Shown piece by piece: positions 1 through 61,733 of a stretch of DNA of 61,733 bases. Both the position numbers and the translations under genes were made by a program. Every line of letters starts with the position of its first letter. The stretch's first letter is position 1. The notes beneath the pieces were generated by a model. It saw nothing but the letters and a program-made list of their open reading frames with translations, had not been told where the DNA came from and ran no database searches. Origin of the DNA: Paludibacteraceae bacterium (GTDB lineage Bacteria; Bacteroidota; Bacteroidia; Bacteroidales; Paludibacteraceae); NCBI GenBank assembly GCA_017430235.1, contig JAFRNH010000108.1:1-61733 (forward strand), read 5' to 3'.

Positions 1-927
1 ATTTATTCCGACTCGTTAGAAGGGCCGTATTATAATTGGAATAATTGGGACGCTTATATTAATGCGAATTATTATTACGTGGAGAATGAGCGGCTCTATT
101 TTTCGCTGAGGGGAACTCAATCGGCTGTGGTCTATTCCCCCAATTATGGTATCCGCAAACGAGACCTGTCGTTGCAGAAGAATACGAATCCTCCGATTTG
201 GAAGGATGAACTTGGTAATGTTATTGATTTATCGAACCTCCGTCCCACAAACTATTGCGGCAAATATTTGCAGCTGACGATTGAAGGTATCAACCCTCGG
301 CATTTGAGTGTTTCTTATGAATGGAAGGGTTATAAACGTAAGATGGAGTATAGGTGGAAAAAAGACAAAGATGGTTCGGAAAAGTTATTTTGGAGGATGC
401 CTGCGGCTGCGTATGGTAATCTGGAGTTGGAGTATGCGGTCTGGACGCATGACACTTTGCTGACCCTTCCGCAAAAGACGCAAATCAGGTATGTGAAACA
501 AGATGGCTCTCCTTGGGGGAACGATTTTGACTCGATGGGATCGTGCCTCTATTATGTGCCGAGGGGAGAAACCTGTGAATCCTTGATGAAGTCGGGGAAG
601 AAAATTAAGTGTTGGAAATTTGGGGATACGATACCTCGGCGGTATTTGAAACGGTTGGCCTTGGGCGCTTTGTATAAGAATGGAGAGTGTGGATCTATGG
701 GTGGCAAAATCAACTACCTTTTGGATTGGAAAGACAATCGGAATTATCTCTATAATAGTGGACTATATACTTTGCACTTAGAAGATTTGATTCCTAAAAA
801 CCCTTTTGTGCAGATTCCTCCCAACCATCCTAGGGAGGTGTGGATGTTGGATATACGTCAACTCGCTGATAATTGTTTTTGTCTTTGTAGGACTTGGCTC
901 CCCATGCACTTTTACGTAGGCAGGTGA
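1..927 (+). CDS. BspA-like secreted repeat protein, paralog 1 (5' end outside window)
   Basis: This is the C-terminal part of the first of five tandem paralogs. The reading frame is open back to base 1, and its first residues (IYSDSLEG) align with IYSDSLHG in the middle of the next paralog, so the gene starts before the window. What remains is the second of the two homologous halves seen in full-length members: a YSPNYGIRKRD motif, an LTIEGI strand, a YDTLLTLPQKT strand and an ending in MHFYVGR. It is probably an exported surface or periplasmic protein, judging from the signal peptides of its siblings. The function is unknown. The next paralog follows after 36 bp without an obvious promoter, which suggests cotranscription. 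Confidence 0.85.
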   Translation: MYSDSLEGPYYNWNNWDAYINANYYYVENERLYFSLRGTQSAVVYSPNYGIRKRDLSLQKNTNPPIWKDELGNVIDLSNLRPTNYCGKYLQLTIEGINPRHLSVSYEWKGYKRKMEYRWKKDKDGSEKLFWRMPAAAYGNLELEYAVWTHDTLLTLPQKTQIRYVKQDGSPWGNDFDSMGSCLYYVPRGETCESLMKSGKKIKCWKFGDTIPRRYLKRLALGALYKNGECGSMGGKINYLLDWKDNRNYLYNSGLYTLHLEDLIPKNPFVQIPPNHPREVWMLDIRQLADNCFCLCRTWLPMHFYVGR

Positions 928-985
928 TGTGGGATTATAAAAATAGTAGAAATAATCAATCGTATGGTAAAAAAACTTCTTCTTA
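907..985 (+). repeat. Junction repeat between paralogs 1/2, copy A
   Basis: About 79 bp covering the last codons of paralog 1, the spacer and the first codons of paralog 2. It is nearly identical to 3103-3181 between paralogs 2 and 3. The shared spacer shows that whole gene-plus-spacer units were duplicated in tandem. Confidence 0.85.
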
Positions 986-3123
986 TTATCGGACTCTTTT
1001 CCCTCTTCACATGGAATGTTGAGGCTCGGAAGCAAAGTTTATTCAGGGTGGAAAATGATACCATCCTGCATATTTGCTCGAACCTCTCGGATATGGACTG
1101 TTTGGATTTTTATGTGAGTGATGATAATTCTGATTATTTCACTTATCCTTTTTGGCGCATTAAGAACATAGTGATAGACGAAGGGGTTGACTCTGTTTAT
1201 TTTGGGTTGTATCTTATATCGGCAAAGAGGTTGAGTATTCCGTCTTCGTTGAAAGACTTGTATCTTGAGGAAGTGCCTCCCGGATTGGAAGAGGTGCGGT
1301 TGAGTGCCAAGAATCCCAACTATCGATGGGAGAATGGTGCATTGTATAATCGAGATAAGACCCTGCTCTATTTTATGCTTCCATGTGCGGAGGATTCGGT
1401 TTTGCAATTCCCTGAAACGGTGGAAGTGGTATGGACCATCCCTAAACGCTATTACCCGAAAGACACGCTTTACTTGAAAGACCTTCCATCGAGACATTGG
1501 GAAGGATATTTGGAACGTTATCCAATAAATATTCATTTCTCGAAAGTCATCATTCCTGAGCGTTGTAAGCCGATTTCTGGTTATATCGATTGTGACACAT
1601 TGATTATTCATTCAGCTTATTCCCTGGAGGGGTATTTGAATGACCATGTGATGTCGAGGCTCTCCTATCTGTATTGTCTTTCCGATTCTGCAGTGGCTCA
1701 TATTTTGATGGAGGATTTATGGGATAGTATCAAATGGAATTATAGAAGAGCTATTGATAGACGAAAGATCCATTGTCCCAATTATGATATACGCAAGCGG
1801 GATACGAGCTGGATGCGGGATAGCTATCGCTTGACTTGCGTCATGGGGAACGGTGACACATTGGTGGGAGTTGATACGATTTCTTCGGAAAGAAATATTC
1901 AGTCGGTGAAGATAGAGGGGATAGCGGACGAAAATGTGAGATTCTGCGAGCAGGATGGTCGCTATCGCTTCTATGTCGCCACGTATGACACGTTGTATCG
2001 CCTGCCATTGGAGGTCTTTGTGAAACCAAAGGAGCGGAAGCCTAAACCGAAATGCAGTGATTTTGGTGAGGTGCGTGATTCCCTCTTCATCATTCGTGAG
2101 GGAGTGGATTCTTTGCCCTATTTGAGCGACAGGCCATCTTCCTTCCGGAAGGTGATCATTCCGAAGTCAATGCGTTATATGGAAGGAGGTATCACCTGTG
2201 ATAGCGTATTTATCTATTCCGACTCGTTACATGGAGCGTGTTATGACTTATGGAACTGCATCGATGCGGATTATTATTACGTGGAGAACGAACAACTCTA
2301 CTTGTCGCTAAAATGTAGTTTTATGGGGAAAAATCGATCGGCTGAAGTCTATTCCCCCAATGCGGATATCCGCAAACGAGACCTGTCGTTGCAGAAGAAT
2401 ACGAATCCTCCGGTTTGGAGGGATGAGCAAGATAATGTTATTGATTTATCGAACCTACGTCACACAAACTTTTGGCAATATTTGCAGCTGACGATTGAAG
2501 GCATCGAGCCTGGGAATTTGTGGGTATTTTATGAATGGAAGGACCGTAAATATATGATGAAGTATAGCTGGGAAAGAGACAAAGATGGTTCAGAAAAGTG
2601 TTTATGGTGGGTGCCTGCTTCGCATGGCGATTTGGAGTTGGAGTATGCGGTTCGGACGTATGACACCTTGTTGACCCTCCCACAAAAGACGCAAGTCAGG
2701 ATTGTGAAGCAGAATGGCTCTCCTTGGGAGGGCGATTTTAACCCGACATCGTGCCTCTATTATGTGCCGAAAGGAGAAACCTGTGAATCCTTGATGAAGT
2801 CGGGGAAGAAAATCATGTATTGGAAATCTGGGGATACGATACCTCGGCGATATTTGAAACGGTTGGCTTTGGGCCTTTTGTATAAGAATGGAGAGTGTGA
2901 ACCTATGGAAGGTAGAATCAGCTACCGTTTGGATTGGAAAGACAATCGAAATTATCTCTATACTATATCTTTTGATGGATTAGAAACCGCCTTCTTGCAG
3001 ATTCCTCCTAACCATCCCAAGGAGGTGTGGATGTTGGATATAGGTCAATTGGATATGAATCCACGTCATGTTGAGTGGATTAAAAGGATTTGGTCCCCCA
3101 TACACTTTTACGTAGGCAGGTGA
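964..3123 (+). CDS. BspA-like secreted repeat protein, paralog 2
   Basis: A 719-residue exported protein. Residues 1-21 form a signal peptide (hydrophobic LLLIIGLFSLF, cleavage near VEA). Around residues 115-140 the pattern NPNYRWENGALYNRDKTLLY is typical of BspA-type leucine-rich repeats (LRR_5 family). IVIDEGVDSVYF and FRKVIIPKSMRYMEGG look like further LRR strands. The body contains an internal duplication: CPNYDIRKRDTSW near the middle and YSPNADIRKRDLS later, each followed by an IEGI strand and a YDTL strand. The C-terminus is IHFYVGR, and no T9SS sorting domain is recognisable. BspA-like proteins often mediate adhesion, but the function here is inferred only from fold type. Confidence 0.85.
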   Translation: MVKKLLLIIGLFSLFTWNVEARKQSLFRVENDTILHICSNLSDMDCLDFYVSDDNSDYFTYPFWRIKNIVIDEGVDSVYFGLYLISAKRLSIPSSLKDLYLEEVPPGLEEVRLSAKNPNYRWENGALYNRDKTLLYFMLPCAEDSVLQFPETVEVVWTIPKRYYPKDTLYLKDLPSRHWEGYLERYPINIHFSKVIIPERCKPISGYIDCDTLIIHSAYSLEGYLNDHVMSRLSYLYCLSDSAVAHILMEDLWDSIKWNYRRAIDRRKIHCPNYDIRKRDTSWMRDSYRLTCVMGNGDTLVGVDTISSERNIQSVKIEGIADENVRFCEQDGRYRFYVATYDTLYRLPLEVFVKPKERKPKPKCSDFGEVRDSLFIIREGVDSLPYLSDRPSSFRKVIIPKSMRYMEGGITCDSVFIYSDSLHGACYDLWNCIDADYYYVENEQLYLSLKCSFMGKNRSAEVYSPNADIRKRDLSLQKNTNPPVWRDEQDNVIDLSNLRHTNFWQYLQLTIEGIEPGNLWVFYEWKDRKYMMKYSWERDKDGSEKCLWWVPASHGDLELEYAVRTYDTLLTLPQKTQVRIVKQNGSPWEGDFNPTSCLYYVPKGETCESLMKSGKKIMYWKSGDTIPRRYLKRLALGLLYKNGECEPMEGRISYRLDWKDNRNYLYTISFDGLETAFLQIPPNHPKEVWMLDIGQLDMNPRHVEWIKRIWSPIHFYVGR

Positions 3124-3181
3124 TGTGGGATTATAAAAATAGTAGAAATGATTAATCGTATGGCAAAAAAACTTCTTCTTT
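3103..3181 (+). repeat. Junction repeat between paralogs 2/3, copy B
   Basis: Near-identical second copy of the 907-985 junction. It differs by only a few substitutions, one of which creates the extra upstream ATG at 3148 in paralog 3. Confidence 0.85.
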
Positions 3182-5262
3182 TTATCGGTCTGCTTTCCCT
3201 CTTCGTATGGAATGTTGAGGCTCGGACGCGGAATTTACTTAGGTTGGAGAATGATACTATTCTGCATATCTGCTCGAACTTCTCGGAGATGGATAGTTGG
3301 ACCTTCGGTAGTATAAGTGATTATGATTCCCTTGAATATTTTAATTCCCCCTATTGTCGCATTAAGAACATAGTGATAGATGAGGGGGTTGACTCTGTTC
3401 ACTTTGGGTGGTTGTATCTTATTTCGGCAAAGAGGTTGAGTATTCCTTCTTCGTTGAAATACCTTTATTTCTATTCCGAAGTGCCTCCTGGCTTGGAAGA
3501 GGTACGGTTGAGTGCCAAGAATCCCAATTATCGATGGGAGAATGGCACATTGTACAATCGAGATAAGACCCAGCTCTATTTTATACTGCCAAGTGCGGTG
3601 GATTCAGTGTTGCAAATTCCTGAAACGGTTGAACAGGTATGGATCATTCCTGATCGCTATTACCCGAAAGATCTCTCCTTTAGAAATTGGGAAGGATATC
3701 CGGAGCGTTCTCCGGAACACATTCATTACTCGAAAATTGTCTTCCCCAAGCATTGTAAGAGATATCCAGAATATCTTCCACCTTGCGATTCATTAATCAT
3801 CCTATCGGAACATTGCCCGGAATTCTTGACTAGATATGTTATGTCGAAGTTCTCCTATCTGTATTGCCTCTCCGATTCTGCTGTAGCGTATATTTTGCAG
3901 GAGAATTTGTGGGATGGTATCAAATGGGGAAGAGGTAGTGGAAGTATTGATAGAGGAAAGATCCATTGCCCCAATTTTGATGTACGTAAGCGGGATACGA
4001 GTTGGATGCGGGAAAGTTATCGCCTGACTTGTGTCATGGAGAATGGTGACACATTGGTGGGAATTGATACGGTTTCTTCGGGAAGGAGTATTGAGTCGGT
4101 GAAGATAGAGGGTATAGCGGACGAGAATGTGCGATTCAACGAGCGGGATGATCACTATCGCTTCTATGTCGCCACGTATGACACGTTGTATCAATTGCCG
4201 TTGGAGGTCTTTGTGAAACCAAAGGAGCGGAAGCCTAAACCGAAATGGAGTGATTTCGGCGAGGTGCGTGATTCTGTGTTCACTATTCGTGAAGGGGTGG
4301 ATTCCTTGCCCTATTTGAGTGACAGACCATCTTCCTTTCGAAAGGTAATCCTCCCGAAGTCAATGCATTATATAGGAACTCACATCACTTGTGATAGCGT
4401 GTTTATCTATTCCGACTCGTTAACCTGTTATTATCTTATCGATGCGCATTATTATTACGTGGAGAATGAACAACTCTATTTGTCGTTTAAGCGTGAGTTT
4501 ATGGAGTGGGATCGATCGGCCGTGGTCTATTGCCCCAATGCGGATATCCGTAAGCGTGATATGACATTGCAGAACATGAATAAACCTGTTTGGAGGAACG
4601 AGAAGGGCAATGTGATAAAGGATTTGACGTACCATCCCAAGGCGTCCCGTTCTTATTTGCAGGTAGAATTGGAGGGAATGAATTACCAGGATTTTTATGT
4701 GTTAGATTGTAATAGGAACCGTTTTTTGAGAAGAGTTTTCATTCGTTTTGTATTTATAAATGATGGTAAAACTGACGAATTGGAGTATGCGGTTTGGACC
4801 TATGACACGTTGTTGACTCTCCGGCAAAAGGACACACTTAAATTGGTGAAGCGGGATGGAACGCCTTGGACGGGAGGGTACGATTGGAAAGAGTGTGTGC
4901 TATATTATGTTCCGAAGGGCACAACAAGTCGTTCATTGTTAGACTCAAAGGACTCTATCCTGATGTGGAGGTCGGGTGATACGATTCCTCGTCGGTATGC
5001 AAATCGTTTGGCCGCCGGATTAATACTCACAAATGGGGAGTTTGATTATTCGTCTTTCACCACATGGTATTCTGTGTTCTGCCTGGACAAACGGAATTAT
5101 TTCAGGGAAGTCAGGGAAGATGAAATTAGAGACGTTAATAACAGTTGGCTCTGGAAAATTCCGAGGCAGTACAAGGAATTCTGGTTGATAGGAGCTAGGG
5201 AATTTGGGCAAGATCATGGTCATAGTAGATATCCTCCTATGCATTTTTACGTTGGCAGATAG
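3160..5262 (+). CDS. BspA-like secreted repeat protein, paralog 3
   Basis: About 700 residues. The start at 3160 (MAKKLLLFIGLLSLF) is preferred over the ATG at 3148, because it aligns with the start of paralog 2 and puts the signal peptide at the N-terminus. It has the same plan as its neighbours: an NDTILHICSNFSEMD segment after the signal peptide, an LRR_5-like NPNYRWENGTLYNRDKTQ segment, two DIRKRD half-repeats and a C-terminal PPMHFYVGR. Its second half resembles paralogs 4 and 5 (SLLDSKDSILMWRSGDTIPR) more than paralog 2 (SLMKSGKKIMYWKSGDTIPR), whereas its upstream flank resembles that of paralog 2. It may therefore be a recombinant between two subfamilies. The function is unknown. Confidence 0.85.
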   Translation: MAKKLLLFIGLLSLFVWNVEARTRNLLRLENDTILHICSNFSEMDSWTFGSISDYDSLEYFNSPYCRIKNIVIDEGVDSVHFGWLYLISAKRLSIPSSLKYLYFYSEVPPGLEEVRLSAKNPNYRWENGTLYNRDKTQLYFILPSAVDSVLQIPETVEQVWIIPDRYYPKDLSFRNWEGYPERSPEHIHYSKIVFPKHCKRYPEYLPPCDSLIILSEHCPEFLTRYVMSKFSYLYCLSDSAVAYILQENLWDGIKWGRGSGSIDRGKIHCPNFDVRKRDTSWMRESYRLTCVMENGDTLVGIDTVSSGRSIESVKIEGIADENVRFNERDDHYRFYVATYDTLYQLPLEVFVKPKERKPKPKWSDFGEVRDSVFTIREGVDSLPYLSDRPSSFRKVILPKSMHYIGTHITCDSVFIYSDSLTCYYLIDAHYYYVENEQLYLSFKREFMEWDRSAVVYCPNADIRKRDMTLQNMNKPVWRNEKGNVIKDLTYHPKASRSYLQVELEGMNYQDFYVLDCNRNRFLRRVFIRFVFINDGKTDELEYAVWTYDTLLTLRQKDTLKLVKRDGTPWTGGYDWKECVLYYVPKGTTSRSLLDSKDSILMWRSGDTIPRRYANRLAAGLILTNGEFDYSSFTTWYSVFCLDKRNYFREVREDEIRDVNNSWLWKIPRQYKEFWLIGAREFGQDHGHSRYPPMHFYVGR

Positions 5263-5296
5263 GGATGTCATTCCCATTGTTGTCGTATTATGTAGA

Positions 5297-5327
5297 TTGG
5301 TCAATACCCCCAAATATTCTATATTTG
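5297..5327 (+). promoter_or_regulatory. Bacteroidota promoter of paralog 4
   Basis: A -33 element TTGG (5297-5300), a 19-nt spacer and a -7 element TATATTTG (5320-5327), 30 nt before the ATG at 5358. This matches the Bacteroidota primary sigma consensus TTTG-N19-21-TAnnTTTG. The whole spacer region is repeated before paralog 5. Confidence 0.7.
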
Positions 5328-5357
5328 TGATAAAGTATAATTCGTTATCGTATCGTT

Positions 5358-7460
5358 ATGAGGGAAAAACTTTTTTATCTTTTCGTTGTAATTTCATCTC
5401 TTTCCTTCGGATCTATTGAGGCCAAACAGAAAAATTTATTCCGTTTGGAGAATGATACCATCCTGCATGTCTGTTCCAACCTCTCGGAGATGGACTGTTG
5501 GACCTTCTATGAGAGTGATGAAAGTAATAGTCCTTCTGATTATTTTACTACTTATCCCTATTGGCGCATTAAGAATATAGTGATAGATGAAGGGGTTGAC
5601 TCTGTTTACTTTAGGTTGTATCTTATTTCGGCAAAGAGGCTGAGTATTCCTTCTTCGTTGAAATACCTCTATTTCTTACCTGAAGTGCCTCCCGGCTTGG
5701 AAGAAGTACGGATGAGTACCAAGAATTCCTACCTGCGATGGGAGAATGGCACGTTGTACAGTTGCGATAAGACCCAGCTCTATTTTATGCTGCCAAGTGC
5801 GGTGGATTCAGTGTTATACATCCCTGAAACGGTGGAACAGGTATGGACCATCCCTAGTTGCTATTACCCGAAAGATACGCTTTACTTGAAAGACCTTCCC
5901 TATAGGCATTGGGAAGGATATCTGGAACGATATCCGAAAGGCATTCATTACTCGAAAATTGTTTTTCCAAGGCATTGTAAGAGATATCCGGAGGGGCTTT
6001 CTATTTATTATTCCGATTCATTAATCATTCTATCAGATTCTGCCTTGGCGCATAGTATGATGGAGAATTTGTGGGGAGATATCGGATGGAAATGGAATTT
6101 CAATGAAGAAGACAAGTTTCGTTGCCCTAATTATACGTTCCATTGTCCTGGTTATGATGTTGTACATTGCCCCAGTTATGATGTGCGTAAGCGGGATACA
6201 AGTTGGATGCGGGAGAGCTATCGCCTGACTTGCGTCACGGAGGATGGTGACACGTTGGTGGGAGTTGATACGATCCCTTCGGGAAGTCGTATCCTGTCGG
6301 TGAGGATAGAGGGTATAGCGGATGAGAATGTACGGTTTCGCAGGTTTAATGATACCTATAGCTTCTATGTCACCACATATGATACGTTGTATCGACTGCC
6401 GTTGGAGGTTTTTGTGAAACCAGAGGAACAAAAGCCTGGACCGAAATGGAGTGATTTTGGCGAGGTGCGGGATTCCGTGTTTACCATTCGTGAGGGGATA
6501 GATTCTTTGCCCTATTTGAGCGATAGGCCATCTTCCTTCCGGAAGGTGATTATCCCGAAGTCAATGCGTTATATGGAAGGAGGTATCACCTGTGATAGTG
6601 TATTTATCTATTCCGACTCGTTAGATGGAACGGATTTTGTCGATGCGGGTTATTATTACGTGGAGAATGAGCAGCTCTATTTGGCATTTAGACGTATGTA
6701 TGGTCCGGCTGTCTATTCACCTAATGCGGATATCCGTAAGCGTGATATGTCGTTGCAACAGAACACAAATAAACCTGTTTGGAAGGACATGAATGGTAAC
6801 GTATTAAAGGATTTGACATACCGCCCTATGCGGTCTGGTAATACTTTTTTGCGGTTGGAAATAGAGGGAATGGATTCCCGGGACTTATGTGTGTTCGTAT
6901 ATGATTGTGGTAGTAAACGTTATTTCCCCAGAATTAATATAGATGGACGATTTTCGCCTTTATTAAGAGAAGGTAAAACTGCCGAGCTGGCATATGCTGT
7001 TTGGACTTATGACACGATGTTGTTTCTCCAACAAAAGGATACGATCAGACCTGTAAACCGTGACGGAACACCTTGGACGCGATGGTCCGGTTGGAAGGAG
7101 AGTGTACTATATTATGTTCATGAGGGTGTAACAAGGCATTCATTGTTAGACTCAAAGGACTCTATCCTGATGTGGAGGTCTGGCGATACGATTCCTCGTC
7201 GGTATGCAAATCGTTTGGCGTTTGGATTCATACTAGAAAACGGGGAGTATGAACCTTCGGGTTATATAAAGTGTGACATGTTATACTTGAACAAACGGAA
7301 TTATTTTGGGGAAGGGATTTTGATTAGAGACAGTAGTGAAAGTGGAATCTGGGAAATTCCGAGACAGTACAAGGAGTTCTGGTTGGTAGGGATTACGGAA
7401 TTTTTCCCTGATTGTATTCCAAGAAGATATCCTCCTATGCATTTCTACGTAGGCAGATAG
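5358..7460 (+). CDS. BspA-like secreted repeat protein, paralog 4
   Basis: A 700-residue exported protein with a signal peptide at residues 1-22 (LFYLFVVISSLSFGSIEA). It has the LRR_5-like region, two DIRKRD half-repeats and the terminal PPMHFYVGR. Just before the first DIRKRD motif it carries a small local triplication: CPNYTF, CPGYDV and CPSYDV follow one another within about 30 residues, where the other paralogs have a single CPN(Y/F)D. Unlike paralogs 2 and 3 it has its own Bacteroidota-type promoter upstream. Surface or periplasmic location is likely; binding partner and function are unknown. Confidence 0.85.
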   Translation: MREKLFYLFVVISSLSFGSIEAKQKNLFRLENDTILHVCSNLSEMDCWTFYESDESNSPSDYFTTYPYWRIKNIVIDEGVDSVYFRLYLISAKRLSIPSSLKYLYFLPEVPPGLEEVRMSTKNSYLRWENGTLYSCDKTQLYFMLPSAVDSVLYIPETVEQVWTIPSCYYPKDTLYLKDLPYRHWEGYLERYPKGIHYSKIVFPRHCKRYPEGLSIYYSDSLIILSDSALAHSMMENLWGDIGWKWNFNEEDKFRCPNYTFHCPGYDVVHCPSYDVRKRDTSWMRESYRLTCVTEDGDTLVGVDTIPSGSRILSVRIEGIADENVRFRRFNDTYSFYVTTYDTLYRLPLEVFVKPEEQKPGPKWSDFGEVRDSVFTIREGIDSLPYLSDRPSSFRKVIIPKSMRYMEGGITCDSVFIYSDSLDGTDFVDAGYYYVENEQLYLAFRRMYGPAVYSPNADIRKRDMSLQQNTNKPVWKDMNGNVLKDLTYRPMRSGNTFLRLEIEGMDSRDLCVFVYDCGSKRYFPRINIDGRFSPLLREGKTAELAYAVWTYDTMLFLQQKDTIRPVNRDGTPWTRWSGWKESVLYYVHEGVTRHSLLDSKDSILMWRSGDTIPRRYANRLAFGFILENGEYEPSGYIKCDMLYLNKRNYFGEGILIRDSSESGIWEIPRQYKEFWLVGITEFFPDCIPRRYPPMHFYVGR

Positions 7461-7492
7461 GGATTCATTCCCATTGTTGATGATCATGTTGA

Positions 7493-7523
7493 TTGGACAA
7501 TACCCCAAAATATTCTATATTTG
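7493..7523 (+). promoter_or_regulatory. Bacteroidota promoter of paralog 5
   Basis: TTGG (7493-7496), 19 nt, TATATTTG (7516-7523), then 30 nt to the ATG at 7554. It is almost the same sequence as the promoter at 5297-5327, within a roughly 110-bp duplicated spacer. Confidence 0.7.
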
Positions 7524-7553
7524 TGATAAAGTATAATTCGTTATCGTATCGTT

Positions 7554-9638
7554 ATGAGGGAAAAACTTCTTTGCTTTTTCAGTGTTATATTCTTGCTCTC
7601 CTTTGGGTCTGCCGAGGCCAAACAGAAGCATCCTTTTAGGGTGGAGAATGATACCATCCTGCATATCTGTTCGAACCTCTCGGAAGTGTCTTACTTTCCT
7701 ATTTTTTATGGCTCTTGTGTATTTCCTCCATGTGATACAATTGGTTTAGTACGTGAATATTTTCCAAACGAAGATGATCGTTTTGTTTATTATGGCTATT
7801 CAACTGTAATAATAGACGAAGGGGTGGACTCTTTAGTCTTCAGATTACCTATTGATACGATAAAATTATTACAGATACCTTCTTCACTGAAACATCTCTC
7901 TTTCTATTGGGAATCTCCTGTGATAGAAAAGATTCAGATGAGTTCCCAAAATCCCTACTTGAGATGGGAGGATGGCACAATGTACAATCGGGATAAGACC
8001 CGTCTTTATTTTACGCTACCCAATGCGGGGGATTCGGTGTTGCAAATCCCCGAAACGGTGACTCAGGTGTGGAGTATTCCATATCGTCATTATTCAAAAA
8101 TCGTTTTCCCCAAGCATTGCGAAATGTATCCAGCGTTTCCCCCGTTTTGCGATACATTGATTATCCAGTCGAAGCATTGTCCGGATTGGGATTGGTTCGC
8201 CAAGGCTGCAGGTTCCGTTTCCTCCTACCTGTATTGGCCTTCCGATTCTGCTGTTGCACGCATTTTTATGGAGACTGTGTGGAGCCGTCTCGAATGGGAT
8301 CCTGAAATAGATGTCAATAAAGGTAGAGATAGGTTTCATTGCCCCAATTTTGATGTGCGTAAGCGGGATACGAGTTGGATGCGGGAGAGCTATCGCATGA
8401 CTTGTGTTCTGGATAATGGTGACACGTTAGTGGGGGCCGATTCCATCCCTTCGGGAAGGTACATTGAGTCGGCGAAAATAGAGGGAATAGCGGATGAGAA
8501 TGTATATTTCAGAAATCAAGATCAAGATGGGAAAGATGTTTATCGGTTCTATGTTGCCACGTATGACACATTGTATCGCCTGCCGTTGGAAGTGTTTGTA
8601 AAGCCAGAGGAAAAGGAGCCAGAACAGAAATGGAGTGATTTCGGTGAGGTGAAAGACTCCGTGCTCATCATTCGCGAGGATGTGGATTCCTTAGATTTGT
8701 ATGCTTCTTTTCGTAAAGTGATTATTCCGAAGCGTACACATTATTTGGAAGGCTCCATCAAATGTGATAGTGCATATCTCTATTGCGATTCGTTAAAGAG
8801 TTATTATAATGATGATGTGTGTGATCGAATTGATGCGCGTTATTATTACGTGGAGAATGAAGAACTCTATTTGTCGATTAAGCGTTGGCTTATGGAGAAA
8901 AAACAATCTGCTGTGGCTTATTGCCCTCATGCGGATGTGCGTAAACGCAATATGGCGTTGCAACAGAACACGAATAAACCTGTTTGGAGGGACAGCGAAG
9001 GTAATATAAAGAATTTGACCTATCGTCCTTGGGGAATCATGACCGGATTGCAGTTGGAAATAGAAGGGCTGGATTCGCAGGATTTATATGTGCTTGATTG
9101 TCGAAGGAAACGTTTCTTACAAAAAAGCAACGGATATTTTGGATTTATAAATGATGGTAAAACCGCTGAGTTGGAGTATGCGGTTTGGAGCTATGACACG
9201 CTGTTGCCTCTCCAGCAAAAAGATACGGTCAGGTTTGTGAAGCGCGACGGAACACCTTGGGGAAAAGGATACGACATAAAAGAGTGTGTGCTCTATTATG
9301 TCCCTAAGGGTATGACCAGGCATACCTTGTTAGAATCGAAGGATTCTATCCTGATGTGGAGGTCGGGCGATACGATTCCTCGTCGGTATGCAAATCGTTT
9401 GGCATTCGGAATGTTACTTACAAACGGGGATTGCAATCCTTCGGGTGCAATGGAGTATGATGTCTTATATCTGGACAAGCGGAACCAATATTTGAGGAAT
9501 GGTTATTTGGAAGGAAATCAGCAGCTTTGGAAAATCCCTAGGCAATATAAGAAAATCTGGTTGTATCATATTAAGGAATATCGCCCTGATTGTCTAGCCC
9601 GGGCATATAATCCAATGCATTTTTATATAAAACGATGA
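7554..9638 (+). CDS. BspA-like secreted repeat protein, paralog 5
   Basis: 694 residues and the most divergent member of the array. The signal peptide is MREKLLCFFSVIFLLSFGSAEA. The first LRR-like part differs from the others (FPIFYGSCVFPPCDTIG), but the LRR_5-like NPYLRWEDGTMYNRDKT segment and both halves with CPNFDVRKRD and CPHADVRKRN are kept. The C-terminus is NPMHFYIKR rather than MHFYVGR. It is driven by a promoter that is nearly a copy of that of paralog 4. It ends the array; an unrelated gene with its own -7 element follows 67 bp later. The function is unknown. Confidence 0.85.
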   Translation: MREKLLCFFSVIFLLSFGSAEAKQKHPFRVENDTILHICSNLSEVSYFPIFYGSCVFPPCDTIGLVREYFPNEDDRFVYYGYSTVIIDEGVDSLVFRLPIDTIKLLQIPSSLKHLSFYWESPVIEKIQMSSQNPYLRWEDGTMYNRDKTRLYFTLPNAGDSVLQIPETVTQVWSIPYRHYSKIVFPKHCEMYPAFPPFCDTLIIQSKHCPDWDWFAKAAGSVSSYLYWPSDSAVARIFMETVWSRLEWDPEIDVNKGRDRFHCPNFDVRKRDTSWMRESYRMTCVLDNGDTLVGADSIPSGRYIESAKIEGIADENVYFRNQDQDGKDVYRFYVATYDTLYRLPLEVFVKPEEKEPEQKWSDFGEVKDSVLIIREDVDSLDLYASFRKVIIPKRTHYLEGSIKCDSAYLYCDSLKSYYNDDVCDRIDARYYYVENEELYLSIKRWLMEKKQSAVAYCPHADVRKRNMALQQNTNKPVWRDSEGNIKNLTYRPWGIMTGLQLEIEGLDSQDLYVLDCRRKRFLQKSNGYFGFINDGKTAELEYAVWSYDTLLPLQQKDTVRFVKRDGTPWGKGYDIKECVLYYVPKGMTRHTLLESKDSILMWRSGDTIPRRYANRLAFGMLLTNGDCNPSGAMEYDVLYLDKRNQYLRNGYLEGNQQLWKIPRQYKKIWLYHIKEYRPDCLARAYNPMHFYIKR

Positions 9639-9680
9639 ATTTATAGAACTCACCATTATAAGAACATCGAAATTATTTTT

Positions 9681-9688
9681 TAAATTTG
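9681..9688 (+). promoter_or_regulatory. -7 element before thioredoxin-fold gene
   Basis: TAAATTTG fits TAnnTTTG and lies 17 nt before the ATG at 9706. No convincing -33 element is visible at the right distance, so the call rests on the -7 box alone. Confidence 0.45.
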
Positions 9689-9705
9689 TATTTTTAAACT
9701 GAAAG

Positions 9706-11094
9706 ATGAAGAGGTTATTTATATTCATTCTGTTATCTGCCCTTGTAATGGGAGCGAATGCCAAGAAAACTACCGTTTTTGGCAAGGAGCCTTCATACGC
9801 TGGCAAGACGATCCGATTGAACTGCTACATGGATGAGGTGGTTGGAATGCAACGCACCTTAGATTCATGTGTGGTGGACACATCGGGTGCCTTTTCTTTT
9901 AATGTGGATGTTGCCTCTCCGCTTCAGGTTTTTATTCCTAGCGAAACCTACAATGGTTTTCTGTTCTTGGAACCAGGAAAGAAGTATGAGGTGACGATAC
10001 CGCCTTTTGCAGAGCGTACATTGGCACAGAAACTGGATCCCTATTTCAAACCATCTGATATTCTGGTGCAGATAGCAGGCTTGAAACAAGGTGATTTTAA
10101 CTACAAACTGATGGAGTTTGAGGATGCGTTCGACTTCTACTCCATGAAACATATTATGTATGGCGGTACGGTGGATTCTCTTATGAATTCCATTGATCAG
10201 ATGAAGGAAATCTTCAATGATTTGTATGCGGATCAGTTTTTAGGTCGATACATGGAGTATCGTTTTCTCCTTTTGTTGAACTCCTCTTCACAAGTATACC
10301 AAGACAGTTTGATTTTACGTCTGAATGAGTTGGGAACTGATGAGCGTAATCCTGCATTCTGGGATGTGTTCAATAATCTGTTCGACAATTTTATTCCTCA
10401 AACGCAGTATGACAGAGAACAGTATTTGTCATTCCAGCGTGTCATAGAGGAGGGAAATGCAAAGATGTACTTTATGCTGATTGCCAATCGCTACGGAATC
10501 AGAGACCAATCGTTAAAGGAGTTGGTGGCCATCAAGTGGTTGTACGACCTAATCAATCAGAGTCAGTTTGACCAGTTTAAGGTGATGGATCTTCTCCAAA
10601 AGATCGGTGCTGGTATTGCTTCCCAACAAAACAGAGATCTGCTGACGTATATTCTGAATCACACATCCATCAATATCATTGGTGCCCCTGCTCCTAATTT
10701 TGTGATGAAAACAATTGAAGGAAAAAAGAAAAAACTCTCGGATTTTAAAGGGAAATATATATATTTGAATTTTGAAAACTCAGTGATAGATCAAACGCAG
10801 AAGGATTTGGATGTTCTCCTTCGGTTCCAAAACGATTATAAAGGTGATCTTTTGGTTGTAAATGTAGGTATGTATGATCTCCCTGAGTCAGTAAAGAAAC
10901 TGTCACAGCGCTATTCTGGAAAAATGCAGTTTATGTTAGCAGACAATTCGGATGAGGTGAAAGAATTGTACAAAATTAAAAGTATTCCATCGTTCTTTTT
11001 GATTGATAAGGATGGTAATTTCCTTATTACAAAAGGGGCGGAGCCTACGGATGAATTAAGAATGTTGTTACAGAGGATTTTGAAATCACGGTAA
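9706..11094 (+). CDS. Exported TlpA/AhpC-like thioredoxin-fold protein lacking the CXXC motif
   Basis: 462 residues with a signal peptide (FIFILLSALVMGANA). The N-terminal 100 residues form a small beta-rich region (LDSCVVDTSGAFSF, FLFLEPGKKYEV) as in the DUF4369-type N-domains of Bacteroidota TlpA-like proteins. A helical middle follows. The C-terminal 130 residues are a thioredoxin fold: APNFVMKTIEGKKKKLSDFKGKYIYLNF at the start and the cis-proline segment KSIPSFFLIDKDG. Where family members carry WCxxC, this protein reads LNFENSVIDQTQKDLD, with no cysteine. It is therefore unlikely to be a redox enzyme and may bind or sense instead. It is followed almost directly by the kinase gene, so the two probably share a transcript. 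Confidence 0.8.
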   Translation: MKRLFIFILLSALVMGANAKKTTVFGKEPSYAGKTIRLNCYMDEVVGMQRTLDSCVVDTSGAFSFNVDVASPLQVFIPSETYNGFLFLEPGKKYEVTIPPFAERTLAQKLDPYFKPSDILVQIAGLKQGDFNYKLMEFEDAFDFYSMKHIMYGGTVDSLMNSIDQMKEIFNDLYADQFLGRYMEYRFLLLLNSSSQVYQDSLILRLNELGTDERNPAFWDVFNNLFDNFIPQTQYDREQYLSFQRVIEEGNAKMYFMLIANRYGIRDQSLKELVAIKWLYDLINQSQFDQFKVMDLLQKIGAGIASQQNRDLLTYILNHTSINIIGAPAPNFVMKTIEGKKKKLSDFKGKYIYLNFENSVIDQTQKDLDVLLRFQNDYKGDLLVVNVGMYDLPESVKKLSQRYSGKMQFMLADNSDEVKELYKIKSIPSFFLIDKDGNFLITKGAEPTDELRMLLQRILKSR

Positions 11095-11104
11095 ATTTTT
11101 GATT

Positions 11105-12004
11105 ATGTACGGAGTTCACGATATAGATTTGGAGACTTCTTTCAGGGCGGCTTTGAAAGAACTCATGTTAGACGAGGTCCTCATGGAGGATCTACCTCGC
11201 GTATACCTCCCTTTGGCTAATCTTATCCATACGGGACTAAATACGGAGGAGAAAACACAGGTCATCGGTATAAATGGTGCGCAGGGTGCTGGAAAGACCA
11301 CTTTCAGTCATTTACTCCGTGTTGTTTTGGAAAAACAATTCGGAATGAGGGTTGTCTCTCTTAGTATCGACGATTTTTATTTATCGCGTGCCGAGCGGGA
11401 ACAATTGGCAAAGGATGTTCACCCACTCTTAATCACGAGGGGTGTGCCTGGCACTCATAATGTTCGTTTGTGCGAAAAGGTGATCAACTCCTTGTCGCAA
11501 GCAACGCCGAAAACGGAAACCATTATTCCTCGATTCAATAAAGCCACAGACGATCCTTTCCCAGAATCTCAATGGGACACGTTTGTAGGTCGACCTAATG
11601 TCATCCTCTTCGATGGATGGTTTATGGGAGCTGTTGAACAAAAGGAGACAGAGTTGCTCTCTCCTATCAACGACCTCGAGAAAAATGAAGACCCTTACTG
11701 CGTTTGGCGTCGTTATGTGAACAGTCAACTGAAGGATAATTACCATTCCCTATTCGATAAGATCGATATTTTGGTTATGTTGAAGATCTCCTCTTTTGAC
11801 AAGGTCTACGAGTGGCGTTCCTTGCAAGAGTCTAAATTGCGAATCAAAACGAAAGGACAGAAGAATCTTCGCGTGATGTCTGATGAAGAGTTGCGCCGTT
11901 TTATCTCCCATTATGAGCGACTGACTCGCTATATGCTGAGAGAGATGCCTAAACGTGCGGATATGCTCTTTAACGTTAGTTCTGACCACCGTATTTGTTT
12001 ATAA
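11105..12004 (+). CDS. P-loop kinase, D-glycerate 3-kinase-like
   Basis: 299 residues if translation starts at the ATG at 11105; a TTG six bases earlier is less likely. The Walker A motif GINGAQGAGKTTFSHLL lies near residue 60, followed by VVSLSIDDFYLSRAER, the Asp-Asp phosphate-acceptor region, then HPLLITRGVPGTHN and FDGWFMG. This set of motifs is characteristic of the plant/yeast-type glycerate kinase (GLYK/Tda10) group within the phosphoribulokinase/uridine kinase fold. The family reaction is ATP-dependent phosphorylation of D-glycerate to 3-phosphoglycerate; the substrate here is inferred. It is cytosolic, with no signal peptide, and translationally close to the upstream thioredoxin-fold gene. 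Confidence 0.78.
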   Translation: MYGVHDIDLETSFRAALKELMLDEVLMEDLPRVYLPLANLIHTGLNTEEKTQVIGINGAQGAGKTTFSHLLRVVLEKQFGMRVVSLSIDDFYLSRAEREQLAKDVHPLLITRGVPGTHNVRLCEKVINSLSQATPKTETIIPRFNKATDDPFPESQWDTFVGRPNVILFDGWFMGAVEQKETELLSPINDLEKNEDPYCVWRRYVNSQLKDNYHSLFDKIDILVMLKISSFDKVYEWRSLQESKLRIKTKGQKNLRVMSDEELRRFISHYERLTRYMLREMPKRADMLFNVSSDHRICL

Positions 12005-12031
12005 TTATATTTGGGGGGCGATATTGAACGG

Positions 12032-12763
12032 ATGAATCTGACAAAAAAAATCATGAATTTCTTGGCAACGTTTTTGGGTCTGAAAAAACGTTGGGCGGAT
12101 CTTTCTGTGTCTACCGAATCTTCGTCAGCATCGCTTTGTTATGCCATCACGGTTTGTAATGAGGCGGATGAACTGCGTAAGCTGCTCACCCTTCTCTCTC
12201 AGTATAAGCAACAGCATGATACTATTCTCGTTCAAAAGGATCAAAACCATGTCTCTTCTGAGGTGCTTGCACTCTTAGATGAGTTTTCTGATTTGGTAGA
12301 CCATCAGACACTTTTCCCTTTGAATGACGATTTCGCAACATTTAAAAACAATCTGTTGAAAAACACTTCCTCTGATTATATCTTCCAGTTGGATGCGGAT
12401 GAACTACCATCCCCTTACTTGTTGGAACACATTCATTCAATCATTGCTCAGAATCCTCAGATTGAGGCTTTCCGTCTGCCAAGGGTCAACTTGATTCGAC
12501 AAGAGAATCAGACGTTACCAGTATGGGATGATATGGATGGAATAGACCCTTCAGAGTATTATCATTTCCCTGATTATCAGTTCCGTATTTTTAAGAATTT
12601 ACCTTCTATTCATTGGCATAAGAGAGTCCATGAAGTAATCATAGGCTATAAAACCTATACGTTACTTCCTAAAGAAGCCAAATATGCTATTTTGCATGCT
12701 AAATATCAGTCTAAACAGGAGAAACAGTTGCGATATTACAGTGAACTAAAGAAGAAATCCTAA
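12032..12763 (+). CDS. Glycosyltransferase family 2, WaaE/KdtX-like
   Basis: 243 residues from the ATG at 12032. An upstream in-frame TTG at 12011 is possible but adds only a glycine-rich stub. The GT-A fold is shown by YAITVCNEADELRKLL at the start of the nucleotide-binding region and by the metal-binding FQLDADELPSPYLL (DAD as the DxD motif). The late segment HWHKRVHEVI resembles the W-x-VHE motif of lipopolysaccharide-core beta-glucosyltransferases of the WaaE/KdtX type. No membrane segment is visible, so it acts at the cytosolic face. It overlaps by four bases the convergent kinase gene, which points to lipopolysaccharide core or another surface glycan as the product. Confidence 0.8.
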   Translation: MNLTKKIMNFLATFLGLKKRWADLSVSTESSSASLCYAITVCNEADELRKLLTLLSQYKQQHDTILVQKDQNHVSSEVLALLDEFSDLVDHQTLFPLNDDFATFKNNLLKNTSSDYIFQLDADELPSPYLLEHIHSIIAQNPQIEAFRLPRVNLIRQENQTLPVWDDMDGIDPSEYYHFPDYQFRIFKNLPSIHWHKRVHEVIIGYKTYTLLPKEAKYAILHAKYQSKQEKQLRYYSELKKKS

Positions 12764-13512
12764 CCTCTCCATTTTTTCTTAAAAGCCTCTTTCTTTTTGC
12801 GTTGCTGGCGGTCTTCATCCCGATAGGCAAACACCAGTTTTTTGCACTCTTCTTCGTCCCATCCGCGCTCTTTCGCGTAGGCACGAGCTATTGTTTCAAA
12901 AAAATCATCATTTCCCCACATCCTGGCAAAATTCTTACATCCCGTCTTCATATCCACCTCGCAAAACTTCATGCGATTGATGTCGATAAGAGAGAAATCG
13001 TACGTGCCATCTTCTCTCTTTTCATAGAGGATGTTTCCTGGTGAATAGTCGATGTGCAACACCTTCTTCTCATGTAGATGTGCTGTGTATTGGGCAAAGG
13101 CAATCGCCAAATCCTTCGTCTCTTCAAAAGGGTGGCCAGGCAGACCGAAGAGTCGAAGATTTCCCTCCATGGGGGTGTGCAGACTGATGAAATAGGAGTG
13201 AGAGAGAAGTCCATGTTTCTTCTCCTCCATATAGGCTACGGGAGTGGGTGTTTGTATACCCATCGACAACAAACGCAATGCATACTCGTAGGCTCTCTTC
13301 GCCTTTGTAGGACGGAAAAAAGTATAGGCTATGCGATTAATCAGTATGGGAACTTTGTATGATTTAACGTTGAATGTAATGTCGTTGATAGTGTATGTTT
13401 TGATTTCATTTCTTGCCTTGTATATGCTTTCACCTTCTTTGTCAAAAATAGAGGGTATCGACTCGATAAATGATGTGTATGACTTAAAATCAGAATTGAT
13501 AATTAGTTTCAT
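12760..13512 (-). CDS. WaaP/Kdo-kinase-like lipopolysaccharide kinase
   Basis: 250 residues with a protein-kinase-like fold of the lipopolysaccharide kinase (Kdo/WaaP) family. The catalytic loop is LHIDYSPGNILYE (HxDxxxxN) and the metal-binding counterpart of DFG is FSLIDINRMKF. The invariant lysine is probably in FNVKSYKVP. The basic C-terminus (RQQRKKKEAFKKKWRG) may help membrane association. Family members phosphorylate core heptose or Kdo of lipopolysaccharide; the acceptor here is not known. It is convergent with the WaaE-like transferase (4-bp overlap) and divergent from the GT4 gene, with a -7 element of its own. Confidence 0.8.
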   Translation of the reverse strand: MKLIINSDFKSYTSFIESIPSIFDKEGESIYKARNEIKTYTINDITFNVKSYKVPILINRIAYTFFRPTKAKRAYEYALRLLSMGIQTPTPVAYMEEKKHGLLSHSYFISLHTPMEGNLRLFGLPGHPFEETKDLAIAFAQYTAHLHEKKVLHIDYSPGNILYEKREDGTYDFSLIDINRMKFCEVDMKTGCKNFARMWGNDDFFETIARAYAKERGWDEEECKKLVFAYRDEDRQQRKKKEAFKKKWRG

Positions 13513-13524
13513 CTCTTTTTTTTA

Positions 13525-13532
13525 CAAACTTA
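13525..13532 (-). promoter_or_regulatory. -7 element for the WaaP-like kinase
   Basis: On the minus strand this reads TAAGTTTG, matching TAnnTTTG, 12 nt before the start codon at 13512. No clear -33 element is seen. Confidence 0.4.
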
Positions 13533-13627
13533 CGAATAAAAATCCATATCTCCACCCTTTGAAGGAATTAAAAAGAGGTGGGACCATTTTATAAAATCAA
13601 ACGCAAATATTTCTACGAAAAAATGTG

Positions 13628-13635
13628 TACATTTG
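13628..13635 (+). promoter_or_regulatory. -7 element for the GT4 glycosyltransferase
   Basis: TACATTTG fits TAnnTTTG, 45 nt before the ATG at 13681. It also argues against translation from the in-frame TTG at 13633, which would lie inside the promoter. Confidence 0.5.
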
Positions 13636-13680
13636 CAACGAATTAGCGAGAATGCTTGCTGCTTAATTCGTGTAAAGAAG

Positions 13681-14730
13681 ATGAAGAAAGTTCTGATAGA
13701 CTTATCCGTTTTAAAACACCTGAATTGTGGTTTGGGTCAAGTTGCATACAATTATGCCAAATACTTTGAAGCCAATGCCAAACACCTTGATTTTGAGGTT
13801 CATTTGTTGGTCCCTAAGTCATACATAGGTGCCTTCGGAAATGATGTCTTTTATCATCAGTCTAAGGAGTTGTACACGATGTTTCCTTCACTTCTTCCTA
13901 AGTTTGATGTCTGGCATGCCATTCATCAGTTGAGTCGCTTTAAACCTTCAAGGAAGAAGACTCCCACCATCCTGACTATTCATGACCTCAATTTCCTATA
14001 CGAAAAAGAGCCTGCCAAGATTAAAAAATACAGCCAACGCATAGCTGCAAAGATTCGTCAGGCGAAGAAGATTGTCTGCATATCTAATTTTGCCAAAAAC
14101 GATGTGCAGAAACATTTCCAAACAAAAAAGCCGATTGAGGTACTTTATAATGGAGTCGAGTTTATGTCAGCAGATGTTGAAAAACGTCCTGCAGCAGTAA
14201 CGAGTGATCGCCCATTCCTCTTCTCCATCGGGCAGTTGATGCCTAAGAAAAACTTTCATGTGATGTTGGATACCATGAAATTACTGCCTCAGTATGATTT
14301 CTATTTAGCAGGAAAGGATAATACGGACTATGCAGAAATGATGAGGAAACGAATCAAGGAGGAGCATATTGATAATGTCCACTTAATGGGTGAGATACTA
14401 CATTCTGAAAAAGTGTGGTTGTACAACCATTGTACGGCTTTTGTTTTCCCTTCCTTGTTTGAAGGATTCGGTCTGCCTATTATCGAAGCAATGTTTTTTG
14501 AGAAACCTGTTATCTCTTCCAATCAGACTTCCTTACAAGAGATCGGGGCTGACCATGTAACGTTTATTGAACATTTTGAACCAGATTATATAGCTTCAAA
14601 GATTCAAAGTGCTATAAGTGAGTTTACGGAAGAGAAGGCTCAGTCTAATCGCGCCTATGCAATGTCATTCTCGTACGAGAAGCACTTAGGACGTTACGTA
14701 GAGATTTATCGCGAACTACTCAATAACTGA
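13681..14730 (+). CDS. Glycosyltransferase family 4 (GT-B fold)
   Basis: 349 residues from the ATG at 13681, the first ATG after the -7 element. GT-B features: GLGQVAYNYAKYF near the N-terminus (acceptor-domain glycine loop), PTILTIHDLNFLYE, the start of the second domain at PFLFSIGQLMPKKNF, and the nucleotide-sugar motif FPSLFEGFGLPIIEAM with the paired glutamates (E-x7-E) of family 4. It transfers a sugar from a nucleotide donor to a growing surface glycan; donor and acceptor cannot be told from sequence. It ends one base before the convergent GT2 gene, in the same surface-glycan cluster. Confidence 0.82.
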   Translation: MKKVLIDLSVLKHLNCGLGQVAYNYAKYFEANAKHLDFEVHLLVPKSYIGAFGNDVFYHQSKELYTMFPSLLPKFDVWHAIHQLSRFKPSRKKTPTILTIHDLNFLYEKEPAKIKKYSQRIAAKIRQAKKIVCISNFAKNDVQKHFQTKKPIEVLYNGVEFMSADVEKRPAAVTSDRPFLFSIGQLMPKKNFHVMLDTMKLLPQYDFYLAGKDNTDYAEMMRKRIKEEHIDNVHLMGEILHSEKVWLYNHCTAFVFPSLFEGFGLPIIEAMFFEKPVISSNQTSLQEIGADHVTFIEHFEPDYIASKIQSAISEFTEEKAQSNRAYAMSFSYEKHLGRYVEIYRELLNN

Positions 14731-15669
14731 TTACCAATCGATTGAACGTATGATTTCCTTTGTGGGGATGAGGGGCAGATACTCCTCTTCTCGTCTTTGT
14801 TGTGCCTTCTCTTTGATGGCATGGAAGGCTTGCAGAGAGGCGAGGAATTTGTTGTGAGAGTTGCTGCGAATGACTGAGTAAAGTAGTTTTTTAAAGAACA
14901 ATTTACATGAAAGTTTGCGCCATGTTGCCGAGTCGCTATGTAGATAGTTGAGTAGTAATTGGTTACGCAGAAATATCTTTTCGATGTATTCTTTTTTGTT
15001 TTCGGCGTTGATGGTGGTGGAGTGGCAGTGGTTGCAGTAGGTCTCATTGGAGTAGAGACATTTCCATCCTTTTCTCCATGCCCGTAGAGAGAGGTCGAAG
15101 TCCTCGAAATAAAACGGGGAGAAGAGTTCATTGAATCCACCCAACATTTTCAGTTTGTTTGTGTCGACAAGAGCATTACCTCCGCAAAGGTAGAGGGAGT
15201 TTCCCGCTTCATTATTAGGACTATTCTGGTAATGTAATTTCCCATGTTTGATGAGTGGAATTTTTCTGCCTTCGATCATCACTTTCCCTTCCCGATCGCG
15301 TATTTCGCTATAGACACCGAACAGATTTTCGTTTGAAAAATAAGGAATTGTTTTTTCGAAGAAGTCATCCGCCAATAGCATATCGTTGTTAAGCATCAGG
15401 GTAAGATCCATGGAAGCCTCTTGAATACCTCTGTTCATGGTGATGGAGAAACCGCTGTTTTGTGCGTTTTGCAGCCATCTCATTTTAGGGATGGAGATTG
15501 ATTTGAGATAATCGATAGAGGTATCGGTGGAGGCATCATCCACGATGATGATTTCATAATCCGATACGGAGTGACTCTTATCGACAATCTGTGCGACAGA
15601 GGGTAGGAAGGCTTGCAATAAATGCACGCCGTTGTAGGTTGGTATGATGATAGATACGCTTTTTTGCAT
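14731..15669 (-). CDS. Glycosyltransferase family 2 (rhamnosyltransferase-like)
   Basis: 312 residues. The GT-A core starts at the N-terminus: VSIIIPTYNGVHLLQ, then IIIVDDASTDTS, LMLNNDM (metal-binding NND in place of DxD) and FSPFYFEDFDLSLRAWRKGW, the ED-containing acceptor loop typical of WbbL-like rhamnosyltransferases and related cell-surface transferases. A C-terminal amphipathic, basic region (LSCKLFFKKLLYSVIR) could anchor it to the inner membrane. It is downstream of the GT-B gene on the same strand with an 18-bp gap, so the two form an operon. The sugar specificity is unknown. Confidence 0.82.
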   Translation of the reverse strand: MQKSVSIIIPTYNGVHLLQAFLPSVAQIVDKSHSVSDYEIIIVDDASTDTSIDYLKSISIPKMRWLQNAQNSGFSITMNRGIQEASMDLTLMLNNDMLLADDFFEKTIPYFSNENLFGVYSEIRDREGKVMIEGRKIPLIKHGKLHYQNSPNNEAGNSLYLCGGNALVDTNKLKMLGGFNELFSPFYFEDFDLSLRAWRKGWKCLYSNETYCNHCHSTTINAENKKEYIEKIFLRNQLLLNYLHSDSATWRKLSCKLFFKKLLYSVIRSNSHNKFLASLQAFHAIKEKAQQRREEEYLPLIPTKEIIRSIDW

Positions 15670-15687
15670 GGTTGAATGGATGAGTGA

Positions 15688-16677
15688 CTATTTTTTTCTT
15701 CTGAAAAGGTGTTTCTGCCATACGTAGAATTGGTGACTTTTCCTTCGGAATAGCCAACCCAATCTGTTCCAGATGCTCTCTTTTTGGGCATTTATGAAAT
15801 CCTCGTAGAGTTGAATATATTTTTTTACTTGGATATCTACGTTTAGATTTTCCAAGGCGAATTGTCTGAGGTCATCTCCGTCGGCAGGATTGTATTGCTT
15901 CATTGCTTGGAGCAAATTCTCTTTGCTGTTGATGACATTCTTTTTCCTCCCGCTGCAGTTGTCATAGAGGCAAGCGGAGATATTCTCAGCGGTCAGATAG
16001 CCACGACCTTTCATAGCTCCGTTGTAGGAGCGGTAGTCGAATGCGATGATGGTTCGTCCGCAGGCCATAGCATCGTAGATAGAGCGACCAATACCGATTA
16101 CCATATCGCTGTTGTTGACGAGGGATTCCACGTCCCAGTTGTTATCCTTTGTTTTGTCGCTACGATGATATTCAACGCCCAGTTCCTCGCAACACTCTTT
16201 TATGATTTGGTGAGCTTCGTCGGCCTGACATAAAGAGAGTACGGAAGAGAGATGTGGGTGAAGTTCTTTTGTAGGCTTAAATCGCTGACAATCAATGCCG
16301 TTATGTATCACATGACAAATTGGAAATCCAAGAGCTTCGACATGATCTTTTATCTCTTCGGAGATACCCACGAGGATATCGGCGTAGGGAGAAGGCTGTT
16401 CGATGGGAGGAATTACCCCGTGGCAAGTTTGGATGATAGGACCTTTCCCGCAGAGTCGGTCGACCACGTATAAGTGGTTGGCGATAATCAGGTCATAGTG
16501 CGAATGAGACATAAAAGGGATGCCCAAAGCCTCGATTTTACGGGCTATTTCACCAGAAACGAAGCAGTAGTATTCAACATCATATCCCTGTCGTTTCAAG
16601 GCGGTGGCCATGGCGTAAGTAAAGTTTTCTGTTCCACCTGTTCTTTCTAGGTCGATGGTGGCTAATAATATCTTCAT
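15688..16677 (-). CDS. Glycosyltransferase (GT-B, group 1-like)
   Basis: 329 residues. The N-terminus MKILLATIDLERTGGTENFTY has the glycine-rich acceptor loop of GT-B enzymes. The middle contains PIIQTCHGVIPP and HVIHNGIDCQRFKP, a linker typical of group 1 transferases. The C-domain has SDMVIGIGRSIYDAMACGRTIIAFDYRSYNG, corresponding to the nucleotide-sugar region, although the usual E-x7-E is degenerate here (a Ser/Tyr context). The C-terminus is rich in basic and aromatic residues and may touch the membrane. First gene of a two-gene operon with a strong promoter; a role in surface glycan assembly is inferred from context. Confidence 0.75.
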   Translation of the reverse strand: MKILLATIDLERTGGTENFTYAMATALKRQGYDVEYYCFVSGEIARKIEALGIPFMSHSHYDLIIANHLYVVDRLCGKGPIIQTCHGVIPPIEQPSPYADILVGISEEIKDHVEALGFPICHVIHNGIDCQRFKPTKELHPHLSSVLSLCQADEAHQIIKECCEELGVEYHRSDKTKDNNWDVESLVNNSDMVIGIGRSIYDAMACGRTIIAFDYRSYNGAMKGRGYLTAENISACLYDNCSGRKKNVINSKENLLQAMKQYNPADGDDLRQFALENLNVDIQVKKYIQLYEDFINAQKESIWNRLGWLFRRKSHQFYVWQKHLFRRKK

Positions 16678-16718
16678 GATAATCTATTTATGAGGGCTAC
16701 CTTCCTATTTAATCTTTG

Positions 16719-16750
16719 CAAATGTAACATATAAAGATGATACTTTCAAA
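16719..16750 (-). promoter_or_regulatory. Promoter of the minus-strand glycosyltransferase operon
   Basis: On the minus strand: TTTG (16750-16747), a 20-nt spacer, then TACATTTG (16726-16719), 42 nt before the start codon at 16677. Both elements and the spacing match the Bacteroidota consensus. Confidence 0.7.
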
Positions 16751-17117
16751 TGAAATTAAGGAGGTGAGGAGGGAGCAAGAGTGTTAAATCCTGTTGATTA
16801 TGTGAAAAAAAATTAAAAAATATAAGTTGGACGAGCAACAATATTGTCTGTAAACTTTTCAATAAAAGAGGAAAGAGACCCATAAAACAAGATATATTTT
16901 AATAAAAGCAAGAAAAGAAAGCAGAATTATAAAATAAAAAAACTTGTGAAATAGGCTGATTTTCTATATTTTTAACGAATCCGTAACAAAATAAATTGTA
17001 TTTTTGGCATGGTTTTTGAAATTTTGTTTATGTTTCAATTTGTGTGTTACACTTGATACGTGTTATTTTGCTTATAGTATATTTAGAATTTTTGTGGAAA
17101 ATTTTTGTTTTTAAGTT
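16751..17117. other. AT-rich divergent intergenic region before the giant adhesin gene
   Basis: No gene is visible in this very AT-rich stretch. On the plus strand TATTTTTG (16999-17006) fits the -7 consensus and would give a leader of about 105 nt before the ATG at 17118, but no -33 element is evident. No strong hairpin was seen. A gene this large may be regulated here, but no operator is recognisable. Confidence 0.4.
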
Positions 17118-20100
17118 ATGAGTTTGGTATTGAATAATAGAAATCTTATATCGACATTGATACTATTCCTTGCTGTTTCTTTTAGTACTACTGTTAAAGC
17201 AGATGGGGATACGATAAAAGCATCTTGGGAAGGTACTGTGAATGGAGGTTTTATTTGGGTAGGAAATACAAATACAAATCCAGCGGATAATAAATATTTG
17301 GATCCTACTACGGATATTGAAGCAGAAATTGAGAATATTCGTAAAGTTCCTGCAGGTTATACAGTGTCACAATTTACCAATATAAATTTTGATTATTTTT
17401 GTGTTCCTTTTGTAGATACTACATGTGGTATGATAAAAATCCCGTATGCTCAGTTAAATTGGGTATATGGCAATCCCTTGAATGGACAACCTAATAACAC
17501 GATAAAGGTAATCATCACATCGGAAAATGGTGATGACGTGATAGCGGAAATTCCTGTTACGGATGGAGCTCCTGATGTGATAAGCTCTGTCCATTTATAT
17601 TCTCATCATGCAGATATTTCAGAAGATCTTGGTGATTTGTATAAAAACGATATTTTGAAAGTAGGGACAAAATACCGAATTTATGTTGCAGATATAAAGG
17701 TGGAGTTGGGAGCCGCACCTCTTAAGTCAAATAATGGAACGGGATGGTCTTTTGCCATGGTCTATTCTCACCCTATGTTAGATCGTAAGACTATCATGTT
17801 TTATGATGTCGATAAATTTGCAAAAACAGGATTTCAGGGAGTTAGTGGAGATCCTTTAGAAACGAATTTACGTCTTAAGAAAGGATTTAAAATGGTTGAT
17901 AATCGCTTAACCTTCGGTTATTCTGGTTTTGGAAGTATGCATAATACAATTTATGAGACTATGAAGAGTAATAAGAAGGAGGTGCCTGTTGTTCATGTAG
18001 ATGGTGATATATGGAGTAATGAGAATTCATTTGGTAGCACTATCTTTTATTCATATGAGACTTGTCAACTTAGTCCAGAGAGTGATAATTTATATACAAG
18101 AGCATTTGATCTTCATGTGGTGGGTTTAGATGCGTCTAATTATATCAAAGTTCAGCCGGAAGATACTATTACGTTGTTTAATTTATATGTAGGACCGGAG
18201 AATGAGAATCACTATCTTACTAGTGCTGTGTTGGCATTTGGTGCGCCAGATGTGCCTGAGGCTACATTGCCTGTTGAAGTGGATAAATCGGATATAGAAC
18301 CCGATTCAACGTATACTTGCAGTCTGTATGTGACGGTCGGAGAAAACAAAGATGGACTGACTCATATTAATGTAAACATTCCTATTACAGAATATGTTGA
18401 TTCTATTTCTGATTTTAGGATTTCATTTTTGGAAAGGGATGCAGTAACACCGGACAATTGGAATAAAGCGTTTTTAAATGTTTCTGCTGTTGATACTGTC
18501 AATGCTAAAAAGGGGTTTAAGTCCAAAATAGATCTTTATAATTATAGGGATTCGACAAGTAATGCTACAAATATTGGTACCTTTTACAAAGCAGCTATTG
18601 ATAGTATTAATGCATATCTAAGGCATATAGATCAGCTAAACGCTGAGTTGTTTAAAGATAATCCTTCCAAAATGATCGCAAGATTGGTGAAATTGGATTT
18701 TGGAGAGATGACCATTCCTTCGAAGGTAAAGAACAGTGATGTGATAAAAATCACCTTAACATTGCATACAAAGCCTGCTGATGATGATGTCTATAGAATC
18801 ACAACATATGATGGCGTTTCAAAACCAAGTTATGTCCAAAGTGCTGAGATGTCTGTCGAGGGTGTCAATTCTAAAGAGAAATCAACATTTGAAAATATCA
18901 ATAAACAATCTGTTAATTCGTCTGAACAGATAGGAAATTATTTCGATGAACTGAGATGTTTAGGCGGCGATGGCGGTGACGACGGCGATGGCGGCGGCGG
19001 TGACGGTGGCGGATGTAATGGTATTGATGGTTCTTCTTCTCATACAACAGAGGGATTGTTCCAGAAAAACACTCTAACTGAGCCTATCAACATAAATATA
19101 AATGCATCGAGCGAGTGTATCAGTGTGCCTGATACGGTGGAGATTCCATTCTGTAGTCAAATGACTATAACAGCATCTTCCATCTATGATTTCTTATACG
19201 ACTACTATAAGTTTAATCTTGATTCGTTGAATCGAGTGGATTCTTGTATATGGGAACGTGCTAAAAGGGAGAAATTGTTGGATTTCGCAAGAAGACATAG
19301 TGTCAATCGCTCCAGAATGGAAGTCCTTCTCAATAGTATAGACCATCTGCCATCCATTACTTCGTCGGCAGCAGATAAGTTTAATAAATTTTTGGCTTGC
19401 GAAGCTCAGTTGGCGCCAGATTCTATTGATTCAATAGTCAACATGAAGATTGATTACAGTAAGTTGTTCGTGTTATATAAATCGAAAAACCTCACTGATT
19501 ATTATCAGTCAACGAAGAGTTATGAAGTGAGGAGTGATGAAGCACATAGTAAAGAGTATACTATTGATGATGATTTAACATCTTATGCATACTTCAAATC
19601 TCCGTGGAAGAATGGGAAATGTGATACGACCATTGTTATAAAATTTATTAGAAAAAATCTAGATGCTCCAGAGGCTTTTTATAAGGATTCTATAATAGAA
19701 GAGGGGAAGACGATTTATGCATGTCGTGAGGAACCTTTGAAACCTATAACAATTTTAAAGGGCCATAATAATTATGATATTTATGCAGATATTACGGATA
19801 TAGAACAGAATGATTATACCAAATTGTGGTTAAATAGAAATAGGAAGACTGATGATCCATACTCGTGGAGTTTGTCTGCAGATTCAATAATTTCAAGTGA
19901 CAGTTCGGGCACATACAAAATTGCGTTGTATAAACGTAACTATATCGATCGTTGTTTCGGTGAAAAACTAACTTTCTATCTGAAAATTATTGATATAAAG
20001 ATAAGTGAGAAACCGCATATTCTAAATAAGGATGAGGCAGTGAATCAACAGATTACATATTGTCAATCAACAGATACTGCAGGTTATGTTACTCTTAAAA

Positions 20101-23100
20101 TTGATAAAAGCACGATTCCCGCTGGATTAGGAGTTAACTGGTATTGGATTATGTCAGATTCAATAAAAGGTCAAAAGAGGGATACTTTGATTGGCACAGG
20201 AGATACAGTCAATATTCCTAGTGGGAAAGCAGGAACTTTTGAATATGCTGTTGCATTTTCTAAGGATATTTGTTTGAGTGAAATGGATACGCTCTTCGTT
20301 CGATTTGATCCATATCCGGATTTGGTGAAACTGGATACCATTACGATTTGTCAGAATTATGAATTGAAGGATGTAGATGTGCTCGGTAGAATAAAAAAGT
20401 TGAACCCTGGATTCACTGAGGATAGCGTGCTATTCTACAAATACATTCCTAATTCAGCTCCAGATAGTGTGCAGCTTTCATTAACAGCAGATTCTATCAA
20501 ATTGAGCAGATTCCTTTATGAATCAAGATCTAATTTTTCATGTAATAACATGAGTAATGTAGATTATCGTTACACTAGATATGTGGCACAAGCACATTCG
20601 GGTAACAAATGTCTTGGAAAAGGTAATCTTGGTGTTATAGAGGTAATTTGTTATGAAGATTCTACTCCAAAATTCTCGCAAGGCGATAGCCTTTTATATT
20701 GTACTGGAGATAAACCTACTGAAAATTTGAATGAATATATTTCGAATTTCAATTCTGTTGATCGTTGGGTTTGGATGACTGATTCTACCAAATTGCCAAA
20801 AAATGGATTTGAGGTGAATAATTTTAATAATTCCAATTACATTTATAATCCTTATGATCCTCATCTTTCTACAGAATCTCCATATTCAAGGGATTTCTTT
20901 GTTGTTCGTGTTGACAGTAACAATTGTGTAAGTGACCCTGCTAAATTAACTGTTGTAGTAGGTGACTCTATCCATTCTACTCCGCTGATTGGTGATACAA
21001 CAAAGTATATCTATACCAACCAAAACTTCATCTTGGAGTTCTGTCCGGGTGATGACAAAGATTACCCTAATGCAGTCTTACCTGTCAAGGCTTCCGAGTC
21101 AACATATACCATGACTGCTGTTGAGAAGAGTAACTTTACAGATGATTGCGATACAACATACAAGTATAATTCTATCCGTTTGGAATGGAATACTGTAAAA
21201 CAGGATTCTATCGTAATGCCAATTTATGCTCCGGGTAAATACTATTATTGTATTCGTCAAACCACTTCTGTTGGTTGTGATGGTCCTTGGGTAAACGTCA
21301 CCATCTCGGTTCGCGATTCTGTGAAAGGTGATCTCTCTGTGGATAGCATCAAGTTGTGCGAAGCTTCTCCAAGTGCTAAGGTGGTTGATTTCGTTCACAA
21401 TGGTAGTACATACAATATAAAGTATTATGACAAGGATACCACGGAAATCAATAGGGATTTGGCTGTTGTTAATACGGATGTCCCTGGCGAATACCTATCA
21501 TCTTATAAAAACAACCTATTCTTCGTTTCACTTTTCGATACGAAATGTTCGGGTGAAAAGATTCCGGTACAATCGATTGTCAGCGAAAAACCTTCCGTAC
21601 CAAATATCTTAAAAGACACCTTGTATTACTGTCTCGACGATAATGTGGATCTAACTGCGGATGGTGGTGTGACCGTCAATAAACCAATGGAGGTTTTGAA
21701 ATGGAAATCGGCCGACAAGTTTGTCGCTTCCGTTGCCAGTGAGACGGACTACTTGGTACAGACCCTTAATAGTGTGACTGGCTGTTTGAGTGATTATGAT
21801 ACGATTGATGTTCTCGTTGAAAAGACCTTCGATTTCGCTCCGATCGCACCTATTCAGGTTTGCTATGGTGAAACTGTCGATTTATGGGATTTGGTGGAAC
21901 AAGCAATCACTCCTCATAACATGGTCATCAAAAAAGCACAGCCTATCTTTGAAATAAAGAATGCTAGTGGTACTAAACTTACAGAGACGGCTGCTCGTAA
22001 TATTGTTTCTACTAAGGCTAAAACCATTGAAGATGAACAGACCTATTATATTTCTGTATCAGAACCTATCAGTGGTTGCTCGTACGATGGGTCGGTTACA
22101 ATTAATTTTGCCCCTCTTCCAGAAATGCAGCCTGATAAGGTGAACAAGTGTGAGGGCGAAGTGTTTGCTTTGCCTACTCCGGAAGGTACGTCTTACTCTT
22201 ACGAGTGGTATAACAAGGGTTCTAGAATCATCAATGAAACAGCCTTTAGTGCTACTCAGGATGAAATATTGACATTGGTGGCAACCACCTCTTTCAACTG
22301 CGTTGATAGCGTTCCTGTAGAGATTGATATCGACTCCTTGCCTGGTGTTCCTTTAATCAGTGATACAGCTTTGTGTCAGGGTTCGGGCAATCATACGCTT
22401 GATGTGGATTACCATTCTTCCGTTAACTCAGACAACGTATACAACGATCTTCACTTCTATTGGGAAGATAAGAATAAAACACAGGTGTCATATTTCAGTG
22501 CAGATACCTCATTCGCTGATTCCAGAATCAATGTTAAGTATGTTGGTATTATAAAGAATATAAACAAGGGAACTCACTGTTTCAATAGCAAAGAGATTAC
22601 AGTCACTGTCAATAAGCGTATCTCATTAGGCATCAGTGATCCTTCTCCAATATGCCAACCTCAAACATTTGATGCTACTTCGTATATCAAGAGTTATCTT
22701 AACTCTAATTCAATCGGTGGTCATAACCCTAAGATTGATTACTACTTCAAATTGGACAACAATCTGAATAAGACAACATTGACAGAGGCTGAGATGAATG
22801 CATTGGAATATTCTTCCTCTTCTGATCAGGTTCGCTATGGTTATGGCATGATTGATTCAGATGGCATCTGTTCGTCTGAAGATACATTCGTGGTTACTAT
22901 CAATCGTCAGCCTAAAGCTCCATTAATCGAACAGGGCGAAGATTCCCTCTTCTTCTGTCGCGATAATGCACCATTGGTTGTCAACGCTTCTGATACTGCT
23001 GGATATGATAATCTGAATTTGATTTGGCAAAACAATGCCACTGGTCTATCGTTTACACTGAATGAGGCTGCTTCTGCTACTCAGTTGAGCGCTTATTTCC

Positions 23101-26100
23101 AAGATACCATCACTTCTTGTAAAGGTGACCCTTCTACAGCTATTGCTATCGTGGCTGCTCCTATCAAGGTGAAACCAATCGGTGGTAAGGATACATTGGC
23201 ATTCTGTGCCGACTCGGTAGTCAACCTCTGGGATTTGGCTTATCAATCATTCACTCCTGATCTGAAGGATCGCTCTAACGTCACAATGACGGCTAAGAGG
23301 GGTGCAATCACTGTACTTCAATCTCAGTTGGAACACCTTACTTCTACTGTTCAAGATACGGCTACATACGAATTTGAGATGAGTGATGATCTGACACGTT
23401 GCTCGGCAACCAATAAGGTGACTGTCATCTTCCATCAGTTGCCTCATTTCTCAGTGGTTGGTGAAACTGAAATATGCTATGGTGATAGCATTGGTCTGAA
23501 AGTAACTGGCGATGACCGTCCAATTGCTTATGGCTGGTATTATGGCTCTACGTTGCTTAGCACGGGTACTTCCTACAAACAATCTGGTTTGACAACGGAT
23601 ACAACCCTTACCGTAGAGGGTGCCCTCAACGACCTCTCTACTTGTAAGACCGTCGTTACTCACTTCGTACAAGTGGATTCTTTGCCTGCACCTCTGAAGG
23701 ATACAAGTATCTATGTTTGTCAAGATACTACATCGACCACTCCATTGAAAGTTAACTTCGATCGTAGTAGTTCGAATATCAATAACTACGCTATCGTATG
23801 GTATAATTCAGATGGCGATACGCTACAAAACGATATTGAAGATGTGCTTCAACCAATCGTGAAAGATGGAGTCTATGTTTATAGAGCTAACTTGACAGAC
23901 CGAAACACAGGTTGTGTCAACCAATTGGCTACCATGAAGGTGAATGTTCAACCTCAAATCGGTATCCATTGGATAGATCCAGATACCATCTGTCAGCCTG
24001 ATTCCTTTAACTTGATTGAGGCTTTGGCTGGAAAAGTATATGGTGGTAAGAACCCTTCTTATCAGTACGCTATGAGTGGAACGGATACGCTCCATAATGA
24101 GACGGCTATCAAGGAGAATACGAAGTTAACGGTATACTACAAGGATATAAATGGATGTGAAATGAAACAGAACATCTCTGTTCAGTTCCATGCAGAACCT
24201 AATATCCCTACTATTTCTAATGATACTGACGTGTGTCAGGCATTGAAAACAATTACATTGAATGCTAAAGCTAACGGACTTAAAAACAACACTCCTTCTG
24301 CTCAATCTTTCGAATGGGTGATTAATGGTCATGATACAATAAAGGCTAACTCTATTGTGGCAGATCTTAGTTCTGTGGGTGTCAATACGTATGAGGTTCG
24401 TGCTTACGACTTAAAAACATTCTGTTATAGTAAACCGGATACCTTCACGATGTTGATTCGTGATTCTATCCAAGCTCTTATCCTCGATACTTTGAAGAGT
24501 TGTTACAATGTACCAGTAGACCTTACGGCTAACGTCGAACACTTGGTTGGTGGAAAGGGTAAATTGGATTATCAATATCAATTGCCAGGCTCTTTGGAGG
24601 TATTTGATCCAACGGCTGTGGTGAAGAGTGGTACTTATGTTGTAAAAGTTTCAGACTCTCTTAATGTTTGTCAACGCGAGGATAAGATAAACGTTGTCTT
24701 GCATGATTCATTGAGAATCTCTGCCGACGGACCTAAGGAGGTGTGCGAATATTCTCAAATAACTCTCCATGGTCTATATGCCGACTCTTATGTATGGAGA
24801 AGAGAAGACGGACGTAAGTTGGCTAGCGACTCTTTGGTTTATGCTAGTGAAACCGCTAAGACGGAAGTCCTCCGTTTGATTGGTACTAAACAAATTGGTG
24901 CTTTGGCTTGTCAAGATAGTATTGATGTTCCTATCCTTACAAATCCTAATCCAAAGGCTTTGCCAGATAGTACCATCTACTTCTGTCAGGACACTGCCTC
25001 TGCGTCATCTACTATTCAGTTCGACTTTAACCGTACGGCTGAAAATAAGAACGCTTACCTGATCAATTGGTATGCTACGAAGGATGCCGAAACAGCCTTC
25101 TCATCGAAAGAGTCTGTTGAGCAATCCATCAAAGAGGATACTACTTTCATCTATTGGGCAGATTTGACCGACCGCTTGACGGGTTGCGTCAGTCCTCGCT
25201 TCAAGATGACCGTCATTATTCATCCAATGATCCGCACGAAGTGGCAAGACCCTCAACCAGTCTGCGAGCCATTCACCTACAACTTGAAAGAGGTGTTGGA
25301 AGACAGAAACGTGATCTATGGTGGTACAGGCGCTTTGACCCATTACACGATGAATGGTTCCGACACATTGTCCGACGAGACTGCCATAGCTAAGAACAGT
25401 CAGTTGATGGCTTACTTCACTGATGCGAATGGCTGTCAAATGAAACAAGAGATCAACATTCTCTTCCACTCCGAACCGAATGTTCCAACCGTACCAAAAG
25501 ATACGGATATCTGTCAGTCTCCAAAAGTGATCGACTTGAAGGCAAAATCAAATGGTGTCAAGGATGGTTCTCCATCCCCTCAAATCTTTGAGTGGATCTT
25601 GAACGACAAGGAGACTCTATTGGCTAAGACCAAAGAGGTTGACTTGAACAAGGCTGGTAAGTATGTATATCGCATTCGTGCTTACGATACCGTAACCAAG
25701 TGTTACAGTGAGCCAGACACGATGACACTGTTGGTTCGCGATTCTATCCAGGCATTGGTACTCGACACTCTGAAGAGTTGTTACATGGTGCCAGTGGATA
25801 TAAAATCAAAGGTGGAACATCTGACCGGAGGCAAGGGCACATTGACATACGAATATGAGTTGCCAGGCTCTTTGGAGAGCTTCGACCCATCGGCAGTAGT
25901 GAAGACGGGTAGTTATATAGTGAAGATTTCCGACTCGATGGCTGTCTGTCAGCGTGAAGAGGAGGTGAACGTACAGTTGTGGGATTCACTTTCCATCCTT
26001 GCTGAAGGTCCACGTGAGGTGTGTGAATATTCACAGATCACATTAAAGGCAAAATATGCTGAAAAATATGTGTGGAGAAGAGCTGACGGACGCAAGTTGA

Positions 26101-29100
26101 CAAGCGACTCATTGGTATATATGAGTGATACCGCCAAGACAGAGGTTCTCCGATTGATAGGTACCACTCAGATAGGCGATTTGTATTGTCATGATAGTAT
26201 CGATGTCACCGTCGTTACAAATCCTAATCCGAAGGTGTTGAATGATAGTGTGATTTATGTCTGCCAAGACACCAACGCTGCTTCTTCAACGATTAAGTTC
26301 GACTTCAACCGTTCTACGGATAATAAGAAAGACTACTCCATCGCATGGTATGACAAGGCTGATGCTACAGAGCCAATCTCAACGACTGAAACGATGGAAC
26401 AATCCATCATAGAAGATGGTACATACAACTATTGGGCAGACTTGACCAACCGCTTGACAGGTTGTGTTAGTTCACGTTTCAAGATGACCATCATCGTTCA
26501 TCCAATGATCCGCACGAAGTGGCAAGACCCTCAACCAATCTGCGAACCATTCACCTACAACTTGAAAGAGGTGTTGGAAGACAGAAACGTGATCTATGGT
26601 GGTACAGGTGCTTTGACCCATTATACAATGAATGGTTCCGACACATTGTCCGACGAGACTGCTATAGCTAAGAACAGTCAGTTGGTAGCATACTTCACAG
26701 ATGAGAAGGGTTGTCAGATGAAACAAGACATTAACGTACTCTTCCATTCAGAACCGAACGTTCCAACCGTACCAAAAGATACTGATATCTGTCAGTCTCA
26801 AAAGGTGATCGAGTTGACTGTGAAATCGAACGGTGTTAAGGATGGTTCTCCATCCCCTCAAATCTTCGAATGGATCTTGAACGATAAGGAGACCCTATTG
26901 GCTAAGTCTAAGGAGGTCGATTTGAACAAAGCAGGTAAGAGTATATACCGTATTCGTGCTTACGATACCATAACCAAGTGTTACAGTCAGGAAGACACAA
27001 TGACATTGTTGGTACGCGACTCTATCCAAGCATTGGTACTCGATACATTGAAGAGTTGTTACAATGTGCCTGTAGATATCAAATCACAGGTAGAACACCT
27101 AACTGGAGGCAAGGGCACACTGACATACGAATATTCATTGCCAGGTTCATTGGAGACATTTGATCCATCAGCCGTTGTAAAGACTGGCGGTTATGTGGTG
27201 AAGGTATCCGACTCAATGGCAGTTTGTAAGCGTGAGGAGAAGGTGAACGTACAGATGTGGGATTCGTTGTCCATCATTGCTGAAGGTCCTCGCGAGGTAT
27301 GTGAATATTCACAAATCACATTAAAGGCAAGCAATGCCGATAGTTACGTATGGAGAAGAGCCGACGGACGCAAGTTGGCAAACGACTCATTAGTATATAT
27401 GAGTGACACCGCCAAGACAGAAGTACTTCGCTTGATTGGAACCAGTCAGATAGGTGCACTCTACTGTCATGATAGTATCGATGTCACCATCGTTACAAAT
27501 CCTAATCCGAAGGTGTTGAATGATAGTGTGATTTATGTCTGCCAAGACACTGCAGCTAATTCATCCACAATCAAGTTCGACTTCAACCGTTCTACGGATA
27601 ATAAGAAGAGCTACTCCATCAGTTGGTATGACAAGGCAGATGCAACAGAGCCAATCGCAACAACTGAAACGATGCAACAATCCATTAAGGAAGATGGTAC
27701 ATACAACTATTGGGCAGACTTGACCGATAAGGTGACCGGCTGTGTCAGTCCACGTTTCAAGATGACTGTTGAGGTTCATCCAATGTTACGTACGAAGTGG
27801 CGTGACCCAGAGACGATCTGTCAACCATTCACCTTCAACTTGGAGGAGGCTTTGGATACGAGCATCTATGGAGGAGAAGGATTGTATGACTACTATGTGA
27901 TGAATGGTGCAGATACGTTGAGAGAGATTACTGCCATAGCTGATAATAGTAAGTTGACTGCTTATTATACAGATGAGAACGGTTGTCAGTTGGCACAAAA
28001 GATCAATGTTAAGTTCTACGTGCAACCAGCTATTCCAACGTTGGTAGGTGATACAATCGTTTGTCAAAATATCGGTGACATTGTCTTGACAGCTAAGAAG
28101 AATGGAACAAACACCTCTTCTCAAACATTTGTATGGGAGGGTGGTGAGATTCGTCAGCAATCAGATGAACTCACATTGTCAACCAACAATGCTGGTACCA
28201 CTGATTACACAATTAAGGCAGTTGATACCCTTTCACATTGTTACAGTGAACCATTATCCTTCACAATGGATATTCGTAAGAAGTTAGAGTTCAAACCAGT
28301 TGGCTTGTTAGAAAGCTGTTATAATGTAGGTATTGATTTGCCAAGCAAGGTAGAACCTAATTACTCAACAAATGATGATGAAATCACTTATACATATAGT
28401 TATATCTCTTCAACAGGTAGCTTAACCACGGTAGCTGCACCAGAGAGTGTGACTAAGACTGGTAAGTACTTGGTTGCTGTGAAGGAGACAGAGTCTAAGT
28501 GTGAGCGTAAAGATACCATTGAGGTGGTAGTCTATGACTCCATTGGAGTTGCCACTGAAGGTACTACGACAATATGTTACGGTGATGTGGTACCAGATTT
28601 GAAAGCTATCAATGCTGACAGTTATGTATGGAGAAGAGGAGCTATCACATCCGATGGAGCTAACTTCCCTTATGCAGATGCAGTACAGGAGACAGAGACC
28701 TTCCGTTTGATCGGAGAAAAGAAGATTGGTTCTTTGTATTGTCAGGATAGTATCGATGTAACTGTAACAGTATTGCCAAATCCTCAGACATTGCCAGATA
28801 CAATCATCAACCTTTGTCAGTTGAAAGATGGTGATGATGCGAAGGTGTTGATTCCTACTCGCACTAACACAGATGAGTTGTTGATGCTGAAGTGGTATGA
28901 TGCTAACAATGCAGAGGTCTTCGAGAATATGGATATGGTCAACTTCCCTATAACGGAAGATGGTACGACTGAATATTTTGTAAAACAAGTTAACAAAGTA
29001 ACAGGTTGTGAAAGTAAGCTTTCATCTGTGAAGGTGGTTGTTTATCCACAGATTCAGATTGCATTGCCAGACACTGCTTCTTGTCAACCATACACGATCG

Positions 29101-30845
29101 ATCTCTTGCAGATAGCAAAACAATCCGCTACTGCGAAGGATATGACCTCTTTGATTGTAACAGATGCAGTCTATTTCGGTACGACAGAGACGAATGATGT
29201 CACTGCCAATGCTCGTACATTGTCAGAGAGTGGTGTTTACAAGGTTAATTACTCATATACGATCAACAACTTGACATGTACCGCAAGTGATCTCACAACA
29301 TTGACCTTCTACAAACAACCGGTTACACCATCTGTTGAAAGTCAGGGATTCTGTCAAAACACAGGTGACCATTTGTTGGAGGGTATGCCATCAGAGACCA
29401 ATCTGAGATTGATCTGGGAGAATATCTCTTCCGTTCCATCTGTGATTGATACGGTCAACTCATACGTAAACACTGAAATAGCAGGAACCCGTTATTATAA
29501 AGTTCGTCATGTTCAAGATTACAGTAACTGCTTGAGTTTGGATACAACTATTGTAGTGACGATCTATCCAGAAGTACGTCCATTGACGGTTCAACATGAT
29601 TTGTGTGTGGGTGAATCCATCACAATCTATGAAATTGCCAATACGTACAACATTAAGGATACAATCAAATCGTTGTACAATCAGACATTAGGTGTTGCTC
29701 ATCCAAATTTGGATAAGGGCATCAGTGAGACGGGTCTCTACACCTTTGTGGCTAAGAACGAACATAGTTGTATCGCCACCGATACATTGAACATTACGTT
29801 CCATCAGCCAGAGAATCTTCAAGTGACGAAGAAGAACATCTATTGTTATGGTGAGATTGCAAACTTCGTAGCAACAACAGATAATCCATCTACGTTCGAG
29901 TGGTATGAGTATCCATATACAACAGCACATACTCAGGCCGACTTTAGAATCACTACAGAGGAGGATAGATATAAAGTAATTGCGAAGGAGAGTTCAATGG
30001 GATGTGCTAAGGAGTTAGAATTCACGGTAGCTTCTCGCGAAAAGATTCAAATTCCGTTGGATGAGAATTATGGCTACTGTGTAGCAGATACTACGAAATT
30101 GTATCTCATGGACTTTACAAATGTGGCATGGTATTACGAAGGAGCATCCAGTGCAGGTTTGAACTTCAAACATCACTTCGATGTTGGTGTACACGATATT
30201 AGAGTAGTAGTGGAAGACAGATACCAGTGTACAGACAGTATGGATATACATGTACGTGTGGTAGACAAACCATATCCATTGATTGCACATAAGAACATGG
30301 ATGAGTTTATCAATGATGAGTTTAACACGGAAGAGTATGCCATGAATAAGGATCATCGAAATGTCACACTTTATGTTCCAAATAAAGAAGGACAAGATAG
30401 TGACTTGTGGAGTTATCAATGGACATTCAGTTCACAGCCTCTTGATAGTGTAGGAGACAGAGACGTGATCTATCCAGAGTTCTCTGACGATATCTTTAAT
30501 TATTGCAATGACGTGTATGTAAGCTTGACAGCGACACATGAATACGGATGTTCGGGAACAGCAGTAGACACCTTGAGAGTTTATTGTGAGCCAGATGTGC
30601 CAAACTCCTTCTTAGCAGATGGTTCTTCCGTCTTTATGGAAGGTTACAATCTTCAGATCTTTGATCGTGTTGGTACGTTGATTTACCATAACGAACATTT
30701 TGAAGGATGGAATGGAACATGTACGAGAGGTAATAGTGGAGGATTCTACGCATCCAACGACACCTACTTCTATGTATTAACTTACTATGTACATGGTACG
30801 GAGAAGACGAAGACAGGTTATGTGACTGTCGCACGTGAGGAATAA
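17118..30845 (+). CDS. Giant T9SS type B cargo protein with Ig-like repeats (SprB-like adhesin)
   Basis: 4575 residues. Signal peptide at residues 1-28 (LISTLILFLAVSFSTTVKA). Residues 30-610 form a non-repetitive head. Residues 614-633 are a Gly/Asp linker bounded by cysteines. From about residue 900 the protein is a chain of Ig-like domains of some 80-90 residues, each with a conserved Cys (for example YVCQDT, ICQPFTF, SCYNVPVD). Five of these domains make a super-unit of about 426 residues, repeated most clearly at 2280-3977. Residues 4490-4575 (PNSFLADGSS, LQIFDRVGTLIYHN, GWNGTC, GTYFY-like DTYFYVLTY, KTGYVTVAR) form the gliding-motility-associated, type B T9SS sorting domain. It is probably a surface filament for adhesion or motility; ligand unknown. 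PorP/SprF follows after 20 bp. Confidence 0.9.
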   Translation: MSLVLNNRNLISTLILFLAVSFSTTVKADGDTIKASWEGTVNGGFIWVGNTNTNPADNKYLDPTTDIEAEIENIRKVPAGYTVSQFTNINFDYFCVPFVDTTCGMIKIPYAQLNWVYGNPLNGQPNNTIKVIITSENGDDVIAEIPVTDGAPDVISSVHLYSHHADISEDLGDLYKNDILKVGTKYRIYVADIKVELGAAPLKSNNGTGWSFAMVYSHPMLDRKTIMFYDVDKFAKTGFQGVSGDPLETNLRLKKGFKMVDNRLTFGYSGFGSMHNTIYETMKSNKKEVPVVHVDGDIWSNENSFGSTIFYSYETCQLSPESDNLYTRAFDLHVVGLDASNYIKVQPEDTITLFNLYVGPENENHYLTSAVLAFGAPDVPEATLPVEVDKSDIEPDSTYTCSLYVTVGENKDGLTHINVNIPITEYVDSISDFRISFLERDAVTPDNWNKAFLNVSAVDTVNAKKGFKSKIDLYNYRDSTSNATNIGTFYKAAIDSINAYLRHIDQLNAELFKDNPSKMIARLVKLDFGEMTIPSKVKNSDVIKITLTLHTKPADDDVYRITTYDGVSKPSYVQSAEMSVEGVNSKEKSTFENINKQSVNSSEQIGNYFDELRCLGGDGGDDGDGGGGDGGGCNGIDGSSSHTTEGLFQKNTLTEPINININASSECISVPDTVEIPFCSQMTITASSIYDFLYDYYKFNLDSLNRVDSCIWERAKREKLLDFARRHSVNRSRMEVLLNSIDHLPSITSSAADKFNKFLACEAQLAPDSIDSIVNMKIDYSKLFVLYKSKNLTDYYQSTKSYEVRSDEAHSKEYTIDDDLTSYAYFKSPWKNGKCDTTIVIKFIRKNLDAPEAFYKDSIIEEGKTIYACREEPLKPITILKGHNNYDIYADITDIEQNDYTKLWLNRNRKTDDPYSWSLSADSIISSDSSGTYKIALYKRNYIDRCFGEKLTFYLKIIDIKISEKPHILNKDEAVNQQITYCQSTDTAGYVTLKIDKSTIPAGLGVNWYWIMSDSIKGQKRDTLIGTGDTVNIPSGKAGTFEYAVAFSKDICLSEMDTLFVRFDPYPDLVKLDTITICQNYELKDVDVLGRIKKLNPGFTEDSVLFYKYIPNSAPDSVQLSLTADSIKLSRFLYESRSNFSCNNMSNVDYRYTRYVAQAHSGNKCLGKGNLGVIEVICYEDSTPKFSQGDSLLYCTGDKPTENLNEYISNFNSVDRWVWMTDSTKLPKNGFEVNNFNNSNYIYNPYDPHLSTESPYSRDFFVVRVDSNNCVSDPAKLTVVVGDSIHSTPLIGDTTKYIYTNQNFILEFCPGDDKDYPNAVLPVKASESTYTMTAVEKSNFTDDCDTTYKYNSIRLEWNTVKQDSIVMPIYAPGKYYYCIRQTTSVGCDGPWVNVTISVRDSVKGDLSVDSIKLCEASPSAKVVDFVHNGSTYNIKYYDKDTTEINRDLAVVNTDVPGEYLSSYKNNLFFVSLFDTKCSGEKIPVQSIVSEKPSVPNILKDTLYYCLDDNVDLTADGGVTVNKPMEVLKWKSADKFVASVASETDYLVQTLNSVTGCLSDYDTIDVLVEKTFDFAPIAPIQVCYGETVDLWDLVEQAITPHNMVIKKAQPIFEIKNASGTKLTETAARNIVSTKAKTIEDEQTYYISVSEPISGCSYDGSVTINFAPLPEMQPDKVNKCEGEVFALPTPEGTSYSYEWYNKGSRIINETAFSATQDEILTLVATTSFNCVDSVPVEIDIDSLPGVPLISDTALCQGSGNHTLDVDYHSSVNSDNVYNDLHFYWEDKNKTQVSYFSADTSFADSRINVKYVGIIKNINKGTHCFNSKEITVTVNKRISLGISDPSPICQPQTFDATSYIKSYLNSNSIGGHNPKIDYYFKLDNNLNKTTLTEAEMNALEYSSSSDQVRYGYGMIDSDGICSSEDTFVVTINRQPKAPLIEQGEDSLFFCRDNAPLVVNASDTAGYDNLNLIWQNNATGLSFTLNEAASATQLSAYFQDTITSCKGDPSTAIAIVAAPIKVKPIGGKDTLAFCADSVVNLWDLAYQSFTPDLKDRSNVTMTAKRGAITVLQSQLEHLTSTVQDTATYEFEMSDDLTRCSATNKVTVIFHQLPHFSVVGETEICYGDSIGLKVTGDDRPIAYGWYYGSTLLSTGTSYKQSGLTTDTTLTVEGALNDLSTCKTVVTHFVQVDSLPAPLKDTSIYVCQDTTSTTPLKVNFDRSSSNINNYAIVWYNSDGDTLQNDIEDVLQPIVKDGVYVYRANLTDRNTGCVNQLATMKVNVQPQIGIHWIDPDTICQPDSFNLIEALAGKVYGGKNPSYQYAMSGTDTLHNETAIKENTKLTVYYKDINGCEMKQNISVQFHAEPNIPTISNDTDVCQALKTITLNAKANGLKNNTPSAQSFEWVINGHDTIKANSIVADLSSVGVNTYEVRAYDLKTFCYSKPDTFTMLIRDSIQALILDTLKSCYNVPVDLTANVEHLVGGKGKLDYQYQLPGSLEVFDPTAVVKSGTYVVKVSDSLNVCQREDKINVVLHDSLRISADGPKEVCEYSQITLHGLYADSYVWRREDGRKLASDSLVYASETAKTEVLRLIGTKQIGALACQDSIDVPILTNPNPKALPDSTIYFCQDTASASSTIQFDFNRTAENKNAYLINWYATKDAETAFSSKESVEQSIKEDTTFIYWADLTDRLTGCVSPRFKMTVIIHPMIRTKWQDPQPVCEPFTYNLKEVLEDRNVIYGGTGALTHYTMNGSDTLSDETAIAKNSQLMAYFTDANGCQMKQEINILFHSEPNVPTVPKDTDICQSPKVIDLKAKSNGVKDGSPSPQIFEWILNDKETLLAKTKEVDLNKAGKYVYRIRAYDTVTKCYSEPDTMTLLVRDSIQALVLDTLKSCYMVPVDIKSKVEHLTGGKGTLTYEYELPGSLESFDPSAVVKTGSYIVKISDSMAVCQREEEVNVQLWDSLSILAEGPREVCEYSQITLKAKYAEKYVWRRADGRKLTSDSLVYMSDTAKTEVLRLIGTTQIGDLYCHDSIDVTVVTNPNPKVLNDSVIYVCQDTNAASSTIKFDFNRSTDNKKDYSIAWYDKADATEPISTTETMEQSIIEDGTYNYWADLTNRLTGCVSSRFKMTIIVHPMIRTKWQDPQPICEPFTYNLKEVLEDRNVIYGGTGALTHYTMNGSDTLSDETAIAKNSQLVAYFTDEKGCQMKQDINVLFHSEPNVPTVPKDTDICQSQKVIELTVKSNGVKDGSPSPQIFEWILNDKETLLAKSKEVDLNKAGKSIYRIRAYDTITKCYSQEDTMTLLVRDSIQALVLDTLKSCYNVPVDIKSQVEHLTGGKGTLTYEYSLPGSLETFDPSAVVKTGGYVVKVSDSMAVCKREEKVNVQMWDSLSIIAEGPREVCEYSQITLKASNADSYVWRRADGRKLANDSLVYMSDTAKTEVLRLIGTSQIGALYCHDSIDVTIVTNPNPKVLNDSVIYVCQDTAANSSTIKFDFNRSTDNKKSYSISWYDKADATEPIATTETMQQSIKEDGTYNYWADLTDKVTGCVSPRFKMTVEVHPMLRTKWRDPETICQPFTFNLEEALDTSIYGGEGLYDYYVMNGADTLREITAIADNSKLTAYYTDENGCQLAQKINVKFYVQPAIPTLVGDTIVCQNIGDIVLTAKKNGTNTSSQTFVWEGGEIRQQSDELTLSTNNAGTTDYTIKAVDTLSHCYSEPLSFTMDIRKKLEFKPVGLLESCYNVGIDLPSKVEPNYSTNDDEITYTYSYISSTGSLTTVAAPESVTKTGKYLVAVKETESKCERKDTIEVVVYDSIGVATEGTTTICYGDVVPDLKAINADSYVWRRGAITSDGANFPYADAVQETETFRLIGEKKIGSLYCQDSIDVTVTVLPNPQTLPDTIINLCQLKDGDDAKVLIPTRTNTDELLMLKWYDANNAEVFENMDMVNFPITEDGTTEYFVKQVNKVTGCESKLSSVKVVVYPQIQIALPDTASCQPYTIDLLQIAKQSATAKDMTSLIVTDAVYFGTTETNDVTANARTLSESGVYKVNYSYTINNLTCTASDLTTLTFYKQPVTPSVESQGFCQNTGDHLLEGMPSETNLRLIWENISSVPSVIDTVNSYVNTEIAGTRYYKVRHVQDYSNCLSLDTTIVVTIYPEVRPLTVQHDLCVGESITIYEIANTYNIKDTIKSLYNQTLGVAHPNLDKGISETGLYTFVAKNEHSCIATDTLNITFHQPENLQVTKKNIYCYGEIANFVATTDNPSTFEWYEYPYTTAHTQADFRITTEEDRYKVIAKESSMGCAKELEFTVASREKIQIPLDENYGYCVADTTKLYLMDFTNVAWYYEGASSAGLNFKHHFDVGVHDIRVVVEDRYQCTDSMDIHVRVVDKPYPLIAHKNMDEFINDEFNTEEYAMNKDHRNVTLYVPNKEGQDSDLWSYQWTFSSQPLDSVGDRDVIYPEFSDDIFNYCNDVYVSLTATHEYGCSGTAVDTLRVYCEPDVPNSFLADGSSVFMEGYNLQIFDRVGTLIYHNEHFEGWNGTCTRGNSGGFYASNDTYFYVLTYYVHGTEKTKTGYVTVAREE
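18957..19016 (+). repeat. Gly/Asp low-complexity linker in the giant adhesin
   Basis: Twenty codons encode Cys, Leu, then only Gly and Asp, then Cys (residues 614-633). They use almost only GGC and GAC/GAT codons, far more GC-rich than the AT-rich gene around them. The repeats are short enough for slippage in multiples of three. Confidence 0.8.
23955..29048 (+). repeat. Four tandem ~1.27-kb super-repeats in the giant adhesin
   Basis: Units start at 23955, 25227, 26505 and 27783, with lengths of 1272, 1278, 1278 and 1266 bp (424, 426, 426 and 422 residues). Units 2 and 3 are nearly identical over long stretches, such as the segment encoding NVIYGGTGALTHYTMNGSDT. Units 1 and 4 are clearly related but diverged. 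Each unit holds five Ig-like subdomains. More degenerate units of similar order can be traced upstream to about 21.8 kb. Confidence 0.85.
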
Positions 30846-30865
30846 ATTTGAAATAAAACAGATCA

Positions 30866-31843
30866 ATGAAAAGAGTCATTTCGATAATAACATTTGTTTT
30901 TGCCACTTTTTTGCTACAAGCACAAGAGTCGCCGTTTTTTTCAAACAAGCAATTGCAGTATGCCTATCATAATCCGGGATACATTCCCGAATTGCAATAC
31001 TCGACAATCACTTTAGGAGGACGATTCCAGTGGGTCGGATTGGATGGAATGCCTATTTCCACATTCTTATCGGCCAAGTATTTCTTCTTGGGTGCACATT
31101 CGCAAGTGGGTATCAATATGTTATATGACCATATAGGTTACCAGTCGATTTTTAATCCTAAAGTTGATTATGCCTTCTGTGTGCCATTCGCACCAGATAG
31201 TTACATCAATTTCGGATTAAGTGTTGGTATGATGTGTAAATCATACGACCAGGATAAGATATACATGGGTAAGAATTCTGTTCTGGATAAGGATATGTTT
31301 GCCAACAAATATCTGGAGCATGGATGCGAACCAGATATAGATGTGGGTATTGAGTTCTTGGTTCAGAACATAGAGTTCGGATTTGCCGCGAATCATCTTT
31401 TGAAAGGAAAGAAAGATTACTTAACCATGAATCGTGTATTTTATGGATTTGCCAATTGCAATTTCCAGTCAGAGGAGTGGTGGCGACTTTCACCTACCTA
31501 TGCCTTCTATTACTTCAGAGGTGATGAGGCATCGAAGAATATTCAGAAACATGAGATCGGATTGGATTTCTATTATGTGGGTGATTATGATTCCCGACCA
31601 AGAGACTATTTCTATGTTGGAGCAGCATGCAGAATCTACAATGAGGCAGTTCTTCGAGTTGGATTCTCCTATCAATGGTTCTCTATCTTCTATTCTTACG
31701 ACTATTTCTTCCAAGACTTAAAGTATGATAGTTATGGTTCACATGAAATAGGAATCGAGTTTAGGGTAGGACAGAAGGATCGTGGATGTTATGCCAACTA
31801 TGGTATGTCTAAGAAGCGTTACACACGTTATCATAGAAATTGA
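30866..31843 (+). CDS. PorP/SprF family type IX secretion outer-membrane protein
   Basis: 325 residues with a signal peptide (ISIITFVFATFLLQA) followed by QESPFFSNKQLQYAYHNPGYI, the hallmark N-terminus of the PorP/SprF family, and then alternating amphipathic strands (GLSVGMMCKSY, EFGFAANHLLKG, VLRVGFSYQWFSIFYSYDY, HEIGIEFRVG) of an outer-membrane beta-barrel. SprF-type proteins are needed for secretion or surface attachment of the giant cargo encoded next to them, as for SprB/SprF of Flavobacterium. The 20-bp gap after the type B cargo gene supports such a pairing. No T9SS core gene (porK, L, M, N, sov) is in the window. Confidence 0.9.
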   Translation: MKRVISIITFVFATFLLQAQESPFFSNKQLQYAYHNPGYIPELQYSTITLGGRFQWVGLDGMPISTFLSAKYFFLGAHSQVGINMLYDHIGYQSIFNPKVDYAFCVPFAPDSYINFGLSVGMMCKSYDQDKIYMGKNSVLDKDMFANKYLEHGCEPDIDVGIEFLVQNIEFGFAANHLLKGKKDYLTMNRVFYGFANCNFQSEEWWRLSPTYAFYYFRGDEASKNIQKHEIGLDFYYVGDYDSRPRDYFYVGAACRIYNEAVLRVGFSYQWFSIFYSYDYFFQDLKYDSYGSHEIGIEFRVGQKDRGCYANYGMSKKRYTRYHRN

Positions 31844-31849
31844 TAAGAA

Positions 31850-32179
31850 ATGATAAAACATTTCAAACGTGTAGTCATAGCATTTATTTGTCTTGTCTCT
31901 TTTTTGTTGTTATTGAGACATTGGATGGTTGAAAGAGAGGAAGAAGAATTCAGAGAATTGGGTGGACGTATGATTTCAGCCATTGAAGATTTTCGCACTA
32001 CGCACAATAGACTGCCAGAGAATGAATTGGAATTTGGTATGGAAGTAACCGAATCTGGCAGTGGACCTTATTACGTAAAGCGTGATAGTAATAAGTACAT
32101 GGTTTGCTTCGGTGTGAGTATGGATCAGTGTTACGCGTATGATTCAGAAACGAAAGAATGGAAGTACACATATTGGTAG
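31850..32179 (+). CDS. Small single-pass membrane protein, pseudopilin-like N-terminus
   Basis: 109 residues, 6 bp after the PorP/SprF gene and so in the same operon. An N-terminal membrane helix (VVIAFICLVSFLLLL, residues 8-22) is followed by an acidic helix and SAIEDFRTTHNRLPENELEFG. This order, membrane helix then a helix then NRLPxNE, recalls type II pseudopilins (GspG-like), but there is no clear prepilin peptidase site and no homolog that I recognise. The C-terminal half (PYYVKRDSNKYMVCFG, CYAYDSETKEWKY) looks like a small beta-sheet with two cysteines. It may help export or anchoring of the giant adhesin; this is inference from position only. Confidence 0.7.
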   Translation: MIKHFKRVVIAFICLVSFLLLLRHWMVEREEEEFRELGGRMISAIEDFRTTHNRLPENELEFGMEVTESGSGPYYVKRDSNKYMVCFGVSMDQCYAYDSETKEWKYTYW

Positions 32180-32209
32180 CCATGAAGGGCAATGTAACCA
32201 TTTATAAAT

Positions 32210-33184
32210 ATGTACCGAATAAAACAAGTGAGAATAATAGTATTGCTTATTTATATTGCTATCAGCTTTCAATGTTTGGCGCAGTCGTATAAGGTAAAGT
32301 CAATTAAACCATATATCGCCAAACAAAGAGAATGTATTAGTTATTTGATTGAGGCATCGCGTAATGACTCGTTATTTTTTATATTTTCAGATTGTAAGAA
32401 AACTGTTGATTCTATTAATGGATCAGAAATAAAGGAACGTTGTAGTTACAACTTCCTATTGAAAAAAGTATTTCCTCGAGAAAGAGAGATTGACACTGTT
32501 TTTGGACATATCTTTGTCCCTCATCTACTTCCTTCAGAGCCTGGTAGCGAATGCTATGGATTTGCCCCTGACAACAGACATCATAATACAGTATATAAAG
32601 CACTTAATACGAACGGAAAGTTCTTCCTAGATTTCAATCAGGATTATGACGAGACTATCCGCCTGATATTTGATTATAATAGTATTGAACATGAGATTGT
32701 TGCAGCTGAAAATGGTCACGAAGTTGCAAACCGAGTGTATACTCTTTTGTATGAAACAGGTGATGATGTTATATCAAAAGAGAAAAAAATGGATCTTCTG
32801 CACACGATGATATTGCTGGATTGTTTTGCGACAAGGGCATATAGGAGTGATATGTTGAATTTTGATAAGAACTTTGATATAATATCAAAGCATCCAGAAT
32901 ATTGTTTCCCACTTATGTGTGGCTATTATGCCAGTATGGAACAATTCGATTTTATTGACATTGATTCTTTTGAAAATAAAATAGCTGAATTTGTACCAGC
33001 TTCTTATGAGCCATATTATCGGGAATATATACAAATAGTAAGAAGAAAAAGAGCAGGAGAAAAATTTTCTGAGAAAGAGAGCCCATTTTATGCGCTTATG
33101 TTACAGCTCGCAAAAGAAAGAAAACTGAATATTTTAAATAGTCATGAAGTGTATTTAGGAAATGGCTATTTCTGGTTGTGGTGA
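32210..33184 (+). CDS. Hypothetical exported protein of the adhesin operon
   Basis: 324 residues, 30 bp after the preceding gene. The N-terminus (VRIIVLLIYIAISFQCLAQ) is a signal peptide with cleavage near LAQ. It could also be read as a weak lipobox, but the cysteine lies before the usual position. The rest is mostly charged and helical, with several cysteines (RECISYL, SDCKKT, GSECYGF) and no motif I recognise. The base composition is more AT-rich than the neighbouring frd genes. It is the last gene before a new promoter, so it probably belongs to the adhesin transcript. The function is unknown. Confidence 0.7.
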   Translation: MYRIKQVRIIVLLIYIAISFQCLAQSYKVKSIKPYIAKQRECISYLIEASRNDSLFFIFSDCKKTVDSINGSEIKERCSYNFLLKKVFPREREIDTVFGHIFVPHLLPSEPGSECYGFAPDNRHHNTVYKALNTNGKFFLDFNQDYDETIRLIFDYNSIEHEIVAAENGHEVANRVYTLLYETGDDVISKEKKMDLLHTMILLDCFATRAYRSDMLNFDKNFDIISKHPEYCFPLMCGYYASMEQFDFIDIDSFENKIAEFVPASYEPYYREYIQIVRRKRAGEKFSEKESPFYALMLQLAKERKLNILNSHEVYLGNGYFWLW

Positions 33185-33232
33185 TTTTTGTTTTTTTGTT
33201 AGCGTCAATCATCTAAAATTTAAATTTTTTTA

Positions 33233-33240
33233 TATTTTTG
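33233..33240 (+). promoter_or_regulatory. -7 element of the frdCAB operon
   Basis: TATTTTTG fits TAnnTTTG and would give a leader of about 90 nt before the start at 33335. A -33 element at the right distance is not evident. Confidence 0.5.
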
Positions 33241-33334
33241 TAGAATGAATCATTGTCTGATGATTCGACGTAACTGAATCTTTTGTATTTGAAACTAGTA
33301 ATAATTAAAATAATTCATTTAAATTCAAAAACTT

Positions 33335-34000
33335 ATGTGGTTAATTGATTCGTCAATCGGGAGAAAGGTGATAATGTCTGTCACAGGTCTTTTTCTCGTT
33401 TTGTTTCTTATTTTTCACATGTCGATGAATGTTGTCGCTATTTTTTCGAGCGAAACATACAATGACATTTGTAATTTTTTAGGTGCAAATTGGTACGCAC
33501 TAGCAGGTACGATGGTTCTGGCAGCGGGTGTCGTGTTGCACATTGTATTTGCATTTCTTCTTTCGTATCGCAATTACAAGGCTCGTCCAATTGGGTATTC
33601 TACTCAAAAGAATCAGAAAGAAGTTGAGGGTGCATCACAGAACATGCTTGTTTTGGGAATTATTGTTCTGATGGGATTGTGCATGCACTTGATTCATTTT
33701 TGGGCTAAGATGCAGTTGCAAGAGATTATAGGTGCTACTCCTGAATATGAAGGTCAATTTACTAATGGTGCAGAGTTGATAAGAATCACATTCTCAAATC
33801 CTTATGTTTGTTTGGCATATATAGGATGGTTTATAGCTATCTGGTTCCACTTGACACATGGTATTTGGAGCGCATTCCAATCAACAGGTTTGAACAACAA
33901 GGTTTGGTTCCCTCGTTTGAAAATGTGTGCTAACATATTCTCTACAATTATCGTATTAGGATTTACTGCAGTTGTTATTGCGGGTTATATCCATTCTTAA
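33335..34000 (+). CDS. frdC: Succinate dehydrogenase/fumarate reductase cytochrome b subunit
   Basis: 221 residues, the membrane anchor of the frd/sdh complex. It begins MWLIDSSIGRKVIMSVTGLFLVLFLIFHMSMN, a first membrane helix with a likely heme-ligand histidine, and contains further helices around GTMVLAAGVVLHIVFAFLL, LVLGIIVLMGLCMHLIHFW, CLAYIGWFIAIWFHLTHGIWSAF and the C-terminus, five in all. The histidines in these helices fit the diheme b558-type anchor of Bacteroidota. It passes electrons between menaquinone and the iron-sulfur subunit at the inner membrane. First gene of frdCAB, with gaps of 30 and 20 bp to the next two genes. Confidence 0.93.
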   Translation: MWLIDSSIGRKVIMSVTGLFLVLFLIFHMSMNVVAIFSSETYNDICNFLGANWYALAGTMVLAAGVVLHIVFAFLLSYRNYKARPIGYSTQKNQKEVEGASQNMLVLGIIVLMGLCMHLIHFWAKMQLQEIIGATPEYEGQFTNGAELIRITFSNPYVCLAYIGWFIAIWFHLTHGIWSAFQSTGLNNKVWFPRLKMCANIFSTIIVLGFTAVVIAGYIHS

Positions 34001-34030
34001 TGTACTAATTAGAAAATAAGAAATATTATT

Positions 34031-36013
34031 ATGGCTGAAATAAATTCTAAAATTCCAGAAGGTCCAGTAGCAGAAAAATGGACCAACTATAAAGCTCACC
34101 AAAAATTGGTGAATCCTGCTAACAAGCGTAAGTTGGATATCATCGTTGTAGGAACAGGTTTGGCTGGTGCTTCTGCTGCTTCAACGTTGGCAGAGATGGG
34201 CTTCAATATCCTTAATTTCTGTATCCAAGACTCTCCTCGTCGTGCTCACTCTATTGCAGCACAAGGAGGTATCAACGCAGCTAAGAATTATCAAAATGAT
34301 GGTGACTCAGTTTACCGTCTTTTCTATGATACTGTAAAGGGTGGTGACTATCGTGCTCGCGAAGCTAATGTTTATCGTTTGGCTGAGGTCTCCGCTAATA
34401 TCATCGACCAATGTGTGGCTCAAGGTGTTCCTTTCGCTCGTGAATACGGAGGTCTGTTGGCTAACCGTTCTTTCGGTGGTGCTCAGGTTTCTCGTACGTT
34501 CTACGCTAAGGGTCAAACAGGTCAACAATTGTTGTTGGGTGCTTACTCTTCTTTGAACCGTCAAATCAAAGCAGGTAAGGTGAAGAGCTTCAACCGTTAT
34601 GAGATGCATGACATCGTTATGATTGATGGTCGTGCTCGCGGTATCATCGCAAAGAACTTGGTAACTGGTAAGTTTGAACGTTTCGCTGCTCATGCTGTAG
34701 TTTTGGCTACTGGTGGTTACGGAAATACTTATTTCTTGTCAACCAACGCTATGGGTTGTAACTGTTCAGCTGCTATCGCTGCATTCCGTAAGGGTGCTTA
34801 CATGGCCAATCCTTCTTACGTTCAGATTCACCCTACTTGTATCCCAGTTCACGGTGACAAGCAATCTAAGTTGACTTTGATGTCTGAGTCATTGCGTAAC
34901 GATGGTCGTATCTGGGTACCTAAGAACATTGAAGATGCTAAGAAATTACAACGTGGTGAAATAAAGGGATCTGATATCCCTGAAGAGGATCGTGATTACT
35001 ACTTGGAGCGTCGTTACCCTGCATTCGGTAACTTGGTTCCTCGTGACGTTGCCTCTCGTGCCGCTAAAGAGCGTTGCGATCATGGATTCGGTGTTAACAA
35101 TACAGGTTTGGCTGTATTCTTGGATTTCTCTGAGGCTATCAACCGTTTGGGTATCGACGTTGTTCGTCAACGTTATGGTAACTTGTTCGATATGTACGAA
35201 GAGATCACCGACGTGAATCCAGGTCAGTTCGCTAAAGAAATCAATGGTGTGAAATACTATAACCCAATGATGATCTTCCCTGCTATCCACTACACAATGG
35301 GTGGTTTGTGGGTTGATTATGAACTTCAAACTTCTGTCAAAGGTTTGTTCGCTATCGGTGAGTGTAACTTCTCCGATCACGGTGCTAACCGTTTGGGTGC
35401 ATCTGCTTTGATGCAAGGTTTGGCTGATGGTTACTTCGTATTGCCTTACACTATTCAAAATTATTTGTCAGACCAAATTACTGTTCCTCGTTTCGATCCA
35501 AATAGCAAAGAGTTTATGGATGCTCAAGCTAAGTGCGAAAAAGAACAAGAGGCTCTCATCAAGATCAAAGGAAAACGTTCCGTTGATTCCATCCACAAAG
35601 AGTTGGGTCACATCATGTGGGAGTACGTTGGTATGGGTCGTACCAAGGAAAGTTTGGAAACTGCTTTGAAGAAATTGAAAGAATTACGTCAGGAATTCGA
35701 GAAAAACTTGTTTGTACCTGGTACAGTTGAAGAGGGTATGAACGTAGAGTTGGATAAAGCTTTCCATTTAAGAGATTTTATTATTATGGGTGAGTTGATC
35801 GCTCGTGATGCTTTGAGCCGTAATGAGAGCTGTGGTGGACACTTCCGTGAGGAGTACCAAACAGAAGAAGGTGAGGCTAAACGTGATGATGAGAACTACT
35901 TCTATGTAGGCTGCTGGAACTACCAAGGTAACGATGAAAAGGAACCTGAGTTGATCAAAGAGCCGCTTACTTATGAAGCTATTAAGGTTCAAACTCGTAA
36001 CTATAAATCTTAA
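34031..36013 (+). CDS. frdA: Succinate dehydrogenase/fumarate reductase flavoprotein subunit
   Basis: 660 residues. The FAD-binding Rossmann motif is [21 protein letters not shown] near residue 38, followed by [18 protein letters not shown], which carries the histidine expected to bind FAD covalently. The capping domain and active site include HPTCIP and [10 protein letters not shown] with the catalytic arginine. [28 protein letters not shown] closes the FAD site. It interconverts fumarate and succinate; in anaerobic Bacteroidales it works mainly as fumarate reductase, the terminal step of the succinate fermentation branch. The codon use is strongly biased (GGT, CGT, GCT, AAG), as in highly expressed genes. 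Confidence 0.95.
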
Positions 36014-36033
36014 CATTTAAAACAGTAAATCAA

Positions 36034-36795
36034 ATGGCTACAGATAATACAATGAAAGTTAACTTGAAGGTTTGGCGTCAGGCCGACTCGAAAGCTAAAG
36101 GTGAGTTCAAATTATATGAAAATGTTGAAACGACACCTGATACTTCTTTTTTGGAAACATTGGATATCTTGAACGAGACTTTGGTCGAGAAAGGTGAAGA
36201 ACCTATCGTCTTCGATCATGACTGTCGCGAGGGTATCTGCGGTATGTGTTCTTTGTTTATCAATGGACACCCTCATGGACCTGCTCAAGGTGCTACTACT
36301 TGCCAGCTCTATATGCGTCGCTTTAAAGATGGTGAAACAATCACTGTTGAACCATGGCGTTCTGCTGCGTTCCCTGTCATCAAAGACTTGATGGTAAACC
36401 GTAACGCATTCGACCAAATCCAACAGGCTGGTGGTTATGTTTCTTTCAACTGCGGTGGTGCTCAAGATGCTAACGCAATTCCTATCTCTAAGGTGGATGC
36501 TGACGAGGCAATGGACTCTGCTACTTGCATCGGTTGTGGTGCTTGTGTCGCTGCTTGTAAGAACGGTTCAGCTATGTTGTTCGTTTCTGCTAAGGTTTCT
36601 CAATTCGCCCTCCTTCCTCAAGGTCGTGTAGAGGCTGTTAAACGTGTGAAATCTATGGTAGCTAAGATGGATGAACTTGGATTCGGTAACTGTACAAACA
36701 CTCGTGCTTGTGAGGCTGAATGTCCTAAGTGTATCTCTATTAGCAATATCGCTCGTATGAACCGTGAGTTCATCTGTGCTAAGTTTAAAGATTAA
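36034..36795 (+). CDS. frdB: Succinate dehydrogenase/fumarate reductase iron-sulfur subunit
   Basis: 253 residues. The N-terminal plant-type [2Fe-2S] ferredoxin domain has [15 protein letters not shown] plus a later Cys in TTCQLYM. The C-terminal domain has [15 protein letters not shown] for the [4Fe-4S] cluster and [16 protein letters not shown] for the [3Fe-4S] cluster. All ligands for three clusters are present. It carries electrons between FrdA and the membrane subunit. It shows the same codon bias for high expression as frdA. A good terminator hairpin lies just downstream and ends the frdCAB transcript. Confidence 0.95.
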
Positions 36796-36817
36796 TCTTT
36801 TTACTGAGTATATGTCG

Positions 36818-36860
36818 AAGAGGGTGTATCCGCTGGATATGCCCTCTTTCTCTTCATTTT
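36818..36860 (+). terminator. Terminator after frdCAB
   Basis: The hairpin AAGAGGGTGTATCC / GGATATGCCCTCTT (14 bp with one wobble and one mismatch, loop GCT) is followed by a T-rich run, 22 bp after the frdB stop codon. Confidence 0.7.
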
Positions 36861-36882
36861 GAGACGCTTTTCAAATCTGATT

Positions 36883-37326
36883 ATGTATACAAAAAAAACA
36901 CTTATCTTCATCTTTTTGACACTCTTCCTTTTCGGGTGTTCTTCCAAACGTACTATAACTACTTACGAGAATCCTTCCTTATTGGACAAGGTATGGGGCG
37001 TGGTCTCTATTCAAGGTGTTAAGATTGAATATAAGAATCAATCGGATGTTCTCTTCTTTACCTTTTCCAACGATAGAAAAGTGCATGGATTCGCTGGTTG
37101 CAATAGCTATGAGGGTAACTTCTCTGCCGATGAGGATAAGATGACCATTCAACAAGTGGCAATTACCAAGAAAGCATGTCCTGAGTCTCAACTGGAGAAA
37201 CAGTTTCTAAAGGGATTAGCTCAAATAGTTCGGTTTTATGTTCACAATAATACACTGAAATTTTTCGATGAAAGCGGGAAGGAAATCTTCCGTTGTGCCT
37301 TGGTCGAAGAAGAAAAATTACCATAA
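36883..37326 (+). CDS. META-domain (HslJ-like) lipoprotein
   Basis: 147 residues from the ATG at 36883; an in-frame TTG at 36859 would add residues before the signal peptide and overlap the terminator. The signal peptide LIFIFLTLFLFGCSS ends in a lipobox with Cys at about residue 19, so it is a lipoprotein. The rest is a META domain: VWGVVSIQGVKI, VLFFTFSNDRKVHGFAGCNSYEGNF (the GCN core), MTIQQVAITKKACPE and FLKGLAQIVRFYVHNNTLKFFDESGKE. META/HslJ proteins in enterics are linked to novobiocin resistance; in Bacteroidota their role is unknown. It is monocistronic by position. Confidence 0.85.
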   Translation: MYTKKTLIFIFLTLFLFGCSSKRTITTYENPSLLDKVWGVVSIQGVKIEYKNQSDVLFFTFSNDRKVHGFAGCNSYEGNFSADEDKMTIQQVAITKKACPESQLEKQFLKGLAQIVRFYVHNNTLKFFDESGKEIFRCALVEEEKLP

Positions 37327-37341
37327 CTGCTTGTTTTTTCC

Positions 37342-37349
37342 TAATTTTG
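37342..37349 (+). promoter_or_regulatory. -7 element of pepT
   Basis: TAATTTTG fits TAnnTTTG, 40 nt before the pepT ATG. No clear -33 element is visible. Confidence 0.45.
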
Positions 37350-37389
37350 CACGCTGAAAAACTAACCGACGAAAATTTAAACGTAGACA

Positions 37390-38616
37390 ATGGAATCTTT
37401 GATTAGTCGTTTTTTACGATATGTTTCGATTGAAACAACTTCTGATGAGTCTCAAAAGAAGTCGCCAACTTCCGACGGACAATTTGCTTTGGCTAATATG
37501 CTGAAGGATGAACTGAAAGCTTTAGGTGCCGAATATGTCATTGTAGATAATAATGGCTATCTTACAGCCACCATTCCTGCCACCACTGAAAAACAGATTC
37601 CTACAATTGGATTTATTGCACATCTGGATACAAGTCCTGATGCGTCTGGTAAGAATGTAAAACCAAGATGTGTCGTCTTTGATGGACAAGATATCATCTT
37701 AAATCAAGAGAAGAACATTGTTCTATCACCAGAGCAATTCCCAGAAATGAACCGATATAAAGGTCAGGAGTTGATCGTGACGGATGGTACTACGCTATTA
37801 GGTGCTGATGACAAGGCTGGCATAGCAGAGATTATGACCATGGCTGAGTATTTTTTAACGCATCCATCGGAAGAACATGGTAAGATTCGAATTGCCTTCA
37901 CGCCGGATGAAGAGATAGGTCGTGGAGCTGATCTCCTGAATATTGAGTCTTTTGGTGCCGATTGGGCCTACACCATTGATGGTGGTGAAATTGGTGAATT
38001 AGAATACGAGAACTTTAATGCGGCTTCTGCCGAACTACTTATCTATGGTAGGGGCATTCATCCTGGATATGCAAAGGGAAAGATGATCAATGCCTCTCGT
38101 GTGGCTTGTGAGTTCGTCTCTATGTTGCCTTCTCATGAAATTCCTGAAATGACCGGTGGATACGAAGGTTTTTTTCATCTGACAAGTATGGAGGGTTCTG
38201 TCGAAGAATCAAAGATGAAGTTCATCATCCGTGATCATGATTGGATGAAGTTTCAGGAGAAGAAAGAGGTGATGAGACGCGTGGTGGATTCTCTGACAAA
38301 GAAATACCCTGGTATCAAGATGGAACTGACCATTAAGGATCAATATAGAAACATGATTGAAAAGATTAAACCTGTGATGCATGTGATTGATTTGGCTAAA
38401 CGTGCGATGGAGACGTGTGATGTGACACCTGTTGTGCGTGCCATCCGTGGAGGTACGGACGGAGCGAACCTTTCATTCAAAGGGTTGCCTTGCCCTAATT
38501 TGTTTGCGGGTGGTCTCAATTTCCATGGTTGCTATGAGTTTGTTCCCATCCCATCCATGCGTAAGGCGGTTGAGGTCCTAATTGCTATTTGCAAGTTGGA
38601 GGCAGGTTCTCACTGA
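37390..38616 (+). CDS. pepT: Tripeptide aminopeptidase (peptidase T)
   Basis: 408 residues, the usual PepT length. It is an M20-family di-zinc peptidase. IGFIAHLDTSPDASG gives the first zinc His and its Asp, TLLGADDKAGIAEIM the bridging Asp, IAFTPDEEIGRG the catalytic Glu and zinc Glu, WAYTIDGGEIGELEYENFNAA the next zinc Asp, and the late NFHGCYEFVPIPSM the last His. Opening residues MESLISRFLRYVSIETTSDE are typical of PepT. It releases the N-terminal residue from tripeptides in the cytosol. Its 3' end overlaps the convergent tcdA gene by 32 bp. Confidence 0.93.
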   Translation: MESLISRFLRYVSIETTSDESQKKSPTSDGQFALANMLKDELKALGAEYVIVDNNGYLTATIPATTEKQIPTIGFIAHLDTSPDASGKNVKPRCVVFDGQDIILNQEKNIVLSPEQFPEMNRYKGQELIVTDGTTLLGADDKAGIAEIMTMAEYFLTHPSEEHGKIRIAFTPDEEIGRGADLLNIESFGADWAYTIDGGEIGELEYENFNAASAELLIYGRGIHPGYAKGKMINASRVACEFVSMLPSHEIPEMTGGYEGFFHLTSMEGSVEESKMKFIIRDHDWMKFQEKKEVMRRVVDSLTKKYPGIKMELTIKDQYRNMIEKIKPVMHVIDLAKRAMETCDVTPVVRAIRGGTDGANLSFKGLPCPNLFAGGLNFHGCYEFVPIPSMRKAVEVLIAICKLEAGSH

Positions 38617-39331
38617 TTTTTTCACATAAATCTTTCAATACTCGGTAGGCAATATGATTGCCGAAGGTGGCAGGCATATATGAGATGGTGCCTACCGTTG
38701 AGACTTTGTTTTGTTCATTGTCGATTAATAAAACGGCGTTTTCATCGGCTAATTCAGAACTGAACACACAAGGGAATCCCTTCCGTATGCCCAATTTGGA
38801 AAGACGTTTCCTGACGGCTTTCGCCAATGCGCAGTTGTAGGATTTGGAGATGTCAGCGATATGAATCTGTGTGATATCTTTCTTCGCTCCAGCACCCATC
38901 GACGAGATGAGGGGAATGTGACGTTCGAGGGTGAGTTGAATTAAGAATACCTTCGGACTTAAGGTGTCGATGGCATCCACGACGTAATCAAAGTGATTAG
39001 AATCGAGTATTTCGGCGGTTCTTTCATCTTTCATAAATTCGGTGAAAGCGTGAATTTTTAAATTGGGATTGATATCTTTCAGTCGGGCTTCCAGAATCTC
39101 TGTTTTTGCCTTCCCGATGGTGGAGTGCAGTGCAACAAGTTGTCTGTTGATATTGCTCTCGTTGACAGTGTCGGCATCCACAATCGTTATCTCACCCACA
39201 CCCGCACGTACGATCATCTCGGCAGCATAAGCACCTACACCACCTACACCCACGACTAATACGTGCTTTTGTGACAACTCCTGCATCACTTTTTCTCCAA
39301 TCAAAAGTTCAGTTCTCTCTTTCCAGCTCAT
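38585..39331 (-). CDS. tcdA: tRNA threonylcarbamoyladenosine dehydratase (TcdA/CsdL)
   Basis: 248 residues, ThiF/MoeB/E1-like. VLVVGVGGVGAYAAEMIVRAG is the ATP-binding glycine loop, followed by VDADTVNESNINRQLVALHSTIGKAK with the R-Q motif, FDYVVDAIDTLSPK, and SSMGAGAKKDITQI. The length and the opening WKERTELLIGEKVMQEL are those of TcdA rather than of MoeB or ThiF. TcdA uses ATP to cyclise t6A37 in tRNAs that read ANN codons to ct6A. It is convergent with pepT and divergent from dut, with its own -7 element. Confidence 0.9.
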   Translation of the reverse strand: MSWKERTELLIGEKVMQELSQKHVLVVGVGGVGAYAAEMIVRAGVGEITIVDADTVNESNINRQLVALHSTIGKAKTEILEARLKDINPNLKIHAFTEFMKDERTAEILDSNHFDYVVDAIDTLSPKVFLIQLTLERHIPLISSMGAGAKKDITQIHIADISKSYNCALAKAVRKRLSKLGIRKGFPCVFSSELADENAVLLIDNEQNKVSTVGTISYMPATFGNHIAYRVLKDLCEKISENLPPTCK

Positions 39332-39352
39332 AATCGAATTTTATTTTGGTTG

Positions 39353-39360
39353 CAAAGATA
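39353..39360 (-). promoter_or_regulatory. -7 element of tcdA
   Basis: The minus strand reads TATCTTTG, matching TAnnTTTG, 21 nt before the tcdA start codon. No clear -33 element is visible. Confidence 0.45.
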
Positions 39361-39401
39361 ATTATAAACTGTTCAACTGCTGAAAAATAAAAATGATTTA
39401 T

Positions 39402-39409
39402 TACTTTTG
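39402..39409 (+). promoter_or_regulatory. -7 element of the dut operon
   Basis: TACTTTTG fits TAnnTTTG, 32 nt before the dut ATG. It lies back-to-back with the tcdA promoter. Confidence 0.5.
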
Positions 39410-39441
39410 TAGATTGCAAGTAAAAGTGAAAAAATTGTAGT

Positions 39442-39876
39442 ATGAACGTACAGGTAATTAACAAATCAAAACATGCGTTGCCATCGTATGCAACGTCACA
39501 ATCAGCAGGAGTGGATTTGCGTGCTAATATTGAAGAGCCCATTGTCATCAAGCCATTGGAGCGTGTATTGGTTCCAACTGGTATTTACATGGCATTGCCA
39601 AAGGGTTATGAAGCACAGATTCGTCCACGTAGTGGATTGGCTGCAAAACATGGTATTACAATTTTGAACACACCGGGTACCATTGATGCAGATTATCGTG
39701 GCGAGATTAAGGTGATTCTTGTTAATTTATCGAACGAGCCGTTTACAATTGAAGATGGTGAGAGAGTTTGTCAAATGGTGATAGCTCGTCATGAACAGGT
39801 GACATGGCAGCAGGTGGATGTATTGGAAGAGACAGACAGAGGAGAAGGCGGTTTTGGACATACGGGCAAAAAGTGA
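39442..39876 (+). CDS. dut: Deoxyuridine 5'-triphosphate nucleotidohydrolase (dUTPase)
   Basis: 144 residues, the standard length for the trimeric dUTPase. The five family motifs are in order: [12 protein letters not shown] (motif 1), [10 protein letters not shown] (motif 2), [18 protein letters not shown] (motif 3, with the catalytic Asp and the uracil-pocket region), [12 protein letters not shown] (motif 4) and the C-terminal arm [12 protein letters not shown] (motif 5, closing over the triphosphate). It hydrolyses dUTP to dUMP, which keeps uracil out of DNA and feeds dTMP synthesis. First gene of an apparent dut-TPR-DUF4292-EnvC operon with overlapping or near-touching genes. Confidence 0.95.
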
Positions 39877-39889
39877 TAGAAGAAAGATC

Positions 39890-41668
39890 GTGAGTGCTTT
39901 GTTGAGAAATAGAATTTTGATATTGGGATTCATCTTTTTGGTGCAATCCGGAGTAGCTGTTTGGGGTAAAAAACAACGAGAAGTATCAACCTCTGAGGGA
40001 CAGAGACAGGAAACGGTCATATCGGATCGTGATCAGTTTAAGTTTAATTACTTCTTCATGGAAGCTCTTCGCGACAAGGAATTGGAAGATTTTGCATCGG
40101 CAGCGGATAATCTTTATCGTTGTCATTTAATCAATCCCAAGAGTGCGGTTGTCTTTTTTGAATTGGCTTCTCTTAGTTCCTTGCAGGGATTGAATGACGT
40201 TGCCATGTCATACGCTCAAAGAGCAGTTTCTTTAAACCCTTCTAATGTTCGATATAAACGAGCATTGGCAGATTTGGCGAGCCGCAATGATGAAGATGAA
40301 ATGGCCATATCTCTTTACGAAGAGTTACTGCAACTCGATTCAGAACATGCTAAATCCTACTACATTCAATTGGTCTCATTGTATAGTTCCACCAAACAGT
40401 ATGATAAAGCATGCAACGCATTGGACAAGTATGCGGAGCTGACGAAACCTTCTCGTGCGATTACAGAAGAGAAATTTGCCATGTATCTTCGAGCTGATGA
40501 TAAGAAAAAGGCATTTCAACAGATAGATCACATGATTCAAACCTATCCGGAAGAGTTTGGCTACGTCTCTTATAAAGCTGAAATGTATTGTATGTTGGGA
40601 GATACCGCTTCGGCAGATAAAACATACCAGCAGGCTTTCAAAAAGAATCCTAACAATCCTGTGTTGCAATATACATACGCACGTTATCTTCATTCGATAG
40701 ATCGCAAACAACAGGCGGTCGACCACTATCTGAAGGTTATTCAAAATTCCGAAGCAACGTTTGATGTGCGTGCAGGTGCTGTACTTGCTGCCACTTCAGA
40801 TTCTGCCACTTTGTTACAAGATTCTGTCTATGATAAGTTTATATCGGATTATCCGAAAGAATACATACCATACCTAAGCAAGGGTTCGGCCATGTATACG
40901 AAGAAAGACTCTTCTGGCTATGTCTATCTAGTTAAGTCGTTGGAGTATAATCCTGGCCAGGAAAACACATGGCAGGTGGTGACAACCTATTTCTCTGAAC
41001 ATAAGATGGAGGATAGTACAGAGGTCTACTGCAAAAAAGCGATAGAAAACTTCCCCAATAATTCTGATTTCCACTACCTTCTTGGATTTGCTTATAAGTC
41101 TCAAAAGAAGGATACCTCTTTGGTGTTTTCAGAATGGCGAAAATCGGTTGATATCTTACTCAACAAGGAGAATATGGTCACTGCTTCTGTCATTCAAGGT
41201 ATGATTGCGGATTATTATTACGAGCTGAAACAGACAGAGAAGGCTTTTGAGGCTTATGAGCAAGCGTTGAAATACAATCCTATGAACGTTATGGCTCTCA
41301 ATAATTATGCCTATTACCTATGTGTCGAAAATAAAGATTTGGCAAAGGCTGATCGCATGAGTAGTAAGACGATAAAGTCTGACCCGAACAATGCGACTTT
41401 CCTTGATACATACGCATGGATCTGTTTCAAACAGGGTGAGTATGTAATGGCTTCACTCTATATCAGTCAGGCATACAACCATGGTGGCGAAAAAAATCCA
41501 GAATTGCTAGAACATTATGGCGACATCTTGTTTAAGTCAGGGGAGAGCAAGGATTCATACATGGCAATGTGGAAAAAGGCTCTGTCGATACGTGAATCTT
41601 CAGAAGAACCATACGAGGGATTGGAAAAACTAAAGTTGAAAATAAAAAAGGAAACTTATGTTGAATAA
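39890..41668 (+). CDS. TPR repeat protein, exported or membrane-anchored
   Basis: About 592 residues if translation begins at the GTG at 39890. That start gives the signal-like segment LLRNRILILGFIFLVQSGVAVWG and sits after a purine-rich AGAAGAAAG. The open frame runs further back, but those codons lie inside dut. The body is a long series of tetratricopeptide repeats, for example VAMSYAQRAVSLNPSNVRYK, SADKTYQQAFKKNPNNPVLQ, AFEAYEQALKYNPMNVMAL and LAKADRMSSKTIKSDPNNAT. It is probably a periplasmic or membrane-bound scaffold for envelope assembly. It overlaps the following lipoprotein gene by 11 bp, so translation is coupled. Confidence 0.82.
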   Translation: MSALLRNRILILGFIFLVQSGVAVWGKKQREVSTSEGQRQETVISDRDQFKFNYFFMEALRDKELEDFASAADNLYRCHLINPKSAVVFFELASLSSLQGLNDVAMSYAQRAVSLNPSNVRYKRALADLASRNDEDEMAISLYEELLQLDSEHAKSYYIQLVSLYSSTKQYDKACNALDKYAELTKPSRAITEEKFAMYLRADDKKKAFQQIDHMIQTYPEEFGYVSYKAEMYCMLGDTASADKTYQQAFKKNPNNPVLQYTYARYLHSIDRKQQAVDHYLKVIQNSEATFDVRAGAVLAATSDSATLLQDSVYDKFISDYPKEYIPYLSKGSAMYTKKDSSGYVYLVKSLEYNPGQENTWQVVTTYFSEHKMEDSTEVYCKKAIENFPNNSDFHYLLGFAYKSQKKDTSLVFSEWRKSVDILLNKENMVTASVIQGMIADYYYELKQTEKAFEAYEQALKYNPMNVMALNNYAYYLCVENKDLAKADRMSSKTIKSDPNNATFLDTYAWICFKQGEYVMASLYISQAYNHGGEKNPELLEHYGDILFKSGESKDSYMAMWKKALSIRESSEEPYEGLEKLKLKIKKETYVE

Positions 41669-42467
41669 GATAGTTAAGTATAGTATTCTCTTTTTGACAG
41701 TCTCCTTTTTGGCAGTCTCTTGTAAGACACAGAAAAACTTGGTGACGCAGAAAACCGAGGTTTATAAAGTGCCATTTGAAACTTTTTCTGCAAAAACATC
41801 GGTTTCCTTCTCCATGGATGGTGTCAGCTCCTACTCTTTTGGAGGTCAGTTGAGAATAAAGAGGGATAGTGTCATTGTCTTATCCATTCAGCCGATAGCT
41901 GGCGTGGAGGTGGCAAGAGCTATGATCGATACGTCGGGTGTTGTGTTAGTCGACCGAATGAACAAGCGCTATTGCACCTCTTCCTTTGCAGAGATGAAAA
42001 CGAACTTTGGTTTGGATGTGAACTATCATTCCATTCAGGCTGTGTTCTCAAATACCCTTTTCGCTTACGAAAAAAACAGCGACGCTCATGAAAAGGATTT
42101 CAATAAAACGGAGATACCAGGAAATAAGACACTGCTGCAGCGTGTGGCGCTTGGATTGTCACAAGAGTTTGTCGTTGACTCTTTATTACAGTCGGGTACA
42201 ATCCTGAGTGAGATGGGCGATGTGAAATGGAACTATATGGATTTCTCGGCTAATGTTGGAGGACGTAAATTCCCGATGAAAACGGAAATTGTTTTGAAGT
42301 CCAACAAACGAACTCCATCCTCCAGTCATCAGCTCTCTTACCTTAGTTTGGCTTTTTTACATAAGAGAGTGGAGGTAGATGGTACGATGAATTTTGCATA
42401 TAAAATACCCGATTCATACCAAAAGATTTCTTTGGAAGAGATTGTTGAACTTTATTTTAAAAAATAG
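41658..42467 (+). CDS. DUF4292 lipoprotein (LolB-like fold)
   Basis: 269 residues. The N-terminus SILFLTVSFLAVSCKTQ is a lipoprotein signal with Cys at residue 22. The body (FETFSAKTSVSFSMDGVSSYSFGGQLRIKRDSVIVLSIQPIAGVEVARAMID, then a long basic beta-rich stretch) has the arrangement of DUF4292, a Bacteroidota family with a LolA/LolB-like lipoprotein-carrier fold. A part in outer-membrane lipoprotein or envelope assembly is plausible but unproven. It overlaps the TPR gene by 11 bp and is followed after 6 bp by the EnvC-like gene, so all three are probably made together. Confidence 0.82.
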   Translation: MLNKIVKYSILFLTVSFLAVSCKTQKNLVTQKTEVYKVPFETFSAKTSVSFSMDGVSSYSFGGQLRIKRDSVIVLSIQPIAGVEVARAMIDTSGVVLVDRMNKRYCTSSFAEMKTNFGLDVNYHSIQAVFSNTLFAYEKNSDAHEKDFNKTEIPGNKTLLQRVALGLSQEFVVDSLLQSGTILSEMGDVKWNYMDFSANVGGRKFPMKTEIVLKSNKRTPSSSHQLSYLSLAFLHKRVEVDGTMNFAYKIPDSYQKISLEEIVELYFKK

Positions 42468-42473
42468 GTAGGC

Positions 42474-43925
42474 TTGAGGTTTTGTAAATACATATTGACT
42501 CTTTTCCTTGTCGTGGGACTTGCCTTTGTGCAGGTGCCAGGTGTCTCTTCGCTATATGCCCAGACAAAGAAACCTCAAACAACAAATACTCAGAAAAAGC
42601 CAACATCGACTCAAAAACCCGCTCAAAAAACGGCTCAGAAACCTGCACAGAAGACGGCTCAGAAATCTACTCAAACCTCTTCCAATTCCAAAAAGAGAAA
42701 CGATGAGATAAACTCATTAAAGAATAAACAGAATCAGATTAAAAATCAGATTAATAAAACAGACCAAAAACTTTCTGATACGCGTAAGAGCACCAAACAA
42801 TCCCTTGCTGAATTGGAACGTTTGAATGCAGATATCGAATATCGCGACAATCAAATCAGACGCCGTTCTTCTGAGATAGAGCAGATTAACGATCAGATAG
42901 ACTCGTTGGATGTGAGTGTGAGAAATCTCTCGCAGCAATATGATCAGATGCGTAAGAAATTCATGGATATGATCTATTACGCATACATGACCAAGAATAA
43001 ACAGAATATGATGCTCTATGTTCTTTCGAGTGATAACTTTCAGGAGGGTTACCGTCGATATCAGTATCTCTCCAGTTTGGCAGAGATGAGAAAAGAACAG
43101 TCCATCGAATTGGCTGCGACCAGAAAGAATCTGCAGTCTCAGCGTGATAAGATGAATTTGTTGAGGGCGAAGACCGAGGAACTATTGAAAAAACAGGAAC
43201 AGGAGAAGGTATATTCGTTGGATCAGAAACAGAAACAAAATCGGTTGGTGGAGTCGCTTCGTACGCGAGAGAAAGAGCTGAAACAGGAGTTGCGAAACCA
43301 ACAGGTGGCAGCAGATAATCTCAATCGTAAGATTCAGGATGTCATTGCTAAACAAGCCGCAGAGGCAGCAGCTGCTAGAAAGAAACAACAGCAACAACAA
43401 AAGAAACCGACAACTACTACGAATACTCAAAAGACAAATCCTCAGAAAACCACCCCGACAAACACTGCTAGTAAAACTTCCGACTATGTTTTATCGAATG
43501 AGGAGAAGATCATCGCAGGTGGGTTTTCTAAAAATAAAGGTTTGTTGATGTGGCCCGTAAAGGGAACGATAACAGGACGTTTTGGGTCACAACCTCACCC
43601 CGTCTTAAAAGATGTGACCATCAATAACAAAGGTATCTATATCTCTGCTGCACCCGAATCAAAGGCGATGGCTGTATACGACGGTGTTGTCTCTCAATGT
43701 TTCACTGTTCCTGGCGGTAACAATGCGGTGATCGTCCGACATGGTAAGTATTTGACGGTTTATGCTAATTTGACACAGATCTATGTGAAAAATGGAGATA
43801 AAATAAAAAGAAACACACCCATTGGTAAGATTTACAAGGAGGCAGATACGAATAAAGCCACTTTGTTCTTCCAAGTCTGGGAAGAGAAGACACTTCTCAA
43901 CCCACAATTGTGGTTACATAAATAA
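42474..43925 (+). CDS. EnvC-like coiled-coil protein with degenerate M23 (LytM) domain
   Basis: 483 residues. Translation probably starts at the TTG at 42474, 6 bp after the upstream stop and behind TAGGTAGG. No ATG precedes the signal peptide (YILTLFLVVGLAFVQVPGVSS). Residues 30-70 are a Lys/Gln/Thr/Pro-rich linker with repeated AQK(P/T) steps. Residues 80-310 form a long coiled coil (KNKQNQIKNQINKTDQKL). The C-terminal 130 residues are an M23 domain starting GRFGSQPHPVLKDV. The zinc and catalytic residues are missing: NNKGIYI replaces HxGiDi, VYANLTQ replaces xYaHl, and LFFQVW replaces HLHFEV. It is therefore an amidase activator of the EnvC type rather than a hydrolase, by analogy. Confidence 0.88.
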   Translation: MRFCKYILTLFLVVGLAFVQVPGVSSLYAQTKKPQTTNTQKKPTSTQKPAQKTAQKPAQKTAQKSTQTSSNSKKRNDEINSLKNKQNQIKNQINKTDQKLSDTRKSTKQSLAELERLNADIEYRDNQIRRRSSEIEQINDQIDSLDVSVRNLSQQYDQMRKKFMDMIYYAYMTKNKQNMMLYVLSSDNFQEGYRRYQYLSSLAEMRKEQSIELAATRKNLQSQRDKMNLLRAKTEELLKKQEQEKVYSLDQKQKQNRLVESLRTREKELKQELRNQQVAADNLNRKIQDVIAKQAAEAAAARKKQQQQQKKPTTTTNTQKTNPQKTTPTNTASKTSDYVLSNEEKIIAGGFSKNKGLLMWPVKGTITGRFGSQPHPVLKDVTINNKGIYISAAPESKAMAVYDGVVSQCFTVPGGNNAVIVRHGKYLTVYANLTQIYVKNGDKIKRNTPIGKIYKEADTNKATLFFQVWEEKTLLNPQLWLHK

Positions 43926-43953
43926 AAAAAGAAAAATTTAATACTATTGAAAT

Positions 43954-44913
43954 ATGGAAAACGAAACAAGAAAGGAGATTGATCTAATCGACGCATTGCG
44001 TGATTTAGGTGTTGGTATCTGGAACCTGATAAAAAAAGCTGTATATGGCATTGGTTGGGTCGTCCGTCTGATTTATCAGGAGAAGTTCATTATTCTACCC
44101 ATCGTTATATTGGGTGTTTGTTTAGGAATCTATCTAAACAGACAAAGAGTTTATAGAGCAGAGGTGGAATTGAAATTCAATTGCCACGACTCTTATTTCT
44201 ATAAGAATATGATCGACCCGTTATATAATCAGTGTAAATATCGTGATATTAATACCATTGCTTCTGACTTTGGTTTGGATCCGAAAAAAGCAGAAAAGAT
44301 TGTTAATATCCAATCATTCTTCTATGTAGATGTATTGTCTGATGGTACTCCTGATTATATCGACTATAAAGGTGTTTTCAACTCATCGGATACGATGGAT
44401 ATCATTATGTCAGACCGTCTCCGCTTGTTAGTGGATTGTAAAGATACTGCCATGTTCTCTAAGATGGATGATATGTTTCTCTATTTCTTCTCTCAAAATC
44501 CTCAAATCGTAAAGGAGAACACACTGAGAAAAAAACAGTTGGATGAAAAAATCACGGCGACTTCTAATGAGATTATGATGCTGGATAGCTTGCGTAAACG
44601 TGAATATTTTATTCGTAAACGTGATGTTCAGTTGTCTACAGATAAAATGGTGTTGGTAGAGCGTGAGATGAAGCTTTACCACAATGAAATCTTGAGTTTG
44701 GAGAACTTGAAACAGCAGCTAGTGTGGGAACGTGATGTGTTTGAGAACGGTGTTAGTTTCTCAAGTCGTTTCGATGCGAATCCTCATCCAATCAACGGAA
44801 AAATTAAGACAGGTTTATTCTTTGGTTTTGTCTTCCTCATATTGGGTGTTGGTATAGCCCTTATTAAAGTCAACAGAAAGAATATCTTGGCATTCTTACG
44901 AAAGGATCTTTAG
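43954..44913 (+). CDS. Wzz-like chain-length determinant protein
   Basis: 319 residues with two membrane helices: residues about 47-64 (FIILPIVILGVCLGIYL) and about 287-307 (TGLFFGFVFLILGVGIALI). Between them lies a periplasmic, helix-rich region of some 220 residues. This topology, with both ends in the cytosol, is that of Wzz/polysaccharide co-polymerases, which set the length of O-antigen or capsule chains. No tyrosine kinase domain is attached. Its neighbours are envelope genes rather than a polysaccharide cluster, but glycosyltransferases lie about 27 kb upstream. The stop codon overlaps the region of the next gene's start. Confidence 0.75.
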   Translation: MENETRKEIDLIDALRDLGVGIWNLIKKAVYGIGWVVRLIYQEKFIILPIVILGVCLGIYLNRQRVYRAEVELKFNCHDSYFYKNMIDPLYNQCKYRDINTIASDFGLDPKKAEKIVNIQSFFYVDVLSDGTPDYIDYKGVFNSSDTMDIIMSDRLRLLVDCKDTAMFSKMDDMFLYFFSQNPQIVKENTLRKKQLDEKITATSNEIMMLDSLRKREYFIRKRDVQLSTDKMVLVEREMKLYHNEILSLENLKQQLVWERDVFENGVSFSSRFDANPHPINGKIKTGLFFGFVFLILGVGIALIKVNRKNILAFLRKDL

Positions 44914-44915
44914 TG

Positions 44916-45881
44916 ATGAAAAGGTATCGTTGGGGAATCATTGGTACTGGGCATATTGCCGGACAGTTTGCTGAAGGACTTCGAATTCTTCAAAAAGCGC
45001 AGTTGTATGCTGTGGCATCCCGTTCGGAAGAGAAAGCGGCGGGTTTTGCTAAGCAATACGCTTTTGAGAGAAGTTACGGTTCTTATCAGGAACTGCTCAA
45101 TGATCCATTGGTGGATATTGTTTACATTGCCACTCCCAACCACCTACATAGTTCGTTGACATTAGAAGCTTTGGCAGCGAAAAAAGCAGTGCTGTGTGAA
45201 AAACCATTGGGTTTGTCTCCTGTTGAAGTTCAACAGATGAACCAAGCATCAGAATCCAACCATTGTTTTCTGATGGAGGCTATGTGGACAGCCTTTTTGC
45301 CCTCTATGAGGATACTTCGAGAAAGAATTCAACAGAATGAGATTGGAGAACTATTGCTGTTAAAGGCAGAGTTTGGAATCCATCCTCCATATAATTCCCA
45401 AAGCCGATTGTTCAATCCTGCAATGGGAGGGGGCTCTGTTTATGATATTGGTATATATCCACTCTTTTTGTTTCATTATCTGTTGGGTACGCCAGTAAAC
45501 GTCTCGTCTGAGATATCACTTGCTCCTACAGGAGTGGATATGACGGCCGTCATGACGTTGCGCAGTCAGTCGGGTTGCATTGCCTCTTTGCTCTCTTCCT
45601 TCGCTTGCGATTTGAAATCGGATGCAGTGATTGTGGGGGAGAAGGGTTCTCTTCGATTGGATCGTATGTTTCACATGCCAACACGTTTATATCGACAATT
45701 GAGAGGAGAACAGGAAGAGACGGAGATTCCAATAGAATATATTGGTAATGGATACAATTATGAGGCGGAAGAGGCTATGAGATGTTTGGATGAAGGTAAG
45801 ATAGAGAGTGAGATATATTCTCATGCTTTTTCGTATGAGTTGTCGAACACCATCTCGAAGGTGCTGAAGAAAAAGAGTTAA
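44916..45881 (+). CDS. Gfo/Idh/MocA family oxidoreductase
   Basis: 321 residues from the ATG at 44916; a GTG three bases earlier shares its first base with the upstream stop codon. The NAD(P)-binding loop is WGIIGTGHIAGQFAEGL, followed by VDIVYIATPNHLHSSLTLEALAAKKAVLCEKPLG with the EKP motif, and GGGSVYDIGIYPLFLFHYLLG, whose D-x-G-x-Y corresponds to the catalytic D/H region (the His is replaced by Tyr, as in many trans-dihydrodiol dehydrogenase-like members). Family members oxidise or reduce sugars and related polyols; the substrate is unknown. It is probably cotranscribed with the Wzz-like gene, so a surface-sugar role is possible. Confidence 0.85.
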   Translation: MKRYRWGIIGTGHIAGQFAEGLRILQKAQLYAVASRSEEKAAGFAKQYAFERSYGSYQELLNDPLVDIVYIATPNHLHSSLTLEALAAKKAVLCEKPLGLSPVEVQQMNQASESNHCFLMEAMWTAFLPSMRILRERIQQNEIGELLLLKAEFGIHPPYNSQSRLFNPAMGGGSVYDIGIYPLFLFHYLLGTPVNVSSEISLAPTGVDMTAVMTLRSQSGCIASLLSSFACDLKSDAVIVGEKGSLRLDRMFHMPTRLYRQLRGEQEETEIPIEYIGNGYNYEAEEAMRCLDEGKIESEIYSHAFSYELSNTISKVLKKKS

Positions 45882-45905
45882 TTAATTTCAAAATACGTTA
45901 GGTAA

Positions 45906-47141
45906 GTGGCACTGAATTATATATGGGTTTTCTTCTTTCTTGCATCAATGGTTGTTGCAGGAGTGCAGTTTTTTCTCTTTGGGGATTATAATGTGTTTGA
46001 AAGAATTGTCTCCAGCACATTTGAGATGTCCAAGTTTGCCGTGATGGATATAGCACTTCCTTTGGGAGGTGTGATGATTCTGTGGTTAGGATTGTTGAAT
46101 ATTGGCGAACGAGCTGGAGCCATTAATTTTCTTTCTCGCATCATTGCACCGTTTTTCTCTAAGTTGTTCCCAGAGATCCCTGCTGGTCATCCTGCAAATG
46201 GTCATCTTGTGATGAATTTTGCAGCCAATATGTTAGGACTTGATAATGCTGCCACCCCTATCGGATTAAAGGCAATGAATAGTCTGCAGGAACTGAACCC
46301 GCAAAAAGATGTGGCATCCAATGCCCAGATTATGTTTCTTGCCTTGAATACATCGGGATTAACCATTATTCCAGTTACCATTATGGCCCAGAGAGCCATC
46401 ATGGGTGCTGCCAACCCAACAGATATCTTTATCCCATTGCTCATCTCCACCTTTTTCTCTACGATTACTGCGATATTGTATGTCGGTATTCGTCAGAAAC
46501 TGAATATATGGAATGGTGTGGTTTTGGGGTGCATTCTTGGTTTGGTTGTCTTTATCATCGGTTTGGTTTATGCCTTTTCGTTATTGGATACCGAGACGGC
46601 CTCCATGGTTTCAAAGGTGGGTGGCAACTTCTTGCTATTCGTTATCATTATGATCTTTGTGGCAGTGGGAGCTTATAAGCGAATAAATGTTTATGAAGCC
46701 TTTGTTGATGGGGCTAAATCGGGGTTTGAGACAGCCATTAAGATACTTCCATATTTGGTGGGTATGTTGGTGGCTATTGGCGTGTTCCGTGCTTCTGGTG
46801 CTATGGATTTGATGATAAAGGGTTTGCAACACCTCTTTTCCTTTATCTTTACGGATGTGCGTTTTGTGGACTCTCTCCCTACCGCATTAATGAAACCTTT
46901 AAGTGGTAGCGGTGCTAAGGGTATGATGGTTGAGGCTATGAAGACATACGGAGCCGACTCTTTCACAGGACGTTTGTCATGTATGTTCCAAGGTTCTGCA
47001 GATACTACATTCTACATTATTGCACTCTATTTCGGTTCTGTAGGAATCAAAAAAACAAGATATGCCGTAACCGCAGGTTTGGTGGCCGACCTTGGTGGTA
47101 TTATTGCTGCCATTTTGGTGGCTTACTGCTTCTTTGGTTGA
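45906..47141 (+). CDS. SpmA-SpmB fusion, nucleoside recognition (Gate) membrane protein
   Basis: 411 residues starting at a GTG at 45906. It is an integral membrane protein with about ten hydrophobic segments. The first half has the SpmA pattern: GAINFLSRIIAPFFSKLFPEIP, GHLVMNFAANMLGLDNAATPIGLKAM. The second half has the SpmB pattern: YEAFVDGAKSGFETAIKILPYLVGMLVAIGVFRASGA and MLSCMFQGSADTTFYIIALYFGSVGI-like residues. Such fusions of two nucleoside-recognition/Gate domains are common in Bacteroidales, which do not sporulate, so the spore-maturation name reflects history only. The transported solute is unknown. Confidence 0.88.
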   Translation: MALNYIWVFFFLASMVVAGVQFFLFGDYNVFERIVSSTFEMSKFAVMDIALPLGGVMILWLGLLNIGERAGAINFLSRIIAPFFSKLFPEIPAGHPANGHLVMNFAANMLGLDNAATPIGLKAMNSLQELNPQKDVASNAQIMFLALNTSGLTIIPVTIMAQRAIMGAANPTDIFIPLLISTFFSTITAILYVGIRQKLNIWNGVVLGCILGLVVFIIGLVYAFSLLDTETASMVSKVGGNFLLFVIIMIFVAVGAYKRINVYEAFVDGAKSGFETAIKILPYLVGMLVAIGVFRASGAMDLMIKGLQHLFSFIFTDVRFVDSLPTALMKPLSGSGAKGMMVEAMKTYGADSFTGRLSCMFQGSADTTFYIIALYFGSVGIKKTRYAVTAGLVADLGGIIAAILVAYCFFG

Positions 47142-47160
47142 GTGGAAGAAATTAACATTT

Positions 47161-47494
47161 ATGCAGATAAAAACAGATGATGGGGAAAAAGCATATTATA
47201 ATGTTGAACATGTAAATGAGACTGTTTTCTATGAAGAGGAGGTAACACCAGATATCAACCATCAGTTTGAATATGTTGATCTTGGTCTCCCAAGCGGTAC
47301 GCTATGGGCAACCTGCAACATATTCTGCCACTTATTGGTCATCTTCATGTGACAAAGAAGTGGCATTTGTCATGCTTTTAAATATATATGCGGAGCGCGC
47401 AGCTGGCACGTTTATTTTCCATCCGGAATGTGAAGGGAAAAACGAAGAGCGTGCATACGGTCGGTATGTACGTGCTGTACGATCCACTCCTTAG
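47161..47494 (+). pseudogene. Decayed FISUMP-domain gene (internal deletion, frameshift, no signal peptide)
   Basis: A remnant related to the FISUMP-like gene at 59589. From 47161 frame 1 reads MQIKTDDGEKAYYNVEHVNE and YVDLGLPSGTLWATCN, which match MQVKTTDGQIVRYNVDEIKQ and YVDLGLPSGLKWATCN of that gene. At about 47318 the coding sense jumps to frame 2, which reads TYSATYWSSSC and ends in GRYVRAVRSTP, matching the typical C-terminal end of a FISUMP module. The middle of the module, probably more than 100 residues, is gone. The N-terminal signal peptide is also missing, since the first Met is only 20 bp from the preceding stop codon. Fragment sequences look recent rather than ancient. Confidence 0.82.
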
Positions 47495-47509
47495 GCTCTA
47501 AGGAAGAAA

Positions 47510-48700
47510 TTAATTTAGAAGGAAATCACCTATCCAAACGCATTGCACACCGTTGATATTGCCACATTGAAGTTTATCAGCCACAACAATGTATTTGGGG
47601 TGATTATCTTTTATCTCTTGAAGGGGAGTCAATTCTCGTAATCGTGTTTTTTCATCCTCCATCGTATATGTTACTTGTACGTAGATAATATCGTTGCCAT
47701 TTATAGCGACAAAATCTACTTCCAACGATCCCAATTTACCGATATATACTTTGTACCCTTTGCGTATAAGGTGCAGATAGACCAAATTCTCTAGATAGCC
47801 AGCTATTAAATCTGGCATATAACCATATTTGGAATGGAGCAGGGAGATATCCGAAAAGAAGAATTTCTCATTTGTTTGCAGTACCTCTTTCCCCTTCAAA
47901 TCGTATCGATTCACCCTGTGGATGATATACGAAGACTCTAATGCGCGCACATAGTTATACAGTGTCTCCACATCAATCTTTCGTTGTTGGTTTTTCAGAT
48001 ATGCAGAGATGTTTTTAGCACTAAATGCATTCCCTATGTTGATCATCAGATAACCCGCCAAACGTTCTAATGCGTCAATGTTTCGAATGTTATTTCTTTG
48101 GATGGTGTCTCGCAGCAACACTGATGCAAAGATATCAGAAACGATCTTGTAAACTTCCTCCTCCGTGTGTTCTGCGTTATGAGCGGAAGGGAACCCACCC
48201 TCTCTAAGGTAACGGTAAAAAGCCTTTTCGGTTTCTTCTATGGAATGGAACTCCATAAATTCGGACAGAGACAGAGGAAATACGGGAATCTCAATGTAAC
48301 GTCCTGTTAAATAGGTTGATAACTCAGATGATAACATCCTGGAATTGGAACCTGTTATATAAACATCAACATCAAAATCCACCATAAAAGAGTTGACCGC
48401 CTTTTCCCAATTTTTCACTTCTTGGATTTCGTCTAAAAAGATGTATGTTTTGCCATCGGGACTTATCTTTTGACTAATATAGTTGTATAATGCCACAGAG
48501 TCCAACAGATTGATCCATCGAAAACTTTCGAAGTTGATATACACAATACGATTCTCAGGAATGCCTTGGTGCAGTAATTCATCGCGGATCATTTTTATCA
48601 GCTCAGATTTACCACTTCGCCTAATACCAGTCAGAACCTTTATGATGGGTTGGTTCACAAAAGGCATTATTTTCTTTATGTACAAATCTCTTTTTATCAT
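47510..48700 (-). CDS. AAA+ ATPase with DUF4143 domain
   Basis: 396 residues from the ATG at 48700 (MIKRDLYIKKIMPF), the usual start of this family; an in-frame ATG at 48733 would lie inside the promoter-proximal repeat. Walker A is LTGIRRSGKSELIKMI, Walker B is TYIFLDEIQEVKNWEKAVN, and sensor 1 is VYITGSNSRMLSSELSTYLTGRY. The C-terminal DUF4143 part has LEVDFVAINGNDIIYVQVTY, which resembles a PD-(D/E)xK nuclease core but ends in Q-x-T rather than E-x-K. These ATPases are very common in Bacteroidota and often belong to accessory DNA; their function is unknown. Three phased palindromes precede it. Confidence 0.87.
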   Translation of the reverse strand: MIKRDLYIKKIMPFVNQPIIKVLTGIRRSGKSELIKMIRDELLHQGIPENRIVYINFESFRWINLLDSVALYNYISQKISPDGKTYIFLDEIQEVKNWEKAVNSFMVDFDVDVYITGSNSRMLSSELSTYLTGRYIEIPVFPLSLSEFMEFHSIEETEKAFYRYLREGGFPSAHNAEHTEEEVYKIVSDIFASVLLRDTIQRNNIRNIDALERLAGYLMINIGNAFSAKNISAYLKNQQRKIDVETLYNYVRALESSYIIHRVNRYDLKGKEVLQTNEKFFFSDISLLHSKYGYMPDLIAGYLENLVYLHLIRKGYKVYIGKLGSLEVDFVAINGNDIIYVQVTYTMEDEKTRLRELTPLQEIKDNHPKYIVVADKLQCGNINGVQCVWIGDFLLN

Positions 48701-48701
48701 A

Positions 48702-48809
48702 CTTATCGGGTTATACTCCATCAAACCACACAAAATTTAATAGTTTATCGGGTTGTACTCCGATAAACTATGCAAATATAATACTTTTATCGGATAATAC
48801 TCCGATAAA
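48702..48809. promoter_or_regulatory. Three palindromic sites in 42-bp phase upstream of the AAA ATPase
   Basis: Three 24-bp sites of the form TTTATCGG-N8-CCGATAAA lie at 48702-48725 (imperfect: CTTATCGG/CCATCAAA), 48744-48767 and 48786-48809 (both perfect). Starts are exactly 42 bp apart, four DNA turns. The spacers are also similar (gttatact, gttgtact, ataatact). The two perfect sites bracket the -7 element of the minus-strand promoter. This looks like an operator array for a dimeric repressor, possibly an autoregulatory one. Confidence 0.75.
48773..48780 (-). promoter_or_regulatory. -7 element of the AAA ATPase gene
   Basis: The minus strand reads TATATTTG. It lies between two perfect palindromes. 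The expected transcription start falls within the 48744-48767 site and the -33 region within the 48786-48809 site, so bound protein should block RNA polymerase. Confidence 0.6.
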
Positions 48810-48910
48810 CTTTTAAAAAATAGAGGAGATGATTCTTTCGGAGGAGGAACGCATCATTGAGATGGAGGGTAGGTCGATCCTATAGTGCCCGACAATCTCT
48901 GCCTTCATAT

Positions 48911-48941
48911 TTTGCAGACATCACAAAAACTTATATCTTTG
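48911..48941 (+). promoter_or_regulatory. Promoter of the methyltransferase leader RNA
   Basis: TTTG (48911-48914), 19-nt spacer, TATCTTTG (48934-48941): an excellent match to the Bacteroidota consensus. Transcription would start near 48949, leaving about 310 nt before the methyltransferase ATG at 49263. Confidence 0.7.
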
Positions 48942-49019
48942 AAAACAAATTAAAAAACTGATTTTTACGAACCAGACAGTAAGAATTTTTAAATAGTAAC
49001 ATACAGCATTAGCTATTAT

Positions 49020-49255
49020 TCTTGTCCAAATCAAAAGCCTGCAAACTGATGATTTAGAATTATCGGATATACGCTAATCCACGGAGAGTCGTACGCTTCC
49101 CGTTGCACCATGTAGAGTTGATGCTCATGCCGTTAAGGTGTGGGCTAATTCAATGGTGCAACGGAGTTCTTGCAGGCTCTCCGTGGACAAGATGGAAAGG
49201 CCCGCACCTTTCTTTTGCCCGATAGCGAGATTGATAGTGATGCGCTAACTATCAA
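49020..49255 (+). ncRNA. Candidate structured leader RNA with two alternative folds
   Basis: Several inverted repeats lie in one transcribed leader. Fold 1: TCCACGGAGAG (49078-49088) pairs with CTCTCCGTGGA (49177-49187), CCGTTGCACCAT (49100-49111) with ATGGTGCAACGG (49153-49164), and GCTCAT (49123-49128) with GTGGGC (49140-49145), giving one hairpin of 110 nt. Fold 2: TCTTGTCC (49020-49027) with GGACAAGA (49185-49192) and AGCCTGCAA (49036-49044) with TTGCAGGCT (49170-49178), which excludes the outer stem of fold 1. Then follow a short terminator-like hairpin GAAAGG/CCTTTC plus TTTT (49195-49216) and the palindrome TTGATAGT-N9-ACTATCAA (49231-49255). I recognise no known RNA class; a switch or separate small RNA is inferred. 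Confidence 0.5.
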
Positions 49256-49262
49256 TCAAGAT

Positions 49263-50321
49263 ATGGCAAACAAAAACCTAAATCAGGCAAAAAGTGCCAA
49301 GAAGGATGAGTTTTATACTCAGTTGGCAGACATTGAAAACGAATTGAAGCACTACAAACAACACTTCAAGGATAAAGTGGTGCTCTGTAACTGTGATGAC
49401 CCTCGCATCAGCAATTTCTTTCACTATTTCAGCTATAATTTTGAACAGTTGGGCTTGAAGAAGTTGATCACCACTTGCTATAAAAGCCAAGAACGTGACT
49501 TGTTTAGCCAAAACAATTCGGAGCGTGCTATTTGGCTTGAATATTTCGGTGATAAGAACAACAACTGTGTGCCCGACCCCGAAGAAATCGGCATCCATTA
49601 CTTTAAAGGAGATGGAGACTTCCGTTCTGCTGAGTGTATAGAACTGCTCAAGGAGGCTGATATTGTGGTGACCAATCCTCCCTTTTCTCTCTTCCGTGAA
49701 TATGTGGCACAATTGATGAAGTATGAGAAGAAGTTTGTGATTGTGGGTCATCAAAACGCTATTCATTATAAAGAGATATTTCCTTTGATCAAGAATAACA
49801 AATTGTGGTTGGGTTATGGTTTTAAAGGTGGTGCAGGTCATTTTATTAGTAAATATGAAGATACAGCAACGGCCGGAGATCATCGTGAAGGTATGATTCG
49901 AGTATCAGGCGTGACATGGTTTACAAACTTAGAGATACAAAAACGTCATGAGGATTTAATCCTTTATAAAACATATAATCCAGAAGAATACCCCAAATAT
50001 GATAATTTTAATGCTATAGAATGTTGTCCAACAGCTAATATACCTTCTGATTATTACGATTTAATGGGTGTTCCTATCACATTCTTAGATAAATACAACC
50101 CAGATCAATTTGAGATAGTGGGGATTTTAAATCATGGGTGCGATAATGAATTTGATTTGGCTAAACCCATACTATATGGCAAAGAAAAATTTGCCCGCAT
50201 TCTCATCCGTCGCCGTCAACAAAACGATATATCCGCTTCATCTTCACAGATTTATCCACAGAGCGACCAACAATCAAGCATGGCGGCAGAGAATCAGGCA
50301 GATTATGGACTTGAAAAATAA
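49263..50321 (+). CDS. EcoRI-type adenine-specific DNA methyltransferase
   Basis: 352 residues from the ATG at 49263 (MANKNLNQAKSAKKDEFYTQ), which is the common start of the EcoRI-methylase family (PF13651). The frame stays open upstream to a TTG at 49170, but those codons lie in the structured leader. VVLCNCDDPRISNFFHYFSYNF is the SAM-binding region, and IVVTNPPFSLFREY is the catalytic NPPF motif of N6-adenine methyltransferases. The C-terminus is a Ser/Gln-rich tail. It would protect a DNA site by adenine methylation. No classical EcoRI-like nuclease follows; instead a DUF262-HNH gene starts 27 bp downstream. The second half is markedly more AT-rich than the next gene. Confidence 0.87.
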   Translation: MANKNLNQAKSAKKDEFYTQLADIENELKHYKQHFKDKVVLCNCDDPRISNFFHYFSYNFEQLGLKKLITTCYKSQERDLFSQNNSERAIWLEYFGDKNNNCVPDPEEIGIHYFKGDGDFRSAECIELLKEADIVVTNPPFSLFREYVAQLMKYEKKFVIVGHQNAIHYKEIFPLIKNNKLWLGYGFKGGAGHFISKYEDTATAGDHREGMIRVSGVTWFTNLEIQKRHEDLILYKTYNPEEYPKYDNFNAIECCPTANIPSDYYDLMGVPITFLDKYNPDQFEIVGILNHGCDNEFDLAKPILYGKEKFARILIRRRQQNDISASSSQIYPQSDQQSSMAAENQADYGLEK

Positions 50322-50348
50322 ATTATTCACGATAAAATACACTATACC

Positions 50349-51431
50349 ATGGAAATTAAATTACACAAGATAACAGTCCGCGACCTAGCCAACGGTTTTG
50401 TGGACAATGCTGAGAATGGAGTCGTTGCCTTCGGTGGCAAACTGGACGTGCGTCCGCCCTATCAACGTGAGTTTGTTTATAAGGAGAAACAGCGCGACGC
50501 CGTCATCGACACTCTTACACAGGGCTTTCCTCTCAATGTGATGTACTGGGCAACACGCGAAGATGGCACGTTCGAGATCATCGACGGGCAACAACGCACC
50601 ATCTCTATTTGTCAGTATGTGAACGGAGACTTCGCCTATATGTTAAGGTACTTCCACAATCTGCAGAACGATGAAAAGGAGAAAATCCTCAATTACGAAC
50701 TGCAAATCTACATCTGCAGTGGAACCGAAAGTGAGAAGCTCCGATGGTTCAAAACTATCAACATAGCTGGCGAGGAGCTGACAGCGCAGGAACTCCGTAA
50801 TGCGGTCTATGCTGGCAGTTGGGTGAGTGATGCAAAGCGTTATTTCAGCAAAAACAATTGTGCCGCCTACGGGTTAGCGAGCAAGTACGTGGATGGCAAA
50901 CTTAATCGTCAGGAATATTTGGAAACAGCCATCCGGTGGATTTCAAAAGGAAACATCGAGGTCTATATGGGCAATCACCAGCACGATCCTAACGCAGTCG
51001 CACTCTGGAATCACTTCAGCAGTGTCATCAACTGGGTGAAGGCCCTCTTCCCCAAATACCGCAAAGAGATGAAGGGCGTGGATTGGGGAACGCTGTACGA
51101 AAAATTCAAGGAGCAATCGTTGGATGCTACTGCGTTGGAAGAAAAGGTAACGAAACTGATGATGGACAGTGATGTGCAGAAAAAGTCGGGCATCTACGCC
51201 TACGTATTAGACGGCGACGAGCACCACCTGGGCATCCGCGCGTTTGACGACAACACGAAACGAGAGGTCTATGAGCGTCAGCAAGGCATCTGCAAAATCT
51301 GTGGCAAACATTTCGACATAGAACAGATGGAAGCCGACCACATCACCCCATGGAAAGAGGGTGGCCGCACCATCGCCGAGAATTGCCAGATGCTGTGCAG
51401 GGAGTGTAATCGGAGGAAGAGTGATAAATGA
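50349..51431 (+). CDS. DUF262-HNH endonuclease (GmrSD-like)
   Basis: 360 residues. The N-terminal DUF262 (ParB/Srx-like) domain has PPYQREFVYKEKQRDAVIDTLTQGFP and FEIIDGQQRTISICQY, the conserved DGQQR motif. The C-terminal 60 residues are an HNH nuclease: CKICGKHF, MEADHITPWKEGG, NCQMLCRECNRRKSDK, with both Cys pairs of the zinc knuckle and the catalytic His present. GmrSD-like enzymes cut modified DNA and use the DUF262 domain for nucleotide hydrolysis. Coupled to the methyltransferase it may form a restriction-type defence pair. Its codons are richer in G and C than those of the methyltransferase, which suggests separate acquisition. Confidence 0.87.
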   Translation: MEIKLHKITVRDLANGFVDNAENGVVAFGGKLDVRPPYQREFVYKEKQRDAVIDTLTQGFPLNVMYWATREDGTFEIIDGQQRTISICQYVNGDFAYMLRYFHNLQNDEKEKILNYELQIYICSGTESEKLRWFKTINIAGEELTAQELRNAVYAGSWVSDAKRYFSKNNCAAYGLASKYVDGKLNRQEYLETAIRWISKGNIEVYMGNHQHDPNAVALWNHFSSVINWVKALFPKYRKEMKGVDWGTLYEKFKEQSLDATALEEKVTKLMMDSDVQKKSGIYAYVLDGDEHHLGIRAFDDNTKREVYERQQGICKICGKHFDIEQMEADHITPWKEGGRTIAENCQMLCRECNRRKSDK

Positions 51432-51442
51432 TAGATAAAACA

Positions 51443-51474
51443 GTCGCCACGCATTCTCGATGAATCGTGGCGAC
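51443..51474. terminator. Hairpin between DUF262-HNH and the transporter (convergent genes)
   Basis: GTCGCCACG (51443-51451) and CGTGGCGAC (51466-51474) form a perfect 9-bp stem, extended inside by ATTC/GAAT. It lies 11 bp after the HNH stop codon. It lacks a T run, so it may be a weak terminator or a transcript-protecting hairpin. Confidence 0.5.
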
Positions 51475-51571
51475 CACTCTCGTTTATAGAAGCATAGATT
51501 TTTCCTAGTGTGATTCCGTATGTTTATTACTGAGATTTATTCTGTAAATTTATTAACTAAGAGTTAGACCA

Positions 51572-53542
51572 TCATTGTTCGGATTTATCATCGAAATAAT
51601 ATCCAAGACCTTGTTTGTTGGCGATGCAATGCGCGTAGGGTCCCAGTTTTTTGCGAAGTCGGGTGATGTTCACATCGACAGTACGTCCCGTAACCACCAC
51701 ACCCGTCCAAACTTTTTCCATGAGTTGCTGGCGGGAGCAGATGGATCCTCTGCAAGATAGAAGTTCGTAAAGCAAATTGAACTCCGTGAGCGTGAGATTA
51801 ATAGGTTCCCCATCAATATAAACCTCTTTCTTGTCGCAATCCATGTGTAATCCGCGGAAGAAGATGCGACGTCTTCCTATTCGTGCTTCTAGTATGTTAA
51901 TGATATAATCACCTATTTTTTCGCAACTGGCGATAATGTCGGTACAGAGTGTTGTGACGATGTAAGAGTCTCTCTTTGTATTCACATTGGTGACGTTTTC
52001 ATTTTTTATTTTATCTCGCAACGCATTGATGTCGTTTTCAATCTCTAACGAAGGTTCAATGGTTACGTTTTCTCGTCTTCCGTTCATGACAACCATCATC
52101 TGAGTGATGGCTTCGTTTACAAGGTGCATCATTTCGTGCATATATTCGTACTGTTGTAGAGAGAAATCTTCGTCAAGTTCATTTCGTTGATGAATGGTTT
52201 GTGAAATCTTCCGACATGAGTCACCGATAGATTCCAATTCTCCTATCATACGTAGCATGGAACGTATTTTCCCCTTTGTATCGTCAGACAATCGTTCATT
52301 GCTCACCTTCTCCAAATAGGAGGCGATTTCTATTTCCATGCGATCAGCTATTTCTTCGTATTTGCAGATTCGCTCGTGTTGACGTTCGATCTCTTTTTTT
52401 TCCTTTTCATCGAGCAAACTCCTCACCATGCCAAACATACGTTGCATACGTTCGGCAAAGTGTATCACCTCTTTTTGCGCTTGAAGTACAGAGATTTCAG
52501 GTGTTGTCATGAGTCCTCCGTTGATGAAATGCAGCGTGACAGGTTGTCGTTCCTTCTCGCTTGTCTCAGGCAAAAGACGACAGACAATTCGTTCTATCTG
52601 AGAAACGAAAGGCAATAGGATGGATGTGTTGATTAGGTTGAAGCAGGTATGGAACATGGCTAGTACAACGGGAAGTCGCGCTACCTGTCCAGATGCTTCA
52701 GGATCATAGTTGACCAGCCAACAGACCATATTGACGAATGGGTAGAACACACATAAAACCCATAAAACGCCGAACACATTGAACAGCAAGTGAGCCAATG
52801 CCGCTCGTCGTGCAGGAATGCCCGCACCCATGGCTGCCAGGTTGGCTGTCGCCGTAGTGCCAATATTCTCGCCCATTACCAGTGCTATGCCAAGGTGGAT
52901 GGGGAGGACCCCCGTGGAGCAGAGCAAGATGGTGATGGCCATCACAGCAGCCGATGATTGCACAACACATGTTATCAGGGTGCCGACAAAGAGAAAAATG
53001 AGGATGGTGAAGTGACTGCTTGTGTCGAATGATGAAAAGAAAGCCACTACACTTGCGTTGTGCTCCAGATCCATGCTTTTTCCTGTGGAGTTGAGCATCA
53101 CCAACGACCAGAATAGAAAAGCTATTCCGAATAAGAAATCACCAGCCACACGATGTTTCTTTTTGTAGATGAGCAACATACCCAACATAAAAGCGGGGAA
53201 GACAACATTCGACAGATCCACATTGTATCCTAACGACATGATCCAAGCGGTAAGCGTAGTACCAATATTAGCTCCCATGATGATGCTGATGGCCTGTGTC
53301 AGCGTCAGAAGACCCGCAGAAACAAACGAAACAGTCATAACAGTGGTTGCCGAAGAGGATTGTACGGCACACGTCACAAACATACCAGTGAGCATACCTG
53401 TAATACGGTTGGATGTCATCCTTGCTAATATATGGCGCAACCCTGGTCCAGCCATTTTTTGCAACGCTTCACTCATTATCTTCATTCCATAGATAAGCAA
53501 AGCAAGAGATCCCAAAAGCTTTACAACGATTCCTATAGTCAT
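51572..53542 (-). CDS. Na+/phosphate cotransporter-PhoU-winged-helix fusion
   Basis: 656 residues from the ATG at 53542; the ATG at 53569 overlaps the promoter -7 box. Residues 1-330 are a Na/Pi cotransporter (NptA/YjbB type) with two inverted repeats marked by CAVQSSSATTVMTV and CVVQSSAAVMAITI and about eight membrane helices. Residues 340-555 are PhoU-like helices (MLRMIGELESIGDSCRKIS, DIIASCEKIGDYIINILEAR). Residues 560-656 are an OmpR/PhoB-type winged helix: INLTLTEFNLLYELLSCRG, RQQLMEKVWTG, RTVDVNITRLRKKLG and a terminal GLGYYFDD wing. The transporter-PhoU part is common; the added DNA-binding domain suggests a membrane-tethered phosphate-responsive regulator. This is inference. Confidence 0.88.
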   Translation of the reverse strand: MTIGIVVKLLGSLALLIYGMKIMSEALQKMAGPGLRHILARMTSNRITGMLTGMFVTCAVQSSSATTVMTVSFVSAGLLTLTQAISIIMGANIGTTLTAWIMSLGYNVDLSNVVFPAFMLGMLLIYKKKHRVAGDFLFGIAFLFWSLVMLNSTGKSMDLEHNASVVAFFSSFDTSSHFTILIFLFVGTLITCVVQSSAAVMAITILLCSTGVLPIHLGIALVMGENIGTTATANLAAMGAGIPARRAALAHLLFNVFGVLWVLCVFYPFVNMVCWLVNYDPEASGQVARLPVVLAMFHTCFNLINTSILLPFVSQIERIVCRLLPETSEKERQPVTLHFINGGLMTTPEISVLQAQKEVIHFAERMQRMFGMVRSLLDEKEKKEIERQHERICKYEEIADRMEIEIASYLEKVSNERLSDDTKGKIRSMLRMIGELESIGDSCRKISQTIHQRNELDEDFSLQQYEYMHEMMHLVNEAITQMMVVMNGRRENVTIEPSLEIENDINALRDKIKNENVTNVNTKRDSYIVTTLCTDIIASCEKIGDYIINILEARIGRRRIFFRGLHMDCDKKEVYIDGEPINLTLTEFNLLYELLSCRGSICSRQQLMEKVWTGVVVTGRTVDVNITRLRKKLGPYAHCIANKQGLGYYFDDKSEQ

Positions 53543-53566
53543 GATTTCATTTATTGCATGATGGTA

Positions 53567-53574
53567 CAAAATTA
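53567..53574 (-). promoter_or_regulatory. -7 element of the transporter-regulator gene
   Basis: The minus strand reads TAATTTTG, 24 nt before the ATG at 53542. It overlaps the alternative ATG at 53569, which therefore cannot be the start. Confidence 0.5.
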
Positions 53575-53876
53575 AGATGAAGGGACCATAATCGAAAAAA
53601 GTAGGTGTTACAAATCGGTTACAATTAGCAAAAAAACATATTGTAGCACATCGCCGATAATTGCCAGATGTTGTGTGGGGAATGCAGTTGACGGAAGGAG
53701 GGACGGTAAAATACTTGTTTCGAATGATTCTGCTATACGGTTCTTTCGTTTAAATGAGTCAGAGAATGAAATTTTTAATATTTTTTAGGATTTGATAAGA
53801 ATAATTTATATACTTGCATAGCAATTGATTTATTTTGTCAGTGCAACTTAGTTATTAACCTTAAAAAATTAGTATT
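53575..53876. other. Intergenic region between transporter-regulator and small membrane protein
   Basis: Apart from the transporter promoter and the HNH remnant, this stretch holds only AT-rich DNA. TATACTTG (53809-53816) is a one-mismatch -7 element that may drive the 57-residue membrane protein gene. No other gene or strong hairpin is seen. Confidence 0.45.
53649..53712 (+). pseudogene. Remnant of a second DUF262-HNH gene (3' end only)
   Basis: This 64-bp stretch aligns with the last codons of the DUF262-HNH gene (51371-51433) base by base, for example CATCGCCGATAATTGCCAGA versus CATCGCCGAGAATTGCCAGA. It encodes a corrupted IADNCQMLCGECS with a stop inside. Nothing upstream of it matches the rest of the gene. 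It lies in the same orientation as the intact copy, on the other side of the transporter gene. Confidence 0.78.
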
Positions 53877-54050
53877 ATGAAACTTACAGCTCCAACTAGT
53901 GTTGTTTTTATTATTTCCTTAGTCTTAGGACTTTTAGGTTTATTAGGTAGATTAGCAGTAATCGGTGGATTTATCGCAGCCAACGCATTCTGGTTCGTAT
54001 TCGCAGGATTGATTTTGTTGGCATTGGCTTGCGTGTTGAAGGGCCTATAA
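53877..54050 (+). CDS. 57-residue membrane protein
   Basis: A short gene from the ATG at 53877 to the TAA at 54048. It begins MKLTAPTSVVFIISLVLGLL, has two hydrophobic helices (residues about 8-30 and 33-53) joined by a short Gly-rich turn (AVIGGFIAAN), and ends CVLKGL. One charged residue (Arg25) lies near the end of the first helix. Coding status is supported by a full promoter-to-terminator arrangement: a TATACTTG -7 box upstream and a strong terminator 20 bp downstream. Similar tiny two-helix proteins are widespread in Bacteroidota; the function is unknown, and no toxin or antitoxin partner is visible. Confidence 0.75.
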   Translation: MKLTAPTSVVFIISLVLGLLGLLGRLAVIGGFIAANAFWFVFAGLILLALACVLKGL

Positions 54051-54069
54051 TCCAATTGTAAAGATTAGG

Positions 54070-54100
54070 AAGTCCGAGCCTTTGGCGTTCGGACTTTTTT
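54070..54100 (+). terminator. Terminator after the 57-residue membrane protein gene
   Basis: AAGTCCGA / TTCGGACTT forms an 8-bp stem, continued inside by GCC-TTT-GGC, and is followed by TTTTTT: a textbook intrinsic terminator. Confidence 0.85.
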
Positions 54101-54174
54101 GATGGGTTTTAGCGGTGAAACCCATAAATTCACCTCTAATTTTGTTTAACCATTATTACATATTCAATACCTAT

Positions 54175-54208
54175 TTTGCTGAGAAATGAATAAAATTTCC
54201 TAATTTTG
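54175..54208 (+). promoter_or_regulatory. Promoter of the CotH-kinase gene
   Basis: TTTG (54175-54178), 22-nt spacer, TAATTTTG (54201-54208), about 64 nt before the ATG at 54273. The spacer is slightly longer than the usual 19-21 nt. Confidence 0.5.
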
Positions 54209-54272
54209 CGTGGTGTTATTGTGTAAAAAGGATTTTATCGAGAGAGAGTCCTTGTAAAGGTATTTTTATATA

Positions 54273-57200
54273 ATGGGAAAGTTAAGAAACATTTTGCTAG
54301 GAATTTCATTATATTCCGTGCAAACACTATTTGCAGGAGTTAAATTTAATGAAGTGATGCCATGTAATATCTCATCTTACATGGACAAGGGGTTGACGTT
54401 CAATTTTTCTGGTTATGTGGAATTTTATAACTCTGATACAGTATCGATCAATTTGCAGGGTTATAAGATTGTTCATGAAAATCGTACAGGCAAAGATCTT
54501 TATGAGAAGAAGTGGGAGTGGACAATTCCTGATTCTTGTGTCGTGTCGAAAAAAGGATATCAGGTGATTTTCTTTGATGAGGTGAAGGGCATTAATCATT
54601 CTATTTACAAACTTGATGCTGATGGCGGTAAACTTTACTTGTACAATAAAGGAGGAAAATTGGTCAACCAATTTACCTATCCTGCCATGAAGGTCCATGT
54701 TGCGTATGGTCCGGATGGTTTTATGGAGCCATCTCCAATGAAGAAAAATACGCTTGCTGTGAAATCCCTCTCGGAGGGACGTTGTGCTCAACCTGTTTTT
54801 AGTGGGGCTCAACCTGGAGTCCTAACTGAAGCTGCCAAATTGAAAATCACTTGTTCGACCCCGAATGCAGTGATACGATATACAATGGATGGAACCGAAC
54901 CTACGAGCGTAAGTGACACTTTCCCTTCTTCTGGCAAAGAGATTAAATCGAATAAGGTGCTTCGAGTCCGTGCTTATGCTGAGGGTTATTTGCCAAGTCC
55001 TATCGTGACGGGCTCTTTCCTATTTGTAGATGATGCACATAAGTCGTGTGGTGGTGGGTATACGGTGCCTATCGTCTCTCTGGTGGTTGACAATTACTAT
55101 CTGGAGGATGATTCCGTCGGAATGTGTGTGAAAGGTGTGAACGGTGCTCCAATCAACATCTCTTGTTTGGGCTCTGGAAAGGCTAATTTTATGAGAGATT
55201 GGTTGCGTCCTGCCAATTTTGAATACATAGTGGATGGTCAGCAGGTATTGACACATGAGGTGGAAATCGGTATCATGGGTGGCTGCTCTCGATCCAATTC
55301 GGTGAAGTCATTCAAAGTGAAAGCTGGAAAGAAACTAGGTTCTGGTAATAACATCTTGAATTATCGCTTCTTTGAAGATAAACCAGACAATGAGTATACG
55401 AGCGTGCATATTCGTAATGGTGGTAATGCCTATGATGCTTCTGCTGTTCGATGTCGTGATGGCTACATGCAGTCGTTGGCGAGGGCAATGAATGTTGATT
55501 ATCAAGCATATCAGCCTGTGGCCTATTTCATCAACGGTAAATACAAAGGATTGATGGGCTTGCGCGAACGTACGAGTGACGATTTCGTGGAGGCTAACCA
55601 TAAGGTGGACGACATCGACATGATAAAAATCACCAACCAAAATGGAGTGGAACCTACATCGGGTGACAGTATCGCCTATTTTGAAATGGTTAACTTCCTC
55701 GAAACGGCTAATCCAACTGCGCCTAACTACTATGATCAGGCGGCTAAGTATATTGATATGAACGAATACATTGATTACCTTGTCATGGAACATTTCATTG
55801 TTAATACCGATTGGCCAGGTAACAACTGTAAGTTGTGGCGTGAGAAGGAGAATGGTCGCTTCCGTTGGATTTTATATGATACCGACTTTGGTTTGGGTCT
55901 ATACCCAAGTGCACCCAACTATTGTGTCAAGCAACTTAATTCCATTAAGTGGTGCATGGGAGAGGGTGATACCATTAACTGGTCGAATGGAGTGAAGGTT
56001 TCACAAAACAATTATAAAGCTGATGCAGAGGCAGAATGGAAAGTTACCATCTTCAAACATTTAATGCAAAACGAGGTGTTCAAAGAGAAATTTTTGAATA
56101 GGAATCTGATTCATTTGGGTACAACTTTCACGGAAGGGCGCGTTCAGGATGTATGGGACAGTTTGTATGCCGTTGTGAAGGACGAATATTGTGCCTCTTT
56201 CCACTCTACGAATCTGAAGGATTTGCCTGCCGTTTCCAGTATGCTCTCCTTTGCAAAGGAACGTCCGCAGTATATGTATCAATACTTGCGTGATTATTAT
56301 CAATTGGGCTCATTGCTTTCGCTTGATTTCAGTTCGAATGTGAAGGGTGTACGATTTATGATGAATGATGAGTTGGTGAATATGCCATCCTTCTCAGGTA
56401 AATATTTTAAGGGAAAGAATCTGAAACTTGAGGCAATCGCTCCTTGGGGTTATCGATTCGTACGATGGGAAATGTCGGATGGGGATGTCTCTGTTGATGT
56501 GTTGAATAAGTCGACCGAGTGGAAGTTTGCCTACGATTCCATTGGACAAAAGGATAATTCGTGGACCAAGGCTTCGTTTAATGATTCGTTGTGGGCAACA
56601 GGTCATGGCAAGATGGGTTATGCAGATGACACCACCTCCTACCAAACAGTGCTCGACTATGGCGACGACGTGGATCATAAATACATGACCTCTTATTATC
56701 GGACGAAGATAAACCTTGAGGATACCAGTTGTATCAAAAACATCAAACTATCTATAGTTTATGATGATGGTTTCGTGCTCTATGTGAATGGAAAGGAGTT
56801 TATGCGTAAGAACATAAAGGGAGAAGTTGAGTATTCTACTCCGGCGACCACGTATGAGAATGATGCCGTGAAGGATACCACCATCACTCGTTTCAGTGCC
56901 TTCAAAAAGGGTAAGAATGTGATAGCGGTCGAGGTACATCAGGAAAAGGCTACAAGTTCGGATATGACTTTCCAAATGAGTATGAAGGTCAACTATAAGA
57001 ATGATGTTGTGTCTGGTCGATACAAAGAGCCTATTTTGACCACTACATTGACGCAAGACCAAAAGTTTAAAGCCATCTTCGAGAAGGTGGAGGATTGTCC
57101 GGAATTGCCATTGTTGATTTCGGAGGTTGCTCCATCGAATAATTCAGAGTCGGATGTAACCGATGAGTATGGTAATCATCCAGATTGGTTTGAGATTTAC

Positions 57201-57878
57201 AATAATGGTGCAGATACGATTAATATCGCAGGTCTCTATCTGACAGATAATCCAAACAAACCATTTAAGAGTCAGATTCCTTATGGATACGAGGATACTA
57301 AGTTGGCTCCTGGTTCCCATTTCTTGTTATGGGCTGATAACAAACCTTTCAGAGGTGTCCATCATGCAGATTTCAAATTGAATAATACGAAGACGGAGTC
57401 GTCTCTCTATATGTATCGTGGATGTGATGATTCAGCACCAATTGATGTTGCCACCTACACACCATTGCCGCAGAATGCCTCCATGGGTAGAGCGGATGAT
57501 TCATCCGACACTTGGACCACCTTTTTTGTGGATTGCAAGGATAGCGATGCCTCATTAGTCTATTTGCCTTCTCCTAATGCGGAGAATGGTAAGGAGAGTC
57601 TTAGTTGTGGCGAATCAGGTTCGGTGACAACAGATGACATTGATAATGACAAGGTAAGCTGTTACCCTAATCCAACGATGGGTGAAGTGACTGTCTCTGT
57701 GAAAGAGGCATCTCAAATCAAGATAAGTCTATACGATGGTTTAGGCCGTTTGTGTGGATCCTATTCAAAAGATTCATCAGAGATGCAGATAGATGTTACT
57801 TCGTTGCCAGCAGGTGTGTATACCATGCAGATCGTTTCCGATTCTGGTATTTATCGTCAAATGCTTTTGAAGAGATGA
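54273..57878 (+). CDS. CotH-kinase family protein with lamin-tail domains and T9SS type A sorting domain
   Basis: 1201 residues. The signal peptide is within residues 1-22. An N-terminal lamin-tail-like region (VKFNEVMPCNISSY, GYVEFYNSDTVSINLQGYKI) is followed by a chitobiase C-terminal-like strand pair (AVIRYTMDGTEPTS). The CotH kinase core runs from about residue 260 to 600, with FINGKYKGLMGLRERTSDDF and FRWILYDTDFGLGLYP (the D-x-D-x-G metal motif). A second lamin-tail domain (LPLLISEVAPSNNSESDVTDE) lies near residue 950. The last 75 residues (CYPNPTMGEVTVSV, ISLYDGLGRL, LPAGVYTMQI) form the type A T9SS sorting domain. CotH kinases phosphorylate proteins; the target of this exported one is unknown. 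Confidence 0.92.
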   Translation: MGKLRNILLGISLYSVQTLFAGVKFNEVMPCNISSYMDKGLTFNFSGYVEFYNSDTVSINLQGYKIVHENRTGKDLYEKKWEWTIPDSCVVSKKGYQVIFFDEVKGINHSIYKLDADGGKLYLYNKGGKLVNQFTYPAMKVHVAYGPDGFMEPSPMKKNTLAVKSLSEGRCAQPVFSGAQPGVLTEAAKLKITCSTPNAVIRYTMDGTEPTSVSDTFPSSGKEIKSNKVLRVRAYAEGYLPSPIVTGSFLFVDDAHKSCGGGYTVPIVSLVVDNYYLEDDSVGMCVKGVNGAPINISCLGSGKANFMRDWLRPANFEYIVDGQQVLTHEVEIGIMGGCSRSNSVKSFKVKAGKKLGSGNNILNYRFFEDKPDNEYTSVHIRNGGNAYDASAVRCRDGYMQSLARAMNVDYQAYQPVAYFINGKYKGLMGLRERTSDDFVEANHKVDDIDMIKITNQNGVEPTSGDSIAYFEMVNFLETANPTAPNYYDQAAKYIDMNEYIDYLVMEHFIVNTDWPGNNCKLWREKENGRFRWILYDTDFGLGLYPSAPNYCVKQLNSIKWCMGEGDTINWSNGVKVSQNNYKADAEAEWKVTIFKHLMQNEVFKEKFLNRNLIHLGTTFTEGRVQDVWDSLYAVVKDEYCASFHSTNLKDLPAVSSMLSFAKERPQYMYQYLRDYYQLGSLLSLDFSSNVKGVRFMMNDELVNMPSFSGKYFKGKNLKLEAIAPWGYRFVRWEMSDGDVSVDVLNKSTEWKFAYDSIGQKDNSWTKASFNDSLWATGHGKMGYADDTTSYQTVLDYGDDVDHKYMTSYYRTKINLEDTSCIKNIKLSIVYDDGFVLYVNGKEFMRKNIKGEVEYSTPATTYENDAVKDTTITRFSAFKKGKNVIAVEVHQEKATSSDMTFQMSMKVNYKNDVVSGRYKEPILTTTLTQDQKFKAIFEKVEDCPELPLLISEVAPSNNSESDVTDEYGNHPDWFEIYNNGADTINIAGLYLTDNPNKPFKSQIPYGYEDTKLAPGSHFLLWADNKPFRGVHHADFKLNNTKTESSLYMYRGCDDSAPIDVATYTPLPQNASMGRADDSSDTWTTFFVDCKDSDASLVYLPSPNAENGKESLSCGESGSVTTDDIDNDKVSCYPNPTMGEVTVSVKEASQIKISLYDGLGRLCGSYSKDSSEMQIDVTSLPAGVYTMQIVSDSGIYRQMLLKR

Positions 57879-57912
57879 TGATGTTGTCAGAATGATTGTT
57901 GCTGATTTAGAC

Positions 57913-57932
57913 GGACGCGGCACGCCACGTCC
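57913..57932. repeat. REP-like GC-rich palindrome
   Basis: GGACGCGGCACGCCACGTCC is an imperfect palindrome, far more GC-rich than its surroundings, between two genes. It resembles dispersed intergenic REP-type repeats; I saw no second copy in this window. Confidence 0.5.
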
Positions 57933-57944
57933 CTACAGAGGGAA

Positions 57945-57997
57945 AAATCCCACGAAATGAAATTAGATGGATTCTAAAAAATCATTTCGTGGGATTT
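57945..57997 (+). terminator. Terminator after the CotH-kinase gene
   Basis: AAATCCCACGAAATGA (57945-57960) and TCATTTCGTGGGATTT (57982-57997) form a perfect 16-bp stem with a 21-nt loop, followed by a T-rich run. It may work in both directions. Confidence 0.8.
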
Positions 57998-58011
57998 CTC
58001 TTAAAATTGTG

Positions 58012-58019
58012 TAACTTTG
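58012..58019 (+). promoter_or_regulatory. -7 element of the carbamoyltransferase gene
   Basis: TAACTTTG fits TAnnTTTG, 30 nt before the ATG at 58050. No convincing -33 element is visible. Confidence 0.5.
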
Positions 58020-58049
58020 CAAAAAATATAGACGATAAAACAATTCATA

Positions 58050-59006
58050 ATGAAGAAATTATTGATGGCATCAGACCTTGGTGATTTGAACAAGGCTGTG
58101 CAAGAGGCATTAGAGATAAAGAAAGACCGTTATGCATTCAAAAAGTTGGGTGAAAACAAGACATTGCTATGTGTTTTCTTCAACAACAGTTTACGTACAC
58201 GATTGAGTACCCAAAAGGCGGGTATGAATCTTGGCATGAACACGATCGTGTTGGATGTGAACCAGGGTGCATGGAAGTTGGAGACAGAGCGTGGTGTGGT
58301 GATGGACGGTGACAAGTCAGAACACCTATTGGAGGCCATCCCTGTTATGGCTCAGTTCTGTGACGTGATTGGAGTACGTTCATTCGCGCGCTTTGAAAAC
58401 AAGAAGTTTGATTACGAAGAGACCATCCTCAATCAGTTTATCAAATATTCAGGTAAACCAGTATTCAGTATGGAGTCGGCAACAGCCCATCCATTGCAAG
58501 CATTTGCCGATTTGATTACGATTGAAGAGCATAAGAAGGTGGCACGTCCTAAGGTGGTGATGACATGGGCACCCCATCCAAAATCGTTGCCACAAGCAGT
58601 ACCTAACTCATTCGCTGATTTCATGAATGAGGCGAATGTGGATTTCGTCATCACCCATCCGAAGGGATATGAGTTGGATGAGAAGTTCGTTCGTGGAGCC
58701 AAGGTGGTGTATGATCAGGATGAGGCATTGAAGGGAGCTGACTTTGTCTATGCGAAGAACTGGTCGGCTTATCAGGATCCTAACTACGGACAGATATTAA
58801 GCAAGGATATGAGTTGGACAGTAAGCGCAGAAAAGATGGCACTTACCAACAATGCGTTTTTTATGCATTGCCTTCCTGTTCGTCGTAATATGATTGTGAC
58901 GGATGATGTGATAGAGAGTCCTCAATCATTGGTGATTCCAGAGGCTGCCAATCGTGAGATTTCTTGTGAAACGGTGTTGAAACGTATATTGGAAAGTATC
59001 CGTTAA
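58050..59006 (+). CDS. argF': N-succinyl/acetyl-ornithine carbamoyltransferase (Bacteroidales type)
   Basis: 318 residues. The carbamoyl-phosphate site is LCVFFNNSLRTRLSTQKAG (SLRTR in place of the STRTR of ordinary enzymes), followed by SATAHPLQAFADL and AFFMHCLPVRRNM with the HCLP motif. These variants mark the acyl-ornithine branch of the family, known in Bacteroides fragilis (succinylornithine) and Xanthomonas (acetylornithine). It makes N-acyl-citrulline from N-acyl-ornithine and carbamoyl phosphate, a bypass in arginine synthesis. Which acyl group is used cannot be told with certainty; Bacteroidales membership favours succinyl. It is flanked by terminators, so it is a single-gene transcript. 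Confidence 0.9.
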   Translation: MKKLLMASDLGDLNKAVQEALEIKKDRYAFKKLGENKTLLCVFFNNSLRTRLSTQKAGMNLGMNTIVLDVNQGAWKLETERGVVMDGDKSEHLLEAIPVMAQFCDVIGVRSFARFENKKFDYEETILNQFIKYSGKPVFSMESATAHPLQAFADLITIEEHKKVARPKVVMTWAPHPKSLPQAVPNSFADFMNEANVDFVITHPKGYELDEKFVRGAKVVYDQDEALKGADFVYAKNWSAYQDPNYGQILSKDMSWTVSAEKMALTNNAFFMHCLPVRRNMIVTDDVIESPQSLVIPEAANREISCETVLKRILESIR

Positions 59007-59021
59007 AGAAATGGTATGTAA

Positions 59022-59073
59022 AAAGTAGAGGGTAGGTTAAAAGTTGATTTTTTAACTTGCCTTACTTTTTTTT
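59022..59073 (+). terminator. Probable terminator after argF'
   Basis: AGGTTAAAA (59034-59042) pairs with TTTTAACTT and the surrounding AGTA/TACT ends extend the stem, which is followed by TTTTTTT. Confidence 0.6.
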
Positions 59074-59105
59074 GTGAAATTTTATTTTATTCAATTTGTA
59101 AGTGT

Positions 59106-59573
59106 ATGATTAAAAGAATTTTAAGTGTAGGGTTCTTTGTATGTAGTGTTCTGTTTGCGAACGCATCCGTTCAGTACATGACAATAGAGAAAAAAAATGG
59201 GGAGAAGTATAGCTTTTTGCTTGAAGAAAGTCCTGTTATAACATGCAGTGATGGTAATTTTGTGGTAAATGGTAATGCTAAAACAAGTTTTGCTATTAGC
59301 GAGGTGAAAAATTATCATTTTTCAGAGGAAAGTGAAACAGGGGTAAAGGAATCTCACGTAGATGTGCTACGTATTGTAAGTCTTGATGAAAATACGTTAC
59401 AGATACAGAATGCGTCAGCTTTTGAAAAAGTGATGTTAGTTCAATCTAATGGTAAGCTTTTTTCTGTTACGACATCAGACAGTGAAGGAACAGCAAATGT
59501 TAAACTTCCCGACCAGAAGGGGGTATACGTTCTTGTAGTAGGAATAAAGTCAATAAAAATCATTCGTAAATAA
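59106..59573 (+). CDS. Short exported protein with T9SS type A-like C-terminus
   Basis: 155 residues. The signal peptide (ILSVGFFVCSVLFANA) is followed by YMTIEKKNGEKYSFLLEESPVI, a strand pair like the YMQVKTTDGQIVRYNVDEI opening of the next gene, then a Glu/Ser linker near residue 80. The last 70 residues (LRIVSLDENTLQIQNASAFEKVMLVQSNGKLFSV, LPDQKGVYVLVVGIKSIKIIRK) have the strand pattern of T9SS type A sorting domains. It may thus be a small cargo or a sorting tail that has lost its passenger. It lies 15 bp before the FISUMP gene, and the two are likely cotranscribed. The function is unknown. Confidence 0.75.
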   Translation: MIKRILSVGFFVCSVLFANASVQYMTIEKKNGEKYSFLLEESPVITCSDGNFVVNGNAKTSFAISEVKNYHFSEESETGVKESHVDVLRIVSLDENTLQIQNASAFEKVMLVQSNGKLFSVTTSDSEGTANVKLPDQKGVYVLVVGIKSIKIIRK

Positions 59574-59588
59574 TTTATAGGGGAAAAG

Positions 59589-61289
59589 ATGAAAAAATTT
59601 TTACTATCAGTGATGGTGTTCATGCTTGCTATTATAGCGAGTGCATTGACCTATATGCAGGTGAAAACTACCGATGGACAAATTGTAAGATATAATGTAG
59701 ATGAAATCAAGCAAATTGATTTCGAGAAAGATGCAACGACTTCAACAATGTATATGTGTATGAAGACAAATGATGGGAAGGTAGACAAATATGATGTAGA
59801 GAAGGTGATGGAGGTGTCGTGTTTAGAAGACACTATTGTATATGATACAACAGGAACTGTAGCACAAGGGGTGTCTGTCAGTGGTAAAATGAATGAATAT
59901 ACCTTTGTGGATCTTGGTTTGGAAAGTGGATTGTTGTGGGCAACTTACAATGTGGGTGCAACAAAACCGACAGAGAGTGGTGATTACTTTGCTTGGGGAG
60001 AGACAAAAACAAAGGATATGTATAATAGTAGTAATTATAAATGGTATGAAGGGTCAAGTACTTCAGTGAGCAAGTATTATTATAAGCGTAAATTCGGTGA
60101 AATATATTTAGAACCAGAAGATGACGCGGCAATTGTGAATTGGGGATACCCTTGGCATATGCCATCACGTCAGGATTTGAAAGAAATGGTTGATGGGTGT
60201 GATTGGGAATGGACAGAGGATTTTAATGGCTCGGGGATGGCTGGAATTGTCGGAACTTCGAAAAATAATAATAATACTATATTCTTTCCAGCCTCTGGAG
60301 TAGTACAGGCTGATGTCACATGTAATTGGAACCATGCTTGTTGGGCATCCTCTATTCATAATAGTTATTATTATAACGACGCAGATATTTTCATTTATGA
60401 TAATAAAAGACATGATGTAGGTAATGGAGGCCAAAGAGAGTATGGAAGAGCAGTTCGAGCAGTAGTTGATACCAAGTCAAGAAATACTGTTAATTTTTAC
60501 TACTCTGATAGTACTACTCTAATAGAAAGGCAAAAAATTATAGATGGCGGAACTGCAACGGTTCCAGTTGCTCCTCAAATAGCGGACTATGAATTTGTGG
60601 GTTGGAGTGATTCATCATTCACGGATATTCACAATGATTTAAATTTTTATGCAGTTTACAAGAAGATTGTAATTACTACGACTATCAGTGGTGAAATTGG
60701 AGAGCATTCGTATGTGGATTTAGGATTACCTAGTGGATTGAAATGGGCAACATGTAATATTGGAGCTACAAAACCTGAAGAATATGGTGATTATATCGCA
60801 TGGGGAGAAACTAGTCCTAAAGTGGATTACTATTGGACTAATCTCAAATATTCATTAGATGCTGGAGATCATTTTTCAAAATATGTGGAAGATCGATCCT
60901 TTGGAAGTGTAGACAGTTTGTCTGTGTTGGAACCAGAAGATGACGCAGCTGTTGTTAATTGGGGCGAAGAATGGTATACTCCAACTTCAGAAGATTATAG
61001 AGAACTGATTGAAGGTTGTGATTGGAAATGGGTAAAGGACTTTAACGAAACTGGTATTACAGGAAGGTTAGGTGTATCCAAAACCAATGGAAATATCATT
61101 TTTTTCCCTGCTGGAGGATACCGCGACGATGAAGGTCTAGAGGAAATAGACAAAACAGGTTTGTATTGGGCATCAACCATAACAAGATATTCGTATTGGT
61201 CGAATTCTTTTGAAATAAACGCTCAACAAAATTCTTCAACTTCATCTGCTCGTTATTTTGGAGCAAATATTAGACCTGTTGCTAAATAA
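59589..61289 (+). CDS. Exported protein with two FISUMP-like modules and an InlB-type repeat
   Basis: 566 residues with a signal peptide (LLSVMVFMLAIIASA). Two copies of a short strand motif follow (MQVKTTDGQIVRYNVDEIKQ, MCMKTNDGKVDKYDVEKVME). Two FISUMP-like modules are then seen at about residues 95-295 and 365-566, each opening with (F/Y)VDLGL.SGL.WAT.N(V/I)GA and continuing with GDY.AWGET, LEPEDDAA(I/V)VNWG, GCDW.W..DFN and IFFPA.G. Between them lies an InlB B-repeat-like segment (VNFYYSDS, DGGTATVPVAPQIADYEFVGWSDSSF). It is probably a surface protein whose ligand is unknown. A decayed relative lies at 47161, about 12 kb upstream. Confidence 0.85.
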   Translation: MKKFLLSVMVFMLAIIASALTYMQVKTTDGQIVRYNVDEIKQIDFEKDATTSTMYMCMKTNDGKVDKYDVEKVMEVSCLEDTIVYDTTGTVAQGVSVSGKMNEYTFVDLGLESGLLWATYNVGATKPTESGDYFAWGETKTKDMYNSSNYKWYEGSSTSVSKYYYKRKFGEIYLEPEDDAAIVNWGYPWHMPSRQDLKEMVDGCDWEWTEDFNGSGMAGIVGTSKNNNNTIFFPASGVVQADVTCNWNHACWASSIHNSYYYNDADIFIYDNKRHDVGNGGQREYGRAVRAVVDTKSRNTVNFYYSDSTTLIERQKIIDGGTATVPVAPQIADYEFVGWSDSSFTDIHNDLNFYAVYKKIVITTTISGEIGEHSYVDLGLPSGLKWATCNIGATKPEEYGDYIAWGETSPKVDYYWTNLKYSLDAGDHFSKYVEDRSFGSVDSLSVLEPEDDAAVVNWGEEWYTPTSEDYRELIEGCDWKWVKDFNETGITGRLGVSKTNGNIIFFPAGGYRDDEGLEEIDKTGLYWASTITRYSYWSNSFEINAQQNSSTSSARYFGANIRPVAK

Positions 61290-61383
61290 AGTGTCAGAAG
61301 TAAATATATGTCTCAAAAATCCATATAAAAATTTTAGTGGACAGTAATAATTTTGGACAGTATTAATTCCATTTGGATGGTAT

Positions 61384-61417
61384 AAAAAAACCGCAGATTA
61401 ACGTCTGCGGTTTTTTT
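61384..61417. terminator. Bidirectional terminator between FISUMP and DUF1015 genes
   Basis: AAAAACCGCAGA / TCTGCGGTTTTT with a TTAACG loop, with runs of A before and T after: it serves both converging genes. Confidence 0.85.
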
Positions 61418-61435
61418 ATGATCTATTGTTTGTCT

Positions 61436-61733
61436 TTATGACAATTTATGAATAATCAATCCTGAACGAAGTTTTGGTTCAAACCAAGTAGCTTTTGGAG
61501 GCATGATGTTTCCGCTATCAGCAATATCCATGATTTGTTGCATGGATACAGGGTAGAGGGCCAAAGCCGTGCGCATTTCGCCGTTGTCTACACGACGTTT
61601 CAACTCTTTCAATCCACGTAATCCGCCTACAAAGTCGATTCGTTTATCGGAGCGAAGATCTTTGATGCCTAAGATCTCATCTAAGATCAGGCGACTTGAG
61701 ATATCCACATCCAACACGCCGATAGGGTCTTCG
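61436..61733 (-). CDS. DUF1015 family protein (5' end outside window)
   Basis: The C-terminal 99 residues of a DUF1015 protein; the frame is open to the end of the window (EDPIGVLDVDIS reading into it). The matching family features are the ILDEILGIKDLRSDKRIDFVGG segment, ELKRRVDNGEMRTALALYPVSM, and the ending MPPKATWFEPKLRSGLIIHKL, which is close to the usual C-terminus of the family. DUF1015 proteins are about 410 residues long, often lie beside serC/serA in Bacteroidales, and have no firmly established role. Confidence 0.88.
   Translation of the reverse strand, partial: EDPIGVLDVDISSRLILDEILGIKDLRSDKRIDFVGGLRGLKELKRRVDNGEMRTALALYPVSMQQIMDIADSGNIMPPKATWFEPKLRSGLIIHKLS

What the first reader, a model, noticed from the sequence alone, without database searches (positions are those of the whole stretch)
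48949..49262. Long leader RNA with two mutually exclusive folds before a methyltransferase/nuclease pair
A strong Bacteroidota promoter (48911-48941) drives about 310 nt of non-coding leader. Segment 49170-49192 can pair either with 49020-49044 (8+9 bp) or, through CTCTCCGTGGA, with 49078-49088 (11 bp). A 12-bp stem lies inside the second fold. A short terminator-like hairpin with TTTT and a TTGATAGT palindrome follow just before the ATG. This is the architecture of an attenuator or switch, or of a separate RNA component of a defence system, and I know of no described RNA class that matches.
Basis: partly seen in the sequence, partly recalled or inferred. Interest (0 to 1): 0.78.

Follow-up and report, generated by a model that had tools for sequence, protein, structure and literature searches.

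The report
Leader RNA with hypervariable paired stem
A large folded RNA, absent from the RNA catalogue searched, sits directly in front of exchangeable DNA-restriction and cell-surface genes in Bacteroidales bacteria, and one of its stems is replaced far faster than the DNA around it while staying paired, as an identity tag or the target of an arms race might be.

Summary
Window 49005-49258 is one copy of a structured RNA with 89 distinct copies and no Rfam match. Covariation supports helices P2, P3 and P7. A second choice, P1 or P10 at the start codon, is conserved but has little compensatory support.

The RNA precedes unrelated restriction-modification genes (EcoRI-type, MmeI-type, other type IIG, type III, N6/N4, Tsp45I) and sometimes envelope enzymes. 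In three locus pairs the cargo is exchanged where the RNA ends.

Most surprising: the apical stem P6. In six locus pairs with 96-98% identical flanks, 10-16 of 24 arm positions differ, yet the arms still pair (p 7e-8 to 1e-17; pairs chosen by eye).

Best reading: a new class of cis-acting leader RNA gating exchangeable anti-phage cassettes. Its trigger and the role of P6 are unproven; the terminator/antiterminator reading is weak.

The parts
48910..48941 (+). promoter-like boxes: TTTTG and TATCTTTG (-33/-7 consensus recalled)
   Evidence: TANNTTTG upstream in 60 of 81 distinct copies, 53 of 65 motif hits 61-100 nt before the RNA; Markov control mean 8.3, max 15; reverse complement 15
48949..49004 (+). 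A/T-rich 5' stretch, conserved only among close relatives
49005..49258 (+). conserved structured RNA
49006..49243 (+). P1: 49006-49018 with 49232-49243 (excludes P10)
   Evidence: 93.5% of cells paired, no compensatory changes; coordinates
49020..49192 (+). P2: 49020-49027 with 49185-49192
   Evidence: 100% paired, 4 of 8 pairs with changes on both sides
49036..49178 (+). P3: 49036-49042 with 49172-49178
   Evidence: 99% paired, 5 of 7 pairs with changes on both sides
49078..49187 (+). P5: 49078-49088 with 49177-49187; crosses P3, shares 3 nt with P2
   Evidence: first 7 pairs 94.7% paired, mostly invariant; triple columns 31/92/223 agree in 56 of 57 rows
49101..49163 (+). P6: hypervariable paired stem, 49101-49111 with 49153-49163
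49123..49145 (+). P7: inner hairpin 49123-49131 with 49137-49145
   Evidence: 99.2% paired
49137..49208 (+). P8, alternative: 49137-49145 with 49200-49208 (excludes P7 and T)
   Evidence: 513 of 513 cells paired; but about 20 kcal/mol worse in the window and only 5-6 bp in one subtype
49195..49216 (+). T: weak terminator-like hairpin and TTTT
   Evidence: 98.2% paired; not called by the terminator scan
49229..49257 (+). P10: hairpin ending 5 nt before the ATG (excludes P1)
   Evidence: 98% paired, weak covariation: 12-24 of 500 shuffles reach the observed values
49263..50321 (+). EcoRI-type adenine methylase, PF13651
50349..51431 (+). GmrSD_N + HNH endonuclease (PADLOC REase_II)

Best explanation
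A cis-acting leader RNA of a class not in the catalogues searched. It is transcribed from its own promoter and gates whichever exchangeable cassette lies downstream, mostly restriction-modification, sometimes an envelope enzyme. Shown: conserved covarying fold; position directly before the start codon of unrelated genes; cargo exchange where the RNA ends; an apical stem P6 replaced faster than neighbouring DNA with pairing kept. Inferred: expression is gated mainly at the start codon, strand 49231-49237 pairing either in P10 (covers the initiation region) or in P1 (frees it), coupled to the P2/P3/P5 core; the weak hairpin T may be a second gate. Inferred: P6 is a private identity or recognition element under diversifying selection, for example so that co-resident cassettes with the same RNA do not regulate each other, or to escape phage interference.
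For: Conservation: 89 distinct copies; before the EcoRI-type gene in 56 of 64 Bacteroidales-type records and 0 of 13 others. Structure: 145 cells with changes on both sides against 47 in shuffles. Promoter-like motif 60 of 81 against 8.3. Cargo of unrelated families and exchange at orthologous loci. P1 and P10 nearly equal in energy (1.4 to 2.9 kcal/mol apart); L073, L102 and L349 of a second subfamily keep both options with other letters (by eye). Hypervariable P6, own arms pair better than foreign arms, 69 alleles in 78 copies, strand bias C-G 136 to G-C 37. Conserved U-G pairs in P1 and P7 point to RNA, not DNA.
Against: No expression data. P1 has no compensatory changes and P10 few; other second-subfamily members keep them only in part. 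No partner for P6 found in the locus or own genome. P6 is unchanged in some close pairs (L015/L017, L028/L029, L037/L089, L040/L058, L052/L056). Pairs were chosen by eye. Some cargo is not anti-phage by annotation. Carriers with a title are, so far as seen, metagenome assemblies.
Confidence: 0.5

Rival explanations
1. A ligand-sensing riboswitch (for example for S-adenosylmethionine) with a pseudoknotted aptamer P2/P3/P5; P6 is a peripheral stem replaced passively by recombination.
For: Pseudoknot-like core with near-invariant unpaired A-rich strands; many cargo genes are methyltransferases.
Against: No Rfam riboswitch matches. Cargo includes a nuclease and envelope enzymes. Passive replacement does not predict repeated change confined to the apical block, nor the strand bias.
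Confidence: 0.15
2. A DNA element: a recombination or cassette-exchange site whose palindromes act as DNA hairpins (integron attC-like).
For: Cargo exchange with breakpoints in or just after the GATTGATAGT palindrome.
Against: Conserved U-G pairs; promoter-like boxes upstream; no shared motif seen at the right ends; fixed orientation to the gene. Homologous recombination in the conserved RNA is enough for the left junction.
Confidence: 0.12
3. A trans-acting RNA or RNA-protein component of the defence enzyme, the T hairpin ending the free RNA.
For: Large complex fold; hairpin with short U tract.
Against: Same RNA before unrelated protein families; hairpin P10 adjoining the start codon; weak terminator.
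Confidence: 0.12
4. An antisense-RNA-controlled attenuator like those of some plasmid replication genes (recalled), P6 being the specificity stem.
For: Strand B can pair in P7 or with the loop of T in 57 of 57 copies; hypervariable stem.
Against: Antisense promoter motif not enriched, 19 of 83 against control 16.6; weak terminator; P8 costs about 20 kcal/mol.
Confidence: 0.1

Closest known systems
Antisense RNA control of the EcoRI and Eco29kI R-M systems (passages of review PMC12707154; cited work not read)
   Same: RNA-level control of R-M expression, also for an EcoRI-type system
   Different: There antisense transcripts arise from reverse promoters inside the nuclease gene; here a sense leader with a conserved fold serves unrelated R-M families, and no antisense promoter is enriched
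C-protein controlled R-M systems and their exclusion groups (C proteins: PMC12707154 passages; exclusion groups recalled)
   Same: A control element with private specificity would likewise avoid cross-talk between co-resident systems
   Different: Here the candidate specificity element is an RNA stem; cross-talk is untested
Transcription attenuators and riboswitches (recalled)
   Same: Alternative pairings ahead of a gene, a terminator-like hairpin, a start-codon hairpin
   Different: No ligand known; weak terminator; hypervariable paired stem
Bacteroidetes RNA motifs of Weinberg et al. 2010 (PMC2864571, table and passages seen)
   Same: Structured RNAs found by comparison in the same phylum
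   Different: The words restriction, methylase and methyltransferase do not occur in its main text; the Rfam models found no match here
Integron attC sites (recalled)
   Same: Conserved palindromic element at the border of exchangeable cargo, variable inner stem
   Different: Lies 5' of the cargo, has promoter-like boxes and conserved U-G pairs, no shared right-end motif seen

Membership tests
Any Rfam 15 family | match at or above the gathering score | tested here: not met
   0 matches in the window and in 9 loci with copies; 4 sub-threshold matches at E 1.1-3.9, chance level
Intrinsic-terminator attenuator | G+C-rich hairpin followed by a U tract | tested here: inconclusive
   hairpin T forms in 98.2% of cells, but the window has only TTTT and the scan calls no terminator
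Intrinsic-terminator attenuator | mutually exclusive antiterminator pairing | tested here: inconclusive
   P8 pairs in 513 of 513 cells but is about 20 kcal/mol worse in the window and short in one subtype
Riboswitch | direct ligand binding that changes expression | not testable with these tools
   needs probing and reporters
cis-acting leader RNA | conserved structure, sense orientation, directly 5' of the regulated gene, co-transcribed | tested here: inconclusive
   structure and position met, promoter-like motif enriched; co-transcription not testable
Cis-antisense R-M control | reverse promoter over the locus | tested here: not met
   TANNTTTG on the minus strand over RNA+150 nt in 19 of 83, control mean 16.6, max 24; other promoter types not covered
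Retron ncRNA | adjacent reverse transcriptase | not tested
   no systematic search for reverse transcriptases was made
Integron attC / DNA recombination site | DNA-level palindrome used by a recombinase, common site at both cargo ends | tested here: not met
   no shared right-end motif seen in 6 locus ends and 6 short motifs searched

The most novel reading that the evidence does not exclude
An RNA-encoded identity system for mobile defence cassettes: one leader RNA scaffold docks interchangeable R-M and surface-modification genes, and its hypervariable stem P6 is a private address that keeps co-resident cassettes orthogonal (an RNA counterpart of C-protein exclusion groups), new alleles arising by a process that rewrites both arms of the stem.
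Probability: 0.2. Interest if true: 0.95.

Novelty: new variant of a known kind. Interest (0 to 1): 0.82.

Why it matters
How mobile restriction-modification systems avoid killing a new host, and how several coexist, is an old question. The controls in the review passages read here are promoter methylation, dual-function methyltransferases, C proteins, antisense RNA and translational effects. This would be an RNA layer serving many unrelated R-M families from one scaffold, with a concrete prediction: identical P6 alleles should interfere and different ones should not. A paired stem replaced while its surroundings stay 96-98% identical has, as far as I recall, no close precedent among leader RNAs. 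The RNA also marks loci with exchangeable anti-phage and surface genes, so it can serve as a probe to find more of them.

Tried and rejected
Known RNA families: none match. Coding leader: the in-frame TTG at 49170 is not the likely start, since homologues begin at the ATG near 49263 and the RNA precedes unrelated reading frames. Partner for P6 in the locus: longest matches no longer than for arms of other copies. Partner in the own genome: 14 matches within 1 mismatch, 2 of them P6 itself, against 14 for the reversed pattern. Coupling of P6 to the enzymes: not seen for the EcoRI type (L020/L023 differ in P6 with a near-identical methylase; L028/L029 share the RNA while the methylase differs); open for the MmeI type, where a C-terminal part diverges together with P6 (L016/L018). 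Plasmids and phages: no match with the window RNA. Viral contigs: 95 stretches hold the 16-mer, 80 were returned, of which only L191 (same contig as L113) passed the RNA model; L182 matches the second-subfamily model weakly (E 6e-5). Beyond Bacteroidales: 29 places in 395 class genomes match a 2-mismatch pattern, only the own copy passes the model. Antisense control: motif not enriched.

Limits: no covariance model was built; copies were found with BLAST, patterns and a profile HMM, so distant members are missed. The 57-row alignment A1 is 57 of 77 non-redundant copies; I left out the 20 most diverged, so pairing percentages hold for the main subtype. 75 of 89 copies precede EcoRI-type genes, but many loci were fetched with that protein. 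In the RNA-first search (29 loci besides the own one) it is 19 EcoRI-type, 1 truncated EcoRI-type, 8 others that are or resemble methyltransferase/R-M genes (6 of the 8 scanned; L011 has no Pfam match) and 1 glycosyltransferase. The pairs were chosen by eye, p values uncorrected: 13 pairs, 8 distinct with p below 0.001 (L076/L078 repeats L004/L005; L015/L022 and L017/L022 share a member), L025/L026 0.83 and L009/L010 0.6 (diverged flanks), L015/L017 1.0 (same P6), L028/L029 not parsed.

Full report
What was given. These are in the sequence and the fold is far more stable than shuffles (z -6.43, 0 of 100). Downstream are an EcoRI-type methylase and a GmrSD_N/HNH endonuclease, both typed as type II R-M by PADLOC. 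No Rfam family matches.

The leader is a conserved RNA. A search of 300 family genomes gave matches in 65 at E 0.01, some of them short or chance-like; the long ones show 69-93% identity. In the window's genus 12 of 16 genomes have it. Profile searching of the loci then held gave 89 distinct copies. It lies before the EcoRI-type gene in 56 of 64 records titled as Bacteroidales or alike and in 0 of 13 others, which include three other Bacteroidota (sorted by me from titles; 3 of 80 loci dropped for lack of upstream DNA). Of the 8 misses, L071, L072, L073 and L102 carry a diverged second subfamily. Its 5' element, with up to 1 mismatch, is found at 5 places in 4 of 237 order genomes, and all 5 match a model built from three of those loci. 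In the order 16 of 393 genomes match one RNA query, and 15 of 393 an exact 16-mer, at 17 places, two of them chance hits inside genes. In 395 class genomes only the own copy passed.

Structure. On 57 of 77 non-redundant copies helices P1, P2, P3, P5 (4 pairs), P7 and T form in 97.1% of 2559 cells (shuffles 91.9%, slid versions 36-44%), with 145 cells changed on both sides against 47 in shuffles. RNAalifold, which allows no pseudoknots, finds P1 in part, P2, P3, P7 and T. P2 (4 of 8 pairs) and P3 (5 of 7) carry the strongest compensatory evidence. The two pure states differ by 0.3 kcal/mol (with P10) or 4.0 (with P1).

Two further choices. (a) The strand TTGATAG before the ATG can pair with the 5' end of the RNA (P1) or with CTATCAA next to the ATG (P10). 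P10 pairs in 98% of cells with weak covariation, P1 in 93.5% with none; the states are 1.4-2.9 kcal/mol apart. In the second subfamily L073, L102 and L349 keep both with other letters (by eye); others only in part. (b) Strand B of P7 is complementary to the loop of T in 513 of 513 cells, but that state is about 20 kcal/mol worse, is 5-6 bp in the TTTCGCGTTTACCG subtype, and T has a weak U tract. I therefore place the gate mainly at the start codon and rate the attenuator reading lower.

Transcription. The motif TANNTTTG (Bacteroidota -7 consensus, recalled) occurs upstream in 60 of 81 copies, 53 of 65 hits 61-100 nt before the RNA (Markov control mean 8.3, max 15; reverse complement 15). With a -33-like box it is 15 of 81 against 1.0 (max 5). 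Antisense motifs are not enriched, 19 of 83 against 16.6.

Cargo. 75 of 89 copies precede EcoRI-type methylases (biased by the search). Ten of the other 14 were scanned: MmeI-family type IIG (L016, L021), another type IIG (L026), type III Mod (L013), N6/N4 methylases (L024, L136), Tsp45I (L135), acyltransferase (L256), glycosyltransferase (L027), and L011 without match. Of 12 further distinct copies from the order search, 7 precede EcoRI-type genes, 2 sulfatase-domain proteins (L327, L332), 1 a GDSL hydrolase (L325), 1 a ResIII helicase (L326) and 1 a short reading frame that was not scanned (L329). In the second subfamily L349 precedes an acyltransferase and L348 a gene without Pfam match. 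Three locus pairs keep 92-97% identity upstream and through the RNA, lose it inside P10 or at the gene start, carry different cargo (type III against type IIG; acyltransferase against EcoRI-type; EcoRI-type against type IIG) and regain it downstream. The right ends show no shared motif.

The hypervariable stem. P6 arms pair with their own partner (mean score 30.1) better than with arms of other copies (17.4; 1.4% of foreign pairs reach the own median). 78 parsed copies hold 69 alleles. In close locus pairs the arms differ far more than the flanks: L016/L018 16 of 24 against 49 of 1493 (p 1.1e-17), L012/L020 12 of 24 against 44 of 1495 (3.6e-12), L004/L005 11 of 24 against 27 of 1414 (1.8e-12), L129/L139 12 of 24 against 43 of 1295 (1.5e-11), L017/L022 10 of 24 against 62 of 1441 (5.0e-8), L044/L046 10 of 24 against 52 of 1182 (6.9e-8), L015/L022 10 of 24 against 134 of 1481 (2.9e-5), L020/L023 11 of 24 against 203 of 1467 (1.9e-4). 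These pairs were chosen by eye; other close pairs keep P6 (L015/L017, L028/L029, L037/L089, L040/L058, L052/L056). In L016/L018 the outer RNA (0 of 96, 0 of 92) and the enclosed P7 (1 of 30) are almost unchanged, so both arms changed without what lies between. In L012/L020 the whole apical block changed (P7 10 of 31). The same allele occurs in diverged RNAs (L014/L022, 89.3% identical elsewhere; L015/L026, 86.7%). C-G pairs outnumber G-C pairs 136 to 37 in the 48 of 69 alleles with equal arms, so the strands are not interchangeable. Drift alone cannot explain this; recombination of alleles, a local rewriting process and diversifying selection can. Assembly error cannot be excluded for single cases: carriers with a title are, so far as seen, metagenome assemblies.

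Verdict. A cis-acting leader RNA, new to the catalogues searched, gating exchangeable anti-phage cassettes, with P6 as a candidate identity or recognition element. My odds: real structured RNA 0.97; cis-acting leader 0.8; P1/P10 gating 0.45; P6 as specificity element 0.35. No paper describing it was found (listings; open-access PMC only, no bioRxiv library), nor in the passages of PMC2864571 and PMC12707154 that I read.

Noticed in passing
window 47510-48733 (-); L009, L034, L057, L062: An AAA_14/DUF4143 ATPase lies next to the RNA in the window; relatives lie upstream of the RNA or its methylase in L009, L034 and L057, and downstream in L062.
   Followed up: no
L306 about +1883 to +2813 and L304 about +4037 to +4964 from the RNA start: ORFs with similar N-terminal sequences stand between methylase and nuclease (L306) or behind the nuclease (L304) (by eye); not scanned against families.
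   Followed up: no
L182 (viral contig) 841-1016 and 1057-1809: A weak second-subfamily RNA match stands before a GIY-YIG domain protein.
   Followed up: partly
L080 1593-1640: A second short copy of the RNA's 5' part lies about 1.1 kb upstream of the full RNA.
   Followed up: no
window 47162-47494 and 59589-61289: The ORF at 59589-61289 repeats a VDLGLxSGLxWATxN motif; a truncated similar stretch lies at 47162-47494 (by eye).
   Followed up: no
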